Shown: piece after piece, positions 1 to 48,599 of the stretch
Layout: each line of letters opens with the position of its first letter
How positions within the stretch are numbered: position 1 is the first letter of the stretch
Source: Desulfurobacterium indicum
Lineage (GTDB): Bacteria; Aquificota; Aquificia; Desulfurobacteriales; Desulfurobacteriaceae
NCBI RefSeq assembly: GCF_001968985.1
Contig: NZ_MOEN01000010.1
Location: 1 to 48,599 of the forward strand
DNA length: 48,599 nucleotides
Reading direction: 5' to 3'
Made by a program: the position numbers and the translations under genes
The notes under the pieces: model-generated
Told to the model about the DNA's origin: nothing
The model's input: only the letters and a program-made list of their open reading frames with translations
Database searches by the model: none

Positions 1-13
1 TGTAGTTCCATTT

Positions 14-319
14 TTGCCTCCTGGGGTTGGTATTTGTGGGGTGTTCCCCAGGAGGTTATCCCATTTCTCAAGCTTACACAAAATATCGTACACTACCACT
101 TTGCTCGTTGGAACTCCTGTTCTTCTTATTACCTTTATTGTTGGTCTGGTCATAAGTGTCTTTCAGGCGGCAACACAGATTCATGAGATGACACTTACGT
201 TTATTCCTAAGATTCTTGCGGCAATTATTGCTCTTTTTATATTCGGCAGTTGGATGATGATAAAACTCGTTGATTATACCAGGGAAAACTTTAACCTTAT
301 TGCGTCGTTGCTAAAATGA
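14..319 (+). CDS. fliQ: Flagellar export protein FliQ, N-terminus frame-disrupted
   Basis: FliQ is a small two-helix membrane subunit of the flagellar type III export gate. From about position 92 onward the frame gives a convincing FliQ: a hydrophobic segment, then the family-typical stretch VISVFQAATQIHEMTLTF, then a second helix ending in KLVDYTREN. The first 26 residues of this frame (Pro/Arg/Ser-rich) do not look like FliQ. The expected N-terminus (EVIPFLKLTQNIVH) is instead readable in frame 1 at 52-93, so a net indel lies near 91-99. No start codon is visible in frame 1 either. The start at 14 (TTG) is therefore only where this open frame begins, not a believed start. The stop overlaps the fliR ATG by 4 bases, so this is the head of a fliQRflhB operon. 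The gene is certain from residue 27 on; the 5' end may be a sequencing error at a contig edge or a real lesion. Confidence 0.75.
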   Translation: MPPGVGICGVFPRRLSHFSSLHKISYTTTLLVGTPVLLITFIVGLVISVFQAATQIHEMTLTFIPKILAAIIALFIFGSWMMIKLVDYTRENFNLIASLLK

Positions 320-1098
320 ACAGTATTGTTACTCCTTCTCAGATTGGCGGGTTTTTTGCTGTTCTTTCCAGATTGGGCGCTTTTTTTATGGCTTTTCCTT
401 TTGTTAACACCTCTATGATTCCAGCAAATGTCAGGGTTTTGCTTCTTGTTTCTCTTTCATTCTTTGTATCACTACTTGTTAATGTTCAGGTTCCTATAGA
501 GCATTATGCGCTTATTGATATGGCTACTATGGTTTTGAAAGAGGTGTTCATAGGATTATCTTTTGCCCTTCTTGCGGCCATTTTTTTAGGAATTGTCTCT
601 TATGCTGCAGAGCTTATAAGTTATTCAATGGGACTTACCGTTGCTAATATGTTTGATCCGACATTTGGAGTTGTTTCTGTTCTGGATAGACTATACATAT
701 TGATCTTTTATCTCGTCTTTTTTATCACCGGCAGTTATAGGCTTTTAATCGGTGCTGCAGTGGCAAGTTTCAGGGTAATCCCCGTGGGGAAAACAGTTTC
801 ATTTAATATTGATGGTATTTTTCAATTTTTTATCTTAAAAGCATCTCTGCTGTTTTCTCTTGCTTTTAAACTGGCTTTTCCCATAATGCTTACACTTTTT
901 GTTACAAATCTTGCCCTTGCTCTTATAAATAGGTTGATTCCTCAAATAAATGTTTTCATAGTAGGACTTCCTCTGCAGATATTTGTAGGGCTTTTTGCCC
1001 TTATTGTAGGATTTTCCGCCATAGTTTATGCTATAAATTCTTTGGTGGATATGCTGGTATCGAATCTCTTTACTCTCATTAAACTTTTTGGTGGTTAA
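316..1098 (+). CDS. fliR: Flagellar export protein FliR
   Basis: FliR (260 aa, normal family length) is an integral inner-membrane component of the flagellar type III export gate, which assembles with FliP and FliQ. The protein is almost entirely hydrophobic, with about six membrane segments. It carries the family-like stretches FFAVLSRLGAFFMAFPF at the N-terminus, GLTVANMFDPTFG near residues 106-118 and RLIPQINVFIVGLPLQI near residues 206-222. The ATG at 316 overlaps the fliQ stop (ATGA), implying translational coupling, and flhB follows after 3 bases. Assignment rests on the sequence pattern plus the conserved order fliQ-fliR-flhB. Confidence 0.95.
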   Translation: MNSIVTPSQIGGFFAVLSRLGAFFMAFPFVNTSMIPANVRVLLLVSLSFFVSLLVNVQVPIEHYALIDMATMVLKEVFIGLSFALLAAIFLGIVSYAAELISYSMGLTVANMFDPTFGVVSVLDRLYILIFYLVFFITGSYRLLIGAAVASFRVIPVGKTVSFNIDGIFQFFILKASLLFSLAFKLAFPIMLTLFVTNLALALINRLIPQINVFIVGLPLQIFVGLFALIVGFSAIVYAINSLVDMLVSNLFTLIKLFGG

Positions 1099-1101
1099 TG
1101 A

Positions 1102-2142
1102 ATGGCTAAAGATCCAAGTAAAACCGAAAAGGCAACTCCCCGGCGGCGTCAGAAGGCAAGAGAAGAAGGACAGGTATTAAAAAGTCAGGATGTTCCGATA
1201 GCAGCCACTCTTTTAATGATGTTTCTTGTTCTGATATTCTACATTCCATTTGCCTCTGATAAGCTTATTGCTTATTTTCGTTATTCATTTTCCCAGTGTA
1301 ATAATGTATTTTATCCCTCTTTTTTTATTTTAACGGGTAAAATTTTTTTAATCCTCACCCTTGTTGTTATGGTTCCGCTACTTGTTTCGGGAATAGCTTC
1401 AAATGTTCTTCAGTTTGGATTCATTTTTTCTACTAAAGCTATACAGCCAAAGCTTGACATGATAAATCCCATTAAAGGTCTTGGAAGACTTTTCTCTATG
1501 AAAACATTTTTTGAAACGTTCAGAAATGTTTTAAAATTAACAGTTGCTATTGTAGTTGCTTATTACACTGTAAAACCAATTTTTCCCGAAATATTCAGCA
1601 TGTTTACCTTTTCTATAAATCAGCAGGCCTACTTTATAATGAAATATACTTTGATTCTTATTCTTGCTTTTGGTCTTTTTTCTATTCCCATTGCGGGGAT
1701 AGATTTTTTCTATCGTAGATGGGAGTATGAAGAAAACTTGAAAATGACAAAACAAGAAGTTAAAGAAGAGTATAAACAACAGGAAGGACATCCGCTTATA
1801 AAATCTGCCATACGGAAAAAACAAAGAGAAATCGCTATGCGCAGGATGATGGCAGAGGTTCCGAAAGCGGATGTTGTGATAACAAACCCGGAACACTATG
1901 CTGTTGCTTTAAAATATGAGCGGAAAAAGATGGTGGCACCTACGGTTGTTGCTAAAGGTGTTGATGAGATAGCTCTGCGCATAAAGGAGATAGCAAGAGA
2001 ACATAATGTTCCTATCGTTGAGAATCCGCCGTTAGCAAGGACACTTTACGAATCGTGTGATGTTGGGGATACGATTCCTGAGGAGCTTTATGTTGCTATT
2101 GCCCGGATACTTGCAAAGATTTATCGTCGTAGAAAGCTTTAA
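1102..2142 (+). CDS. flhB: Flagellar export switch protein FlhB
   Basis: FlhB (346 aa) controls the substrate switch of the flagellar type III exporter. The N-terminal signature DPSKTEKATPRRR (residues 4-16), four membrane segments (about 33-205), a charged linker and the soluble C-terminal domain are all present. The self-cleavage site, usually Asn-Pro-Thr-His, reads Asn262-Pro263-Glu264-His265 (NPEH). The Asn and Pro needed for cleavage are intact and only the third residue differs. The stretch after the site, YAVALKYERKKMVAPTVVAKG, is otherwise typical. The gene starts 3 bases after fliR. Its stop codon overlaps the stop of the opposing DUF72 gene, and there is no room for a terminator between them. 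Confidence 0.96.
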   Translation: MAKDPSKTEKATPRRRQKAREEGQVLKSQDVPIAATLLMMFLVLIFYIPFASDKLIAYFRYSFSQCNNVFYPSFFILTGKIFLILTLVVMVPLLVSGIASNVLQFGFIFSTKAIQPKLDMINPIKGLGRLFSMKTFFETFRNVLKLTVAIVVAYYTVKPIFPEIFSMFTFSINQQAYFIMKYTLILILAFGLFSIPIAGIDFFYRRWEYEENLKMTKQEVKEEYKQQEGHPLIKSAIRKKQREIAMRRMMAEVPKADVVITNPEHYAVALKYERKKMVAPTVVAKGVDEIALRIKEIAREHNVPIVENPPLARTLYESCDVGDTIPEELYVAIARILAKIYRRRKL

Positions 2143-2846
2143 TCTTTTAGAAGTTCTTTTAGCTTTAAGGCATTTTTAGGAGCGTATCCCTTTGCCGTAT
2201 TGTTAAAAAAGCACAGTTTTGTTTTTGATTCTACGGATTTTATCTTTTCTGCAAACTCTTTAAGCTCTTCGTTTGAGTAGCAGTAGTCGTATAACTTTTC
2301 TCTTCCGTGAAATCTAAAATATGCAATTTCTTCCGTGGCGTTTCCGCCGTTAAACCAATTTAGACTGGTAGGAAAGTCCGAGAAACACACGGGAAGGTTG
2401 TTGTTTTTAAAGAAATTTTTTTCGTTTTCCCATTCCTTTGCCCGTAGTTCAAAAACTATGGGAATTTCTTTGAAGGTATCTAATATTTTCATAATGAAAT
2501 CTTTACTCTTTTCTGTTGGTTTGAAACTTGCCGGAAATTGGGCTAAAAATCCGAAGAGCTTTTCTTTTAGTATCTCTTTTGTCTCGAGAAAAGGTTTTAT
2601 GTTTTTTTCTTCCAAATGACCGTAATGAGTGATGCCTCTAAACAGTTTAAATACGAACGTTAGATCTGCTTTTGTGTAGTTTCTTAAGGAACTTTTAGCA
2701 GGTAACCGGTAGAACGTGGAGTTTATTTCAACTCCGTTAAATATTCTGCTGTAGTAGCTCAGCCACGATGACATGGGAAAACCTTCTGGATAAAAAACGT
2801 TTTTCCATTCTCTATACATGAATCCGCTGGTGCCAATGATTAACAT
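2139..2846 (-). CDS. DUF72 (YecE-like) family protein
   Basis: This 235-residue protein matches the DUF72/YecE family, a predicted TIM-barrel of unknown biochemical role. The diagnostic N-terminal pattern is present: IGTSGFMYREWKNVFYPEG (residues 4-22), then LSYYSRIFNGVEINSTFYRLP, and near the C-terminus the CFFNNTAKGYAPKNAL stretch. Family members have this F/Y-N-N-T-x-x-G-x-A-x-x-N-A signature at the end. A GGGAGGT ribosome site lies shortly upstream of the ATG. It is transcribed against flhB and shares overlapping stop codons with it. Function is unknown; a sugar-phosphate or nucleic-acid enzyme role is sometimes suggested for the fold but nothing here supports a specific one. Confidence 0.88.
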   Translation of the reverse strand: MLIIGTSGFMYREWKNVFYPEGFPMSSWLSYYSRIFNGVEINSTFYRLPAKSSLRNYTKADLTFVFKLFRGITHYGHLEEKNIKPFLETKEILKEKLFGFLAQFPASFKPTEKSKDFIMKILDTFKEIPIVFELRAKEWENEKNFFKNNNLPVCFSDFPTSLNWFNGGNATEEIAYFRFHGREKLYDYCYSNEELKEFAEKIKSVESKTKLCFFNNTAKGYAPKNALKLKELLKD

Positions 2847-2977
2847 CTATACCTCCCATTTCTTGACTATTCATGCTTTAAAGATAAAAATAAGTGTTAT
2901 CATAGTTTTAAAAATTTGACTGCGTTTTTGTAAATGTCAGTATTTAACATTGTAATAAAATCTGGAGGTTTGCATAG

Positions 2978-4570
2978 ATGTTTAAGGTGCTTGTTACGGA
3001 ACACATTGCGGAACCGGGAATAAACATTCTTAAAAGTCAGCCGGACGTAGAACTTACCTATGATCCGGAGCTTTTCAGGAATTTTGAGAGAATTCTTGAA
3101 ATTATTCCTGAGTATGATGCCATAATAACACGAAGTGGAACACCGGTTAACAAGGAGCTTATTTCAAAAGCTAAAAAGCTAAAAGTTATCGGTAGAGCTG
3201 GTGTTGGTGTTGATAATATCGATCTTGAAGAGGCATCAAGAAGAGGGATTTTAGTTGTTAATGCCCCTACCGGTAATACTCTTGCGGCAACAGAACATAC
3301 GATGGGAATGATGATAGCCGCTGCCCGGCAAATTCCCTATGCCCATAAATCTTTGAAAGATGAGAGGAGATGGGACAGGAAGAAATTTATGGGAGTTGAG
3401 CTTTCAGGTAAAACACTTGGTATCATAGGTTTTGGTCGTATCGGTTCAAGGGTTGGTATAAGGGCAAAAGCTTTTGATATGAAGGTAATAGCTTATGACC
3501 CTTATATAAAGAAAGAAAAAGCAGAAAAGCTGGGCGTTGAGCTTGTAGATAACCTTGATACACTTCTTGAAAGAGCTGATGTTATAACTGTTCACACTCC
3601 CCTTACAGATGAAACCAGGAACATGATAACCAGGAAAGAGATAGAAAAGATGAAAGACGGAGTTATTCTTCTCAACATTGCGAGGGGAGGCATTATAAAC
3701 GAGAAGGATCTCTATGATGCTCTTGTGAGCGGTAAGGTAAGAGCTGCCGCAGTTGATGTTTTTGTTAAGGAGCCTGCTACTGATAATATTCTTCTTGAAG
3801 CTCCGAACATCATTGTTACTCCTCATATAGGTGCCAACACTTATGAGTCACAGACAAATGTTGCGGTTATTATTGCAAATCAGGTTCTGGCGGCACTTCG
3901 CGGTGAACAGGTTGAGTTCTCTGTTAATGCTCCGTTTGAAGAAACAACTGCTAAGGTTATGAAGCCATGGATGGAACTTGCAGAGAAACTCGGAAAGTTT
4001 GCCGTTCAGGTTGCCTGTGCTCGTTCCAGGGAAATAGTTATTGAGTATAACGGTGATCTCGGAGAGGATGTAAAGGCGTTTACAGCTGCCTTCTTAAAAG
4101 GTTTTCTTGCTCCGATTGTTGATCTTCCGGTTAATTACATTAATGCACCTTTCCTGGCAAAGGAAAGAGGTATAAATATCGTTGAAATTAGAAGGGAAGA
4201 AGGTGTTAACTTTAAAAGGCTTATAAGAATAAGTTGCGGAACCGAGAAGGGAACATTCTCAATAGCCGGGACAGTAATTGAAGATAAGTTTCCTAAGATT
4301 GTTGAAATTAATGGGTTCCTGTTTGATCTTTCCCCTGAAGGCAAGTTTCTTCTCATCAAAAATATTGATATTCCGGGAGTTATCGGGAAGCTTGGTTCAA
4401 TATTAGGGAAACACAACGTTAATATTGCAGGTTTCCAACTTGGAAGAGTTGGCAGGGGGAAAGAAGCCAAAGCTGTTATTCTTGTTGATGATGATGTTCC
4501 AGAAGGGGCTATTGAAGAGATGAAAAAACTTCCTGAGATTATGGAAATTCAAAAGGTAGACCTTGGTTAA
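2978..4570 (+). CDS. serA: D-3-phosphoglycerate dehydrogenase
   Basis: SerA oxidises 3-phosphoglycerate to 3-phosphohydroxypyruvate with NAD, the first step of serine synthesis. At 530 residues this is the long (type 1) form. It has an N-terminal substrate domain, the NAD fold with GIIGFGRIGSRVG near residues 148-160, and the catalytic set Arg (NIARGG), Glu (VKEPAT) and His (VTPHIGANT). Next come the intervening domain (about 320-450) and a C-terminal ACT domain beginning near KFLLIKNIDIPGVIG. ACT domains commonly bind serine for feedback inhibition. The start is set by a TGGAGG ribosome site about 10 bases upstream. The gene stands alone with a hairpin after it. Confidence 0.97.
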   Translation: MFKVLVTEHIAEPGINILKSQPDVELTYDPELFRNFERILEIIPEYDAIITRSGTPVNKELISKAKKLKVIGRAGVGVDNIDLEEASRRGILVVNAPTGNTLAATEHTMGMMIAAARQIPYAHKSLKDERRWDRKKFMGVELSGKTLGIIGFGRIGSRVGIRAKAFDMKVIAYDPYIKKEKAEKLGVELVDNLDTLLERADVITVHTPLTDETRNMITRKEIEKMKDGVILLNIARGGIINEKDLYDALVSGKVRAAAVDVFVKEPATDNILLEAPNIIVTPHIGANTYESQTNVAVIIANQVLAALRGEQVEFSVNAPFEETTAKVMKPWMELAEKLGKFAVQVACARSREIVIEYNGDLGEDVKAFTAAFLKGFLAPIVDLPVNYINAPFLAKERGINIVEIRREEGVNFKRLIRISCGTEKGTFSIAGTVIEDKFPKIVEINGFLFDLSPEGKFLLIKNIDIPGVIGKLGSILGKHNVNIAGFQLGRVGRGKEAKAVILVDDDVPEGAIEEMKKLPEIMEIQKVDLG

Positions 4571-4575
4571 TTTTT

Positions 4576-4595
4576 GGCGCCGTTGAGGCGCCTTT
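4576..4595 (+). terminator. Candidate terminator after serA
   Basis: A 6-bp GC-only stem (GGCGCC at 4576-4581 and 4587-4592) encloses a five-base loop and is followed by only three T residues. The stem is strong but the T-tract is short, so termination may be partial. It sits just after the serA stop. Confidence 0.5.
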
Positions 4596-4621
4596 AAATC
4601 CTATTCTCTGTATAGTATGGG

Positions 4622-4627
4622 TATAAT
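4622..4627 (+). promoter_or_regulatory. Candidate -10 box for radical-SAM/rng operon
   Basis: A perfect TATAAT lies 60 bases before the next ATG, directly after the serA hairpin, which is where a new promoter would be expected. No good -35 hexamer is found at 16-18 bases upstream, so this is tentative. Confidence 0.4.
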
Positions 4628-4687
4628 AGGTTTTACTATCTTTATGATTTTCTTTCTTCTCTATCTTAAACATCTGGGAAAAATAAA

Positions 4688-7111
4688 ATGAATGTGAAAG
4701 AATTTGAAAAGGAACTTATGAAAATTTCAAAACCCGGTTCTTATCTTCCTCTTGAGATGAATCTTTTGAATGTTTCCTTTGATGAAAGACCGGTAAGATT
4801 TATTCTCTGCTATCCGGACCTTTATGAGATAGGAATGTCTCACGCAGGCGGGAAGATTCTTTACCATGTTATTAATAATCTTACAGATTTTGCCCTATGT
4901 CACAGGGTTTATCTTCCGAAACCTGACATGCAGGCTTTTTTGAAAGAGAAAAAGTTTCCTCTTTATGCTCTTGAATCAATGAAACCTGTAAAAGATTATG
5001 ACTTTCTCGGGTTCTCTTTACTTACGGAGCTCGTCTATACTAACGTTTTAAAAGTCCTTGAGCTGTCACATATCCCTTTGAGAGCTTCTGAAAGAGGAGA
5101 AGAGTTTCCCATAATTCAGGCAGGAGGAACATGCACGTTAAATCCTGTGCTTCTTTCTCCGTTTATTGATCTTTTTGTTATTGGTGACGGGGAAGAGGTG
5201 ATGGTAGAGCTCGCCCGTCTGATGAAAGAGAAAAAAGAACTTAATTTAAGTAAAAGGGAATTTCTTGAAAGAGCTGTTGATTTGGAAGGTGTTTATGTCC
5301 CGTCTCTTGGTAAAAGGCCTGTTAAAAAAGCTGTCTTTCACGGTTTGAAAAAGGAATTTTATCCTGTTAGTCCTGTTGTTCCTTCCGTTGAAATCGTTCA
5401 TGACAGAATAGTTGTTGAGGCTATGAGAGGTTGTCTAAGAGGATGTCGCTACTGTCAGGCAGGTTTTGCTTACAGACCTTACAGAGAAAGAAGTGTGGAT
5501 GAGATAGTTTCTATCTTGGGAGAAACGTTTGAAAATACCGGTTATGAAGAAGCTTCACTTCTCTCTTTAAGTATTTCTGACCATTCTAAGTTTAACGAAC
5601 TTATACCTTCTGTTATGAAGTTTTGTAATGCAAGAATGATAGGACTTTCCCTCCCTTCCATGAGGGTTAAAGGCTTTAATCCTGATCTTGCAACGCAGCT
5701 TATGAGGATAAGAAAGTCAAGCTTTACGATTGCTCCAGAAGCAGCTACAGAGAGATTAAGAAAAGTTATAAACAAGGATCTTTCGGAAGAGGATATTCTT
5801 TCTCTTGTAGATGGACTTTTTGAGAGAGGTTGGAGCAAATTAAAATTCTATTTTATGATAGGGCTTCCTACCGAAACAGATAAAGATATAGAGGCTTTAG
5901 CAGGACTTCTCTGGAAAATCTACGGTATAAGCAGAAAGTATAAGGGAAGAAAACATCTGGCTGCAGGATTTTCCATATTCGTTCCGAAGCCTTTCACGCC
6001 GTTCCAGTGGGAAAGATTTATATCCCTTGAAGAGGCCAGAAAAAAAATAGACTACATCAAAGAACATGCTCCAAGGTCGTTCAAGCTTCGGTTTCACGCT
6101 CCTGAAATGTCTCTTCTTGAAGCTCTTTTAACAAGAGGAGATGAGAAGATGGCTGAAGTGCTGGAGATGGCTTTTAAATACGGTGCGTGTCTTGACAGCT
6201 GGGAAGAGCATTTCCGTTTTGATATATGGCAGAGGGCGTTTAAAGAGGTTGGCATTGATATAGAAAAGGAAATTGGAGAAAAGACGATTGACGAACCGCT
6301 CCCTTGGGATTTTATAAAAGGTGTTGTTTCTAAAAAGTTCCTTTTGAAAGAGAGAGAAAAAGCTTATAGAGAGGAGAGAACGCCTGACTGCAGGATTGTC
6401 GGTTGTCACGGTTGCGGAGCCTGTACTTCGGATGAGATAACAAAATTGAAAGAGTTTCCTATACCTGAGAAGGTAGAGTTTTCGCTTCCTCCAGTCAAGA
6501 AGAGAGAATTTCCGCTTGTTGCCAAAGTAGCGTTCTTTTTTGAAAAGAAAGGGAAGAGCCGTTTTCTCTCCCTTCTTGATATTAACAGGGTATTTACGAG
6601 AATTTTTCGGCGTTTCGGTATTCCTGTAAAGTATCAGGGGAGATTTAATCCTCATCCGCGCTTCTCTATCCTGCTCGGTATTCCAACAGGTGTGGAAAGT
6701 AAAAATGAGATTATTGAAGTTGAACTTTATGAAGAGTTTACGCCTGATAATGGGTTGATTGAAAGATTTAATTCTGTGCTACCGGAAGGTTTAAGGTTTA
6801 AAAAGGCGGTTTCTCTTGGTAAAAAGGAATCTTTGTTAAAAAAGGTGAAAGAGGTCATTTACAGAATAGAAGATGATTTTGATATTGGTATGGTTAAAGA
6901 TATTTTAGTTTCTCAGGAGCTTAAAAACAGAAAGGGAAAGATGGTTCAGGTGAGTCCTTTAGTGGCCGATTTTTCCGTCAGTAAAGGTATAATAGAACTG
7001 CACCTTAATGTTGTTAACGGGAGAATACTGAATATACAGGATTTTCTCTTCTGGATAGGGAAAGACCTTTCGTCCGTTTCAGTTGAAAGAGAGATAGTGG
7101 TGGGTTTATGA
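4688..7111 (+). CDS. Radical SAM protein fused to DUF2344 (TIGR03960 + TIGR03936)
   Basis: This 807-residue fusion has an N-terminal region of the TIGR03960 type (cobalamin-binding-like, residues 1-230). A radical SAM core follows, with the cluster motif C249-x3-C253-x2-C256. A small Cys-rich knuckle holds C568, C573, C576 and C579. A C-terminal DUF2344 domain (TIGR03936) runs from about residue 609, beginning VAKVAFFFEKKGKSRFLSLL. In other bacteria these two modules are either fused as here or adjacent, and they are repeatedly found beside ribonuclease G, suggesting a role in RNA or ribosome biology; the reaction is not known to me. The ATG has a weak ribosome site. The gene overlaps rng by ATGA, so the pair is translationally coupled. 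Confidence 0.9.
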   Translation: MNVKEFEKELMKISKPGSYLPLEMNLLNVSFDERPVRFILCYPDLYEIGMSHAGGKILYHVINNLTDFALCHRVYLPKPDMQAFLKEKKFPLYALESMKPVKDYDFLGFSLLTELVYTNVLKVLELSHIPLRASERGEEFPIIQAGGTCTLNPVLLSPFIDLFVIGDGEEVMVELARLMKEKKELNLSKREFLERAVDLEGVYVPSLGKRPVKKAVFHGLKKEFYPVSPVVPSVEIVHDRIVVEAMRGCLRGCRYCQAGFAYRPYRERSVDEIVSILGETFENTGYEEASLLSLSISDHSKFNELIPSVMKFCNARMIGLSLPSMRVKGFNPDLATQLMRIRKSSFTIAPEAATERLRKVINKDLSEEDILSLVDGLFERGWSKLKFYFMIGLPTETDKDIEALAGLLWKIYGISRKYKGRKHLAAGFSIFVPKPFTPFQWERFISLEEARKKIDYIKEHAPRSFKLRFHAPEMSLLEALLTRGDEKMAEVLEMAFKYGACLDSWEEHFRFDIWQRAFKEVGIDIEKEIGEKTIDEPLPWDFIKGVVSKKFLLKEREKAYREERTPDCRIVGCHGCGACTSDEITKLKEFPIPEKVEFSLPPVKKREFPLVAKVAFFFEKKGKSRFLSLLDINRVFTRIFRRFGIPVKYQGRFNPHPRFSILLGIPTGVESKNEIIEVELYEEFTPDNGLIERFNSVLPEGLRFKKAVSLGKKESLLKKVKEVIYRIEDDFDIGMVKDILVSQELKNRKGKMVQVSPLVADFSVSKGIIELHLNVVNGRILNIQDFLFWIGKDLSSVSVEREIVVGL

Positions 7112-8583
7112 AGAAGATACTTATAAATGCGCTTCCTAAAGAGGTTAGAATAGCTATTCTCGAAGAAGGTCAGCTGGTGGAGTTTTATGTTGAGAGAAAA
7201 GGCAGCAGAGGCATTGTCGGGAACATCTACAAAGGAAAGGTTTTGAAAATACTTCCTGCCATTCAGGCCGCTTTTGTCGATCTGGGACATTACAAAAATG
7301 CATTTTTATACGTTAAAGATGCTGTAAGCTGGGAATTTGAAGATGAATTATTTGAAGAGAATAATCATGAAATAGAGCTTCCGCCGATAGAAGAAGTTTT
7401 GTCTCCCGGGCAGGAGATAGTAGTTCAGGTTACGAAGGAACCTTTAGGGACGAAAGGTCCGAGAGTTACTACAAATCTTACCATTCCCGGACACTATTTG
7501 ATTTTGCTTCCTACAATAGAAAAGATAGGTATTTCCCGGAGAATAACCGATGAAGCAGAAAGGGAACGTCTGAAAGAGATAGGAGAATCTATTGTTCCCA
7601 AAGGTTACGGAGTAATTTTGAGAACTGCTGCTGAAGGTGCGACGGAAGAGGACCTGAAAAAGGATTTATCCTACCTTTTAAAGGTGTGGAATAGTCTGGA
7701 AAAGAAGATAGAAAAGAAGCCACCGCCGCTTCTTCTATATCAGGACCTTGAAATTGTTCCGAAAATTTTGAGAGATGTTCTGACTGATGATGTTGATGAG
7801 GTTCTTATAGATTCACTTCCTGAATACAGACGGGCTCTTAACTTTGCAAAAGCATTTATTCCGAAGCTTGCTGACAAAATAAAACTTTATGATGATGATA
7901 GGCCGATATTTGAGAAATACCCCGTTGAGGAAGCAATAAGTAAAGCGTTGTCAAGGAAAGTTTATCTTCCAGGCGGAGGCTATATTGTTATAGATGAGAC
8001 TGAGGCTCTTGTATCCATTGATGTAAACAGCGGAAAGTTTAAAAAATCAAGTAACCTTGAAGAGACGGCTTTTAGTGTTAACTGCAAAGCTGCAAAGGAG
8101 ATAGCGAGGCAATTAAGATTAAGAGATATCGGTGGAATAATCGTCATAGATTTTATAGATATGAAGTCTGAAGAAAACAAACAGAAGCTTATAGAAATAC
8201 TTGAGCAAGAGCTTTCAAAAGACAGGGCTAAAACAAAAATAGTGAGTATGTCTGATCTTGGTCTTGTTGAGATGACGAGAAAGAGAGTTAAAAAAAGTCT
8301 CGGTAGAAGCCTTACGATGACATGTCCCTACTGTGAAGGTAAAGGAAGGGTTAAATCTGCCGATACAGTCGCTTTTGAAATAGAAAGGGAATTGCTTTTA
8401 ATAGCAAGAGAGAACGGAAAGCAAAAGATAAAGGTTTATGCTCATCCAATGGTTGCTGAAAAGTTAAAGGTAGATGAAAAAGATATAATAGAGCGGATAG
8501 AGGAACTTTACGGTAAAGATATAAAAGTCATTTCCGTTGATAACTATCATATAGAAAAATATACAATAGCAAAGAGCGATTAA
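7108..8583 (+). CDS. rng: Ribonuclease G/E family endoribonuclease
   Basis: RNase G/E cleaves single-stranded RNA at 5'-monophosphorylated ends and matures rRNA. The protein has an S1-type domain near residues 35-125 (GNIYKGKVLKILPAIQAAFV), then the catalytic domain. Two Asp metal ligands are visible in LVSIDVNSGK (D305) and IIVIDFIDM (D348), and the zinc-link motif C406-x2-C409 is present in CPYCEGKG. At 491 residues it is the RNase G size and lacks the long degradosome scaffold of RNase E. Its ATG overlaps the stop of the upstream radical-SAM gene by 4 bases. Confidence 0.96.
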   Translation: MKKILINALPKEVRIAILEEGQLVEFYVERKGSRGIVGNIYKGKVLKILPAIQAAFVDLGHYKNAFLYVKDAVSWEFEDELFEENNHEIELPPIEEVLSPGQEIVVQVTKEPLGTKGPRVTTNLTIPGHYLILLPTIEKIGISRRITDEAERERLKEIGESIVPKGYGVILRTAAEGATEEDLKKDLSYLLKVWNSLEKKIEKKPPPLLLYQDLEIVPKILRDVLTDDVDEVLIDSLPEYRRALNFAKAFIPKLADKIKLYDDDRPIFEKYPVEEAISKALSRKVYLPGGGYIVIDETEALVSIDVNSGKFKKSSNLEETAFSVNCKAAKEIARQLRLRDIGGIIVIDFIDMKSEENKQKLIEILEQELSKDRAKTKIVSMSDLGLVEMTRKRVKKSLGRSLTMTCPYCEGKGRVKSADTVAFEIERELLLIARENGKQKIKVYAHPMVAEKLKVDEKDIIERIEELYGKDIKVISVDNYHIEKYTIAKSD

Positions 8584-8592
8584 GGAGGTGTT

Positions 8593-9543
8593 GTGAAAAA
8601 ATTTTTGCCAATTGTGGCATTTATTCTTATATCCGGATGTGCAAAGCAGGTTCAGACAGGGCAGGAACTTTTCAATAAAGGAACAAGTGCTGTTGAAAAA
8701 AAGGATTGGAATGATGCTGTTATAAATCTGAAAGAGGCTCTTTCTAAAGATCTAACTCCCCAGCAGAGAGAAAAGGCGATGATAATGCTTGCAGATGCAT
8801 ATTTCAAGAAGGAAGATTATACCGATGCTGCTCTTGAGTATAAAGAGTTTTTAACCCTTTTTCCGGCTTCGAAATATGCAGATAAAGCCTTGTTCCGCTT
8901 GTCTTTATGCTATCTCCAACTTGTGAAAGGTCCTCAATGGGATCAAACATTTACTAAAAAAGCTCTTGATGCGATAAACACGTTTATAGAAAATTATCCC
9001 GATTCACCTTTAAAAGAAAAAGCAGAACAGATAAGAAAAGAGTGCAGGAAAATTCTGGCAGAGCATATTGTCTATATAGGCTTAACTTACGATATGCTTC
9101 ATCAATTTACCGCTTCCATTCAGCGCTATGAAGAGGCCAGAGCGCTTTATAGTGACGTTGAAGAACCTGATAAACTTCTGTTTTTGATAGGTAGAGCTCA
9201 GTATTTTGTTCCCATGCAGGCGGAAGAGAAGATAGAAGAATTAAAAGAACAGCTTGATGCTGAGAAGGAAAGGTTGGCTAAGGCTAAAACGGACGAAGAA
9301 GTAAAAGTTTGCAACAGGAGGATTTCTCTGCTTCTTAAAGATATTGAAAACTGGCAAAAGTTGGCAGATATGAATAGAAGGAAGGGAGAAAAGAATCTAA
9401 AAACTCTGATAATGAAATATCCAGATTCAATTTATGCATCCAAAGCCAGAGATATATTGAAAGGAAGTGAAAAGATAGAGATTTTTCCTGTTGAAAATCC
9501 CGTAAAGAAACCATTTTTCAGGTGGTTTTTTGAAACACTTTAA
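8593..9543 (+). CDS. bamD: BamD-like outer-membrane lipoprotein with TPR repeats
   Basis: BamD is a lipoprotein of the outer-membrane barrel assembly complex. The protein begins with a lipoprotein signal (hydrophobic run, then LISGC with Cys16 as the lipidation site) and continues as helical repeats of TPR character, such as NKGTSAVEKKDWNDAVINLK and DAYFKKEDYTDAALEYKEF. Sel1/TPR pairs with FPASKYADKALFRL and YPDSPLKEKAEQI are typical of BamD/YfiO. At 316 residues it is longer than E. coli BamD (about 245); a Lys/Glu coiled-coil insertion (about 215-255) explains the excess. The start is GTG at 8593 behind AAGGAGGT. A generic YbgF/TPR lipoprotein is the alternative. Confidence 0.8.
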   Translation: MKKFLPIVAFILISGCAKQVQTGQELFNKGTSAVEKKDWNDAVINLKEALSKDLTPQQREKAMIMLADAYFKKEDYTDAALEYKEFLTLFPASKYADKALFRLSLCYLQLVKGPQWDQTFTKKALDAINTFIENYPDSPLKEKAEQIRKECRKILAEHIVYIGLTYDMLHQFTASIQRYEEARALYSDVEEPDKLLFLIGRAQYFVPMQAEEKIEELKEQLDAEKERLAKAKTDEEVKVCNRRISLLLKDIENWQKLADMNRRKGEKNLKTLIMKYPDSIYASKARDILKGSEKIEIFPVENPVKKPFFRWFFETL

Positions 9544-9558
9544 ATCTGTGAGGTTATT

Positions 9559-10314
9559 ATGCTTGCTAAAAGGATAATTCCCTGCCTTGATGTTAAAGAG
9601 GGAAGGGTAGTAAAAGGTGTCAATTTTGTGAATCTGATAGATGCCGGTGATCCTGTTGAAAATGCTAAGGTTTACGATGAACAGGGAGCCGATGAGCTGG
9701 TATTTCTTGACATAACGGCAAGTTATGAGAAGCGTTCAATAATGATAGATGTTGTCAGGCGGACGGCGGAATGTGTCTTTATGCCTCTTACCGTTGGTGG
9801 TGGTGTAAGAACTGTAGAGGATATAAGGAATCTGTTGAACGCCGGTGCCGATAAGGTTTCCATAAACACGGCTGCTGTTAAAAATCCCGAACTTATTTCT
9901 GAAGGAGCCAGAATTTTCGGTTCTCAGTGTATTGTTGTTGCCATAGATGCAAGGAGAAGTGGAGATTCCTGGGAAGTTTATATCCACGGAGGAAGAACAC
10001 CCACAGGTATTGATGCTATTGAATGGGCTAAAAAGGTTGTTGAACTTGGAGCCGGAGAGATACTTTTGACATCAATGGACAGAGATGGGACCAAGGCAGG
10101 TTACGATATAGAGTTAACGAGGGCGATTTCCGATGCTGTTTCTGTTCCTGTTATCGCTTCCGGTGGAGCGGGAACGAAAGAGCACTTTTACGAAGGACTT
10201 GTTGAGGGTAAGGCAGATGCAGTTCTTGCTGCCTCTGTTTTTCACTTTAAAGAGATGACGATAAGAGAGTTGAAAGAGTATCTGAAAGAAAGAGGTGTAA
10301 CTGTTAGATTGTAA
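9559..10314 (+). CDS. hisF: Imidazole glycerol phosphate synthase subunit HisF
   Basis: HisF is the cyclase half of imidazole glycerol phosphate synthase, which closes the imidazole ring in histidine synthesis and releases AICAR. The 251-residue TIM barrel has the two catalytic acids in the expected places: Asp11 in [12 protein letters not shown] and Asp130 in [10 protein letters not shown]. The phosphate-binding loops TVGGGVRT and ASGGAGT are also present. It lies 15 bases after the bamD-like gene, with no other his gene near. AICAR made by this enzyme is a substrate of PurH, encoded at 39510-41108. Confidence 0.98.
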
Positions 10315-10324
10315 GGGGTTATTT

Positions 10325-11134
10325 ATGGTTGAAGTCTATTTTCACGTTGGTCTTGGAAAAACTGGTTCAAAGTATCTTCAGTTTGTTTTTTTTCCTGCTC
10401 TTAAAGGTGTTAATTACATACACATGACAAAGTATAAAAAGAGTAAGGAGATAATTAAAAAGGCTGGAGAGGGAAAATTTCTTGTTTCAAGAGAATTTGA
10501 CCGTCAGTTTGAAAGAGAAGTAAAGTGGTTTTCATCGGATTTTCCAGATGCCGGTGCTATTATGGTGTTGAGAAGGCATGATGAATGGATTCTTTCACAG
10601 TATAAGCGATTTATAAAAAACGGTCACAGATTTTCTTTTGATGAGTTTTTTAACCTCAATAACACAGGATTTTTTAGGATAGAACACATGCTTTTCTATA
10701 AAAAAATAAAATTTTTAGAGAGACACTTTACAAAAAAGCCGCTTGTTCTTCTATACGATGAGTTAAGGAGTAATCCTAAAAGTTTTCTTGATAAAATAGC
10801 TGCCTATACGGGAACTACTTACGACAAAAGCAGGATTAAATTTTCAAAAAAGCACACTTCCTACAGCGAAAAACAACTGAAATTTATATACGTACTTTCA
10901 AAACACATTGATCTTGTTCCCGGCGATAGTAAGATTAAAAAGTATCTTTTTGTTTATCCTATAAGATATCCTGTTCTTTATCTGTCAAAATATGTTCCTG
11001 ATAGATTTGTTCCAGAGGTTAACTTTATGCCTGATAGGAAAAAACTTGAAAAGATAAGAGAATTTTTCAAAGAGGATTGGGAAAAGTGCGTTGATTATGT
11101 AGAGCACTCTAACGAAGTTCTATTTCCTCATTAA
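10325..11134 (+). CDS. PAPS-dependent sulfotransferase-like protein
   Basis: The 269-residue protein opens with FHVGLGKTGSKYLQ (residues 6-19), the 5'-phosphosulfate-binding loop pattern of sulfotransferases. Around residue 83 it has VLRRHDEWILSQY, which corresponds to the 3'-phosphate-binding Arg/Ser region. The rest is consistent with a Sulfotransfer fold, including LYDELRSNPKSFLDKI before the C-terminal third. Such enzymes move sulfate from PAPS to sugars, lipids or peptides; the acceptor cannot be read from sequence. It follows hisF by 10 bases and converges on a flavin reductase gene, overlapping its 3' end by 26 bases. It is not next to a polysaccharide cluster, but a cysQ gene that would remove the PAP by-product is at 34252. 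Confidence 0.8.
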   Translation: MVEVYFHVGLGKTGSKYLQFVFFPALKGVNYIHMTKYKKSKEIIKKAGEGKFLVSREFDRQFEREVKWFSSDFPDAGAIMVLRRHDEWILSQYKRFIKNGHRFSFDEFFNLNNTGFFRIEHMLFYKKIKFLERHFTKKPLVLLYDELRSNPKSFLDKIAAYTGTTYDKSRIKFSKKHTSYSEKQLKFIYVLSKHIDLVPGDSKIKKYLFVYPIRYPVLYLSKYVPDRFVPEVNFMPDRKKLEKIREFFKEDWEKCVDYVEHSNEVLFPH

Positions 11135-11684
11135 TAACTGTATATCTTTTTCCGCCCAACCTTCCGACAATGTTTTTTGAAGATTGGAGAATTTCTTCCG
11201 TGTAGTGTATTGCCACGACTTCTCCTATAATTACACTCATAGGTGTATCGCCGATTTCTAAAATCTCTTTCAGTTTACATTCCAGGGCTGCCGGAACACC
11301 TTTGACGATGGGTGGTTTTACCTTTTTTGAAGGAACAGTTTCCACGTTAAACTTTTCAACTTCGCTTTCGTCTGGAGGTAAATCCTCACCGGTTTTTATC
11401 ATTTTCTCCAGCAAATCCTTCGTTACCACGTTTATGACGAACTCTCCGGTCTCCTTTATGTTTCTTGTTGTATCTTTTTCTGAGCCGTCTTTCCTTTTGC
11501 CTATTGATATGAAAACAAGAGGTGGTTTTGTCGTTATGGCATTGTAAAAGCTGAAAGGAGCAAGGTTTACAACACCGGTTTTGGAAACGGTTGTTATCCA
11601 GGCTATAGGTCTTGGAACAACGGTGTTGAAAATAAGTTTGCTGATTTTCCTTTGTTCACACTTGCCTACTTCTGCTACTTTCAT
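11109..11684 (-). CDS. Flavin reductase-like (DIM6/NTAB family) protein
   Basis: The 191-residue protein fits the FMN-binding flavin reductase-like family (DIM6/NTAB). The N-terminal half contains RPIAWITTVSKTGVVNLAPF and SFYNAITTKPPLVFISIG, which are the flavin-phosphate and isoalloxazine contacts in the family. It is followed by NIKETGEFVINVV. Members act as flavoprotein oxidoreductases or flavin reductases; the partner is unknown. It is the last gene of a minus-strand run plsC-ispH-rpsA-smpB and starts 1 base after smpB. Its 3' end overlaps the opposing sulfotransferase gene. Confidence 0.85.
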   Translation of the reverse strand: MKVAEVGKCEQRKISKLIFNTVVPRPIAWITTVSKTGVVNLAPFSFYNAITTKPPLVFISIGKRKDGSEKDTTRNIKETGEFVINVVTKDLLEKMIKTGEDLPPDESEVEKFNVETVPSKKVKPPIVKGVPAALECKLKEILEIGDTPMSVIIGEVVAIHYTEEILQSSKNIVGRLGGKRYTVINEEIELR

Positions 11685-11685
11685 T

Positions 11686-12147
11686 CTATCTCCAGTATTT
11701 TAAAGCTTTCTGTGCTTCTCTTTCTTGTTCTCTTCTCTTTATGGTTTCTCTTTTGTCGTAGAGCTTTTTACCTTTTGCAAGGGCAATTTCTACCTTTACC
11801 TTTCCTCTGTTGTTGAAATACATTCTCAGGGGAACAATTGTTAAGCCTTTCTCCTGGGATTTCCCGAGCAGTCTTTTTATTTCCCTCTTATGAAGGAGAA
11901 GTCTTCTCCGCCTTGTCGGTTCGTGGTTAAACAGATTTCCGTGGGTGTAGGGGGCTATGTATGCGTTAAAAAGGTAAGCTTCGTCGTTATCTATCCTGAC
12001 AAATGAATCTCTCAGGTTTGCCTTTCCTTCTCTTAAAGACTTTACCTCTGTTCCTTTAAGTTCAATGCCCGCTTCATACTTTTCCAGTATTTCATAGTCA
12101 TAAAAAGCCTTTTTATTCTTTATTTCCGGGGTTCTTTTTCCTGACAT
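11686..12147 (-). CDS. smpB: SsrA-binding protein SmpB
   Basis: SmpB binds tmRNA and delivers it to stalled ribosomes for trans-translation. The 153-residue protein has the expected core: YEAGIELKGTEVKSLREGKA (about residues 24-43), then DSFVRIDNDEAYLFNAYIAPY. It ends in a basic tail, KGKKLYDKRETIKRREQERE, typical of SmpB. The ATG lies inside the end of the upstream S1-domain gene (28-base overlap). No tmRNA gene was recognised in this window. Confidence 0.97.
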   Translation of the reverse strand: MSGKRTPEIKNKKAFYDYEILEKYEAGIELKGTEVKSLREGKANLRDSFVRIDNDEAYLFNAYIAPYTHGNLFNHEPTRRRRLLLHKREIKRLLGKSQEKGLTIVPLRMYFNNRGKVKVEIALAKGKKLYDKRETIKRREQEREAQKALKYWR

Positions 12148-13142
12148 CTCAGTATAACTCTCCTTTTCTCTTTGTCTATTCTTTCTACGGTGAATGCATA
12201 TGTCCTCTTTTCGCGGAGTTTCCGTCCCTTTAATGATTCTACGGGCACAAATCCAGTTATATCTTCTAGTAGTTCAATAAATATACCTTTTGAGGAGATT
12301 CTGACAACCTTTCCCTTCACCGTTTGCCCCGGCTTTATTGTCTCTTCTATCTTTTCGAAAGGGTCTTCCGTTAAACGTTTAATAGAGAGGAATAACCTCT
12401 CTTTTTCTTTGTCTACCTTTATGATTTTTACCTTTATCTTTTTCCCTATGGAAGTAACTTCAAATGGAGATTTAAGTCCTGACCATGAAATATCACTTTT
12501 ATGAATAAGGCCATCTACGCCGTTTACATCAACGAATATTCCAAAATCAACGATGTTTTTGACGGTTCCTTCCGCAACATCACCTTCTTTAAGTTTTTTA
12601 ATAATCTCTTTTCTTTTTCTTGCCCTTTCTTCCTCTATTAGCTGTCTTCTTGATATAACAATGCTCTGCCTTTTTCTATCTATGGACAGGACTTTCGCTT
12701 TTATTCTTTTTTCGAGCCAGTTATCAGGCCTTGTAACTGGAATTATGTCAACCTGCGAAAGCGGAAGAAATGCAAAGATTCCGTTTCCTATGTCTACTTT
12801 ATAACCACCCCTTACTCTTTGCTTTATAATCCCTGTGGCTATTTTTTCTTTTTCAAGGAGGTTTGCCATTTCTTCCCATTTCTTTAAACTCTTGACAGCT
12901 GATATGGATAGTAGGGCGTAACCGTCTTCGGTTTCTGGTTCTACTATGCATACTTCTACTTTTTTGCCGACTTCAGGGTGTTTTTCAAACTCTTCTATCG
13001 GAACGATTCCTTCTGATTTCCCCCCATAATCTACAAATACGTCTCTTCCGTTTATTTTTATTATTGTTCCCTCTATTATGTCGTTTTTTCTTTCCCTTTT
13101 TTCAAAATATTCCTCAAGTAGTTTTGCAAAATCCTCTTTCAA
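12120..13142 (-). CDS. rpsA: Ribosomal protein S1-like, four S1 domains
   Basis: The 340-residue protein consists of four S1 RNA-binding domains. They begin near residues 22 (EGTIIKINGRDVFVDYGGKS), 102 (TGIIKQRVRGGYKVDIGNG), 185 (GDVAEGTVKNIVDFGIFVDV) and 270 (GQTVKGKVVRISSKGIFIEL). E. coli S1 has six, so this is a shorter form like those of many non-proteobacteria. The start is TTG at 13142; no in-frame ATG occurs before the first domain. It overlaps the end of ispH by 29 bases. An ispH-S1 arrangement, or even fusion, is known in Clostridia. Confidence 0.9.
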   Translation of the reverse strand: MKEDFAKLLEEYFEKRERKNDIIEGTIIKINGRDVFVDYGGKSEGIVPIEEFEKHPEVGKKVEVCIVEPETEDGYALLSISAVKSLKKWEEMANLLEKEKIATGIIKQRVRGGYKVDIGNGIFAFLPLSQVDIIPVTRPDNWLEKRIKAKVLSIDRKRQSIVISRRQLIEEERARKRKEIIKKLKEGDVAEGTVKNIVDFGIFVDVNGVDGLIHKSDISWSGLKSPFEVTSIGKKIKVKIIKVDKEKERLFLSIKRLTEDPFEKIEETIKPGQTVKGKVVRISSKGIFIELLEDITGFVPVESLKGRKLREKRTYAFTVERIDKEKRRVILRCQEKEPRK

Positions 13143-13989
13143 CTGCTTGTCCCCTTTTGGAAATAGTCTCTACCCTTCCCACCACCTCTTCGATAATCCA
13201 TTGAGGTGTTGATGCTCCTGCCGTTATACCCACACTTTTTATATTATCGAACCATTCTTCTTTTATTTCATCAGCAGATTCTATGTGATAGCTGTTTTTA
13301 TTTACTTTTTTTGAAATAAGATAAAGTTTCGTTGTGTTGGAGCTGTTTTTCCCGCCTATTATTATCATCAGATCAACTTCTTGGGCTAACTTTCTTGCCT
13401 CTTCCTGTCGGACTTTTGTCGCTTTGCATATCGTGTTGTAGATTTTTATCTCTTTTATCTTGTGGACAAGTATAGATGTTGCCAGAGATAGAAATTCAGA
13501 ATTGAGGGTTGTTTGACATACGACGCCCAATTTTGGCATTTCAGGAATTTTTTCCACGTCTTCTTTTGTTTCGAGGATAAAGGGATCTCTTACATGACCG
13601 GCAATACCTATTACTTCCGGGTGTTTACTGTTTCCAAGTATGCAGACAGGGAAATGCTCTTTTTCAAGGGAAACAGCCTTATCTTGAATTGCTTTAACAA
13701 AAGGACAGGTTGCATCTATTATCTTCACATTTTTTTCCTTTAATGCCTTTATTGTTTTTGGAGGAACGCCATGGGATCTTATTATTACCGTTGTTTCGGG
13801 AATTATTTCGTCTACGGAATTGATCTTTTTTATGCCCAGATTTTCGAGTCTTTTGATTTCCTGGGGATTGTGAATGAGTTCACCTAAAGAGTATACAATC
13901 CCTTTCTCTTTAGTAGCTTCAATAGCCATATTTACTGCTCTTTTAACGCCCCAGCAAAAACCGCCGCTTCTTGCTATTACGATCTTCAA
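13114..13989 (-). CDS. ispH: 4-hydroxy-3-methylbut-2-enyl diphosphate reductase
   Basis: IspH (LytB) carries out the last step of the MEP isoprenoid pathway, reducing HMBPP to IPP and DMAPP with an iron-sulfur cluster. The three cluster cysteines are present at C12 (GGFCWGVKRA), C95 (DATCPFV) and C188 (NTICKATKVRQ). The substrate residues His40, His73 (RSHGVPP) and His123/Glu125 (KHPEVIG) are also there. The 291-residue length is standard. It overlaps plsC by 4 bases upstream and the S1 gene by 29 bases downstream, so the five genes from 14627 to 11109 look like one transcript. Confidence 0.98.
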   Translation of the reverse strand: MKIVIARSGGFCWGVKRAVNMAIEATKEKGIVYSLGELIHNPQEIKRLENLGIKKINSVDEIIPETTVIIRSHGVPPKTIKALKEKNVKIIDATCPFVKAIQDKAVSLEKEHFPVCILGNSKHPEVIGIAGHVRDPFILETKEDVEKIPEMPKLGVVCQTTLNSEFLSLATSILVHKIKEIKIYNTICKATKVRQEEARKLAQEVDLMIIIGGKNSSNTTKLYLISKKVNKNSYHIESADEIKEEWFDNIKSVGITAGASTPQWIIEEVVGRVETISKRGQAVERGFCKTT

Positions 13990-14627
13990 TCTTTAAGCTC
14001 CTTGATTTTATCCATCATAAGATTTGCAGCTTTTATGTAATTTTCCTTTTTATCTTCAAGGTTAAGTTTGAAAGGTTTTCCAAATTTGATTTTAACATTT
14101 GCCGTTTTTAAAAATTTTGCTCCTTTTGGAAGGAGCTCTTCGCTTCCGTTTATTAAGCACGGCACAACAGGGACATTTGCCTTTACAGCTATCATTCCTG
14201 CGCCTATTTTTGGTTTTAAAAACTTTTCTGTTGGTGCTCTTGTCCCTTCAGGAAATATGGCAAGAAGTTCACCTTTTTTAAGAACAGCAAGGGCAGTTTT
14301 AAGAGCTTTAAGGTCTGAACTTCCTCTTTTTACGGGGAAACCGTTTCCCCAATGCTTTATCAGGCTGGAGAGAATAGGTGTTTTAAAGAGTTCTTCTTTC
14401 GCCATAAAGAAAACAGGCCTTTTCATAACGGCATAGGCTACAAGGGGTGGATCAACAAAACTTCTGTGGTTTGAAACAACCAAGATAGGACCCTCTTCAG
14501 GTATGTTTTCCTTTCCTTCTACCTGAAGGTGCCCTAACTTCGCTATTAGTGCACCTACAGTTTTTAGCCAAATGTAGTAAGCTCTTTTTCTCTTTAACCA
14601 TGGATAAGATTTAACAATTGGTTCCAT
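13986..14627 (-). CDS. plsC: 1-acyl-sn-glycerol-3-phosphate acyltransferase
   Basis: PlsC acylates lysophosphatidic acid to phosphatidic acid at the inner membrane. The 213-residue protein has the catalytic H-x4-D motif in SNHRSFVDPP (about residues 52-61). The acceptor-binding motif FPEGTRAPTEKFLKPKIGAG is at about 124-143, and VPVVPCLINGSEELLP is block IV. It heads the plsC-ispH-rpsA-smpB run and shares ATGA with ispH. It lies 27 bases after a small outer-membrane-type gene on the same strand. Confidence 0.94.
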   Translation of the reverse strand: MEPIVKSYPWLKRKRAYYIWLKTVGALIAKLGHLQVEGKENIPEEGPILVVSNHRSFVDPPLVAYAVMKRPVFFMAKEELFKTPILSSLIKHWGNGFPVKRGSSDLKALKTALAVLKKGELLAIFPEGTRAPTEKFLKPKIGAGMIAVKANVPVVPCLINGSEELLPKGAKFLKTANVKIKFGKPFKLNLEDKKENYIKAANLMMDKIKELKD

Positions 14628-14654
14628 AGCACCTTTTAAAACAGCAGTTGTATT

Positions 14655-15254
14655 TTAAAAATCAACATTTATACCCGCCCATACGGTTGATGCTTTGTCC
14701 ATTGTAAGATTTTTGGAATACATAAGTTGAAATGCCAGTCCCGGAGCAACTGTTAAATCAAAACCGGTTTTTACTCTGGCAACTACATAGTTTTCTATTG
14801 TATCTCTGAACCAATCGCCTGTATCACTGAATTTGTAAACATCTGGAAAGTTATCGGTTCTTAAACCTCCACCTATTCCTATTCCCAGAAAAGGAACAAG
14901 TGTGAAACTATTACCAACGGCTATGATTTCTCTATTTGCTCCTATAAATGGGAACTGCAGGATGAAGTTATATGTAAAATCTACCTTTCTAATTCCGTCA
15001 CTTTCAAAATTTTTCCAGCCAAAAAGAAAACTGTATCCGTGCCGCAGATAGTTTCTATAGGTTAATACTCCGATTTCAATATTTCTGCAGTTATCAAATG
15101 TGGGTTCATTGCTTGCTGAATAACCAATGATTACGAAGGCTTTTTTTCCGGACATATATGTTTTGTTGAATTCATACATTGTTCTATAGCCAGCTCTTGC
15201 CGATGAAAAAGAAAAGCACAAAATGCCGATTATTAGAGATAAGACCTTTTTCAT
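14655..15254 (-). CDS. Predicted outer-membrane beta-barrel protein
   Basis: I do not recognise a named family. The 199-residue product starts with a clear Sec signal (MKKVLSLIIGILCFSFSSARA). Alternating hydrophobic/aromatic strands follow, such as IEIGVLTYRNYLRHGYSFLFG, LVPFLGIGIGGGLR and LAFQLMYSKNLT. It ends in a Phe (WAGINVDF), the usual terminal signature of outer-membrane barrels. The size suggests an eight-stranded OmpW/OmpA-like barrel. It is divergent from the HIT gene and upstream of plsC on the same strand. The role is unknown. Confidence 0.65.
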   Translation of the reverse strand: MKKVLSLIIGILCFSFSSARAGYRTMYEFNKTYMSGKKAFVIIGYSASNEPTFDNCRNIEIGVLTYRNYLRHGYSFLFGWKNFESDGIRKVDFTYNFILQFPFIGANREIIAVGNSFTLVPFLGIGIGGGLRTDNFPDVYKFSDTGDWFRDTIENYVVARVKTGFDLTVAPGLAFQLMYSKNLTMDKASTVWAGINVDF

Positions 15255-15255
15255 A

Positions 15256-15284
15256 TTTACCTCTCGGTTAGAACTCTTTATAAT
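15256..15284 (+). promoter_or_regulatory. Promoter for HIT-nitrilase-aminopeptidase genes
   Basis: TTTACC (15256-15261) and a perfect TATAAT (15279-15284) are separated by exactly 17 bases, 31 bases before the HIT ATG. It lies in the 61-base gap between divergent genes. Confidence 0.6.
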
Positions 15285-15315
15285 CTATTTTACCAAAACC
15301 TTATAAGAGGAAATA

Positions 15316-15696
15316 ATGAATTGTCCGTTCTGCAGGAGGGAAGAGTTACCAGTTGTTCTTTCTAATGAGTATAGCTTTGCCATATTTGATAAGTATCCAG
15401 TAACACCAGGACATATGCTTATTATTCCCAAAAGGCATGTTAGTAGCTGGTTTGATATTACGAAGGAGGAAAGAGATTCTATACTGGAGTTAATAGAAGA
15501 GGGAAAAAAGTTGCTTGATGTGAATTTTCATCCTGATGGTTACAATATTGGTGTTAACATAGGGAAGGCTGCAGGTCAGACGATATTTCACTTGCACGTT
15601 CACCTTATCCCAAGGTATGAAGGTGATATTGACAACCCGACAGGTGGTGTCAGGGGAGTTATTCCAGAGAGAAGAATTTATAAGAGGCGGCTGTGA
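15316..15696 (+). CDS. HIT family hydrolase (Ap4A/Fhit-like)
   Basis: HIT proteins hydrolyse or transfer nucleoside phosphoramidates and dinucleoside polyphosphates. This 126-residue protein has the histidine triad FHLHVHLIPRYEGD with His92, His94 and His96. It also has PVTPGHMLIIPKRHV (about 28-42) and an N-terminal CPFC pair that can join zinc binding in bacterial HITs. The terminal Asp/Gly-rich stretch after the triad resembles the Fhit/Ap4A-phosphorylase-like branch more than HinT. The next gene, a nitrilase, overlaps it by 4 bases; HIT and nitrilase modules are fused in the invertebrate NitFhit protein. Confidence 0.92.
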   Translation: MNCPFCRREELPVVLSNEYSFAIFDKYPVTPGHMLIIPKRHVSSWFDITKEERDSILELIEEGKKLLDVNFHPDGYNIGVNIGKAAGQTIFHLHVHLIPRYEGDIDNPTGGVRGVIPERRIYKRRL

Positions 15697-16424
15697 AAGC
15701 TTTTGCTATTCAATTTGAGACGGTTGCGGGGCAGTATGAGCGAAATTGGAACAGAGCACTGACATTTCTTAACTTCAGTTCTCCCTTTTCACTGGTTGTT
15801 TTTCCCGAGGTTTTTCTTACCGGTTTTGATTACGAAAATCTTGATAGAGCTGCAGAGTTTTCTTATTCGGTTTTTGATTCTCTGAGAATGTTTTCAGAAT
15901 CTTTTTCTTCTGTTTTCGTTTTTACGATTCTTGAGAAAGTTAACGGCACTTTTTACAATGTTGTAAAAGTTGTAGATAAAGGGAAAGAAGTGCTTTCAAG
16001 AGCTAAGATAAAACTGTTTTCTCCTTTTGATGAAGACAAATATTTTTCATCAGGTGAAATTTCTGAAGATCTAAAACTTGTTGAAACTTCCTGTGGTGTG
16101 ATAGCTCCTTTTATATGCTTTGAGCTTCGTTTTCCGGAACTGTTTCTCTATTTAAGGCAGGAAGGGGCTCAGATTTTTACTGTTTCTGCACAGTGGGGAA
16201 AAGCAAGACGGGAGCACTGGAAAACGCTATTAAGAGCAAGAGCTATTGAGAATCAGAGATTTGTTGTGGCTTCAAATGGTGTTGGAGAGATGGCCGGGTT
16301 TTCAGTAATTGTTGATCCGTGGGGAAGGATAATTTCTGAAGCGGGTGATGGTGAGTCTCTTATACATGGAGATATCAATCTTGCTGTAATTTCTCAGGTT
16401 GAGACAAAACTTCCTATGAGATAG
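15693..16424 (+). CDS. Nitrilase-superfamily carbon-nitrogen hydrolase
   Basis: The 243-residue protein has the nitrilase triad: Glu39 in FPEVFLTGFDYEN, Lys105 in SRAKIKLFSPFDE and Cys142 in APFICFELRFPEL. The RFPEL context is typical of the Nit/omega-amidase and YafV-type branch. These remove amide nitrogen from compounds such as deaminated glutathione or alpha-ketoglutaramate; the actual substrate here is not determinable. The start is GTG at 15693, inside the end of the HIT gene (GTGA overlap), so translation is coupled. An aminopeptidase gene follows 11 bases later. Confidence 0.92.
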   Translation: MKAFAIQFETVAGQYERNWNRALTFLNFSSPFSLVVFPEVFLTGFDYENLDRAAEFSYSVFDSLRMFSESFSSVFVFTILEKVNGTFYNVVKVVDKGKEVLSRAKIKLFSPFDEDKYFSSGEISEDLKLVETSCGVIAPFICFELRFPELFLYLRQEGAQIFTVSAQWGKARREHWKTLLRARAIENQRFVVASNGVGEMAGFSVIVDPWGRIISEAGDGESLIHGDINLAVISQVETKLPMR

Positions 16425-16435
16425 GAGGTGAAAGG

Positions 16436-17533
16436 ATGGGTGTTGCGGATTTTAAGGATAGTGAGGTTGATGCTGTACTAAAAAAATTGGCCGAAGAGAA
16501 CTTATGTTTAAAAAGCGGAGAAAAACTGTTGATAATTACTGACACGGAGAAAGCATCTATAGGATGCAGAATGTTTGATATTTTAAAAGATTATGTTAAG
16601 GAAGCGGTTCATTATACCTATCTTCCGACTGGCAGGCACGGTATTGAACCGCCAGAAGATGTCTGGAATGCGGCTTTCGGTAAAAAAGCAGTTGAGAGAC
16701 TTAAAAGAGAGGGATTATTTAAGAAGATTTTAAAAAAAGAGATTAACGATGATGAAGAAACAAGAGTGGTGGAAATCCTTGAAAGCGTGAAAATACCGGA
16801 TGTTATTGTTGCAGTGAACAGGTACTCTATAAGTCACACTCTATTTAGAAAGCTTTGTAACCGCTTTGATGCAAGGTTTGCAAGTATGCCTCTGTTTGAG
16901 GAATTTATGTTTTATACATCTATGCAGGCTGATTGGAAGGAAGTGGAGAGAAGAAGTATTGCAGCTGCTGAGCTTCTCTCTTCCGGAGATAGGGTGCGTA
17001 TTACTTCTGGAAGCGGAACAGATATTGTTATGGAAATAAGCGGTAGAAAAGGGATAGCGGATACGGGAAGGATATGTTCTGCTGGAACTTTTGGAAATCT
17101 ACCTGCAGGGGAGGCTTTTATAGCACCTGTTGAGGGGACGACTGAAGGAGTATTTGTTACGAATTGGGCTCCGGACAGGAAGTTGAAGGAACCTGTGAGA
17201 TTTTATGTAGAGAGAGGAAGAGTGGTTAAGGTTGAAGGAGATGCAGAACTTGTAAAATATCTTGAATTGACTTTCGAGCAGGAAGAAAATAACCGAAATA
17301 TTGCGGAATTAGGAATAGGAACCAACGAAAGAGCTATTAGGTTTGACAACATACTTGAGGGTGAAAAGATTTTAGGAACGTGCCACATCGCTATTGGTGA
17401 CAACAGTGCTTTCGGTGGAAAGGTGAGGGCGAATGTTCACATAGACTTTATTGTTGAAAAGAGCACGCTTGTTGTTGAGCTAAATTCAGGGAAAGAGAAG
17501 GTTGTTATTAACAAAGGCAGGTTTGTCTTATAG
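16436..17533 (+). CDS. Aminopeptidase, M29 (AmpS/PepS) family
   Basis: M29 enzymes are di-metal aminopeptidases first described from thermophiles. The 365-residue protein has the family's C-terminal metal region. In order these are VEGTTEGVFV, AELGIGTNERAIR, then CHIAIGDNSAFGG, and HIDF near residues 341-344, which supply the Glu, His and Asp ligands. The N-terminal part (LKSGEKLLIITDTEKASIG) is the usual non-catalytic lobe. A GGAGGTG ribosome site precedes the ATG. It ends only 4 bases from the opposing tRNA cluster. Length is slightly below the 400-residue prototypes. Confidence 0.88.
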   Translation: MGVADFKDSEVDAVLKKLAEENLCLKSGEKLLIITDTEKASIGCRMFDILKDYVKEAVHYTYLPTGRHGIEPPEDVWNAAFGKKAVERLKREGLFKKILKKEINDDEETRVVEILESVKIPDVIVAVNRYSISHTLFRKLCNRFDARFASMPLFEEFMFYTSMQADWKEVERRSIAAAELLSSGDRVRITSGSGTDIVMEISGRKGIADTGRICSAGTFGNLPAGEAFIAPVEGTTEGVFVTNWAPDRKLKEPVRFYVERGRVVKVEGDAELVKYLELTFEQEENNRNIAELGIGTNERAIRFDNILEGEKILGTCHIAIGDNSAFGGKVRANVHIDFIVEKSTLVVELNSGKEKVVINKGRFVL

Positions 17534-17537
17534 ATAA

Positions 17538-17614
17538 TGGAGCGGGCGACGGGATTCGAACCCGCGACCCTCAGCTTGGAAGGCTGATGCTCTAGCCAGC
17601 TGAGCTACGCCCGC
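17538..17614 (-). tRNA. tRNA-Gly(TCC)
   Basis: The minus strand folds as a standard cloverleaf with acceptor GCGGGCG/CGCCCGC, anticodon loop CTTCCAA (anticodon TCC) and a T-loop GGTTCGAATCC. The discriminator is T and CCA is encoded (17538-17540). It is the last of three tandem tRNAs. Confidence 0.96.
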
Positions 17615-17618
17615 CTAA

Positions 17619-17704
17619 TGGTGGAGGGGGCAGGATTCGAACCTGCGTAGGCGTCAGCCGGTGGATTTACAGTCCACTGCCTTTGACCGCTCGGCCACCC
17701 CTCC
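17619..17704 (-). tRNA. tRNA-Tyr(GTA)
   Basis: This is a class II tRNA with a long variable arm on the minus strand. The acceptor is GGAGGGG/CCCCTCC, the anticodon loop CTGTAAA gives GTA, and CCA is encoded (17619-17621). It lies 4 bases before tRNA-Gly in the transcript. Confidence 0.96.
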
Positions 17705-17713
17705 AGGGAATTA

Positions 17714-17790
17714 TGGTGCCGGCTGAGGGAGTCGAACCCCCGACCTGGTGATTACAAGTCACCCGCTCTAGCCAGCTGAGCTAAGCCGGC
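17714..17790 (-). tRNA. tRNA-Thr(TGT)
   Basis: The minus-strand cloverleaf has acceptor GCCGGCT/AGCCGGC, anticodon loop CTTGTAA (anticodon TGT), discriminator A and encoded CCA (17714-17716). It is the first tRNA after the promoter at 17811-17840. The order Thr-Tyr-Gly is the classical one found upstream of tufB in many bacteria, but no tuf follows here. Confidence 0.96.
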
Positions 17791-17810
17791 ACATCTAAAC
17801 TTGCAGGTGA

Positions 17811-17840
17811 ATAATATAGGACTTTAACTGCTTCTGTCAA
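17811..17840 (-). promoter_or_regulatory. Promoter of the Thr-Tyr-Gly tRNA cluster
   Basis: On the minus strand a perfect TTGACA (17835-17840) is followed by TATATT (16-base spacing, 17813-17818) or TATTAT (18-base spacing, 17811-17816). It is about 20 bases before tRNA-Thr, as expected for a strong stable-RNA promoter. Confidence 0.7.
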
Positions 17841-17866
17841 TAAAATAGAGGAAAAAATCGTACAAT

Positions 17867-18214
17867 TTAGTTCTCTTTTAACTGGGTGCTTACAGTTCCT
17901 GTTCTGAGAATCTTCGGTGCATACGGAGGTGAGATTTCCAGGACGATGTATCGCATAACCGTATAGGGCGAATCAAAGTGCTTGCCCGGGGTTACGGTGC
18001 ACGTGTCTATAAACTTTTTCTTTCTGCAGACTCCTCTGTATACTTTTCCCTCAGATGTTATGAAAATTACAACCACATCGGGTGAGTTTACAGTTACAAA
18101 CGGTTTAAAGTATATATAGCCTTTTCTTCTTTTTTTGAGCCATCCGGTTGCCGAGTTTGCCGTTAAAGAGAAGATTAAAAGTAAAACGGCAATCAGTAGA
18201 GTAGTTTTTTTCAT
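17867..18214 (-). CDS. Small exported protein of unknown function
   Basis: I do not recognise this 115-residue protein. It has a Sec signal (about residues 1-21, ending TANSA). The basic stretch KKRRKGYIYF follows, then beta-rich sequence (VTVNSPDVVVIFITSEGKVY), and two Cys about eight residues apart (VCRKKKFIDTC) that could form a periplasmic disulfide. It starts 1 base after galE and is the last gene of the exopolysaccharide operon, so an envelope or polysaccharide role is plausible but unproven. Confidence 0.6.
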   Translation of the reverse strand: MKKTTLLIAVLLLIFSLTANSATGWLKKRRKGYIYFKPFVTVNSPDVVVIFITSEGKVYRGVCRKKKFIDTCTVTPGKHFDSPYTVMRYIVLEISPPYAPKILRTGTVSTQLKEN

Positions 18215-18215
18215 T

Positions 18216-19193
18216 TTAAAACCTTCTATTAAGTTCCCAGTTCCAAGCAGTTTTTATTATAAATTCAAGATCGTCAAATTCCGCTTTCCAGTTAAGAATA
18301 CTTTTCAGCTTTTTTGAATCTGCAACGAGTATGGCTGGATCTCCCTCTCTTCTTTTTTCTTCAACGACCTTGAAATCTTTTTCTGTAACTTTTTTAGCCA
18401 TGTCTATTATCTCTCTTACGGAATATCCCTTTCCGTATCCACAGTTAAATACGTTACTCTCTCCGCCGCTCATAAGATATTCAAGGGCTAAAAGATGAGC
18501 TTTCGCAAGGTCGTTTATGTGTATATAGTCTCTAATACAGGTGCCGTCAGGTGTCGGATAGTCTGTTCCGAATATGGATATTTGTTCTCTTTCACCTTTT
18601 GCCGTTTTAAGAACAAGAGGGATAAGGTGTGTTTCTGGGTTGTGAGATTCTCCTATAAGACCGGAAGGATCAGCTCCAGCAGCATTAAAGTATCTTAAAG
18701 AGACATATTTCAGATTGCTGAATTGGGAAATATCTTTAAGGGCTTTTTCTACACAGGCTTTTGTCTGCCCGTAAGGGTTAATCGGTTTTACTGGTTCTGT
18801 TTCCGGGATGGGAACGGTTTTCGGATTTCCATAGACGGCTGCAGTGGAAGAAAATATTATCTTATCTATGCCTGTTTCTTCCATTGTAGATAGAAGGGAT
18901 AGTGTTCCGGAGACGTTATTTATGTAGAACGATAGTGGATTTTTTGTCGATTCTCCCACTTCTATGAACGCTGCAAAGTGGATAACCGCTTCAGGTTTAA
19001 ATTCATTAAAGATTTCTTTTAGGTTTTCTATATCCCTTATGTCACACTTTATGAATGTTGCATTGTCTGGTACAGCTTCACGGTGGCCGTTATAGAGGTT
19101 ATCTATTACCAGAATGTTGTGACCTTCCTCAGTTAAAAGTTTTACTGTATGGCTTCCTATGTATCCGGCACCGCCGGTTACTGCTATTTTCAT
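18216..19193 (-). CDS. galE: UDP-glucose 4-epimerase
   Basis: GalE interconverts UDP-glucose and UDP-galactose for polysaccharide and LPS synthesis. The 325-residue extended SDR has the NAD motif TGGAGYIGSHT (residues 6-16), the Ser of FSSTAAVYGNP and Tyr/Lys of NPYGQTKACVEKAL. The sugar-binding regions LRYFNAAGADPSG and TPDGTCIRDYIHI are also present. These features separate it from dTDP-glucose dehydratases. It is the fourth gene of the minus-strand run starting at 23991. Confidence 0.96.
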   Translation of the reverse strand: MKIAVTGGAGYIGSHTVKLLTEEGHNILVIDNLYNGHREAVPDNATFIKCDIRDIENLKEIFNEFKPEAVIHFAAFIEVGESTKNPLSFYINNVSGTLSLLSTMEETGIDKIIFSSTAAVYGNPKTVPIPETEPVKPINPYGQTKACVEKALKDISQFSNLKYVSLRYFNAAGADPSGLIGESHNPETHLIPLVLKTAKGEREQISIFGTDYPTPDGTCIRDYIHINDLAKAHLLALEYLMSGGESNVFNCGYGKGYSVREIIDMAKKVTEKDFKVVEEKRREGDPAILVADSKKLKSILNWKAEFDDLEFIIKTAWNWELNRRF

Positions 19194-19205
19194 TGTTTCT
19201 CCAAT

Positions 19206-19862
19206 TTAAAATTTAAAGGAATAATTTAGGTTGATACCTGCTTCTCTTCCAAAGTTGTAGTAAAAAGTTATCTGTAGGTTGTTCACGGGCATGAGTTTTA
19301 TCCCGAAATTTGTATGAATCACAGGTTTGGTGTTTAAATTTTTCAATTCTGTTTTGTCAGGTTCAATATATTCGGTTATTAATGTTAATTTAGGATGGAT
19401 TAAAATTTCACTTCCGATAAAAAAACCTCCGTAAACTCCTGTTCCATATCCTAATGTTACAGTTTGTGGAATAGGAATGTCGAGATACTTGCTTGTAACA
19501 ACATAAGCACCGTGAAATGGGGAATTGCCGTTTATATTTCCCCCAAAAGCTATTGCCGGAAGTGTTTTTGTTTCAGGCAAAAACTGGTATTTCAGACTTA
19601 AAAGTTTGTTGTTGCTGTTATCTAGATCATAGCTCAATCCTGTTTCAAGACCGGGAAAAGGAACAAATGATACAAATATGTTTTTAAATTCATTAGTAAC
19701 AGCAGTTCCTGCTGTTGTTCTCTTTTCAGGTTGAATGTATGCCGAGGGAGTAAATATGTAGCCTGTTGTGCCGTATATGTTTATTGGATCGCTGTATCCG
19801 TAAGCTGCAACTGAACTCAGCCCAATGGCTGTTAAGACAGTATATTTCAGGATTTTTTTCAT
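19206..19862 (-). CDS. YjbH-like exopolysaccharide outer-membrane protein
   Basis: The 218-residue product has a signal peptide (MKKILKYTVLTAIGLSSVAAYG). Next comes YGTTGYIFTPSAYIQPE, a pattern like the N-terminal G-x-T-G-x-x-x-T-P of YjbH-family proteins that accompany exopolysaccharide exporters. Alternating strands follow and it ends in LNYSFKF, a terminal Phe barrel signature. E. coli YjbH is about three times longer, so this would be a single-barrel short version. It lies between the SLBB export gene (20 bases) and galE (12 bases). Confidence 0.65.
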   Translation of the reverse strand: MKKILKYTVLTAIGLSSVAAYGYSDPINIYGTTGYIFTPSAYIQPEKRTTAGTAVTNEFKNIFVSFVPFPGLETGLSYDLDNSNNKLLSLKYQFLPETKTLPAIAFGGNINGNSPFHGAYVVTSKYLDIPIPQTVTLGYGTGVYGGFFIGSEILIHPKLTLITEYIEPDKTELKNLNTKPVIHTNFGIKLMPVNNLQITFYYNFGREAGINLNYSFKF

Positions 19863-19882
19863 CCTTCCTCTCTACCTCACAG

Positions 19883-22792
19883 TTAAATGTGTGTAACTGT
19901 ATAAACTGTTAGTGCGGACTGATAAATAATCTGTATAACGTCTTTTATAAGTGGTCTCCACATCGTTGGTACGTAAATTTTTGTCGGTACTATTACGGCA
20001 TCACCCGGTTGAAGTTTGTAGTTGAGTATCTCTTTTTCCGGGGTTCCCCACAGGAACCGTCTTTCTTCACTGTTCCAGGTTATAAAAGAAAATTTCTTAT
20101 CTGAAGATAGCGTTGTTCCATCTGCCTTTATTATAAAAATATTTTCGCTGTCAGCATCCTTTGTTAAACCACCGCAGAGTTTGAGATAGTCTTTAACAGT
20201 CATTCCTTTCTGGTAAACGATGGCACCAGGATTGTAAACTTCACCGAACACTAAAACGCTTGACGGCTTTTTGGGAACTATAATCTGGTCGCCGTCTTCA
20301 AGGAGAATGTTGTAAGGAGAGTTTTTAAGATTTTCTAAATCTTTAGGAACAACGATGCCTGTTATTCTTCCAGATACCTGTGTCTTTTCCATAAGTTCAA
20401 GGAGCTTTCTCTTTGATTCAAAGGCACTCTGCCTTGCTGCCAATTCTTGTTGAGACAGATCAGACTGCATTATTCCTGCTTGTTCCTTTTCAAGCTCCTG
20501 TCTCATTTGAAGGATGGCTTTGGAAAGTCTTTCCTTTTCCATAGCTTTTACAGAATTTCTCAAAATTATGATGCCTCTTGGATATGCATTTTCTCTAAAT
20601 CCACCGGCTGCCTTCAGAACGTCATAAAGGGTGGTTTTTGATGTTATCTTGAATGTTCCAGGCTTTTTCACATATCCGGATACAGAAACCTTTTCAACGA
20701 TTTCGTCAGGCGCTACCTCTCTTATGACAATTCTGTCGCCAGGATTCAACGTTATGTTGGCATCTGTATCGTGTTTTATAAGGAGATTGTATAGGTAAAC
20801 AGAAGTTATATTGCTCTTTATTGCCTCAGCACCACTTTCTGCTTGAACTTCTATATTTTGTGCCTTTTCAAGGGCATAGGCGCTTTTTGCATTTTTGGGT
20901 AGTTCTCTGTAGATGTCAGCTTTTAGTTTTTTGATGTCTTCTGTAAATTCTATTCCAGAGAGTGCATCAGAGAGTTTCATCCCTCTGTGGTAGGGGATAA
21001 AGTGGGGATTTTTTACGGCACCGGAAACCTTTATTGGTGAAAAGAGAAACTTTGGATAGAACTTTATGACGTCAAGAGGTTTTATTTCGATGTCAGTTTT
21101 GTGGTTTAGAATGTCCATAGGTGCAAATTCTTTTATCTCTTTTATATCTAAGGTTTTAGGATCTCTTCTATCGATCTCTGCATAGTATAGATTTGTATTT
21201 AGAGTAAGTATATCCGGTTTTAGGATATTGGAAAGTTTCATACCTTTTTTGTAAGCATAAACGCCGGGATATTTGATTTCTCCTTCTACGACGAAGGCAT
21301 TTTTAACTTTGTTGAAGTCAATGTTTTTTGTTGTTCCGAACTTGTAAAGATAGACCGTATCACAGGGCATTAAGGGTATATTTTCTTTTCCGTTAATCAC
21401 CTCTTCCGGAATAAAGGTTATGTATTCAGGCGGCGTTCCGGGAGGATACTGCCTAAGAATGAGTCCGAATTTCATGTTGGTATCTATTAAAAACATGTCA
21501 GGTTTTAACAGATCGGAAAGCTCCATTCCTGGCTTGTATTCATAGAGTCCCGGATAGGCTGTGTAGCCCTCTACCATTACAGCGTTTTGTGGAATGGAGA
21601 TCACTTTTTTGATTATTACAAGATCTCCTCCATGGAGAGGCTGAGACATAAACCTCTTATCTGACAGAGAACCTTCGACTACTTCCAGAAACTCGTTGTT
21701 TTTATAGCGTTGAATGATAACTTTATATTTGTAGGCAGATGAGAGAACACCACCGGCCATTTTTATAAGGTCTTTTAGTGTTTCTTTTCCTTTTAATTCG
21801 TATATAGCAGGTCTTCTTACACCACCACCAATTCCTGCAACCTTTTTAATCGGAGGGATGAAGACCACATCGCCATCTTTAAGCCTTATGTTTATAGGTT
21901 TTCCTTCAAGGAGAAGTTTGTAAAAGTCTATGTGGATTGTTTTTATGCCTTTTGGTGTTGTCCTTCTAATCACTACGTTTCTAAGACTTCCTGTGCCTTT
22001 TATACCGCCGGCCATTGTTATGGCATCGATTACAGTGTTTGCACATGTGACAATTACAGCTCCTGGATTTCTGACTTCTCCAGAAACGTAAACAGGGAAT
22101 GTTCTAAGCCTTCCAACGGTGAGTTTTATGTTAACTCCTAAGGCTTTTGATATAAGTGATTCAGCTTCACCTAACGTTTTTCCCCAGACATAAAAGACAC
22201 CAAATCCAGGGATGTAGATTTTTCCTTCTCGGTCAACTGCAAGTTTTGTTATTTGGGATATGTCAATGTTGGGAGGATTTCCTATTACGTATAAAAAGAG
22301 CTCATCACCTGGCCCAAGTATATAGGTTTTATCTACGGGGATGCTTAAAGCTGGCAGTTTTTTACCTACAAAGAAGTTATATCCAAACTGTTTTAGTTTT
22401 ATCCCTAAAGTTTTTGTTCTTGTATAAAACTCAGCCTCTATGGGACTTATTTCGCCGGTGAAAGCGGCAGATTTAGCTGTTTCGGTAAGACTTTCTATCT
22501 TTTTTTCTATTTGAGAACTTATCTCTGTTTCCGGGTTGACTGTTTTAACAGGTGAGGTTTCAGTAGATGGCGCCGTCTCAACGGTCTTAGATTCTGTTTC
22601 AGAAGATAGAGAACTGCCAGTTTCCGTTCCAGGAATAGAGGTAGTTGAGTTTGTTATCGTTCCCGTTTGTTGACTTTGAATAAGGGTATTTGTTCCTGAT
22701 GTTAACGGTGCTGATATCGTCTCAGCGATTGTTTCAGGAATGTATGCGACAGAGAAGGTGATTATCGTTAAAAGAGAAATATATTTTCTCAT
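19883..22792 (-). CDS. Giant polysaccharide export protein with seven SLBB repeats
   Basis: This Wza-like protein should form the periplasmic/outer-membrane conduit for a secreted polysaccharide. I start it at the ATG at 22790-22792 because a GGAGG site precedes it by 7 bases and it overlaps the upstream stop (ATGA); an in-frame ATG 45 bases earlier has no such site. The 969 residues comprise a signal peptide (RKYISLLTIITFSVA), a Ser/Thr/Glu-rich linker and a poly-export domain (ILGPGDELFLYVIGNPP). Seven SLBB units follow, each starting with a pattern like V-x-G-x-V-x-x-P-G, for instance VYVSGEVRNPGAV and VLVFGEVYNPGAI. A C-terminal amphipathic segment begins WRPLIKDVIQII. Typical Wza has two SLBB domains and about 380 residues. 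No lipobox Cys is present. Confidence 0.88.
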   Translation of the reverse strand: MRKYISLLTIITFSVAYIPETIAETISAPLTSGTNTLIQSQQTGTITNSTTSIPGTETGSSLSSETESKTVETAPSTETSPVKTVNPETEISSQIEKKIESLTETAKSAAFTGEISPIEAEFYTRTKTLGIKLKQFGYNFFVGKKLPALSIPVDKTYILGPGDELFLYVIGNPPNIDISQITKLAVDREGKIYIPGFGVFYVWGKTLGEAESLISKALGVNIKLTVGRLRTFPVYVSGEVRNPGAVIVTCANTVIDAITMAGGIKGTGSLRNVVIRRTTPKGIKTIHIDFYKLLLEGKPINIRLKDGDVVFIPPIKKVAGIGGGVRRPAIYELKGKETLKDLIKMAGGVLSSAYKYKVIIQRYKNNEFLEVVEGSLSDKRFMSQPLHGGDLVIIKKVISIPQNAVMVEGYTAYPGLYEYKPGMELSDLLKPDMFLIDTNMKFGLILRQYPPGTPPEYITFIPEEVINGKENIPLMPCDTVYLYKFGTTKNIDFNKVKNAFVVEGEIKYPGVYAYKKGMKLSNILKPDILTLNTNLYYAEIDRRDPKTLDIKEIKEFAPMDILNHKTDIEIKPLDVIKFYPKFLFSPIKVSGAVKNPHFIPYHRGMKLSDALSGIEFTEDIKKLKADIYRELPKNAKSAYALEKAQNIEVQAESGAEAIKSNITSVYLYNLLIKHDTDANITLNPGDRIVIREVAPDEIVEKVSVSGYVKKPGTFKITSKTTLYDVLKAAGGFRENAYPRGIIILRNSVKAMEKERLSKAILQMRQELEKEQAGIMQSDLSQQELAARQSAFESKRKLLELMEKTQVSGRITGIVVPKDLENLKNSPYNILLEDGDQIIVPKKPSSVLVFGEVYNPGAIVYQKGMTVKDYLKLCGGLTKDADSENIFIIKADGTTLSSDKKFSFITWNSEERRFLWGTPEKEILNYKLQPGDAVIVPTKIYVPTMWRPLIKDVIQIIYQSALTVYTVTHI

Positions 22793-23991
22793 CCGTTTTC
22801 CTCCGATTTGTGCCTTTCTTTTACGTTGTCTAACCATTCTTTAAAGAATGCAGCAAATATACCGATAAACAGCCCAGATATTGTTCCTACCGCTATTAGT
22901 AGTGCTTTTTTAGGTTTGTAAGGTTTTTCTGGGATGTAAGGGGGGTCTATAACCTGAAAGGCAATTTGGTCTTTCATTTCCTGTGCTTTTGCAAGTTCAT
23001 ATTCTTTAACAAGGGATTCATAAAGTCCCTGTGTTATTGCAAGCTCTGTTTTAAGTCTCATCAGGTTAAATTGATAGTTTGGAACAGATACAAAGGTGCT
23101 AGTTGGCTTCAATTTTTTTATTTTCTTTTTTATCTCATTTAATTTATCTTGAAGTTTTTTCTTGTCTTGAGGTGAAAGACCCTCTCTTTCGAGAATAGCT
23201 TTTATCTTTTCTCTTTCTGCGATAAGTTTGCCCTCTTTCTTGCCAGTATTAATAGTGTTGTTGTCGAAAGATAGCATGGGAATCTCTTTTATCTTTCCCT
23301 GTGTAAATTTGGAATATATCATTTGAAGCTTCTCAAGTCTCTTTTTTACTTCCTCCAGTTGCTTACCGAGGTATTCCCTGTATTTTTTTGATACTGTAAA
23401 GGTTTTTTCTTCAAGAATTTTGTTTGTGGCATTCAATAGGTCTTCTGCAATTTTATAGGTTATTTCAGGATCCTTTTTAAACTCCACATTAACAGTTATT
23501 ACTCCAGTTGTTTTATCAGTGGATACAGAGATAAGGTTATCAAGAGCCTTTGCACCATCTATAAGCGTTGGCGGCTTTTCATCTTCATCAACTTCCCATG
23601 TTTTTGTTTCATTATTCCATTTATCAGGGAATAGAAGGGGTAAAAGGTTTAAATCTTTTATTATCTGTTCTTTTAAAATACGGCTTTTAAGAATGGACTC
23701 TACTGTTATTCCTGATTGTGTCACTCCAGGAAGTGATATTGGAAGTGAGGATAGAAGTGCGCCAAAACTACTTTTACTCTCTCCTCCCAGGGGCATTAAA
23801 GTTACTTCTGTTCTATAGGTTTTGGGGAGAACGAAACATAGAATTAACGCTATTAATGTGAAAAGTCCGGTTATTCCCCAGACAATTTTTTTTCTTCTTT
23901 TTAAGGTTAAGTAAAGTTCATAAAGGTCGATTTCATCATCTTCTATATAGTAAGGCTGAGGCTGAAATTGCTCCCTCGGTTCTTTTTCCAT
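22789..23991 (-). CDS. Wzz/GumC-like polysaccharide chain-length protein
   Basis: The 400-residue inner-membrane protein has the Wzz layout. A first membrane segment (about 35-58) is followed by a typical PKTYRTEVTLMPLG strand. A long periplasmic coiled coil comes next (KKYREYLGKQLEEVKKRLEK and onward), then the Pro-rich approach DPPYIPEKPYKPKKAL, and a second membrane segment GTISGLFIGIFAAFF near the C-terminus. It lacks a fused tyrosine kinase. It is the first gene of the exopolysaccharide operon, divergent from lepA, and overlaps the SLBB gene by 4 bases. Confidence 0.9.
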   Translation of the reverse strand: MEKEPREQFQPQPYYIEDDEIDLYELYLTLKRRKKIVWGITGLFTLIALILCFVLPKTYRTEVTLMPLGGESKSSFGALLSSLPISLPGVTQSGITVESILKSRILKEQIIKDLNLLPLLFPDKWNNETKTWEVDEDEKPPTLIDGAKALDNLISVSTDKTTGVITVNVEFKKDPEITYKIAEDLLNATNKILEEKTFTVSKKYREYLGKQLEEVKKRLEKLQMIYSKFTQGKIKEIPMLSFDNNTINTGKKEGKLIAEREKIKAILEREGLSPQDKKKLQDKLNEIKKKIKKLKPTSTFVSVPNYQFNLMRLKTELAITQGLYESLVKEYELAKAQEMKDQIAFQVIDPPYIPEKPYKPKKALLIAVGTISGLFIGIFAAFFKEWLDNVKERHKSEENG

Positions 23992-24035
23992 AGGATCCCC
24001 GTATTTTGAAAGTATTAGGATAAAATTACAGCTAA

Positions 24036-24041
24036 ATTATA
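24036..24041 (-). promoter_or_regulatory. Candidate -10 box for the exopolysaccharide operon
   Basis: A perfect minus-strand TATAAT sits 45 bases before the Wzz-like start in the 148-base gap between divergent genes. The -35 region is poor, which could mean an activated promoter. Confidence 0.4.
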
Positions 24042-24139
24042 CCTTATTTTGTTAATCTATTGATTTGCCCTGATTTTCCTTTTATTTTTGCTTCGATAGA
24101 ATATATTTCTTTTAAAACTCAGTTTTTGCGGAGAGGAGC

Positions 24140-25936
24140 ATGGAGATAGATAGAATAAGAAATTTTTGTATTATTGCTCATATAGATCACGGAAAATCGA
24201 CGCTTGCGGATAGGCTGCTTGAATATACAGGAACAGTTTCAAAAAGAGAAATGAAAGAACAGTTTCTTGATTCTCTTGAACTTGAAAGGGAAAGAGGAAT
24301 TACCATTAAACTCAACGCAGTTAGAATGAACTATCACGCTGATGATGGAAAAGATTACGTTATGCACCTTATAGATACGCCAGGGCACGTTGACTTTTCT
24401 TATGAAGTTTCAAGGAGTCTTTCAGCCTGTGAAGGTGCACTGCTTGTTGTTGATGCGACTCAAGGGATAGAAGCTCAAACGATTGCAAACTTTTTCCTTG
24501 CTCTTGAAGCAAATCTTGAGATTATTCCGGTTATTAACAAAATAGACCTTCCATCTGCCAATGTTGACTGGGTTAGAGAGCAGATAGAGGAGGTTTTAGG
24601 TCTTGATAGTGAAGAAGCAATACTTGCAAGTGCTAAAGAGGGAATAGGGATAAAGGAGATTCTTGAAGCCATTGTAAAAAGGGTTCCTCCCCCTTCAGGA
24701 GATAGAGATAAACCGTTAAAGGCCCTGATTTTTGACTCTTATTATGACAACTATAGAGGTGTTATCCCATTTATCAGGGTTTACGATGGTGTTATAAAGC
24801 CGGGAATGAAGATAAAGCTTATGTCTAACAACAAAGAGTTTGAAGTTGTTGAGGTTGGAACGCAATCTCCGTTTATGACAAGACTTAACGAACTTGGTCC
24901 CGGTGAGGTAGGATATGTAGCCGCCAATATAAAGAACATTGAAGATACTCAGGTTGGGGACACAATTACAGATGCGGAAAATCCAACTAAGGAACCGTGT
25001 CCAGGATTTAGACCAGCAAAGCCTATGGTTTTTGCAGGGCTTTATCCTGTTGATTCAGATAGGTATGAAGATTTAAAGGAAGCTCTGGAAAAGCTAAAGC
25101 TCAACGACGCGGCTCTTTTTTATGAGCCAGAAACTTCTGCTGCTTTGGGATTTGGATTTAGATGTGGTTTTTTGGGTTTGCTTCACATGGAAGTTATAAA
25201 AGAAAGGTTAGAAAGAGAGTTTGGACTTGATCTTATAGCTACGGCTCCGAGCGTTATTTACAAAGTTACGCTTACAGATGGTACGGTCATTGATGTTCAA
25301 AATCCTGCCGAGATGCCCCCTAAGGAGAGAATAGAAAAGATAGAGGAACCTTACATTAGAGCATCAATAATAACGCCTGCTGGTTATGTCGGTCCGATAA
25401 TGCAGCTCTGTCAGGAGAGAAGAGGAGAACAGAAGGGCTTTAGCTATCTTGATCAAACAAGAGTAGAGCTTCAGTATGACATGCCACTGTCGGAGATACT
25501 TTTTGACTTTTTTGATAAGCTAAAATCTGTTTCTCGAGGCTACGCATCTTTTGATTATGAACTTATAGGTTACAAACCGTCCGATCTTGTTAAATTAGAT
25601 ATTCTCATAAACGGTAAACCGATAGATGCCCTTTCTGTGATTGTTCACAAGGACAGGGCTTATCAGAGGGGACGTCAGCTTGTTGAGAAGTTAAAAGAGA
25701 TTATTCCAAGGCAGCTCTTTGAGGTTGCAATTCAGGCAGCAATAGGTAACAAAATTATTGCAAGGGAAAATGTTAAAGCTCTCAGAAAAGATGTCCTTGC
25801 CAAATGTTACGGTGGTGATATCACCAGAAAGAAAAAGCTTCTTGAGAAGCAGAAAGAGGGTAAGAAAAAGATGAAAATGTTAGGAAAAGTGGAAGTGCCA
25901 CAGGAAGCATTTCTTGCAGTTTTAAAAGTGGAATAA
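24140..25936 (+). CDS. lepA: Elongation factor 4 (LepA)
   Basis: EF4 is a translational GTPase that acts on stalled or mis-translocated ribosomes. The 598-residue protein has the G motifs AHIDHGKST (residues 13-21), [11 protein letters not shown] and NKIDLP. The LepA-specific C-terminal domain is visible in [19 protein letters not shown] and ending [20 protein letters not shown]. An AGAGGAG ribosome site precedes the ATG. lepB follows after 52 bases, an arrangement also seen in other bacteria. Confidence 0.98.
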
Positions 25937-25988
25937 ATTTTGTTATACTTAGCTTCGTTGTAGAAATTCAGGCATTAAGGAGAGATGA

Positions 25989-26633
25989 TTGGAAGAGAAT
26001 AAACTCTATGAAAATATAAAATCTTTTGCCGTTGCGATAGTTTTAGCTTTAATTATAAGAACATTTATAGTTCAATCGTTTCACATTCCGTCAGGATCCA
26101 TGGAGCCGACTCTTCAGATAGGTGATTTTATCCTTGTTGATAAGGTTACCTACCATTTTAGAAAGCCACAAAGAGGTGATGTTGTCGTTTTTCACTTTCC
26201 TCTGAATCAGGAAGTCTACTATATAAAACGTATAATGGCTGTTCCTGGAGATAAGATACAGGTTATTAATGGTAAGGTATATATAAATGGGAAGTCTTTA
26301 AAGTATTCTCCTGCAGGAGTCTATTCTTATATAGAGAATGGTGTTAAATATACCGGTGAATTATTTCACGAAGAAGTTCCTGTTAAGAAAGGAGTTTTTA
26401 AAGATCACCTTATATTAAAAACAGGGACTGCTGGTGACAATACATCTGTTTTTACAGTACCGCCAGGTGAGTATTTTATGATGGGAGATAATAGAAACAA
26501 CAGTTATGACAGTAGATTCTGGGGATTTGTTAAAAGAGACAAAATAGTGGGGATTGCCAGAATTATTTTCTTTTCATGGGACTCAAACCATTTTCGTCCA
26601 AGACTTTCCCGTATTGGAAAGATAATTCACTGA
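25989..26633 (+). CDS. lepB: Signal peptidase I
   Basis: LepB removes Sec signal peptides at the inner-membrane surface. The 214-residue protein has one N-terminal membrane segment (about 12-30). The catalytic Ser37 lies in IPSGSMEPTLQIGD and Lys80 in YYIKRIMAVPGDK, and the box GDNRNNSYDSRFWG is near residue 170. The start is TTG at 25989, preceded by AAGGAGA; the nearby ATG at 25986 runs out of frame into a stop. It is located behind lepA. Confidence 0.95.
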   Translation: MEENKLYENIKSFAVAIVLALIIRTFIVQSFHIPSGSMEPTLQIGDFILVDKVTYHFRKPQRGDVVVFHFPLNQEVYYIKRIMAVPGDKIQVINGKVYINGKSLKYSPAGVYSYIENGVKYTGELFHEEVPVKKGVFKDHLILKTGTAGDNTSVFTVPPGEYFMMGDNRNNSYDSRFWGFVKRDKIVGIARIIFFSWDSNHFRPRLSRIGKIIH

Positions 26634-26736
26634 ATGAAATTTTTCCTTGCGCCCTCACAGCAGGGGATATAAAATTCAATTTACCGAATTAATGACTCCA
26701 TCGTTAATGAAATCTATTTATGTCAGGAGGAGAAAT

Positions 26737-28899
26737 ATGGCAAAAACCTACGGTTACGGCTTTCCCCGATTAGGAAAGCAGAGGGAGTTTAAAACGCTTA
26801 TTGAAGGTTACTGGGCCGGCAAGCTCACGGAAGAGGAGCTGAGAGCAGGAATAGCAAAACTTAACGACAAGAGAGAAGAGACTTACAAGAAGTATGTCGA
26901 TGCATTTCCGAAAGGAGAAATGACTTTTTACGATAACCTTTTCGATACTGCTTTGATTTTTGGTATTTACAGCGCAGAAAGCCTTGATGAATATTTTAAC
27001 CTCTGCCGTGGAAAGAATGCCCTTGAAATGACCAAGTGGTTTAACACCAACTATCACTATCTTGTTCCCGATTTTGAAGGTAAAGAGGTAGAGTTTAAAC
27101 TTGGCTGGAACAAGCACGAAGGTATAAAAAAGAATGCTTATCTTATAGGTCCTTTTACGCTTTTAAAACTTTCTAAAAACCTTCCTGAAGGAAAGTTTAC
27201 TGAGCTTTTAAAGAAATTAGCGGCTAAATATCTTGAATACTTTAAGTTTAACGGTTTTGAATCTGTTCACCTGGATGAACCTGCTTTTGTGATGGAGCTT
27301 ACAGATGGAGAGGTTGAAGCTATAAAAGAAGCTTATAAGAGTTTTGAAAGTGTTGATACCAAAATAAACGTTTTTACCTATTACGATAGCGTTGATAATC
27401 TTCAGTTTGTTTTTGATCTTCCTGTTGCAGGTGTTGGCGTTGACCTTGTTCACGACAGGGGAGAGAACCTTTCACAGCTTGAAAATATAGACCCTAAAGG
27501 GAAAACACTTTACGCAGGCGTTGTTGATGGAAGGAATGTCTGGAGATCTGATGTATTCAAAAAGGCGGAAATTATTAAGAAACTGTCAGAAAAGTTTGAT
27601 GTTGTAATTACAAATGCTGCACTGCTGTTCCATCTTCCTGTAAACCTTAAAGGTGCAACATTGCCACCTGAACTTGTTGCAAAGGTTGCTTTTGCCGAAG
27701 AAAAGCTCAACGAGCTTAAACTTATAGCGGATGTTGTTAAAGGTAAGGAAGATGAGGCACGTTCATGGGTTGAAGGAATTGATAGAGCTTTTGGTGTAAG
27801 AGAAAATGTAAGAGAGAGAGTGAGAAACCTTACGGAAGCGGATTTCAATAAGCCTGTTCCTTATGCAGAAAGGATTAAACTTCAGCAAGAGAGATTAAAA
27901 CTTCCTCTCTTTCCGACAACTACGATAGGTAGCTTCCCTCAAACTCAGGAAGTGAGAAGGGTTAGACTTCTTAACAGAAGGGGTCAGCTTTCAGATAAAG
28001 ATTATGAAACGTTTATAAAAGGTGAAATTGCCAAGGCAATAAAGATTCAGGAAGAGCTTGGTTTGGATGTTTTTGTTCACGGTGAGTTTGAAAGAAGTGA
28101 CATGGTTGAATTCTTTGCAGAAAAGCTTGAAGGGATAGCAACTACAGGTAACGGATGGGTTATTTCTTACGGAACAAGGTCTTACAGACCGCCGATTATC
28201 TTTGGTGATGTTGAGAGAACAGAGCCAATGACCGTTAAAGAGATAGCATTTGCCCAGAGTCTTACAGATAAGCCTGTAAAAGGAATGTTGACAGGGCCTG
28301 TTACAATCATTGCCTGGAGTTACTGTAGAGAAGATATTCCTGTTTCAAAGGTTGCTTACCAGATAGCCCTTGCCATTAGAGATGAGATTGCCGATTACGA
28401 AAAGGCCGGTATTAAGATTGTTCAGATTGACGAAGCTGCTTTCAGAGAAAAGGCACCTATTAAGAAGAGAAACTGGGATGAGTACTTTGACTGGGCTGTT
28501 AAGTCATTTAGAGTTTGCCACGCCAGGTCAAAACCAGAAACTCAGATTCACTCCCACATGTGTTACTCTGAATTCGGTGAAATAATTGAGTATATTCTTG
28601 CTATGGACTTTGATGTTATTTCTATTGAAGCTTCAAGATCTAAAGGTGATATCATAGAAGCGTTTGAGAAGGTTAACTTTGACAGGCAGATAGGCCTTGG
28701 TGTATGGGATATTCACTCTCCATACGTTCCATCTGTTGAAGAGATGAAACCTATTGTTAAGAGAGCTCTTAAAGTTATTCCTAAGGAAAACTTCTGGGTC
28801 AATCCCGACTGTGGACTTAAGACAAGACGCTGGGAAGAGTGTATTCCCGCTATTAGAAACATTGTTACACTTGCTCACGAATTAAGGGAGGAGGCATAA
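26737..28899 (+). CDS. metE: Cobalamin-independent methionine synthase
   Basis: MetE transfers a methyl group from methyl-tetrahydropteroyl-polyglutamate to homocysteine. I place the start at 26737 because AGGAGGAG lies 6 bases upstream and the product then begins MAKTYGYGFPRLG, the family N-terminus; the frame is open 90 bases further 5' but without similarity. The 720 residues have the duplicated barrel layout, TTIGSFPQTQEVRR at the start of the second half and zinc ligands in IHSHMCYSEF and NPDCGLKTRRW. No cobalamin or SAM riboswitch was seen upstream. The stop overlaps the nrdG ATG by 1 base. Confidence 0.97.
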   Translation: MAKTYGYGFPRLGKQREFKTLIEGYWAGKLTEEELRAGIAKLNDKREETYKKYVDAFPKGEMTFYDNLFDTALIFGIYSAESLDEYFNLCRGKNALEMTKWFNTNYHYLVPDFEGKEVEFKLGWNKHEGIKKNAYLIGPFTLLKLSKNLPEGKFTELLKKLAAKYLEYFKFNGFESVHLDEPAFVMELTDGEVEAIKEAYKSFESVDTKINVFTYYDSVDNLQFVFDLPVAGVGVDLVHDRGENLSQLENIDPKGKTLYAGVVDGRNVWRSDVFKKAEIIKKLSEKFDVVITNAALLFHLPVNLKGATLPPELVAKVAFAEEKLNELKLIADVVKGKEDEARSWVEGIDRAFGVRENVRERVRNLTEADFNKPVPYAERIKLQQERLKLPLFPTTTIGSFPQTQEVRRVRLLNRRGQLSDKDYETFIKGEIAKAIKIQEELGLDVFVHGEFERSDMVEFFAEKLEGIATTGNGWVISYGTRSYRPPIIFGDVERTEPMTVKEIAFAQSLTDKPVKGMLTGPVTIIAWSYCREDIPVSKVAYQIALAIRDEIADYEKAGIKIVQIDEAAFREKAPIKKRNWDEYFDWAVKSFRVCHARSKPETQIHSHMCYSEFGEIIEYILAMDFDVISIEASRSKGDIIEAFEKVNFDRQIGLGVWDIHSPYVPSVEEMKPIVKRALKVIPKENFWVNPDCGLKTRRWEECIPAIRNIVTLAHELREEA

Positions 28900-29591
28900 T
28901 GCCTCTCTCCCCTTTTCTCGATGTTGAAACTCCGATTACCTTTAAAGATCAGCCCGGAATTCAATCGGCGGTTTTTTACACGTATATACCCCTGTGTAAC
29001 CTTGAATGCTTTCAGTGCCATAATAAACTCTCCTTTGATGGGCGGTCAGGATTTATCTCTTACGAAAAACTTGATAATAAACTTAATCAGCTAAAACTCC
29101 TTGGTGTTGAATTGATAATTATCTCTGGTGGTGAACCAACACTTGAAAAAAGACTGGAAGAAGGGTTAAAATTTATCAAAGAAAAAGGCTTCCCAGTAAG
29201 AATAGATACTAACGGAACAGTGCCTGGAAAGATAGAGGAACTTATAAGGAATAAAATGGTGGACGGTTTTGCTTTAGATGTTAAAATTCCAATTAAAAAT
29301 GTATATTCTGATGAAGAAAAGGAGAGATTTAAACAAATTTTATTCTCTAATAAACTTGAAAATGATGAAAAAATGTTCTGGTATGTTGAAAATTTAAAAA
29401 AATCTGTTGAAAAAATTAAAAAATTTGCGAAAAAGAAACCTTTACCTCTTGAAAATTATTCTCAATTGACTATATTGAGAACTGTTAGGTATCCCTTACT
29501 TACAGAGAAGGATATCGCTGATATAAAAGCTTTTGCTGAGGCTACCGGGATCCCGCATCAGCTCAATTCTTTTTATAGCGTGGAGGCATGA
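28899..29591 (+). CDS. nrdG: Anaerobic ribonucleotide reductase activase (radical SAM)
   Basis: NrdG uses SAM and an iron-sulfur cluster to create the glycyl radical on class III ribonucleotide reductase. The 230-residue protein carries the cluster motif C33-x3-C37-x2-C40 (CNLECFQC), GG(E/D) motif IISGGEPTLEK and DGFALDVKIPIKN. It resembles the longer NrdG/PflA-type activase usual in thermophiles. It lies immediately before nrdD, overlapping it by 4 bases, and 1-base coupled to metE upstream. The Lys-rich C-terminal third (about 160-190) is more variable than the core. Confidence 0.92.
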   Translation: MPLSPFLDVETPITFKDQPGIQSAVFYTYIPLCNLECFQCHNKLSFDGRSGFISYEKLDNKLNQLKLLGVELIIISGGEPTLEKRLEEGLKFIKEKGFPVRIDTNGTVPGKIEELIRNKMVDGFALDVKIPIKNVYSDEEKERFKQILFSNKLENDEKMFWYVENLKKSVEKIKKFAKKKPLPLENYSQLTILRTVRYPLLTEKDIADIKAFAEATGIPHQLNSFYSVEA

Positions 29592-31135
29592 TGAACAAGT
29601 ATTTCAGGCTTATTGACCTTTTTATCGGTAATGATGATATTGCCAGAAACAATGCGAATTTTGTTAGAGGAATTCCCACTCTTGAGCATGTTGTTGTTGG
29701 TGATGTAATGAAAGATTACCTATTTGATGTTATATATGATGGACTTCCTGTAAGAATTCATCATGAAGAAGGGTGGGCTTACCATCATCAGACATACAGA
29801 CTTTCCGCTTACTGTATAGGTCTTTCTTCCAAGGATATAGCATTTTACGGCTTAAGGAGTAATGCAAAAAATGAAAGGAGAGCAGCCCCTCCGAAAAGAT
29901 TGGAAACACTCTTTATGCAGTGTGCAAATCTGATATGTCTTGTTGCACAGGAAGTTTCAGGTGCAACTTCTCTTAACGATATATCAACAGTTGCTGCAGG
30001 TTACCTATACCACATGGAGAAAATGGGAAAGAAGAAATACACCGATTATGAACTTGAAAACATCTGGCAAGAATTTCTTTACAACATTAACCTTCCTTTT
30101 AGAAGTGGAAACTCACCGTTTTCAAACATTACTCTTGATTTTGCCAAGCCGAATACAAGACTTAAAAATGAGCCAGTTATATACGCAGGTGAGCTTCTAT
30201 CTTATACCTACGGTGAGATTCCTTCAGAGTATTTTGACAGAATAAATGAAGCTTTTATTAGAGCCATGAAGAGGGGTGATGCAGACGGAAATCCTTTTAC
30301 ATTTCCGCTCATTACGGTTAATGTAACTGACGATTTTGATAAAAACAATCCTGCATGGAAACTTCTTTTAAAGGAGTCAGAATACTTTGGAGGATTCTAC
30401 GTTCAGAATTACAAGACAGAACCATTTATGAAAGATTCCATTTACAAGAAAAAAAATCCTTACATAAAACCCTTTGATGAGGGTATGATTTACAGTAACT
30501 GTTGCCGTATGCTCTTTGATATTTCACAGGTTGAAGCGGTAACAGGCTCTAATCCGTTTCATTCCGGTTCAGGTGTTGGCGGTATAGGTGTTTACGCTAT
30601 CAATATGAACAGACTTCTCTTCCTTGCAAAGCAGGATTTTGACCTTTTAACAGCTATGATAGATTACGTGATGGATATTGGTGCAAAGGCTCTTCAAAGG
30701 AAGAGGGCGTGGCTTAAGAAACACTGGAACGATCTATATCCGTATCTATCTTTTTATCAAAAGGATGATAAGTCTCTCTTCAATATCTTTTCAGTTGTTG
30801 GTGTACATGAAGGTATGGTTAATGCCGGTTTTGAAGGCGGTTTATTTAACGATGAGGCCAAGGAGTATGCACATAAAATAGCTCAGTATCTCTACAAAAA
30901 ACTTCATGAATTTATGGAGAGAGATCAGGTTCTCTACTCTCTTGAATATGCGCCGTCTGAAAACGCAGCATGCAGAATGGCGGAAAAGGATATCGCTTTT
31001 GCGAATGCCATTGCTCAGGTGCTTTCAGGAGAAAGAGAAAAAGAGATTTCCGTGGACCCAGAACTTAATAGATTTATAGATAGGGCACTTGAGAAGTTTG
31101 GAGAGCGCATATTTGATATACCAGTTGGGAGGTAA
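29588..31135 (+). CDS. nrdD: Class III ribonucleotide reductase, catalytic polypeptide lacking the glycyl-radical domain
   Basis: This 515-residue protein corresponds to the main part of anaerobic ribonucleoside-triphosphate reductase. It has the ring of conserved features GDADGNPFTFPLITVNVT (about 230-247), the finger-loop cysteines at NCCRMLF (C305/C306), and C76 in SAYCIGLS that may serve as the partner thiol. EYAPSENAACRMAEKDIAF is near 470. It has no N-terminal ATP-cone and stops after IFDIPVGR. It therefore lacks the zinc site and RxxGY radical loop that end normal NrdD. These are encoded by the next gene, which has its own ribosome site, so the enzyme is probably a two-polypeptide NrdD. 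Confidence 0.9.
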   Translation: MMNKYFRLIDLFIGNDDIARNNANFVRGIPTLEHVVVGDVMKDYLFDVIYDGLPVRIHHEEGWAYHHQTYRLSAYCIGLSSKDIAFYGLRSNAKNERRAAPPKRLETLFMQCANLICLVAQEVSGATSLNDISTVAAGYLYHMEKMGKKKYTDYELENIWQEFLYNINLPFRSGNSPFSNITLDFAKPNTRLKNEPVIYAGELLSYTYGEIPSEYFDRINEAFIRAMKRGDADGNPFTFPLITVNVTDDFDKNNPAWKLLLKESEYFGGFYVQNYKTEPFMKDSIYKKKNPYIKPFDEGMIYSNCCRMLFDISQVEAVTGSNPFHSGSGVGGIGVYAINMNRLLFLAKQDFDLLTAMIDYVMDIGAKALQRKRAWLKKHWNDLYPYLSFYQKDDKSLFNIFSVVGVHEGMVNAGFEGGLFNDEAKEYAHKIAQYLYKKLHEFMERDQVLYSLEYAPSENAACRMAEKDIAFANAIAQVLSGEREKEISVDPELNRFIDRALEKFGERIFDIPVGR

Positions 31136-31138
31136 GAC

Positions 31139-31672
31139 ATGGAAAAAGTTCAGAAAATTACACCAAAAATATGTGTAAATGGCGATCCTGCAAGTAAAAG
31201 AGTTTTTTTAACATCAGGATTTCAGGCACCGTTTCAGGAAAAAGATTTGCTTGCACAGATAGATGTAAACTCACATTTTCAAAGTTATGCTACCGGTGGA
31301 AGTATATTTCACCTTTTCACAGCAGAAGAGATGACTCCAGAAGAACAGGAAAAGCTAATATTCAATATAATCGATAATTTCCCCATTCAATACCTTACAA
31401 AGACACCGTTTTTAACAACCTGCAATACCTGTGGACATAAAATGGTAGGAAGGAAAACTACCTGTGAAAGGTGTGGTTCTGAAGATGTTACTTTGTGGTC
31501 AAGACCTATTGGTTACTTTAGACCTGTAATGAGAGGTAAAATTTCAAAGGATTACAAGGAAGCGAACTATCTCTTCTGGTTGAATGGGAGGGTTGAAGAC
31601 TTTGCCACAAGGAAAGAAGTGAGAAAAGAAGATGTTGAGCATATCCTTGAGGAGTTAAACTCAATGCTTTAA
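31139..31672 (+). CDS. Class III ribonucleotide reductase, separate glycyl-radical/zinc subunit
   Basis: The 177-residue protein reads as the missing C-terminal portion of NrdD. It has NSHFQSYATGGSIFHLF (about 44-60), the zinc site C95-x2-C98 and C109-x2-C112, and the glycyl-radical loop SRPIGYFRPV with Gly125 as the probable radical site. It starts at an ATG 3 bases after the nrdD stop, with GGGAGGT just upstream in the end of nrdD. This means it is translated as its own protein rather than being the product of a sequencing frameshift. A strong terminator follows. It would need NrdG for activation and the 515-residue partner for catalysis. Confidence 0.88.
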   Translation: MEKVQKITPKICVNGDPASKRVFLTSGFQAPFQEKDLLAQIDVNSHFQSYATGGSIFHLFTAEEMTPEEQEKLIFNIIDNFPIQYLTKTPFLTTCNTCGHKMVGRKTTCERCGSEDVTLWSRPIGYFRPVMRGKISKDYKEANYLFWLNGRVEDFATRKEVRKEDVEHILEELNSML

Positions 31673-31696
31673 TGTAGCTTTTGGTTAGATAGGATG

Positions 31697-31725
31697 AAAG
31701 CCCCTCTTTAAAGAGGGGCTTTTTT
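31697..31725 (+). terminator. Rho-independent terminator of the metE-nrd operon
   Basis: A perfect inverted repeat with core GCCCCTC/GAGGGGC (31697-31722) runs into six consecutive T residues. It is 25 bases after the last nrd stop codon and gives a clear operon boundary. Confidence 0.9.
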
Positions 31726-31750
31726 ATTAGGAAATTTAAGAGATATCTTT

Positions 31751-31768
31751 TATACTTTACATTGTAAA
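31751..31768 (+). promoter_or_regulatory. -10 box and palindrome upstream of trpB
   Basis: TATACT (31751-31756) resembles a -10 element. It runs into the exact palindrome TTTACA-T-TGTAAA (31756-31768), which would cover the likely transcription start, 22 bases before the trpB GTG. A repressor operator is one reading; no -35 of quality was found. Confidence 0.4.
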
Positions 31769-31789
31769 ATCTTTCCGGAGGAGTTTATC

Positions 31790-32995
31790 GTGTACAAATT
31801 TCCTGATAAATTTGGAAGGTTCGGTATATTCGGTGGAAAATTTGTTCCAGAAACTTTAATGGCAGCGCTTTCAGAACTTGAAGAAAACTACTATCATTAT
31901 AAAAATGATAAGACATTTCAGGAAGAGTTTAACGCACTTTTAAAAGATTATGTCGGTAGACCAACTCCCCTTCAATTTGCGAGAGGTTTGTCAGAATACA
32001 TCGGCGGCGGAGTAAAAATTTACCTGAAAAGAGAGGATTTAAACCATACCGGAGCTCACAAGATAAATAATGCTCTCGGACAGGCTCTTCTTGCGAAGAA
32101 AATGGGTAAAAAAAGGATAATTGCTGAAACTGGAGCTGGCCAGCACGGAGTTGCAACTGCAACCGCCTGTGCATTTTTAGGACTTGAATGTGTTGTTTAT
32201 ATGGGTGAGGAAGATGTTCATCGTCAGGCACTGAATGTTTTCAGAATGGAACTTTTAGGTGCGAAAGTTGAGGTTGTTAAGTCAGGAAGCAGAACGCTGA
32301 AAGATGCTGTTAACGAGGCAATTCGTGACTGGGTTACAAACGTTAGGACTACTCACTACATAATAGGTTCTGTTGTTGGTCCCCATCCTTATCCAGAGAT
32401 GGTCAGAGATTTTCAGGCGGTTATAGGAATGGAAGCAAAAGAACAGATTCTTGAAAAAGAAGGAAGACTTCCCGATATGATTGTTGCATGTGTTGGTGGT
32501 GGAAGCAACGCGATGGGTATCTTCTATCCATTTGTTGAAGATGAAGAAGTTGAGCTTGTAGGAGTTGAAGCCGGCGGTTATGGTCTTGATACAGATAAAC
32601 ATGCAGCAAGTATATGTAAAGGTTCTCTTGGTGTTCTGCATGGTGCCAAATCTTATCTCCTTCAGACTGAAGACGGTCAGATTTTACCGACACATTCTGT
32701 CTCTGCCGGTCTTGATTATCCGGGTGTTGGTCCTGAGCATGCTCTTTTACATCATATCGGACGTGCAAGGTATGATGCCGTTACTGATGATGATGCTATA
32801 AAGGCGTTTCAAATTCTTTCACGAACCGAAGGTATAATTCCTGCCCTTGAAAGCTCTCATGCCGTAGCATGGCTTATTAAAAATAAGTCAAAATTGGAAA
32901 ATAAAGTTGTTATAATAAATCTGTCAGGTCGTGGAGATAAGGATGTCAATCAAATAAGAGAAATACTGGCGGATAGGGAAGATTTAAGGTTATGA
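31790..32995 (+). CDS. trpB: Tryptophan synthase beta subunit
   Basis: TrpB joins indole and serine to tryptophan with PLP. The 401-residue protein is the TrpB1 type: [17 protein letters not shown] at the N-terminus, Lys91 as the PLP lysine in [12 protein letters not shown] and the phosphate loop [26 protein letters not shown] covers the COMM-domain exit. The start is GTG at 31790 behind a good CCGGAGGAG. It is not beside trpA or other trp genes. It overlaps the downstream EAL gene by 4 bases. Confidence 0.97.
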
Positions 32996-34239
32996 TACAG
33001 AACCCCAAAAGTGATACTTCGATTGCTATTCTCGGTAGAACGAAGTTTTTGGAAAAGTTAACGGCTTTAAAAGATGATAATTTGACACTTTTTCTACTTG
33101 ATGTTGATGATTTTAAACTGGTTAATTTTTCCTACGGTTACCGTATGGGAGATGTTGTTATTTCGGCTGTTGCCAAAAAGGTCTGTTCAGTTGTTTCCCG
33201 ATACTTTTCTTCCTACATTATTGGGAGGGTTGGTTCAAACAGTTTTGCCGTTCTTGTTCAAGGCCTTGATCCAGTTCTTGGATTTCGCAGGATAGAGGAG
33301 ATATATAACAAACATTTTGAGAGATTGAATTTTAAGATAGGAAGAGATTTTTTTTCTCTGACTACAAGTTGCGGTGTTGCGTTTTACACGAAGGACAAAG
33401 GAAATATTTGTGACCTTTTTAAGCAGGCGGAAGAAGCTCTTTATAGTGCTAAAAGAAGAGGTAAAAACTGTATTGTTTTTATAGATAATGAATCGAACAA
33501 CTTTGATAAGATTCAGGAAATCAGATTTAAGCTTGTTGAGGCTATTGAGAAAAGAACAATAGTTCCATATTTTCAGCCTATTGTCAGTTTAAGAACGGGA
33601 AGAATCTACGGATATGAAGTTCTGGCCAGGGTGTTTCACGGTGAAGAGGTTTTGAAAGGAGATTATGTTATTGATATTGCCAGCACTTTCAATTTAATTC
33701 CCGAAATTGATAAGATAATTTTTGAGAAAGCGGCTGTCTATCTTAATAGAGGATATAAACTTTTTTTTAATCTTTCCATGAAATACTTTTTCAAGGAATT
33801 AAGTAATATCTGGAGGGTTGTTAAAGATAAAAATTTAAATTCGTCTAACATTGTTATTGAAATTACGGAGTCACAAAAAGTTATGGGTATGAATGTTGCC
33901 CAGAGTATTTTTCAGATTTTTAGAGACATGAATGCAAAAATAGCAATTGATGATTTCGGTTCCGGATATTCTTCTTATAGTTATTTGAAAAAATTTCCTG
34001 CAGATATTCTTAAAATTGACGGTGAATTTGTAAAAGGTGCCAAGAAAGATATAAGAGATTTAACGATTATGAAATCAATAGTTGAAGTTGCCAGGCCTTT
34101 TAGGTTAAGGGTTTTGGCTGAGTTTATAGAAGATGAAGAAGATTATACTCTTATGAGGGAAATTGGTGTAGGTCTTGGTCAGGGTTGGTTCATAGGTAAA
34201 CCTCAGCCTGAGCCTTACGATGTTAAGATAGATATATAG
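32992..34239 (+). CDS. GGDEF-EAL protein, likely c-di-GMP phosphodiesterase
   Basis: The 415-residue soluble protein contains an N-terminal GGDEF fold (about 15-165) and a C-terminal EAL domain (about 175-410). The cyclase signature is degenerate: the GGDEF position reads GSNSF in [15 protein letters not shown], so it should not make c-di-GMP. The EAL domain looks functional, with YEVLAR in place of [34 protein letters not shown] and [12 protein letters not shown] giving all the usual metal and base residues. No sensor or membrane segment is present. It is translationally coupled to trpB and followed 12 bases later by cysQ, with no functional link obvious. Confidence 0.9.
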
Positions 34240-34251
34240 GAGATAGCAATA

Positions 34252-35076
34252 ATGAAAGATTTACTGTTTACGGCAATAACTACTGCTCTTAAAAGTGGAG
34301 ATACCATTCTTTCTGTTTATGAAAGAAATTTTGAGGTGGAGGAAAAGGCTGATAAGTCTCCTCTTACAGAAGCTGATAAGCTTTCCCATAAAATTATAAC
34401 TTCTCACCTTCCTGATTATCCGATACTTTCAGAGGAGGGAAAAGAGATTCCTTATGAAGAGAGAAGTGGCTGGCAAAGGTTTTGGCTTATTGATCCTCTT
34501 GACGGAACAAAGGAGTTTATTAAAAGAAATGGTGAGTTTACTGTAAACATAGCTCTTGTCGAAAATGGTAAACCTGTTTTGGGTGTTGTTTATGCTCCGG
34601 TTGTTAAAACACTTTACTTTGCTTCTACGGAAGTGGGAGCTTTTAAGGTAGAAAACGGAGATTTTTCTTTTCTGAAAGAGGCAACCTCTCCTGAAAAGTT
34701 CTGGGAAGAGATAGAAAAGATAGCTGTTAAACTTCCTATTAGTAAAGAAAGAGAAGAAGTTGTTGTAGTTGCTTCCCGTTCCCATAGAAATTCTGAAACA
34801 GAAGCTTTTATAAAGGATCTGGAAGAAAAATTTGGAAAGGTAAAAACCGTTTCAAAGGGAAGTTCATTAAAACTTTGTCTTGTTGCCGAAGGAGTTGCTG
34901 ACGTTTATCCGAGAATTGCTCCAACAATGGAGTGGGATACTGCTGCTGGTCAAGCTGTGGTGGAAGTTGCAGGTGGTAGGGTCGTTAATTATGAAACTGG
35001 TAGACCGTTAGTTTACAATAAAAGAGATTTATTGAACCCATACTTTATTGTTTTTCGAAAAGGTTTTGTTTTATGA
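34252..35076 (+). CDS. cysQ: 3'(2'),5'-bisphosphate nucleotidase CysQ
   Basis: CysQ hydrolyses PAP (3'-phosphoadenosine 5'-phosphate) to AMP, clearing the by-product of PAPS use. The 274-residue inositol-monophosphatase-fold protein has the metal sites SPLTEADKLSH, SEEGKEIPYE (Glu61/Glu62) and WLIDPLDGTKEF (Asp81, Asp84). EWDTAAGQAVVEVAGG follows near the C-terminus. The KEF after DGT and KFG..VSKGSSLKLCLVAEG favour CysQ over inositol phosphatase. It is third after trpB and the EAL gene and may serve the sulfotransferase at 10325. Confidence 0.93.
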   Translation: MKDLLFTAITTALKSGDTILSVYERNFEVEEKADKSPLTEADKLSHKIITSHLPDYPILSEEGKEIPYEERSGWQRFWLIDPLDGTKEFIKRNGEFTVNIALVENGKPVLGVVYAPVVKTLYFASTEVGAFKVENGDFSFLKEATSPEKFWEEIEKIAVKLPISKEREEVVVVASRSHRNSETEAFIKDLEEKFGKVKTVSKGSSLKLCLVAEGVADVYPRIAPTMEWDTAAGQAVVEVAGGRVVNYETGRPLVYNKRDLLNPYFIVFRKGFVL

Positions 35077-35161
35077 ACATTTAAATTCTCCTTTTTCCAA
35101 AGAGATTTGTTAAATTCCCGATACAAAATAGATAGAATTTTATTTTTTAGCATATAAGACA

Positions 35162-35190
35162 TTGACAACACCAGATAAGATTTCTATAAT
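35162..35190 (+). promoter_or_regulatory. Consensus sigma-70 promoter for arsR-accD-folC
   Basis: TTGACA (35162-35167) and TATAAT (35185-35190) match the consensus exactly with 17-base spacing, 53 bases before the regulator ATG. An imperfect inverted repeat, TTAAATTC (35110-35117) with GAATTTTA (35135-35142), lies just upstream and might be an operator. Such a strong promoter in front of a repressor gene would suit autoregulation. Confidence 0.8.
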
Positions 35191-35242
35191 TTAAAATAGT
35201 GCACGTAAAATTAATATTTTGTTATTTTTTTAGGAGGTTTAT

Positions 35243-35554
35243 ATGGTTAAGACAAATTCCAAAATACTTGATGACAAGAGACTTGAGGAAGGAGCAGAAT
35301 GTTTGAAAGCTCTTGCTTCTCCGGTAAGATTGAAAATTCTTTTTAAGTTGAAAGAAAAGCCGATGTGTGTAACAGATCTTGAGAAAGAGTTGGGAATTTC
35401 TCAGTCTTCTCTTTCTCAGCATCTCAGAACCCTTCGCTATAAAGGAATAGTTGACAAAAAGAGGGAAGGGAATAAAGTTTATTACACGATTTCTTCAGAT
35501 GCTTTTATTCAGCTTCTAAACACGTTGCCGGAGATTATCTGCTTTAAGGGATAA
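35243..35554 (+). CDS. ArsR-family winged-helix repressor
   Basis: The 103-residue protein is a typical small ArsR-type winged helix. It has LKALASPVRLKILFKL (helix 2 region), then MCVTDLEKELGISQSSLSQHL (DNA-reading helix), then the wing KREGNKVYYTI. Cysteines are at 20, 42 and 100. The full metal motif ELCVCDL is reduced to one Cys (MCVTDL). A pair consisting of one Cys at this position and one in the last helix is what the persulfide sensors SqrR and BigR use, so sulfide/persulfide sensing is a reasonable guess. Metal sensing is the alternative. A GGAGG site precedes the ATG and accD starts 3 bases after the stop. Confidence 0.92.
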   Translation: MVKTNSKILDDKRLEEGAECLKALASPVRLKILFKLKEKPMCVTDLEKELGISQSSLSQHLRTLRYKGIVDKKREGNKVYYTISSDAFIQLLNTLPEIICFKG

Positions 35555-35557
35555 AGT

Positions 35558-36412
35558 ATGTTTAGAAAATTATTTAAAAAAGGCATAGATACCGGAGAAA
35601 CAAAAGCTTCAGCAGTTCCTTCCGGTTTATGGATAAAGTGTAACGAATGTAAAAGCCTCCTGTTCAGGGGGGAGCTTGAGAAGAATTTAATGGTGTGCCC
35701 CAAATGCGGTTTCCATTTTCCTATGGATGCTAAAGAGAGGCTCTATTCTCTCTTTGACAGGGGTGAGTATGAAGAGCTTGATATAGAGCTTGAGCCAAAG
35801 GACATTTTGGGTTTTAAGGATCGCAAACCCTACACCGAGAGACTTGCATCTGCCCAGAGAAAAACAGGTTTGAAAGATGCCGTTGTAAATGCTAAGGGAA
35901 AGATTAGCAAAATTGATGCTTATGTTACCTGTTTTGATTTTAAATTTATGGGTGGAAGTATGGGCTCGGTGGTCGGCGAGAAGATCACAAGGAACATAGA
36001 AAGGGCTGCAGAGGAAGGGATACCTTTCATCTGTATCTCTTCTTCAGGAGGAGCAAGGATGCAGGAGGGAATAATTTCCCTCATGCAGATGGCAAAAACG
36101 TCAGCAGCCCTTGCTCGTCTTGAGGAAAGGGGGGTTCCTTACATATCCGTTCTTACCCATCCTACTATGGGTGGCGTTTCGGCAAGTTTTGCCTTTTTAG
36201 GGGATGTGATTATTGCAGAGCCTGGAGCTCTTATAGGTTTCGCCGGCCCCCGGGTCATTGAACAAACGATAAGACAGAAACTTCCCAAAGGTTTTCAGAA
36301 AGCAGAATTCCTTCTTGAGCATGGCTTAATAGATATGGTTGTTCCGCGGGAAGATTTAAAAGATACGATAGTCCATGTTCTCAAAATCTTCACAGAGAAG
36401 GTAGTTACTTAA
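35558..36412 (+). CDS. accD: Acetyl-CoA carboxylase carboxyltransferase beta
   Basis: AccD with AccA transfers carboxyl from carboxybiotin to acetyl-CoA, the first step in fatty-acid synthesis. The 284-residue protein has the N-terminal zinc ribbon C28-x2-C31...C47-x2-C50. The carboxyltransferase core carries [18 protein letters not shown] and [17 protein letters not shown], and [18 protein letters not shown] follows. It lies between the ArsR-type gene and folC; folC starts directly after its stop. accD-folC adjacency is common in bacteria. Confidence 0.97.
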
Positions 36413-37639
36413 GTGACCGACTTTGAGACTTACTTTGCCAGTAAAGAGTTTGTCTGGAAAATCGGACTTGACAGGATAAAGGGTGCTTTAAGCACTCTTT
36501 CTTTTTCTCTACCACCTTCTGTTATTGTTGCCGGGACTAACGGCAAAGGTTCAACTTCTACCTTTATAGCTTCTATATTGAAGGAACACGGCAAGAAGGT
36601 AGGCCTCTTTACATCTCCTCACATTGTAAGGTTTAACGAAAGGTTTCGTATAAACCTCAAGCAGGTTGATACAGAGACTTTAGATAGGGTGTTCAGAGAA
36701 GTTTTACCTATTATTGAAAAATTCTCTCTGACTTATTTTGAGGTGGCTTTTTTACTTGCTGTTTTTCTTTTTAAAGATTGTGATTTTGTCGTTTACGAGG
36801 TTGGACTTGGCGGAAGGCTTGATGCTACAAACGCCATTTCTCATAATTTAGCGGTTATCACCCACATTGATTTTGACCATAAAGATTATCTTGGTGATAC
36901 GATAGAGAAGATAGCTGTTGAGAAGTTGCACGTTGTAAAGGATAGGATTCCTGTTGTTATTTCCGATAATCCGCTGGTTGTGTTTGAGCTTGCGAAGGAG
37001 TTTACAGATAGAATTACTGCTTTTGGCAGAAATTTTTATGTTTCTGATGTTAGCGTTTCCCTTTCGGGAACGGAGGCTTTTTACAGGGATGAAGATACGG
37101 CGTTTCGCTTTTTAGTTCCTCTTTACGGTTTTCATCAGGCTGTAAACAGTGCTACGGCCATTTCAGCGGCAAAGATTATTTTAAAAGAAGTTTTTGGCGA
37201 AGAGTTTTCAGTTTCAAAAGCTGTGAAGGGCTTGTCTAAAGTGAGGCTTCCCGGAAGATTTCAGGTTGTAAGAGAGAATCCTCTTTTAATAGTCGATGTT
37301 GCTCACAATCTGGATGCTGTAAAGAGGTTTGTTGAAACTTTGAAGTTTTTGAATCTAAATGTAGATATCCTTTATTCCGGTTTGAAAGATAAAGATGTAA
37401 AGGAAGTCGTTTCAGTTCTTGAAAGTTATGTGAATTCCTGCGGAAAAAAACTTTTTGTTACGGAAATAGATAATGAAAGGGCGCTTTCTGCAGAAAAAAT
37501 TAAAAGTTATTCAGATTCCGCTGTTATTGTTAAGGATCTTTCATTGGTTTTAGACAGACCTGTTGCCGTCGTTGGTTCTTTTTACCTTATCGGAAAACTT
37601 TCTGATTACTTCCCTGACGATTCTCTCTTCTTCTTTTGA
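36413..37639 (+). CDS. folC: Folylpolyglutamate synthase/dihydrofolate synthase
   Basis: FolC adds glutamate to dihydropteroate or folates. The 408-residue Mur-ligase-fold protein has the ATP loop VAGTNGKGSTSTF (about 40-52), then LFTSPHIVRFNERFRIN and YEVGLGGRLDATNAI. LPGRFQVV marks the third domain. The start is GTG at 36413, right after the accD stop. The last 90 bases (37550-37639) are also the 3' end of trmD on the other strand. The C-terminal VVGSFYLIGKLSDYF is normal for FolC, so the overlap is not an artefact of a lost stop. Confidence 0.95.
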   Translation: MTDFETYFASKEFVWKIGLDRIKGALSTLSFSLPPSVIVAGTNGKGSTSTFIASILKEHGKKVGLFTSPHIVRFNERFRINLKQVDTETLDRVFREVLPIIEKFSLTYFEVAFLLAVFLFKDCDFVVYEVGLGGRLDATNAISHNLAVITHIDFDHKDYLGDTIEKIAVEKLHVVKDRIPVVISDNPLVVFELAKEFTDRITAFGRNFYVSDVSVSLSGTEAFYRDEDTAFRFLVPLYGFHQAVNSATAISAAKIILKEVFGEEFSVSKAVKGLSKVRLPGRFQVVRENPLLIVDVAHNLDAVKRFVETLKFLNLNVDILYSGLKDKDVKEVVSVLESYVNSCGKKLFVTEIDNERALSAEKIKSYSDSAVIVKDLSLVLDRPVAVVGSFYLIGKLSDYFPDDSLFFF

Positions 37640-38341
37640 AAATCTCTTTTCCTTTAAAAGCTTTTTTATTAATTCTGAATTTTTAAGGTATGTTCTTTCT
37701 ATTGATTTTTCTTTTCTCCAGAGTTCTATCTTTTTATGGTGTCCTGACAGGAGGACTTTTGGGACTTTCATGCCTCTGTATTCAGCAGGTCTTGTGTAAT
37801 TCGGATATCCCATAAGGCCTCTATCGCTGAACGAGTCTGCTTCGAGGGAATCTCTGCATCCCAAAACTCCCGGCATTAGCCTTATTACTGCGTCCATTAT
37901 TACCATGCCAGGAAGTTCACCGCCTGTAAGTACGTAGTTTCCTATGGATATTTCTTCATCAACGATAGCTTTTACCCTTTCATCGACGCCTTCGTATCTT
38001 CCGCATATTATCAGTATATTTTCCTTTTTTGATAGTTCCACGGCTTTTTCCTGTGTAAACGTTTCCCCCCAGGGTTCAGTTAAAATTACGTGCGGTTTTT
38101 TGCCTCTCTCCTCGCAAATATGGTCAAATGCACGGAAGATAGGTTCCGGTTTTAAAACCATACCGGGTCCGCCGCCGTAGGGAACATCATCAACTACTCT
38201 GTGTTTGTCGGTTGTGAAATCTCTCAGGTTGTGAATTTTTACGCTGACCTTTCCTGACTTTATGGCTCTTCCTATAACACCTTCTGTGAGAAATCCTGAA
38301 AACAGTCCTGGAAGTACGGTTAAAACATCAAAAGAAGGCAT
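37550..38341 (-). CDS. trmD: tRNA (guanine-N1)-methyltransferase TrmD
   Basis: TrmD methylates G37 of tRNAs reading CNN codons and prevents frameshifting. The 263-residue SPOUT protein has FDVLTVLPGLF at the N-terminus, DDVPYGGGPGMVLKPEP and the knot loop CGRYEGVDERV. EEISIGNYVLTGGE and GLMGYPNYTRPAEYRG complete the family pattern. Its ATG overlaps the rimM stop by one base (TAATG). The 3' end overlaps folC by 90 bases. The C-terminal tail after REVIRKF is about 15 residues longer than usual and unconserved in appearance. Confidence 0.96.
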   Translation of the reverse strand: MPSFDVLTVLPGLFSGFLTEGVIGRAIKSGKVSVKIHNLRDFTTDKHRVVDDVPYGGGPGMVLKPEPIFRAFDHICEERGKKPHVILTEPWGETFTQEKAVELSKKENILIICGRYEGVDERVKAIVDEEISIGNYVLTGGELPGMVIMDAVIRLMPGVLGCRDSLEADSFSDRGLMGYPNYTRPAEYRGMKVPKVLLSGHHKKIELWRKEKSIERTYLKNSELIKKLLKEKRFSKEEERIVREVIRKFSDKVKRTNDGNRSV

Positions 38342-38904
38342 TAGATGAGACCCTCTATTGGTTTTATTGTGATTATTTTTTCTTTTACGTTTACATCTTT
38401 TACAAATTCATCTATGAACGGTATAAGAGCTTCTTTGCTGTCTTCTTTTTCCACAACGAGTATGTGGCTTGCCGGCATCTCCATTACTTCTTTTACCTTT
38501 CCAACGGTTTTGCCTTCTTCGGTTATGACTTTACAGCTGATTAAGTCTTCAAAGAAGAATTCGCCATTTTCCAGGGGAACAACTTCTTCTTTTTTTATAT
38601 AAAGTTCGGTGTTTATTAAAGATTCTGCCTGCTCTCTATCTTCTGTCTCTTTAAACTTTGCGATGAACAGATTTTTGTGAGGTTTTATCGATTCTATGGT
38701 TAAAATTTTTTTTGCTGTTCCTCTGTAACCTGTAAGTTTTTCAACATGTAATATCTGTTTTTCAAAGATGTCCGATTCTGGCTTAACCTTCACCTCTCCT
38801 TTTATTCCGTGGGCGCCAACGATCTTACCTATCAAGACTTCTTTTGAGTGATCTATCTTTTTCTTTCTTCTTTCTAAAATTTCCTTTATGCTTCTCTTTT
38901 TCAT
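38341..38904 (-). CDS. rimM: 16S rRNA processing protein RimM
   Basis: RimM binds S19 and assists maturation of the 30S head. The 187-residue protein has the N-terminal barrel start VLIGKIVGAHGIKGEVKVKP and a PRC-barrel C-terminal half (EFFFEDLISCKVITEEGKTV, then HILVVEKE and ALIPFIDEFVKDV). An extra basic 22-residue lead (KKRSIKEILERRKKK) precedes the family start. The TTGGAG site ahead of the ATG supports translation from this point. A terminator hairpin ends 16 bases before the ATG, leaving almost no room for a promoter. Confidence 0.94.
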   Translation of the reverse strand: MKKRSIKEILERRKKKIDHSKEVLIGKIVGAHGIKGEVKVKPESDIFEKQILHVEKLTGYRGTAKKILTIESIKPHKNLFIAKFKETEDREQAESLINTELYIKKEEVVPLENGEFFFEDLISCKVITEEGKTVGKVKEVMEMPASHILVVEKEDSKEALIPFIDEFVKDVNVKEKIITIKPIEGLI

Positions 38905-38920
38905 TGTTTCTCCAATCTGG

Positions 38921-38943
38921 AAAAAGGGGGCATGTATACCCCC
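38921..38943 (-). terminator. Rho-independent terminator between thioesterase and rimM
   Basis: Read on the minus strand, five G and five C bases pair around the 8-base loop TATACATG and run into five T residues. It lies 6 bases beyond the thioesterase stop and 16 bases before the rimM ATG, so it closes the purH-thioesterase transcript and may attenuate rimM-trmD. Confidence 0.85.
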
Positions 38944-38949
38944 TGATTG

Positions 38950-39498
38950 TCAGTTGTTTTGTTCGGGATTTTGTATCTTATCTATGACAAACTTTTTAAG
39001 CTTTTCTTGAACTTCTTCTTCACTTTCTGGCGGCTTGGTTTCCTGTGGTTGTTCTTGTATGAGGCCTTTGGCCTTGAGTTGCTCTAAAACTTCCTTTCCA
39101 AAGCTTACAGGTCTTCCCTGCGGGTCTATAAATATGTGCTGTGTGAATCCAACTGCAAGGACTGCCTCGTCCCTTATTATTCTGTAGTCAAACCTTATAC
39201 CTCTTGATTCTATGTTTGTGATGGCCGTCTCTATTGTTATCAGGTCGTCATAAACAATAGGTGCCATATATCTGCAGGCGGTTTCAACGACAGGCATTAA
39301 AATCTGCCTTTGCTGGAGGACTTGTCTGTATTCAATACCTAAAGCTCTGAAAAGTTCCGTTCTTCCTCTTTCAAACAGGTGAAAGTAGTTGGCGTAATAC
39401 ATTACACCGTAAGCGTCGGTTTCGCCCATGGTCACCCTGTATTGCATCGTGCCTACAATTACCTGCTGCTGTTGCTGTTGTTTTTGTTCCTCTGCCAT
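38950..39498 (-). CDS. YbgC-like acyl-CoA thioesterase with polyglutamine lead
   Basis: The hot-dog domain is clear: YRVTMGETDAYGVMYYANYF holds the catalytic Asp of the 4HBT/YbgC family. FERGRTELFRALGI, PVVETACRYMAPIVYDD and AVGFTQHIFIDPQGRPV follow. The 182 residues include an unusual start, KQQQQQQV from a CAG/CAA run, and a charged tail (about 150-182) rich in Glu/Gln/Lys. YbgC proteins are usually about 130 residues, so both ends are extensions. The gene follows purH by 11 bases. Confidence 0.88.
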   Translation of the reverse strand: MAEEQKQQQQQQVIVGTMQYRVTMGETDAYGVMYYANYFHLFERGRTELFRALGIEYRQVLQQRQILMPVVETACRYMAPIVYDDLITIETAITNIESRGIRFDYRIIRDEAVLAVGFTQHIFIDPQGRPVSFGKEVLEQLKAKGLIQEQPQETKPPESEEEVQEKLKKFVIDKIQNPEQNN

Positions 39499-39509
39499 TT
39501 TTTCCCCCT

Positions 39510-41108
39510 TTAATGTCTGAAGTGTCTTATTCCTGTGAATACCATTGCCATTCCATGTTCGTTTGCCGCTTCTATAACTTCATTGTCTCTTATGGAGCCG
39601 CCTGGCTGTATTATGGCTTTAACGCCAACCTTTGCTGCTTCGTCAACGCTGTCTCTGAACGGGAAGAAAGCTTCACTTGCAAGAACACAGCCTTCCATAT
39701 CAAGTCCCATCTCTTTTGCCTTCAGTGCGGCACACTTTGCGGCATCGACACGGGATGTCTGTCCTACGCCGATTCCGATTGCAATACCATCTTTGGCGTA
39801 AACAACAGAGTTTGACTTTACCCATTTTACTACTTTAAATGCAAAGAGAAGGTCTTTCCATTCTTTATCGGTAGGTTCTCTGTCTGTTACGACTTTCATT
39901 TTTTCAGGTAATACTGTTATAAGATCTCTGTCCTGAACCAGCATTCCTCCCACCACTTTCCTGTAATCAAAGGGTGAATTTTCTCCTCTTGATTCTAAGT
40001 TTTTAAGACCGTTTGTCGTGAGAACTCTCAGGTTTTTCTTCGTTTTGAGTGTTTTAAGTGCCCTATCTGAATATCCCGGTGCAATAATGCACTCGTAGAA
40101 TCTTTTAACTATAAGGTTTGCAACTTCCTCGTTAACATTTGCATTGAATGCGATTATTCCGCCGAAAGCCGAAACGGGATCGACTTTGAGTGCTTTTTCG
40201 TAAGCTTCTTCCGGTGTTTTTCCTAATGCCATTCCGCATGGATTGGCATGTTTTATGATTGCACATGCTATACCGTCTTTTTCGGGGTCAAATTCCAGCA
40301 CTAAATTGAATGCACCGTCAATGTCGTAGATATTGTTAAAAGATAACTCTTTTGCTCCGTGTATCTTTTCTGCGTTTGTTACGCAGGGTTCCTCATTAAA
40401 TATTTCTCTATAAAATGCCGCTCTCTGATGTGGGTTTTCTCCGTATCTTAAATCCTGAACCTTTTCAAATGTGATTGTCAGCGGGTTCCTGAACTCGGGC
40501 GGTTCTGTGCTTCTTTTACCTTCCTCGTTTATAGAGAACAGGTATTCTGTTATTACGGCATCATAATGGGCGGTAAGATTAAAGGCTTTTTTCGCCAGGT
40601 AGAATCTGGTCTTAAGCGAGATTTCGCCGGTGCCTTTAAGTTCTTCTACGATTTTGTCATAATCTGCAGGATCTGTTACTATGGCAACATACTTAAAGTT
40701 TTTGGCTGCAGCCCTTACCATTGTTGGGCCGCCAATGTCGATGTTTTCTATTATCTCTTCAAATGATGACCCCTTTTTTACGGTTTCCTTAAACGGATAC
40801 AGGTTAACAACGACCATATCTATTCGTTCTATTCCAAGTTCTTCCATTGTTTTTACATGGTCGGGATTGTCTCTTTTAGATAGAATTCCTCCGTGAACTT
40901 TCGGATGAAGTGTTTTTACTCTTCCTTCCATTATTTCGGGAAAGCCTGTAAGTTTGGAGATCTCTTTTACCGGTATGTTATTCTCTTTTAAAAGTCTTGC
41001 CGTTCCGCCCGTTGAGATGATTTCAACGCCTAATTCGTGGAGCGATTTGGCAAATGGGACAATGCCTGCTTTGTTAGATACAGATATAATAGCTCTAACA
41101 GGTTTCAA
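39510..41108 (-). CDS. purH: Bifunctional AICAR transformylase/IMP cyclohydrolase
   Basis: PurH makes the last two steps to IMP. The 532-residue protein has the N-terminal cyclohydrolase (SVSNKAGIVPFAKSLHELGV, GGTARLLKENNI, MEGRVKTLHPKVHGGIL). The transformylase follows, with IIKHANPCGMALG (Lys/His near residue 285) and the end motif FFPFRDSVDEAA, IIQPGGSIRDNEVI. The start is TTG at 41108 behind a strong GGAGG. It is divergent from the O-antigen-ligase-like gene. Confidence 0.97.
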   Translation of the reverse strand: MKPVRAIISVSNKAGIVPFAKSLHELGVEIISTGGTARLLKENNIPVKEISKLTGFPEIMEGRVKTLHPKVHGGILSKRDNPDHVKTMEELGIERIDMVVVNLYPFKETVKKGSSFEEIIENIDIGGPTMVRAAAKNFKYVAIVTDPADYDKIVEELKGTGEISLKTRFYLAKKAFNLTAHYDAVITEYLFSINEEGKRSTEPPEFRNPLTITFEKVQDLRYGENPHQRAAFYREIFNEEPCVTNAEKIHGAKELSFNNIYDIDGAFNLVLEFDPEKDGIACAIIKHANPCGMALGKTPEEAYEKALKVDPVSAFGGIIAFNANVNEEVANLIVKRFYECIIAPGYSDRALKTLKTKKNLRVLTTNGLKNLESRGENSPFDYRKVVGGMLVQDRDLITVLPEKMKVVTDREPTDKEWKDLLFAFKVVKWVKSNSVVYAKDGIAIGIGVGQTSRVDAAKCAALKAKEMGLDMEGCVLASEAFFPFRDSVDEAAKVGVKAIIQPGGSIRDNEVIEAANEHGMAMVFTGIRHFRH

Positions 41109-41172
41109 ATTAACCTCCTGCGGGATTTGGTTTAGTGATACGAAATTTTATCAAACTGATTGGAGAGTAATT

Positions 41173-42444
41173 ATGAAGTTGACTTTTCCTAAGATTGGTT
41201 CTGTTTTACTTTCCCTCTCTGTTTACTTACTTACTTTGACCATTCCTGTTTCAATAGCCGGTGATAATATAGCCATAGGTATAGGTGTTTTAGGGGTTAT
41301 CCTTCTCTTCTTGAGCAATGAGCGGATGGATTTTCCTAATCTTAAACCTCTTGCATTTTTCTTAGTTCCCGAAGGCATATCGGTTTTGTTCGCTAAAAAT
41401 GTTAAAAAAGCCTGGAAACAGACTTCATTAAATCACCATTTGCTACCTTTAATTTTTGTTTACGATAGGCTAAAAAAGGGGCTTTCTCTGGAGAGGATTT
41501 TAAAATTTCTTTCTTTTAGTTCTATAGTTCTTTCCTCTTCTGTTATTGTGGAAGCTTTTACACATCAGAATGTAAAACATTTTAAGTTTTCGAGATTTCA
41601 TCTTTTCTTTGAACCGGTCAGAGGAAAAGGAATCCTTAATCATCAACTAACGACGGCTGGAGTGCTCTATCTTTTGTTTCTCTTATTTGCAGGTTTTTTT
41701 ATCAGACAGAATCAGGATAGACAATCAAAGAAAATTTATGGTATTACTACGTGTTTTCTTTTTTTAGCTATTCTTTTGAATCAGAGTAGATCTTATTGGA
41801 TCGGTATGTTTGTGGCTTTTCTATTGTTTTTCGTTTTGCTTTATAGAAAGAGGGCAGTTTTTTATATTTCTGGGTTTTTAGCCTTTTTTTTAGGGTTTAC
41901 TTTGGTATTTGCTCCTCTGAGAGCTAGATTAGAGAGTATTGTAAATACCAAAACGAATGGGAGTAATACAACTAGGCTGATAATATGGCGTTCTCACTAT
42001 GAGGCTATTAAGAATGATTTCTCTTTGAAAGAAAAACTGTTTGGATCTCCGGTGGCAGGAAAAGATATGTGCTGTAAATATATTCCAGAAAGTTATGAAA
42101 AAGTTCTTGGTAAAAAGCCGCCTAAAATTGAGAATTTATGTGATAAGCAGTTTTATCATTGTTTGAGTCATAACATTTACATAAAGTATTTAACGGATTT
42201 TGGCCTGTTAGGTTTATTGGGCTATGTTACTTTTATTCTTTATTTAATATTAGTAAATATTCGCGGGTTTTCTCTTTCTGGAGATTCTATCTTTGCTACT
42301 TTTGCTTCCATGTATACCGGTTTTGCCACAGCAGGCTTTTTTGAGAATAACTTTACAGATGCAGAAGTAAAAATCTGTTTCATATTTATTTTAGGGATAA
42401 ATTTCTATCTTCTTGATAAATTACGTTCGGGAGAGAGAGTTTGA
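41173..42444 (+). CDS. O-antigen ligase/Wzy-like membrane protein
   Basis: I begin at the ATG at 41173, preceded by GGAGAG; the open frame extends further 5' only as antisense of purH. The 423-residue protein has about ten membrane segments. One central feature is the Wzy_C pattern LLNQSRSYWIGMFVAFLLFF, with the Arg that is usual in O-antigen ligases. A periplasmic loop (about 290-350) follows and contains SHNIYIKYLTDFGLLGLLG, matching the His-containing H-N-x-Y-L/I ligase motif. It could be WaaL ligase or a Wzy polymerase; the neighbouring msbA and glycosyltransferase favour LPS work. It overlaps msbA by 4 bases. Confidence 0.85.
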   Translation: MKLTFPKIGSVLLSLSVYLLTLTIPVSIAGDNIAIGIGVLGVILLFLSNERMDFPNLKPLAFFLVPEGISVLFAKNVKKAWKQTSLNHHLLPLIFVYDRLKKGLSLERILKFLSFSSIVLSSSVIVEAFTHQNVKHFKFSRFHLFFEPVRGKGILNHQLTTAGVLYLLFLLFAGFFIRQNQDRQSKKIYGITTCFLFLAILLNQSRSYWIGMFVAFLLFFVLLYRKRAVFYISGFLAFFLGFTLVFAPLRARLESIVNTKTNGSNTTRLIIWRSHYEAIKNDFSLKEKLFGSPVAGKDMCCKYIPESYEKVLGKKPPKIENLCDKQFYHCLSHNIYIKYLTDFGLLGLLGYVTFILYLILVNIRGFSLSGDSIFATFASMYTGFATAGFFENNFTDAEVKICFIFILGINFYLLDKLRSGERV

Positions 42445-44174
42445 GAAAGTTCCCTTGGTGGCTTTTCGGTTATATAAAAGAATACAGGTTTCTTATGGGA
42501 GTTACTGTTGTTGCCATGCTGGTTCATTCGGCGGTAACTTCTTATCTTGCTTATTTCATAAAGGATATTATTAATTCCGTTTTTGTTACGAAGAACGAAC
42601 ATATGCTTAAGCTTTTACCTTTTATTCTTCTCGGACTTCTTTTGATTAAAGGGATTGCTTTCTTTTTCAGTTACTATACGGCTTCTTATCTTGGACAAAC
42701 CGTTATAGCCAGATTGAGAGAAGATCTATACGATAAGGTTTTAAGGCTTCCGATGGATGTTCTTCAGGGAGAATCTGCAGGATCTTTCGTCTCAAAAATT
42801 ATTAACGATACGGCGCTTTTGCAGGAATTTACGGCAAGGTATGTTGTTTCTTTTATGAGGGATCTTACAACATCAATAGGATTGATGGTTGCAGTTATTT
42901 ACATGGATCCGAAACTTGCATTTGCCGGTTTTGTGGCACTCCCTTTGATAGGTCTTGTTATTTCAGAGTTTGGTAAAAAAGTTAAGAAATATACTTTCAG
43001 AATGCAGGAGAAACTTGCTAACCTTACAGCCCATTTGTTTGATGGTGTTAAAAACATAAGAGAGGTAAAACTCTTTTTACTTGAAGAACGTTTCTCAGAA
43101 CTGTTTAAAGAAGAAAATAAGCGTTATGTTAAGCAGTTTATGAGAATAAAGTTTATTCAGGGCATTTATCCTCCCATTGTTGAAATTATGGCCGGTGTTG
43201 TTATAGGAGGGTTAATCTTTTACGGCGGCTACAGGATAGTTGAAGGGACACTTACGCCAGGTGGTTTTTTTGCGTTCATTATTGCTCTGATAATGGCTTA
43301 CGAGCCTATAAGAAAACTTGGTGGCACTTATAACAATATTCAGCAAGCAGTTGCCGTGGCTGAAAGAGTGAAAAAAATTCTTTCTATTCCTGACGAGTAT
43401 ACTCTTAAGGACGGTTCTTTAAACTTAGATAGTTCCATAGCAAGGATAGAATTTGAGGATGTTTATTTTTCCTATCCAGGTAGGAAAGAGAAAGTTTTGA
43501 AAGGTATAGATGCTTCTTTCGTTTCAGGGAAGAAGTATGCAATTGTTGGTAAGACGGGAAGTGGAAAGTCAACTCTTGTGAGTTTGATTCCGAGATTTTT
43601 TGATGTAACAGAAGGTGTTTTGAGGATAAACAATACAGATATAAAGAAGTATAAGTTGCGTTCTTTAAGAAAGCGTATAGGCTTTGTTTCTCAGGATATA
43701 GTTCTGTTTAGAGGAACAATAAGAGAGAACATAGCAGTTGGGAAACCTGATGCTTCGATGGAAGAGATAGTAAGGGCAGCAAAGATAGCCAACATTCACG
43801 ATTTTATAGAGACTCTACCTGAGAAGTATGAAACATTGCTTGGAGAAGGCGGTATTCAGTTATCAGGTGGTCAGAAACAACGAATAGCGATTGCTAGAGC
43901 TGTTTTAAAAAATCCCGATGTTCTTATTCTTGATGAAGCTACCAGCGCTCTTGATTCCGAGACAGAAAGGGCGGTTCAGGATGCTATTGATAAGATTTTT
44001 AAAGATAAGATTTTAGTCGCCATAGCTCATAGACTTTCTACTGTCTTAAACAGTGATGAGATTCTTTTTATGGAAGATGGAAAGATTATTGCTCGCGGAA
44101 GTCATAGAGATCTTTTGCTGATGAGTGATAGGTATAAGAGGCTGTGTGAGTTGCAGTTTAGTGAAAACATTTGA
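42441..44174 (+). CDS. msbA: MsbA-like lipid ABC transporter
   Basis: The 577-residue protein is a half-transporter with six membrane segments (to about 315) and an ATPase domain: Walker A GKTGSGKST (about 370), signature LSGGQKQRIAIARA and Walker B VLILDEATSALD. Length and context between an O-antigen-ligase-like protein and a glycosyltransferase suggest MsbA, which flips lipid A-core across the inner membrane. The start is TTG at 42441, overlapping the previous stop (TTGA). Generic ABCB exporter function cannot be excluded. Confidence 0.88.
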   Translation: MRKFPWWLFGYIKEYRFLMGVTVVAMLVHSAVTSYLAYFIKDIINSVFVTKNEHMLKLLPFILLGLLLIKGIAFFFSYYTASYLGQTVIARLREDLYDKVLRLPMDVLQGESAGSFVSKIINDTALLQEFTARYVVSFMRDLTTSIGLMVAVIYMDPKLAFAGFVALPLIGLVISEFGKKVKKYTFRMQEKLANLTAHLFDGVKNIREVKLFLLEERFSELFKEENKRYVKQFMRIKFIQGIYPPIVEIMAGVVIGGLIFYGGYRIVEGTLTPGGFFAFIIALIMAYEPIRKLGGTYNNIQQAVAVAERVKKILSIPDEYTLKDGSLNLDSSIARIEFEDVYFSYPGRKEKVLKGIDASFVSGKKYAIVGKTGSGKSTLVSLIPRFFDVTEGVLRINNTDIKKYKLRSLRKRIGFVSQDIVLFRGTIRENIAVGKPDASMEEIVRAAKIANIHDFIETLPEKYETLLGEGGIQLSGGQKQRIAIARAVLKNPDVLILDEATSALDSETERAVQDAIDKIFKDKILVAIAHRLSTVLNSDEILFMEDGKIIARGSHRDLLLMSDRYKRLCELQFSENI

Positions 44175-44185
44175 AGGAGTGCGTT

Positions 44186-45289
44186 TTGAGCAGAAAAATT
44201 CGCATTCTTGAGATAATAGATGGTGACGGATGGTGTGGGACAAAGGAGCAGACTTATCTTATTTCACTTCAGCTTTCAAAGTACTTTGAGGTTGAAATGG
44301 CACTTGCTTCTGGAAATAAGCATCTTATAAAAAGGCTTGATGGAAAAATTCCCTTGCATTTCTTTCAAAAAGGAGATAAGTCAGAGAAAAAGAAACTCTA
44401 TCCGTATAAAAATCTAATTAGGATAATAAGACAGGGTAATTATGATGTTGTTATTCCAAACTCTTCATCGGCGTTTAATTTTCTTCTTCCTTTCTGGAGA
44501 TTTCTGAGAAATCGTCCAAAACTTATTGCTATGAGACGCTCCGGTTTTGTTCCATCCTTTTTCTCTGCAAAGTTAAAGTATAGTCTTGCAGATGCTATCG
44601 TTGTTGTTTCAAAAGATGTGGCAAAGATGCTTAAAGAAAAGCATTTCTTTCCTGAAAAGTTATACGTTATAGAGAGCGGGATAGAACTTTCTAGATTTTA
44701 TCCTTCTGACGAATATAGGTTTGAAATTAGAGAGCACTTTAGTGTATCGGAGCATGAGAAGTTGTTTGTGAATGTCGCAAACTGGCTTCCTTACAGAAAA
44801 GGGCAGGATATACTGTTTAGAGCTTTTGCAGAAGCTGCTAGAAATGATTGGAAATTGATGCTTGTTGGAAGGGATACAGACTCGGAAGAAGCAAGAGAAA
44901 TGGTAAGAGAACTCGGCCTGGAAGGGAAGGTTATTCATGCTGGTTTCAGGCCTGATGTGGAAAAGATACTGCAGGCTGCGGACTTTTTTGTCCTTTCATC
45001 CCGTTCTGAAGGAATAGCCGGGGCACTTCTGCAGGCCATGGCTTCTGGAAAGGTTGTCATTTCAACGCTTGCTGGAGGAATTGGGGAGTATCTAAAGGAT
45101 GGAGTAAACGGTTTTGCGTCACCGATAGAAGATGTTGATGGTTTGGCAGAAGCCATGAAGAAAGCGGCTGCGCTTGATAAAAAAGAGTATGAAGTGATTG
45201 CTAATAGAGCAGTGGAAACAGCAAAAAAGTATTCTATAGAAGAAACCGGAAAGAAGTGGAAAGATCTGATTGAGTCTTTGTGCCGTTGA
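44186..45289 (+). CDS. GT4-type glycosyltransferase
   Basis: I start at TTG 44186 because GAAGGAG lies 6 bases upstream and the product then begins SRKIRILEIIDGDGW; a TTG at 44171 is in frame but has no ribosome site. The 367 residues are two Rossmann lobes of the GT-B fold, with VANWLPYRKGQDILFRAFAE and VIHAGFRPDVEKILQAADFF as the usual donor-lobe pattern. The E-x7-E motif reads SEGIAGALLQAMASG, with Gln in place of the second Glu. It lies behind msbA and probably builds LPS core or O-chain sugars. Confidence 0.88.
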   Translation: MSRKIRILEIIDGDGWCGTKEQTYLISLQLSKYFEVEMALASGNKHLIKRLDGKIPLHFFQKGDKSEKKKLYPYKNLIRIIRQGNYDVVIPNSSSAFNFLLPFWRFLRNRPKLIAMRRSGFVPSFFSAKLKYSLADAIVVVSKDVAKMLKEKHFFPEKLYVIESGIELSRFYPSDEYRFEIREHFSVSEHEKLFVNVANWLPYRKGQDILFRAFAEAARNDWKLMLVGRDTDSEEAREMVRELGLEGKVIHAGFRPDVEKILQAADFFVLSSRSEGIAGALLQAMASGKVVISTLAGGIGEYLKDGVNGFASPIEDVDGLAEAMKKAAALDKKEYEVIANRAVETAKKYSIEETGKKWKDLIESLCR

Positions 45290-45333
45290 AAATTTACGGA
45301 TAATTTAATAAATTTCCAGCGGGGTAGTATCCC

Positions 45334-45363
45334 TTGACAATTGATGTTCTATTTGCTTATATT
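45334..45363 (+). promoter_or_regulatory. Promoter of the str ribosomal operon
   Basis: TTGACA (45334-45339), an 18-base spacer and TATATT (45358-45363) lie 31 bases before the rpsL ATG. The TTG at 45334 could be mistaken for an upstream start codon of rpsL; it belongs to the -35 box. Confidence 0.75.
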
Positions 45364-45393
45364 CAAGCGCCAAACTATATAGGAGGAGATAGT

Positions 45394-45774
45394 ATGCCCA
45401 CAATTAATCAACTTGTGAGAAAAGGGCGTGAAAAGAAGATTAAACGCTCAAAGGCACCTGCCCTTCAGGGTAATCCCCAGAAAAGGGGTGTCTGTGTAAG
45501 GGTATTTACCACTACGCCTAAGAAGCCTAACTCAGCTCTTCGTAAGGTTGCGAGGGTAAGGCTTTCAAACGGGATAGAAGTAACCGCTTACATCCCGGGT
45601 ATCGGCCACAATCTCCAGGAGCACTCTGTTGTTCTTGTAAGAGGTGGAAGAACAAAAGACCTTCCAGGTGTTCGTTACAAGATTATTCGTGGTGCTCTTG
45701 ATGCTGCTGGCGTTGAGGGAAGAAGACAGTCAAGGTCTAAGTATGGAACAAAGAGACCAAAGGAGAAAAAATAA
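45394..45774 (+). CDS. rpsL: Ribosomal protein S12
   Basis: S12 is part of the decoding centre. The 126-residue product begins [15 protein letters not shown], the family N-terminus, behind AGGAGGAG. It contains [21 protein letters not shown] and [21 protein letters not shown], with Lys at the positions tied to streptomycin sensitivity, so no resistance substitution is visible. It is first in rpsL-rpsG-fusA. Confidence 0.99.
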
Positions 45775-45781
45775 TTTTTAG

Positions 45782-46264
<483 letters not shown>

Positions 46265-46298
46265 TTTTTAAAGATCAAACGAATTAATGGAGGCCGTT

Positions 46299-48392
46299 GT
46301 GAGTAAGGCTGCAAAAAATATTAAAGTTCCTCTTGATAAGGTAAGGAACATAGGAATTATTGCCCATATTGACGCTGGAAAGACAACAACGACCGAGCGT
46401 ATTCTTTACTATACGGGAAGGATTCACAAAATTGGGGAGGTTCATGAAGGCGCTGCTGAAATGGACTGGATGGAGCAAGAAAAGGAGAGAGGTATTACCA
46501 TTACCTCCGCTACAACAACCTGCTTCTGGAGAAATCATAGGATTAACATCGTTGATACACCGGGACACGTTGACTTCACAATTGAAGTTGAGCGTTCTCT
46601 GAGGGTTCTTGACGGTGCCGTTACAATTCTCTGTTCTGTCGGTGGTGTTCAGCCTCAGACAGAAACTGTATGGAGACAGGCAGATAAATATCATGTTCCA
46701 AGGATTATCTTCGTAAACAAGATGGACAGAATCGGTGCTGACTTTTTCCAGGTAGTTAAAGATGTTGAGGAAAAGCTTGGAGCAAAGCCTGTTCCTCTTC
46801 AAATACCTGTTGGCGCTGAAGAGAACTTTAAAGGTGTTGTTGACCTTGTGACAATGAAAGCGATTATATGGGAAGAAGAAACTCTCGGTGCTAAGTATCA
46901 TGAGGAAGAAATCCCTGAAGATTTAATTGATATCGCAGAAGAATATAGAGAAAAACTTATAGAGGCTCTTGCTGATGTTGATGAAGAAATAATGATGAAG
47001 TATCTTGAAGGTGAAGAAATAACACCAGAGGAAATGAAGGCAGCAATCAGAAAAGGAACTCTTGAAATTAAATTCTTCCCTATGCTTTGCGGTTCAGCCT
47101 TCAAAAATAAAGGTGTTCAGCCTCTTCTTGATGCAGTAGTTGATTATCTTCCCTCACCTCTTGATGTTCCTCCTATTAAAGGAATCAATCCTAATACAGG
47201 TGAAGAGGAGGAGAGACACGCTTCATACGATGAGCCGTTTTCAGCACTTGCATTTAAAATTCTTACGGATCCTTATGTTGGTCAGCTTACATTTATCAGG
47301 GTTTACTCCGGTTTAATGGAATCTGGGTCTTACGTTTACAACGCAACAAGAGGTAAGAAAGAAAGACTTGCAAGAATTCTCCGTATGCATGCAAACAAAA
47401 GGGAAGAAATTCCAGTTCTTGGTGCTGGTGATATCGCTGCGGCTGTTGGTTTAAGAGAGACCTTTACAGGTGATACACTCTGCGATCCAGATCATCCAAT
47501 TATTCTTGAGGCTATGGAATTTCCAGAACCTGTTATATCTGTTGCTGTTGAGCCAAAAACAAAGGCAGACCAGGAAAAACTCTCAATTGCTCTTCAAAAG
47601 CTTGCTAAAGAAGACCCATCTTTCAGAGTTTCAACAGATCACGAAACAGGACAGACAATAATCTCCGGTATGGGTGAACTTCACCTTGAGATTATCGTTG
47701 ACAGGCTTAAGAGAGAGTTCAATGTTGATGTTAACGTTGGTAGACCTCAGGTTGCATACAGAGAGACTATCAGAAAAGAAGTTACTCAGGAAGGTAAGTT
47801 TATCAAGCAGACAGGTGGTAGAGGTCAGTACGGTCATGTATGGCTTAAGATTGAGCCTCTTGAGCCTGGTAAAGGTTTTGAATTCCATGAAACAATTAAA
47901 GGTGGTGTTGTTCCTAAGGAATATATCCCTGCTGTTGAAGCAGGTGTTAGAGAGGCCATGGAAACAGGTGTTGTTGCCGGTTATCCTATGGTTGACATAA
48001 AGGTTACACTCTTTGACGGTTCATACCACGAAGTTGACTCTTCTGAAATGGCCTTCAAGATTGCAGGTTCAATGGCATTCAAAGAGGGTGCCAAAAAGGC
48101 AAATCCTGTTCTCCTTGAGCCAATAATGGAAGTAGAGGTAACAACACCAGAAGAATTTATGGGTGATGTTATTGGCGATCTCAATAAGAGGCGTGGTCGT
48201 GTTCAAGGTATGGAAGCAAGAGGGAACGCTCAGGTTATTAAAGCGATGGTACCTCTTGCAGAAATGTTCGGTTACGCTACTGACCTTCGTTCAATGACAC
48301 AGGGTAGAGCCACCTATATAATGAGATTTAGCCATTACGAAGAAGTGCCGGCAAATGTTGCTGAGCAAATAATAGGTGAGAGAAGCAAGTAA
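46299..48392 (+). CDS. fusA: Elongation factor G
   Basis: EF-G drives translocation on the ribosome. I start at GTG 46299, which has TGGAGG five bases upstream and gives [20 protein letters not shown]; the in-frame ATG at 46287 overlaps that ribosome site. The 697 residues have G motifs [21 protein letters not shown] and NKMDR. Domain II follows ([21 protein letters not shown]), then domain IV with [18 protein letters not shown]. It follows rpsG by 34 bases and is separated from tuf by a hairpin and a new promoter. Confidence 0.98.
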
Positions 48393-48407
48393 TATTTGTA
48401 ACTTTTA

Positions 48408-48429
48408 AAATCCCCCTTCGGGGGGATTT
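48408..48429 (+). terminator. UUCG-capped hairpin between fusA and tuf
   Basis: AAATCCCCC (48408-48416) and GGGGGATTT (48421-48429) pair perfectly around TTCG, an exceptionally stable tetraloop. The following sequence ACTTTA lacks a real T-tract, so it may act as a partial terminator or as a 3'-end stabiliser. Confidence 0.6.
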
Positions 48430-48442
48430 ACTTTATAAGGAC

Positions 48443-48470
48443 TTTACAATTGCAGGGAAAAGAATATAAT
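48443..48470 (+). promoter_or_regulatory. Promoter for tuf
   Basis: TTTACA (48443-48448), a 16-base spacer and a perfect TATAAT (48465-48470) lie 65 bases before the tuf ATG and just after the fusA hairpin. Confidence 0.65.
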
Positions 48471-48535
48471 TCACACCTGCGAAAAAATTTTTTTGTTCTT
48501 TTAAAAAGCAATAAGGTTTTAAGGAGGAAAGTACT

Positions 48536-48599
48536 ATGGCAAAGGAAAAATTTGAAAGGACGAAACCCCACAAGAACGTGGGAACGATAGGACACGTAG
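48536..48599 (+). CDS. tuf: Elongation factor Tu, 5' end only (cut by window)
   Basis: The window ends 21 codons into EF-Tu. The sequence reads MAKEKFERTKPHKNVGTIGH, the standard EF-Tu N-terminus leading into the GHVDHGKT loop. A strong AAGGAGG site precedes the ATG. The truncation is the window boundary, not a gene defect. Confidence 0.96.
   Translation, partial: MAKEKFERTKPHKNVGTIGHV

What the first reader, a model, noticed from the sequence alone, without database searches (positions are those of the whole stretch)
29588..31672. Class III ribonucleotide reductase divided into two genes, with the radical glycine on its own small protein
Seen: the first frame holds the NrdD catalytic core (finger-loop C305/C306) and stops cleanly. 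Three bases later a new ATG, with GGGAGGT just upstream, opens a 177-residue protein holding the zinc cysteines (C95, C98, C109, C112) and the RPIGY radical loop (G125). Known: characterised class III enzymes carry all of this on one chain; class II split forms (NrdJa/NrdJb) exist in Pseudomonas. Inference: this is a genuine two-subunit NrdD in which NrdG would charge a small dissociable radical carrier, perhaps allowing replacement of oxygen-damaged radical subunits.
Basis: partly seen in the sequence, partly recalled or inferred. Interest (0 to 1): 0.75.

Follow-up and report, generated by a model that had tools for sequence, protein, structure and literature searches.

The report
Two-gene class III ribonucleotide reductase
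In a family of vent-type bacteria and some viruses, the oxygen-sensitive enzyme that makes DNA building blocks is built from two separately made proteins, with the radical-bearing glycine on the smaller one, whereas the characterised versions of this enzyme are single chains.

Summary
nrdG (28899-29591), a 515-residue NrdD core (29588-31135) and a 177-residue protein with the four zinc cysteines and the radical glycine (31139-31672) form one gene cluster. The split is not an assembly error or a decayed gene. Of 22 Desulfurobacteriaceae genomes in seven genera, 21 show it; in the last, the contig ends inside the core gene. In all 21 the small gene has its own ribosome-binding site. In the window's genus the two genes share a frame with a stop between them; in the other six genera they are in different frames, usually overlapping, once 337 nt apart. 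Three viral contigs place nrdG between the two halves, so there they must be separate proteins. Both genes are under strong purifying selection (dN/dS 0.01-0.02), and the genome has no other recognised ribonucleotide reductase. Best reading: an obligate two-subunit NrdD whose small subunit supplies the last barrel strands, zinc site and radical glycine. The 'dissociable, replaceable carrier' idea is untested and less likely here, because the cut lies inside the barrel. A separate, more extreme split (glycyl loop on 51-61-residue peptides) occurs elsewhere in the phylum. I found no published account in the open-access library.

The parts
28899..29591 (+). nrdG-like radical SAM activase gene (230 aa), overlapping the large gene by 4 nt
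   Evidence: PF04055 E=5e-14; best NCBIfam match TIGR02495 NrdG2, 97 bits, below its cut-off of 131; same gene upstream of the pair in the family's genomes
29588..31135 (+). nrdD large subunit (515 aa): NrdD core without the glycyl radical domain
   Evidence: PF13597 positions 2-427, E=8e-62; ORF ends in TAA
29651..29659 (+). N22-A-N24, matching the NxN flap motif over the active site (motif from PMC12662201)
   Evidence: both Asn invariant in 15 split and 3 unsplit NrdDs
30500..30505 (+). finger-loop cysteine codons C305 and C306
   Evidence: invariant in 15 split and 3 unsplit NrdDs; the T. maritima equivalent is SCCR (PMC4493059)
31127..31133 (+). GGGAGGT ribosome-binding site of the small gene, running into the large gene's stop codon
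   Evidence: read from sequence; a GGAGG(T) or AGGGGT site precedes the small gene in all 21 family genomes
31139..31672 (+). nrdD small subunit (177 aa): last barrel strands, zinc site and glycyl radical loop
   Evidence: PF13597 positions 437-547, E=8e-22; conserved in the family and in viral contigs
31298..31405 (+). region of the two predicted barrel strands in the small protein (about residues 54-61 and 84-89)
   Evidence: strands at model residues 573-578 and 602-607; assignment to the barrel is inference
31421..31474 (+). four zinc-ligand cysteines C95, C98, C109, C112
   Evidence: invariant in split and unsplit relatives
31511..31513 (+). radical glycine codon G125 in SRPIGYFRP
   Evidence: invariant in split and unsplit relatives
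31703..31727 (+). terminator-like hairpin and T run after the small gene
   Evidence: consensus scan; not evidence of function by itself

Best explanation
This is a working class III (anaerobic) ribonucleotide reductase made of two polypeptides. Shown by sequence: the large subunit carries the core with the finger-loop cysteines and ends at a true stop; a separate start with its own ribosome-binding site makes the small subunit, which carries the zinc site and the glycyl radical loop. Inferred: coupled translation makes the two together; they form a stable complex, by analogy a dimer of L-S pairs; the small subunit supplies the last two barrel strands and places G125 next to the finger loop. 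NrdG, encoded just upstream, makes the radical on the small subunit while its glycyl domain is swung out, and the radical then passes to a finger-loop cysteine on the other polypeptide to start ribonucleotide reduction.
For: Same split in 21 of 22 family genomes, seven genera. Own ribosome-binding site in all 21, with three kinds of spacing: same frame with a stop between, +1 frame with overlap, or gaps of 61 and 337 nt. Three viral contigs have nrdG between the large and small genes. dN/dS 0.011-0.024 for both genes. No class I/II ribonucleotide reductase in the window's genus, no class I small subunit in the window's genome, one NrdD only. Catalytic and radical residues invariant. The joined chain models with pTM 0.84 and matches NrdD structures end to end.
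Against: No protein, complex or activity has been observed. The model was made of a hand-joined chain (TAA read as Gln), so it cannot prove that separate chains assemble, and the distance from G125 to C305/C306 could not be measured. The PDB matches have only moderate TM-scores (0.5-0.7). Six other genera of the family also have a class I/II-type enzyme, so the pair may be dispensable there.
Confidence: 0.88

Rival explanations
1. The small subunit is a dissociable, exchangeable radical carrier: NrdG charges free S, S docks on L, and oxygen-cleaved S is replaced by a fresh copy, as YfiD replaces the damaged end of pyruvate formate-lyase.
For: The radical glycine is on a separate small protein beside nrdG. 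YfiD is a precedent, and its authors speculate about spare parts for other glycyl radical enzymes (PMC8683613). A more extreme split with 51-61-residue glycyl peptides exists in the phylum.
Against: S seems to carry two barrel strands as well as the glycyl domain, so L alone would be an incomplete barrel. S modelled alone is poorly defined (pLDDT 42, shallow alignment). YfiD is hardly charged by its activase unless bound to the cleaved enzyme (PMC8683613). The tight gene coupling suggests equal amounts rather than an excess of spare S.
Confidence: 0.12
2. Recoding joins the two frames: stop readthrough or programmed frameshifting makes one NrdD chain.
For: The two ORFs share a frame in the window's genus.
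Against: Stops differ (TAA, TGA, TAA-TGA) in the genus; in six genera the frame is +1; gaps of 61 and 337 nt occur; a ribosome-binding site precedes the small gene every time; nrdG lies between the halves in three viral contigs.
Confidence: 0.02
3. Pseudogene or assembly error: a point mutation or sequencing fault has cut a normal nrdD.
For: A single stop codon in one frame can arise by one base change.
Against: Conserved in seven genera and in viral contigs; dN/dS 0.011-0.024; only recognised ribonucleotide reductase in the genome.
Confidence: 0.01
4. A split intein or similar joins the two proteins after translation (trans-splicing).
For: Inteins are present in the large subunit of several relatives and viruses and in the G135 core.
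Against: Pfam finds only NRDD in L and S of the window. The S start has about 20 residues before the conserved region and the L tail is a helical extension of about 35 residues, neither with intein motifs by eye. The split point is a variable linker, not a conserved intein site.
Confidence: 0.01

Closest known systems
Single-chain class III ribonucleotide reductase NrdD (T. maritima 4COI/4U3E; Aquificaceae loci L096-L107)
   Same: Same core, finger-loop cysteines, zinc cysteines, glycyl loop and nrdG neighbour; Aquificaceae proteins are about 40% identical along the whole length
   Different: One chain; in the Aquificaceae loci nrdG follows nrdD, whereas here nrdG precedes it; the large subunit here has an extra helical tail at the cut
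YfiD/GrcA spare-part protein of pyruvate formate-lyase
   Same: A separate small protein carries the radical glycine and works with a larger enzyme
   Different: YfiD repairs a full-length enzyme that has its own glycyl domain; here no full-length NrdD exists and the small protein also carries core strands
Split class II ribonucleotide reductase NrdJa/NrdJb
   Same: A ribonucleotide reductase divided into two chains, with a zinc-finger C-terminal part on the smaller one (PMC9669993)
   Different: Class II uses adenosylcobalamin and has no glycyl radical; its catalytic barrel is whole in NrdJa
Interrupted nrdD and nrdA genes of phages (Aeh1 NrdA in pieces, phiAS4 and 949 nrdD)
   Same: Ribonucleotide reductase genes in pieces, nrdD being the one most often split; two-piece Aeh1 NrdA is functional (PMC3653736)
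   Different: Those cases are sporadic and mostly tied to introns, inteins or homing endonucleases; here the split is fixed in a bacterial family with a dedicated translation start

Membership tests
Class III ribonucleotide reductase (NrdD) | NrdD core domain (PF13597) | tested here: met
   positions 2-427 on L, 437-547 on S
Class III ribonucleotide reductase (NrdD) | finger-loop cysteine(s) | tested here: met
   C305/C306 invariant
Class III ribonucleotide reductase (NrdD) | four zinc cysteines and glycyl radical motif RxxGY near the C-terminus | tested here: met
   C95, C98, C109, C112 and G125 on S, invariant
Class III ribonucleotide reductase (NrdD) | partner radical SAM activase NrdG | tested here: met
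   28899-29591, PF04055; NrdG2 family best match but below its cut-off; next to the pair in relatives
Class III ribonucleotide reductase (NrdD) | all on a single polypeptide, as in characterised members | tested here: not met
   two genes in 21 genomes; nrdG between them in three viral contigs
Class III ribonucleotide reductase (NrdD) | NTP reduction with a glycyl radical | not testable with these tools
   needs biochemistry
YfiD/GrcA spare-part proteins | duplicate of the C-terminus of a full-length glycyl radical enzyme in the same cell | tested here: not met
   no full-length NrdD in the window's genome
YfiD/GrcA spare-part proteins | rescues oxygen-cleaved enzyme | not testable with these tools
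   needs an exchange assay
Split class II ribonucleotide reductase NrdJa/NrdJb | class I/II catalytic domain (PF02867) | tested here: not met
   no PF02867 match in the window's genome or its genus

The most novel reading that the evidence does not exclude
Class III ribonucleotide reductases have been divided at least twice in one phylum: once inside the barrel (this finding) and once so that the radical glycine sits on a peptide of 51-61 residues. In one near-complete genome (G135) such a peptide, encoded next to nrdG and on a different contig from the core, belongs to the only ribonucleotide reductase found. If true, the glycyl radical can be made on, and delivered from, a separate and possibly exchangeable protein, so that class III enzymes include forms with a radical subunit in trans, as class I enzymes have.
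Probability: 0.4. Interest if true: 0.8.

Novelty: new variant of a known kind. Interest (0 to 1): 0.62.

Why it matters
Class III ribonucleotide reductases are described as single-chain enzymes whose glycyl domain swings out to be charged by NrdG and swings back. A natural two-chain form, fixed in a whole family and probably essential in one genus, offers a way to study radical installation and transfer between separate proteins, since each part can be labelled, mutated or exchanged alone. It also shows that annotating this locus as a broken nrdD would be wrong, and it raises the question of whether spare-part repair exists for ribonucleotide reductase.

Tried and rejected
Readthrough, frameshifting, pseudogene, assembly error and split intein were considered and rejected (see rivals). 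Open-access papers were searched six times for a split NrdD without finding this one; subscription journals are mostly not held. A search of 250 Thermoproteota genomes showed mostly single-chain NrdD, but the listing was cut, so it is not a complete survey. Weak archaeal matches that might have been splits proved to be single ORFs without a glycyl loop. A phage hit (cr85_1) is annotated as a single gene. A viral scan for the tiny glycyl peptide found nothing. The genome-collection scan could be run only once and used patterns tuned to this family, so a similar split in distant phyla could have been missed. The small protein modelled alone gave a model too poor to interpret.

Full report
Observation. 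The window carries three genes in a row: a radical SAM gene (28899-29591), a 515-residue NrdD core (29588-31135) and a 177-residue protein (31139-31672). The core stops at TAA; the next ATG follows after three bases in the same frame, with GGGAGGT at 31127-31133 running into the stop codon. Pfam NRDD covers positions 2-427 in the core and 437-547 in the small protein. A whole-genome search finds only this NrdD, with one TAA inside.

The split is conserved. In 22 genomes of the family (seven genera) the NrdD profile is divided at the same place. The loci show the order nrdG, large gene, small gene wherever all three are in the stretch read; the small gene follows the large one in 21 genomes, and in G020 the contig ends inside the large gene. 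Record titles of close relatives name Desulfurobacterium, Thermovibrio and Desulfurobacteriaceae, and the window branches with a Desulfurobacterium sequence. In the window's genus the two genes share a frame with TAA, TGA or TAA-TGA between them. In the six other genera the small gene is in the +1 frame: it usually overlaps the end of the large gene by 11-29 nt, lies 1 nt after it in G009, and lies 61 and 337 nt after it in two genomes. A ribosome-binding site (GGAGG or GGAGGT in 19, AGGGGT in 2) precedes the small gene's start in all 21.

Viral contigs give the clearest test. Four of them encode the pair. In three (L110, L112, L113) the nrdG gene lies between the large and the small gene, so the two parts cannot be one translated chain. 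L112 and L113 look like near-identical copies of this region, so they count as one case. Next to the pair, L111 has matches to a phage single-strand DNA-binding protein, a UvsX-like recombinase and a helicase, and L110 has matches to virion structural proteins. The small proteins of L111 and L112 are about 60% identical to the window's. A tree of joined L and S sequences puts all split sequences, with the pair of L112, on one side of a fully supported branch, which fits a single origin.

Function is under selection. dN/dS is 0.011-0.023 for the large gene and 0.013-0.024 for the small gene wherever dS could be estimated. The window's genome has no class I/II large subunit and no class I small subunit, and the other three genomes of the genus also lack PF02867. 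Genomes of the other six genera do carry PF02867 proteins. In the window's genus the pair is therefore the only recognised ribonucleotide reductase, and probably essential.

Anatomy. C305/C306, C76, the N22-x-N24 motif, the four zinc cysteines and G125 are invariant in 15 split and 3 unsplit proteins. There is no sign of an ATP-cone: the large protein starts at position 104 of the PRK08270 profile. The cut falls in a variable linker; compared with unsplit Aquificaceae NrdD the large protein has a longer tail there. AlphaFold2 on a chain in which TAA is read as Gln gives pTM 0.84 and mean pLDDT 80.6, with the junction below 50. Its 36 best structural matches are all NrdD structures, with TM-scores of about 0.5-0.7. 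The small part contributes strands at model residues 573-578 and 602-607, just before the zinc site. In P. [quoted passage not shown] From this I infer that the small protein supplies the last two of the ten barrel strands, the zinc site and the glycyl loop. Modelled alone it is poor (pLDDT 42, pTM 0.29, only 10 sequences). The joined model cannot prove assembly, because the chain was joined by hand.

Mechanism. Established: NrdG makes the glycyl radical while the glycyl radical domain is flipped out of the core, and the domain then returns so that the radical can form the thiyl radical (PMC12662201). In T. [quoted passage not shown] Inferred here: coupled translation gives similar amounts of L and S, which form a stable complex; NrdG charges G125 on S; the radical then crosses to a cysteine on L.

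Known relatives. Split class II enzymes NrdJa/NrdJb exist (PMC9669993). YfiD is a separate glycyl domain that repairs pyruvate formate-lyase, and its authors speculated about spare parts for other glycyl radical enzymes (PMC8683613). Phage nrdD genes are often interrupted, and a two-piece NrdA works (PMC3653736). None of these is a two-subunit NrdD fixed in a bacterial family. Six literature searches found no description, within open-access papers only.

A second split. In G121 and G124 (same class) the NrdD core keeps the zinc-region cysteines, and the glycyl loop is on a peptide of 61 or 54 residues whose gene overlaps the end of the core gene and has its own ribosome-binding site. In G135 (same order, 95% complete) a 51-residue glycyl peptide is encoded just upstream of an nrdG-like gene on a different contig from the core, which carries inteins; no class I/II enzyme was found there. 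The other two peptides are 85% and 35% identical to the G121 peptide. This cut is at a different place and in a different branch of NrdD proteins, so I take it as a separate event.

Verdict. The exchangeable-carrier idea stays open and is less likely for this pair. I file it as a new variant of a known kind.

Noticed in passing
L065:3775-3960 (G121), L066:1978-2142 minus strand (G124), L068:2558-2713 (G135): A second, different split of NrdD in the same phylum: the glycyl radical loop is on a peptide of 51-61 residues with its own ribosome-binding site; in G135 it lies beside an nrdG-like gene on another contig, and no other ribonucleotide reductase was found there.
   Followed up: partly
L110, L111, L112, L113: Viral contigs carry the split NrdD pair; in three of them nrdG lies between the two halves.
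   Followed up: yes
L089:902-4993, L091:2219-5020, L110:142-2694, L111:661-3990, L067:1359-4832 minus strand: Inteins with homing endonuclease domains sit inside the NrdD core of several relatives, viral contigs and G135.
   Followed up: partly
L124-L129 (Thermoproteota genomes): NrdD-like ORFs of about 700 residues with zinc-type cysteines at the C-terminus but no glycyl loop; function unclear.
   Followed up: partly
L083:2676-2939 minus strand (G079): An orphan 87-residue ORF with NrdD zinc cysteines and glycyl loop beside radical SAM fragments, in a complete genome without an NrdD core: a remnant or a free glycyl radical protein.
   Followed up: partly
window 26647-28899: A long ORF that looks by eye like cobalamin-independent methionine synthase ends at the base where nrdG begins, so nrdG and the split nrdD may share its transcript.
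   Followed up: no
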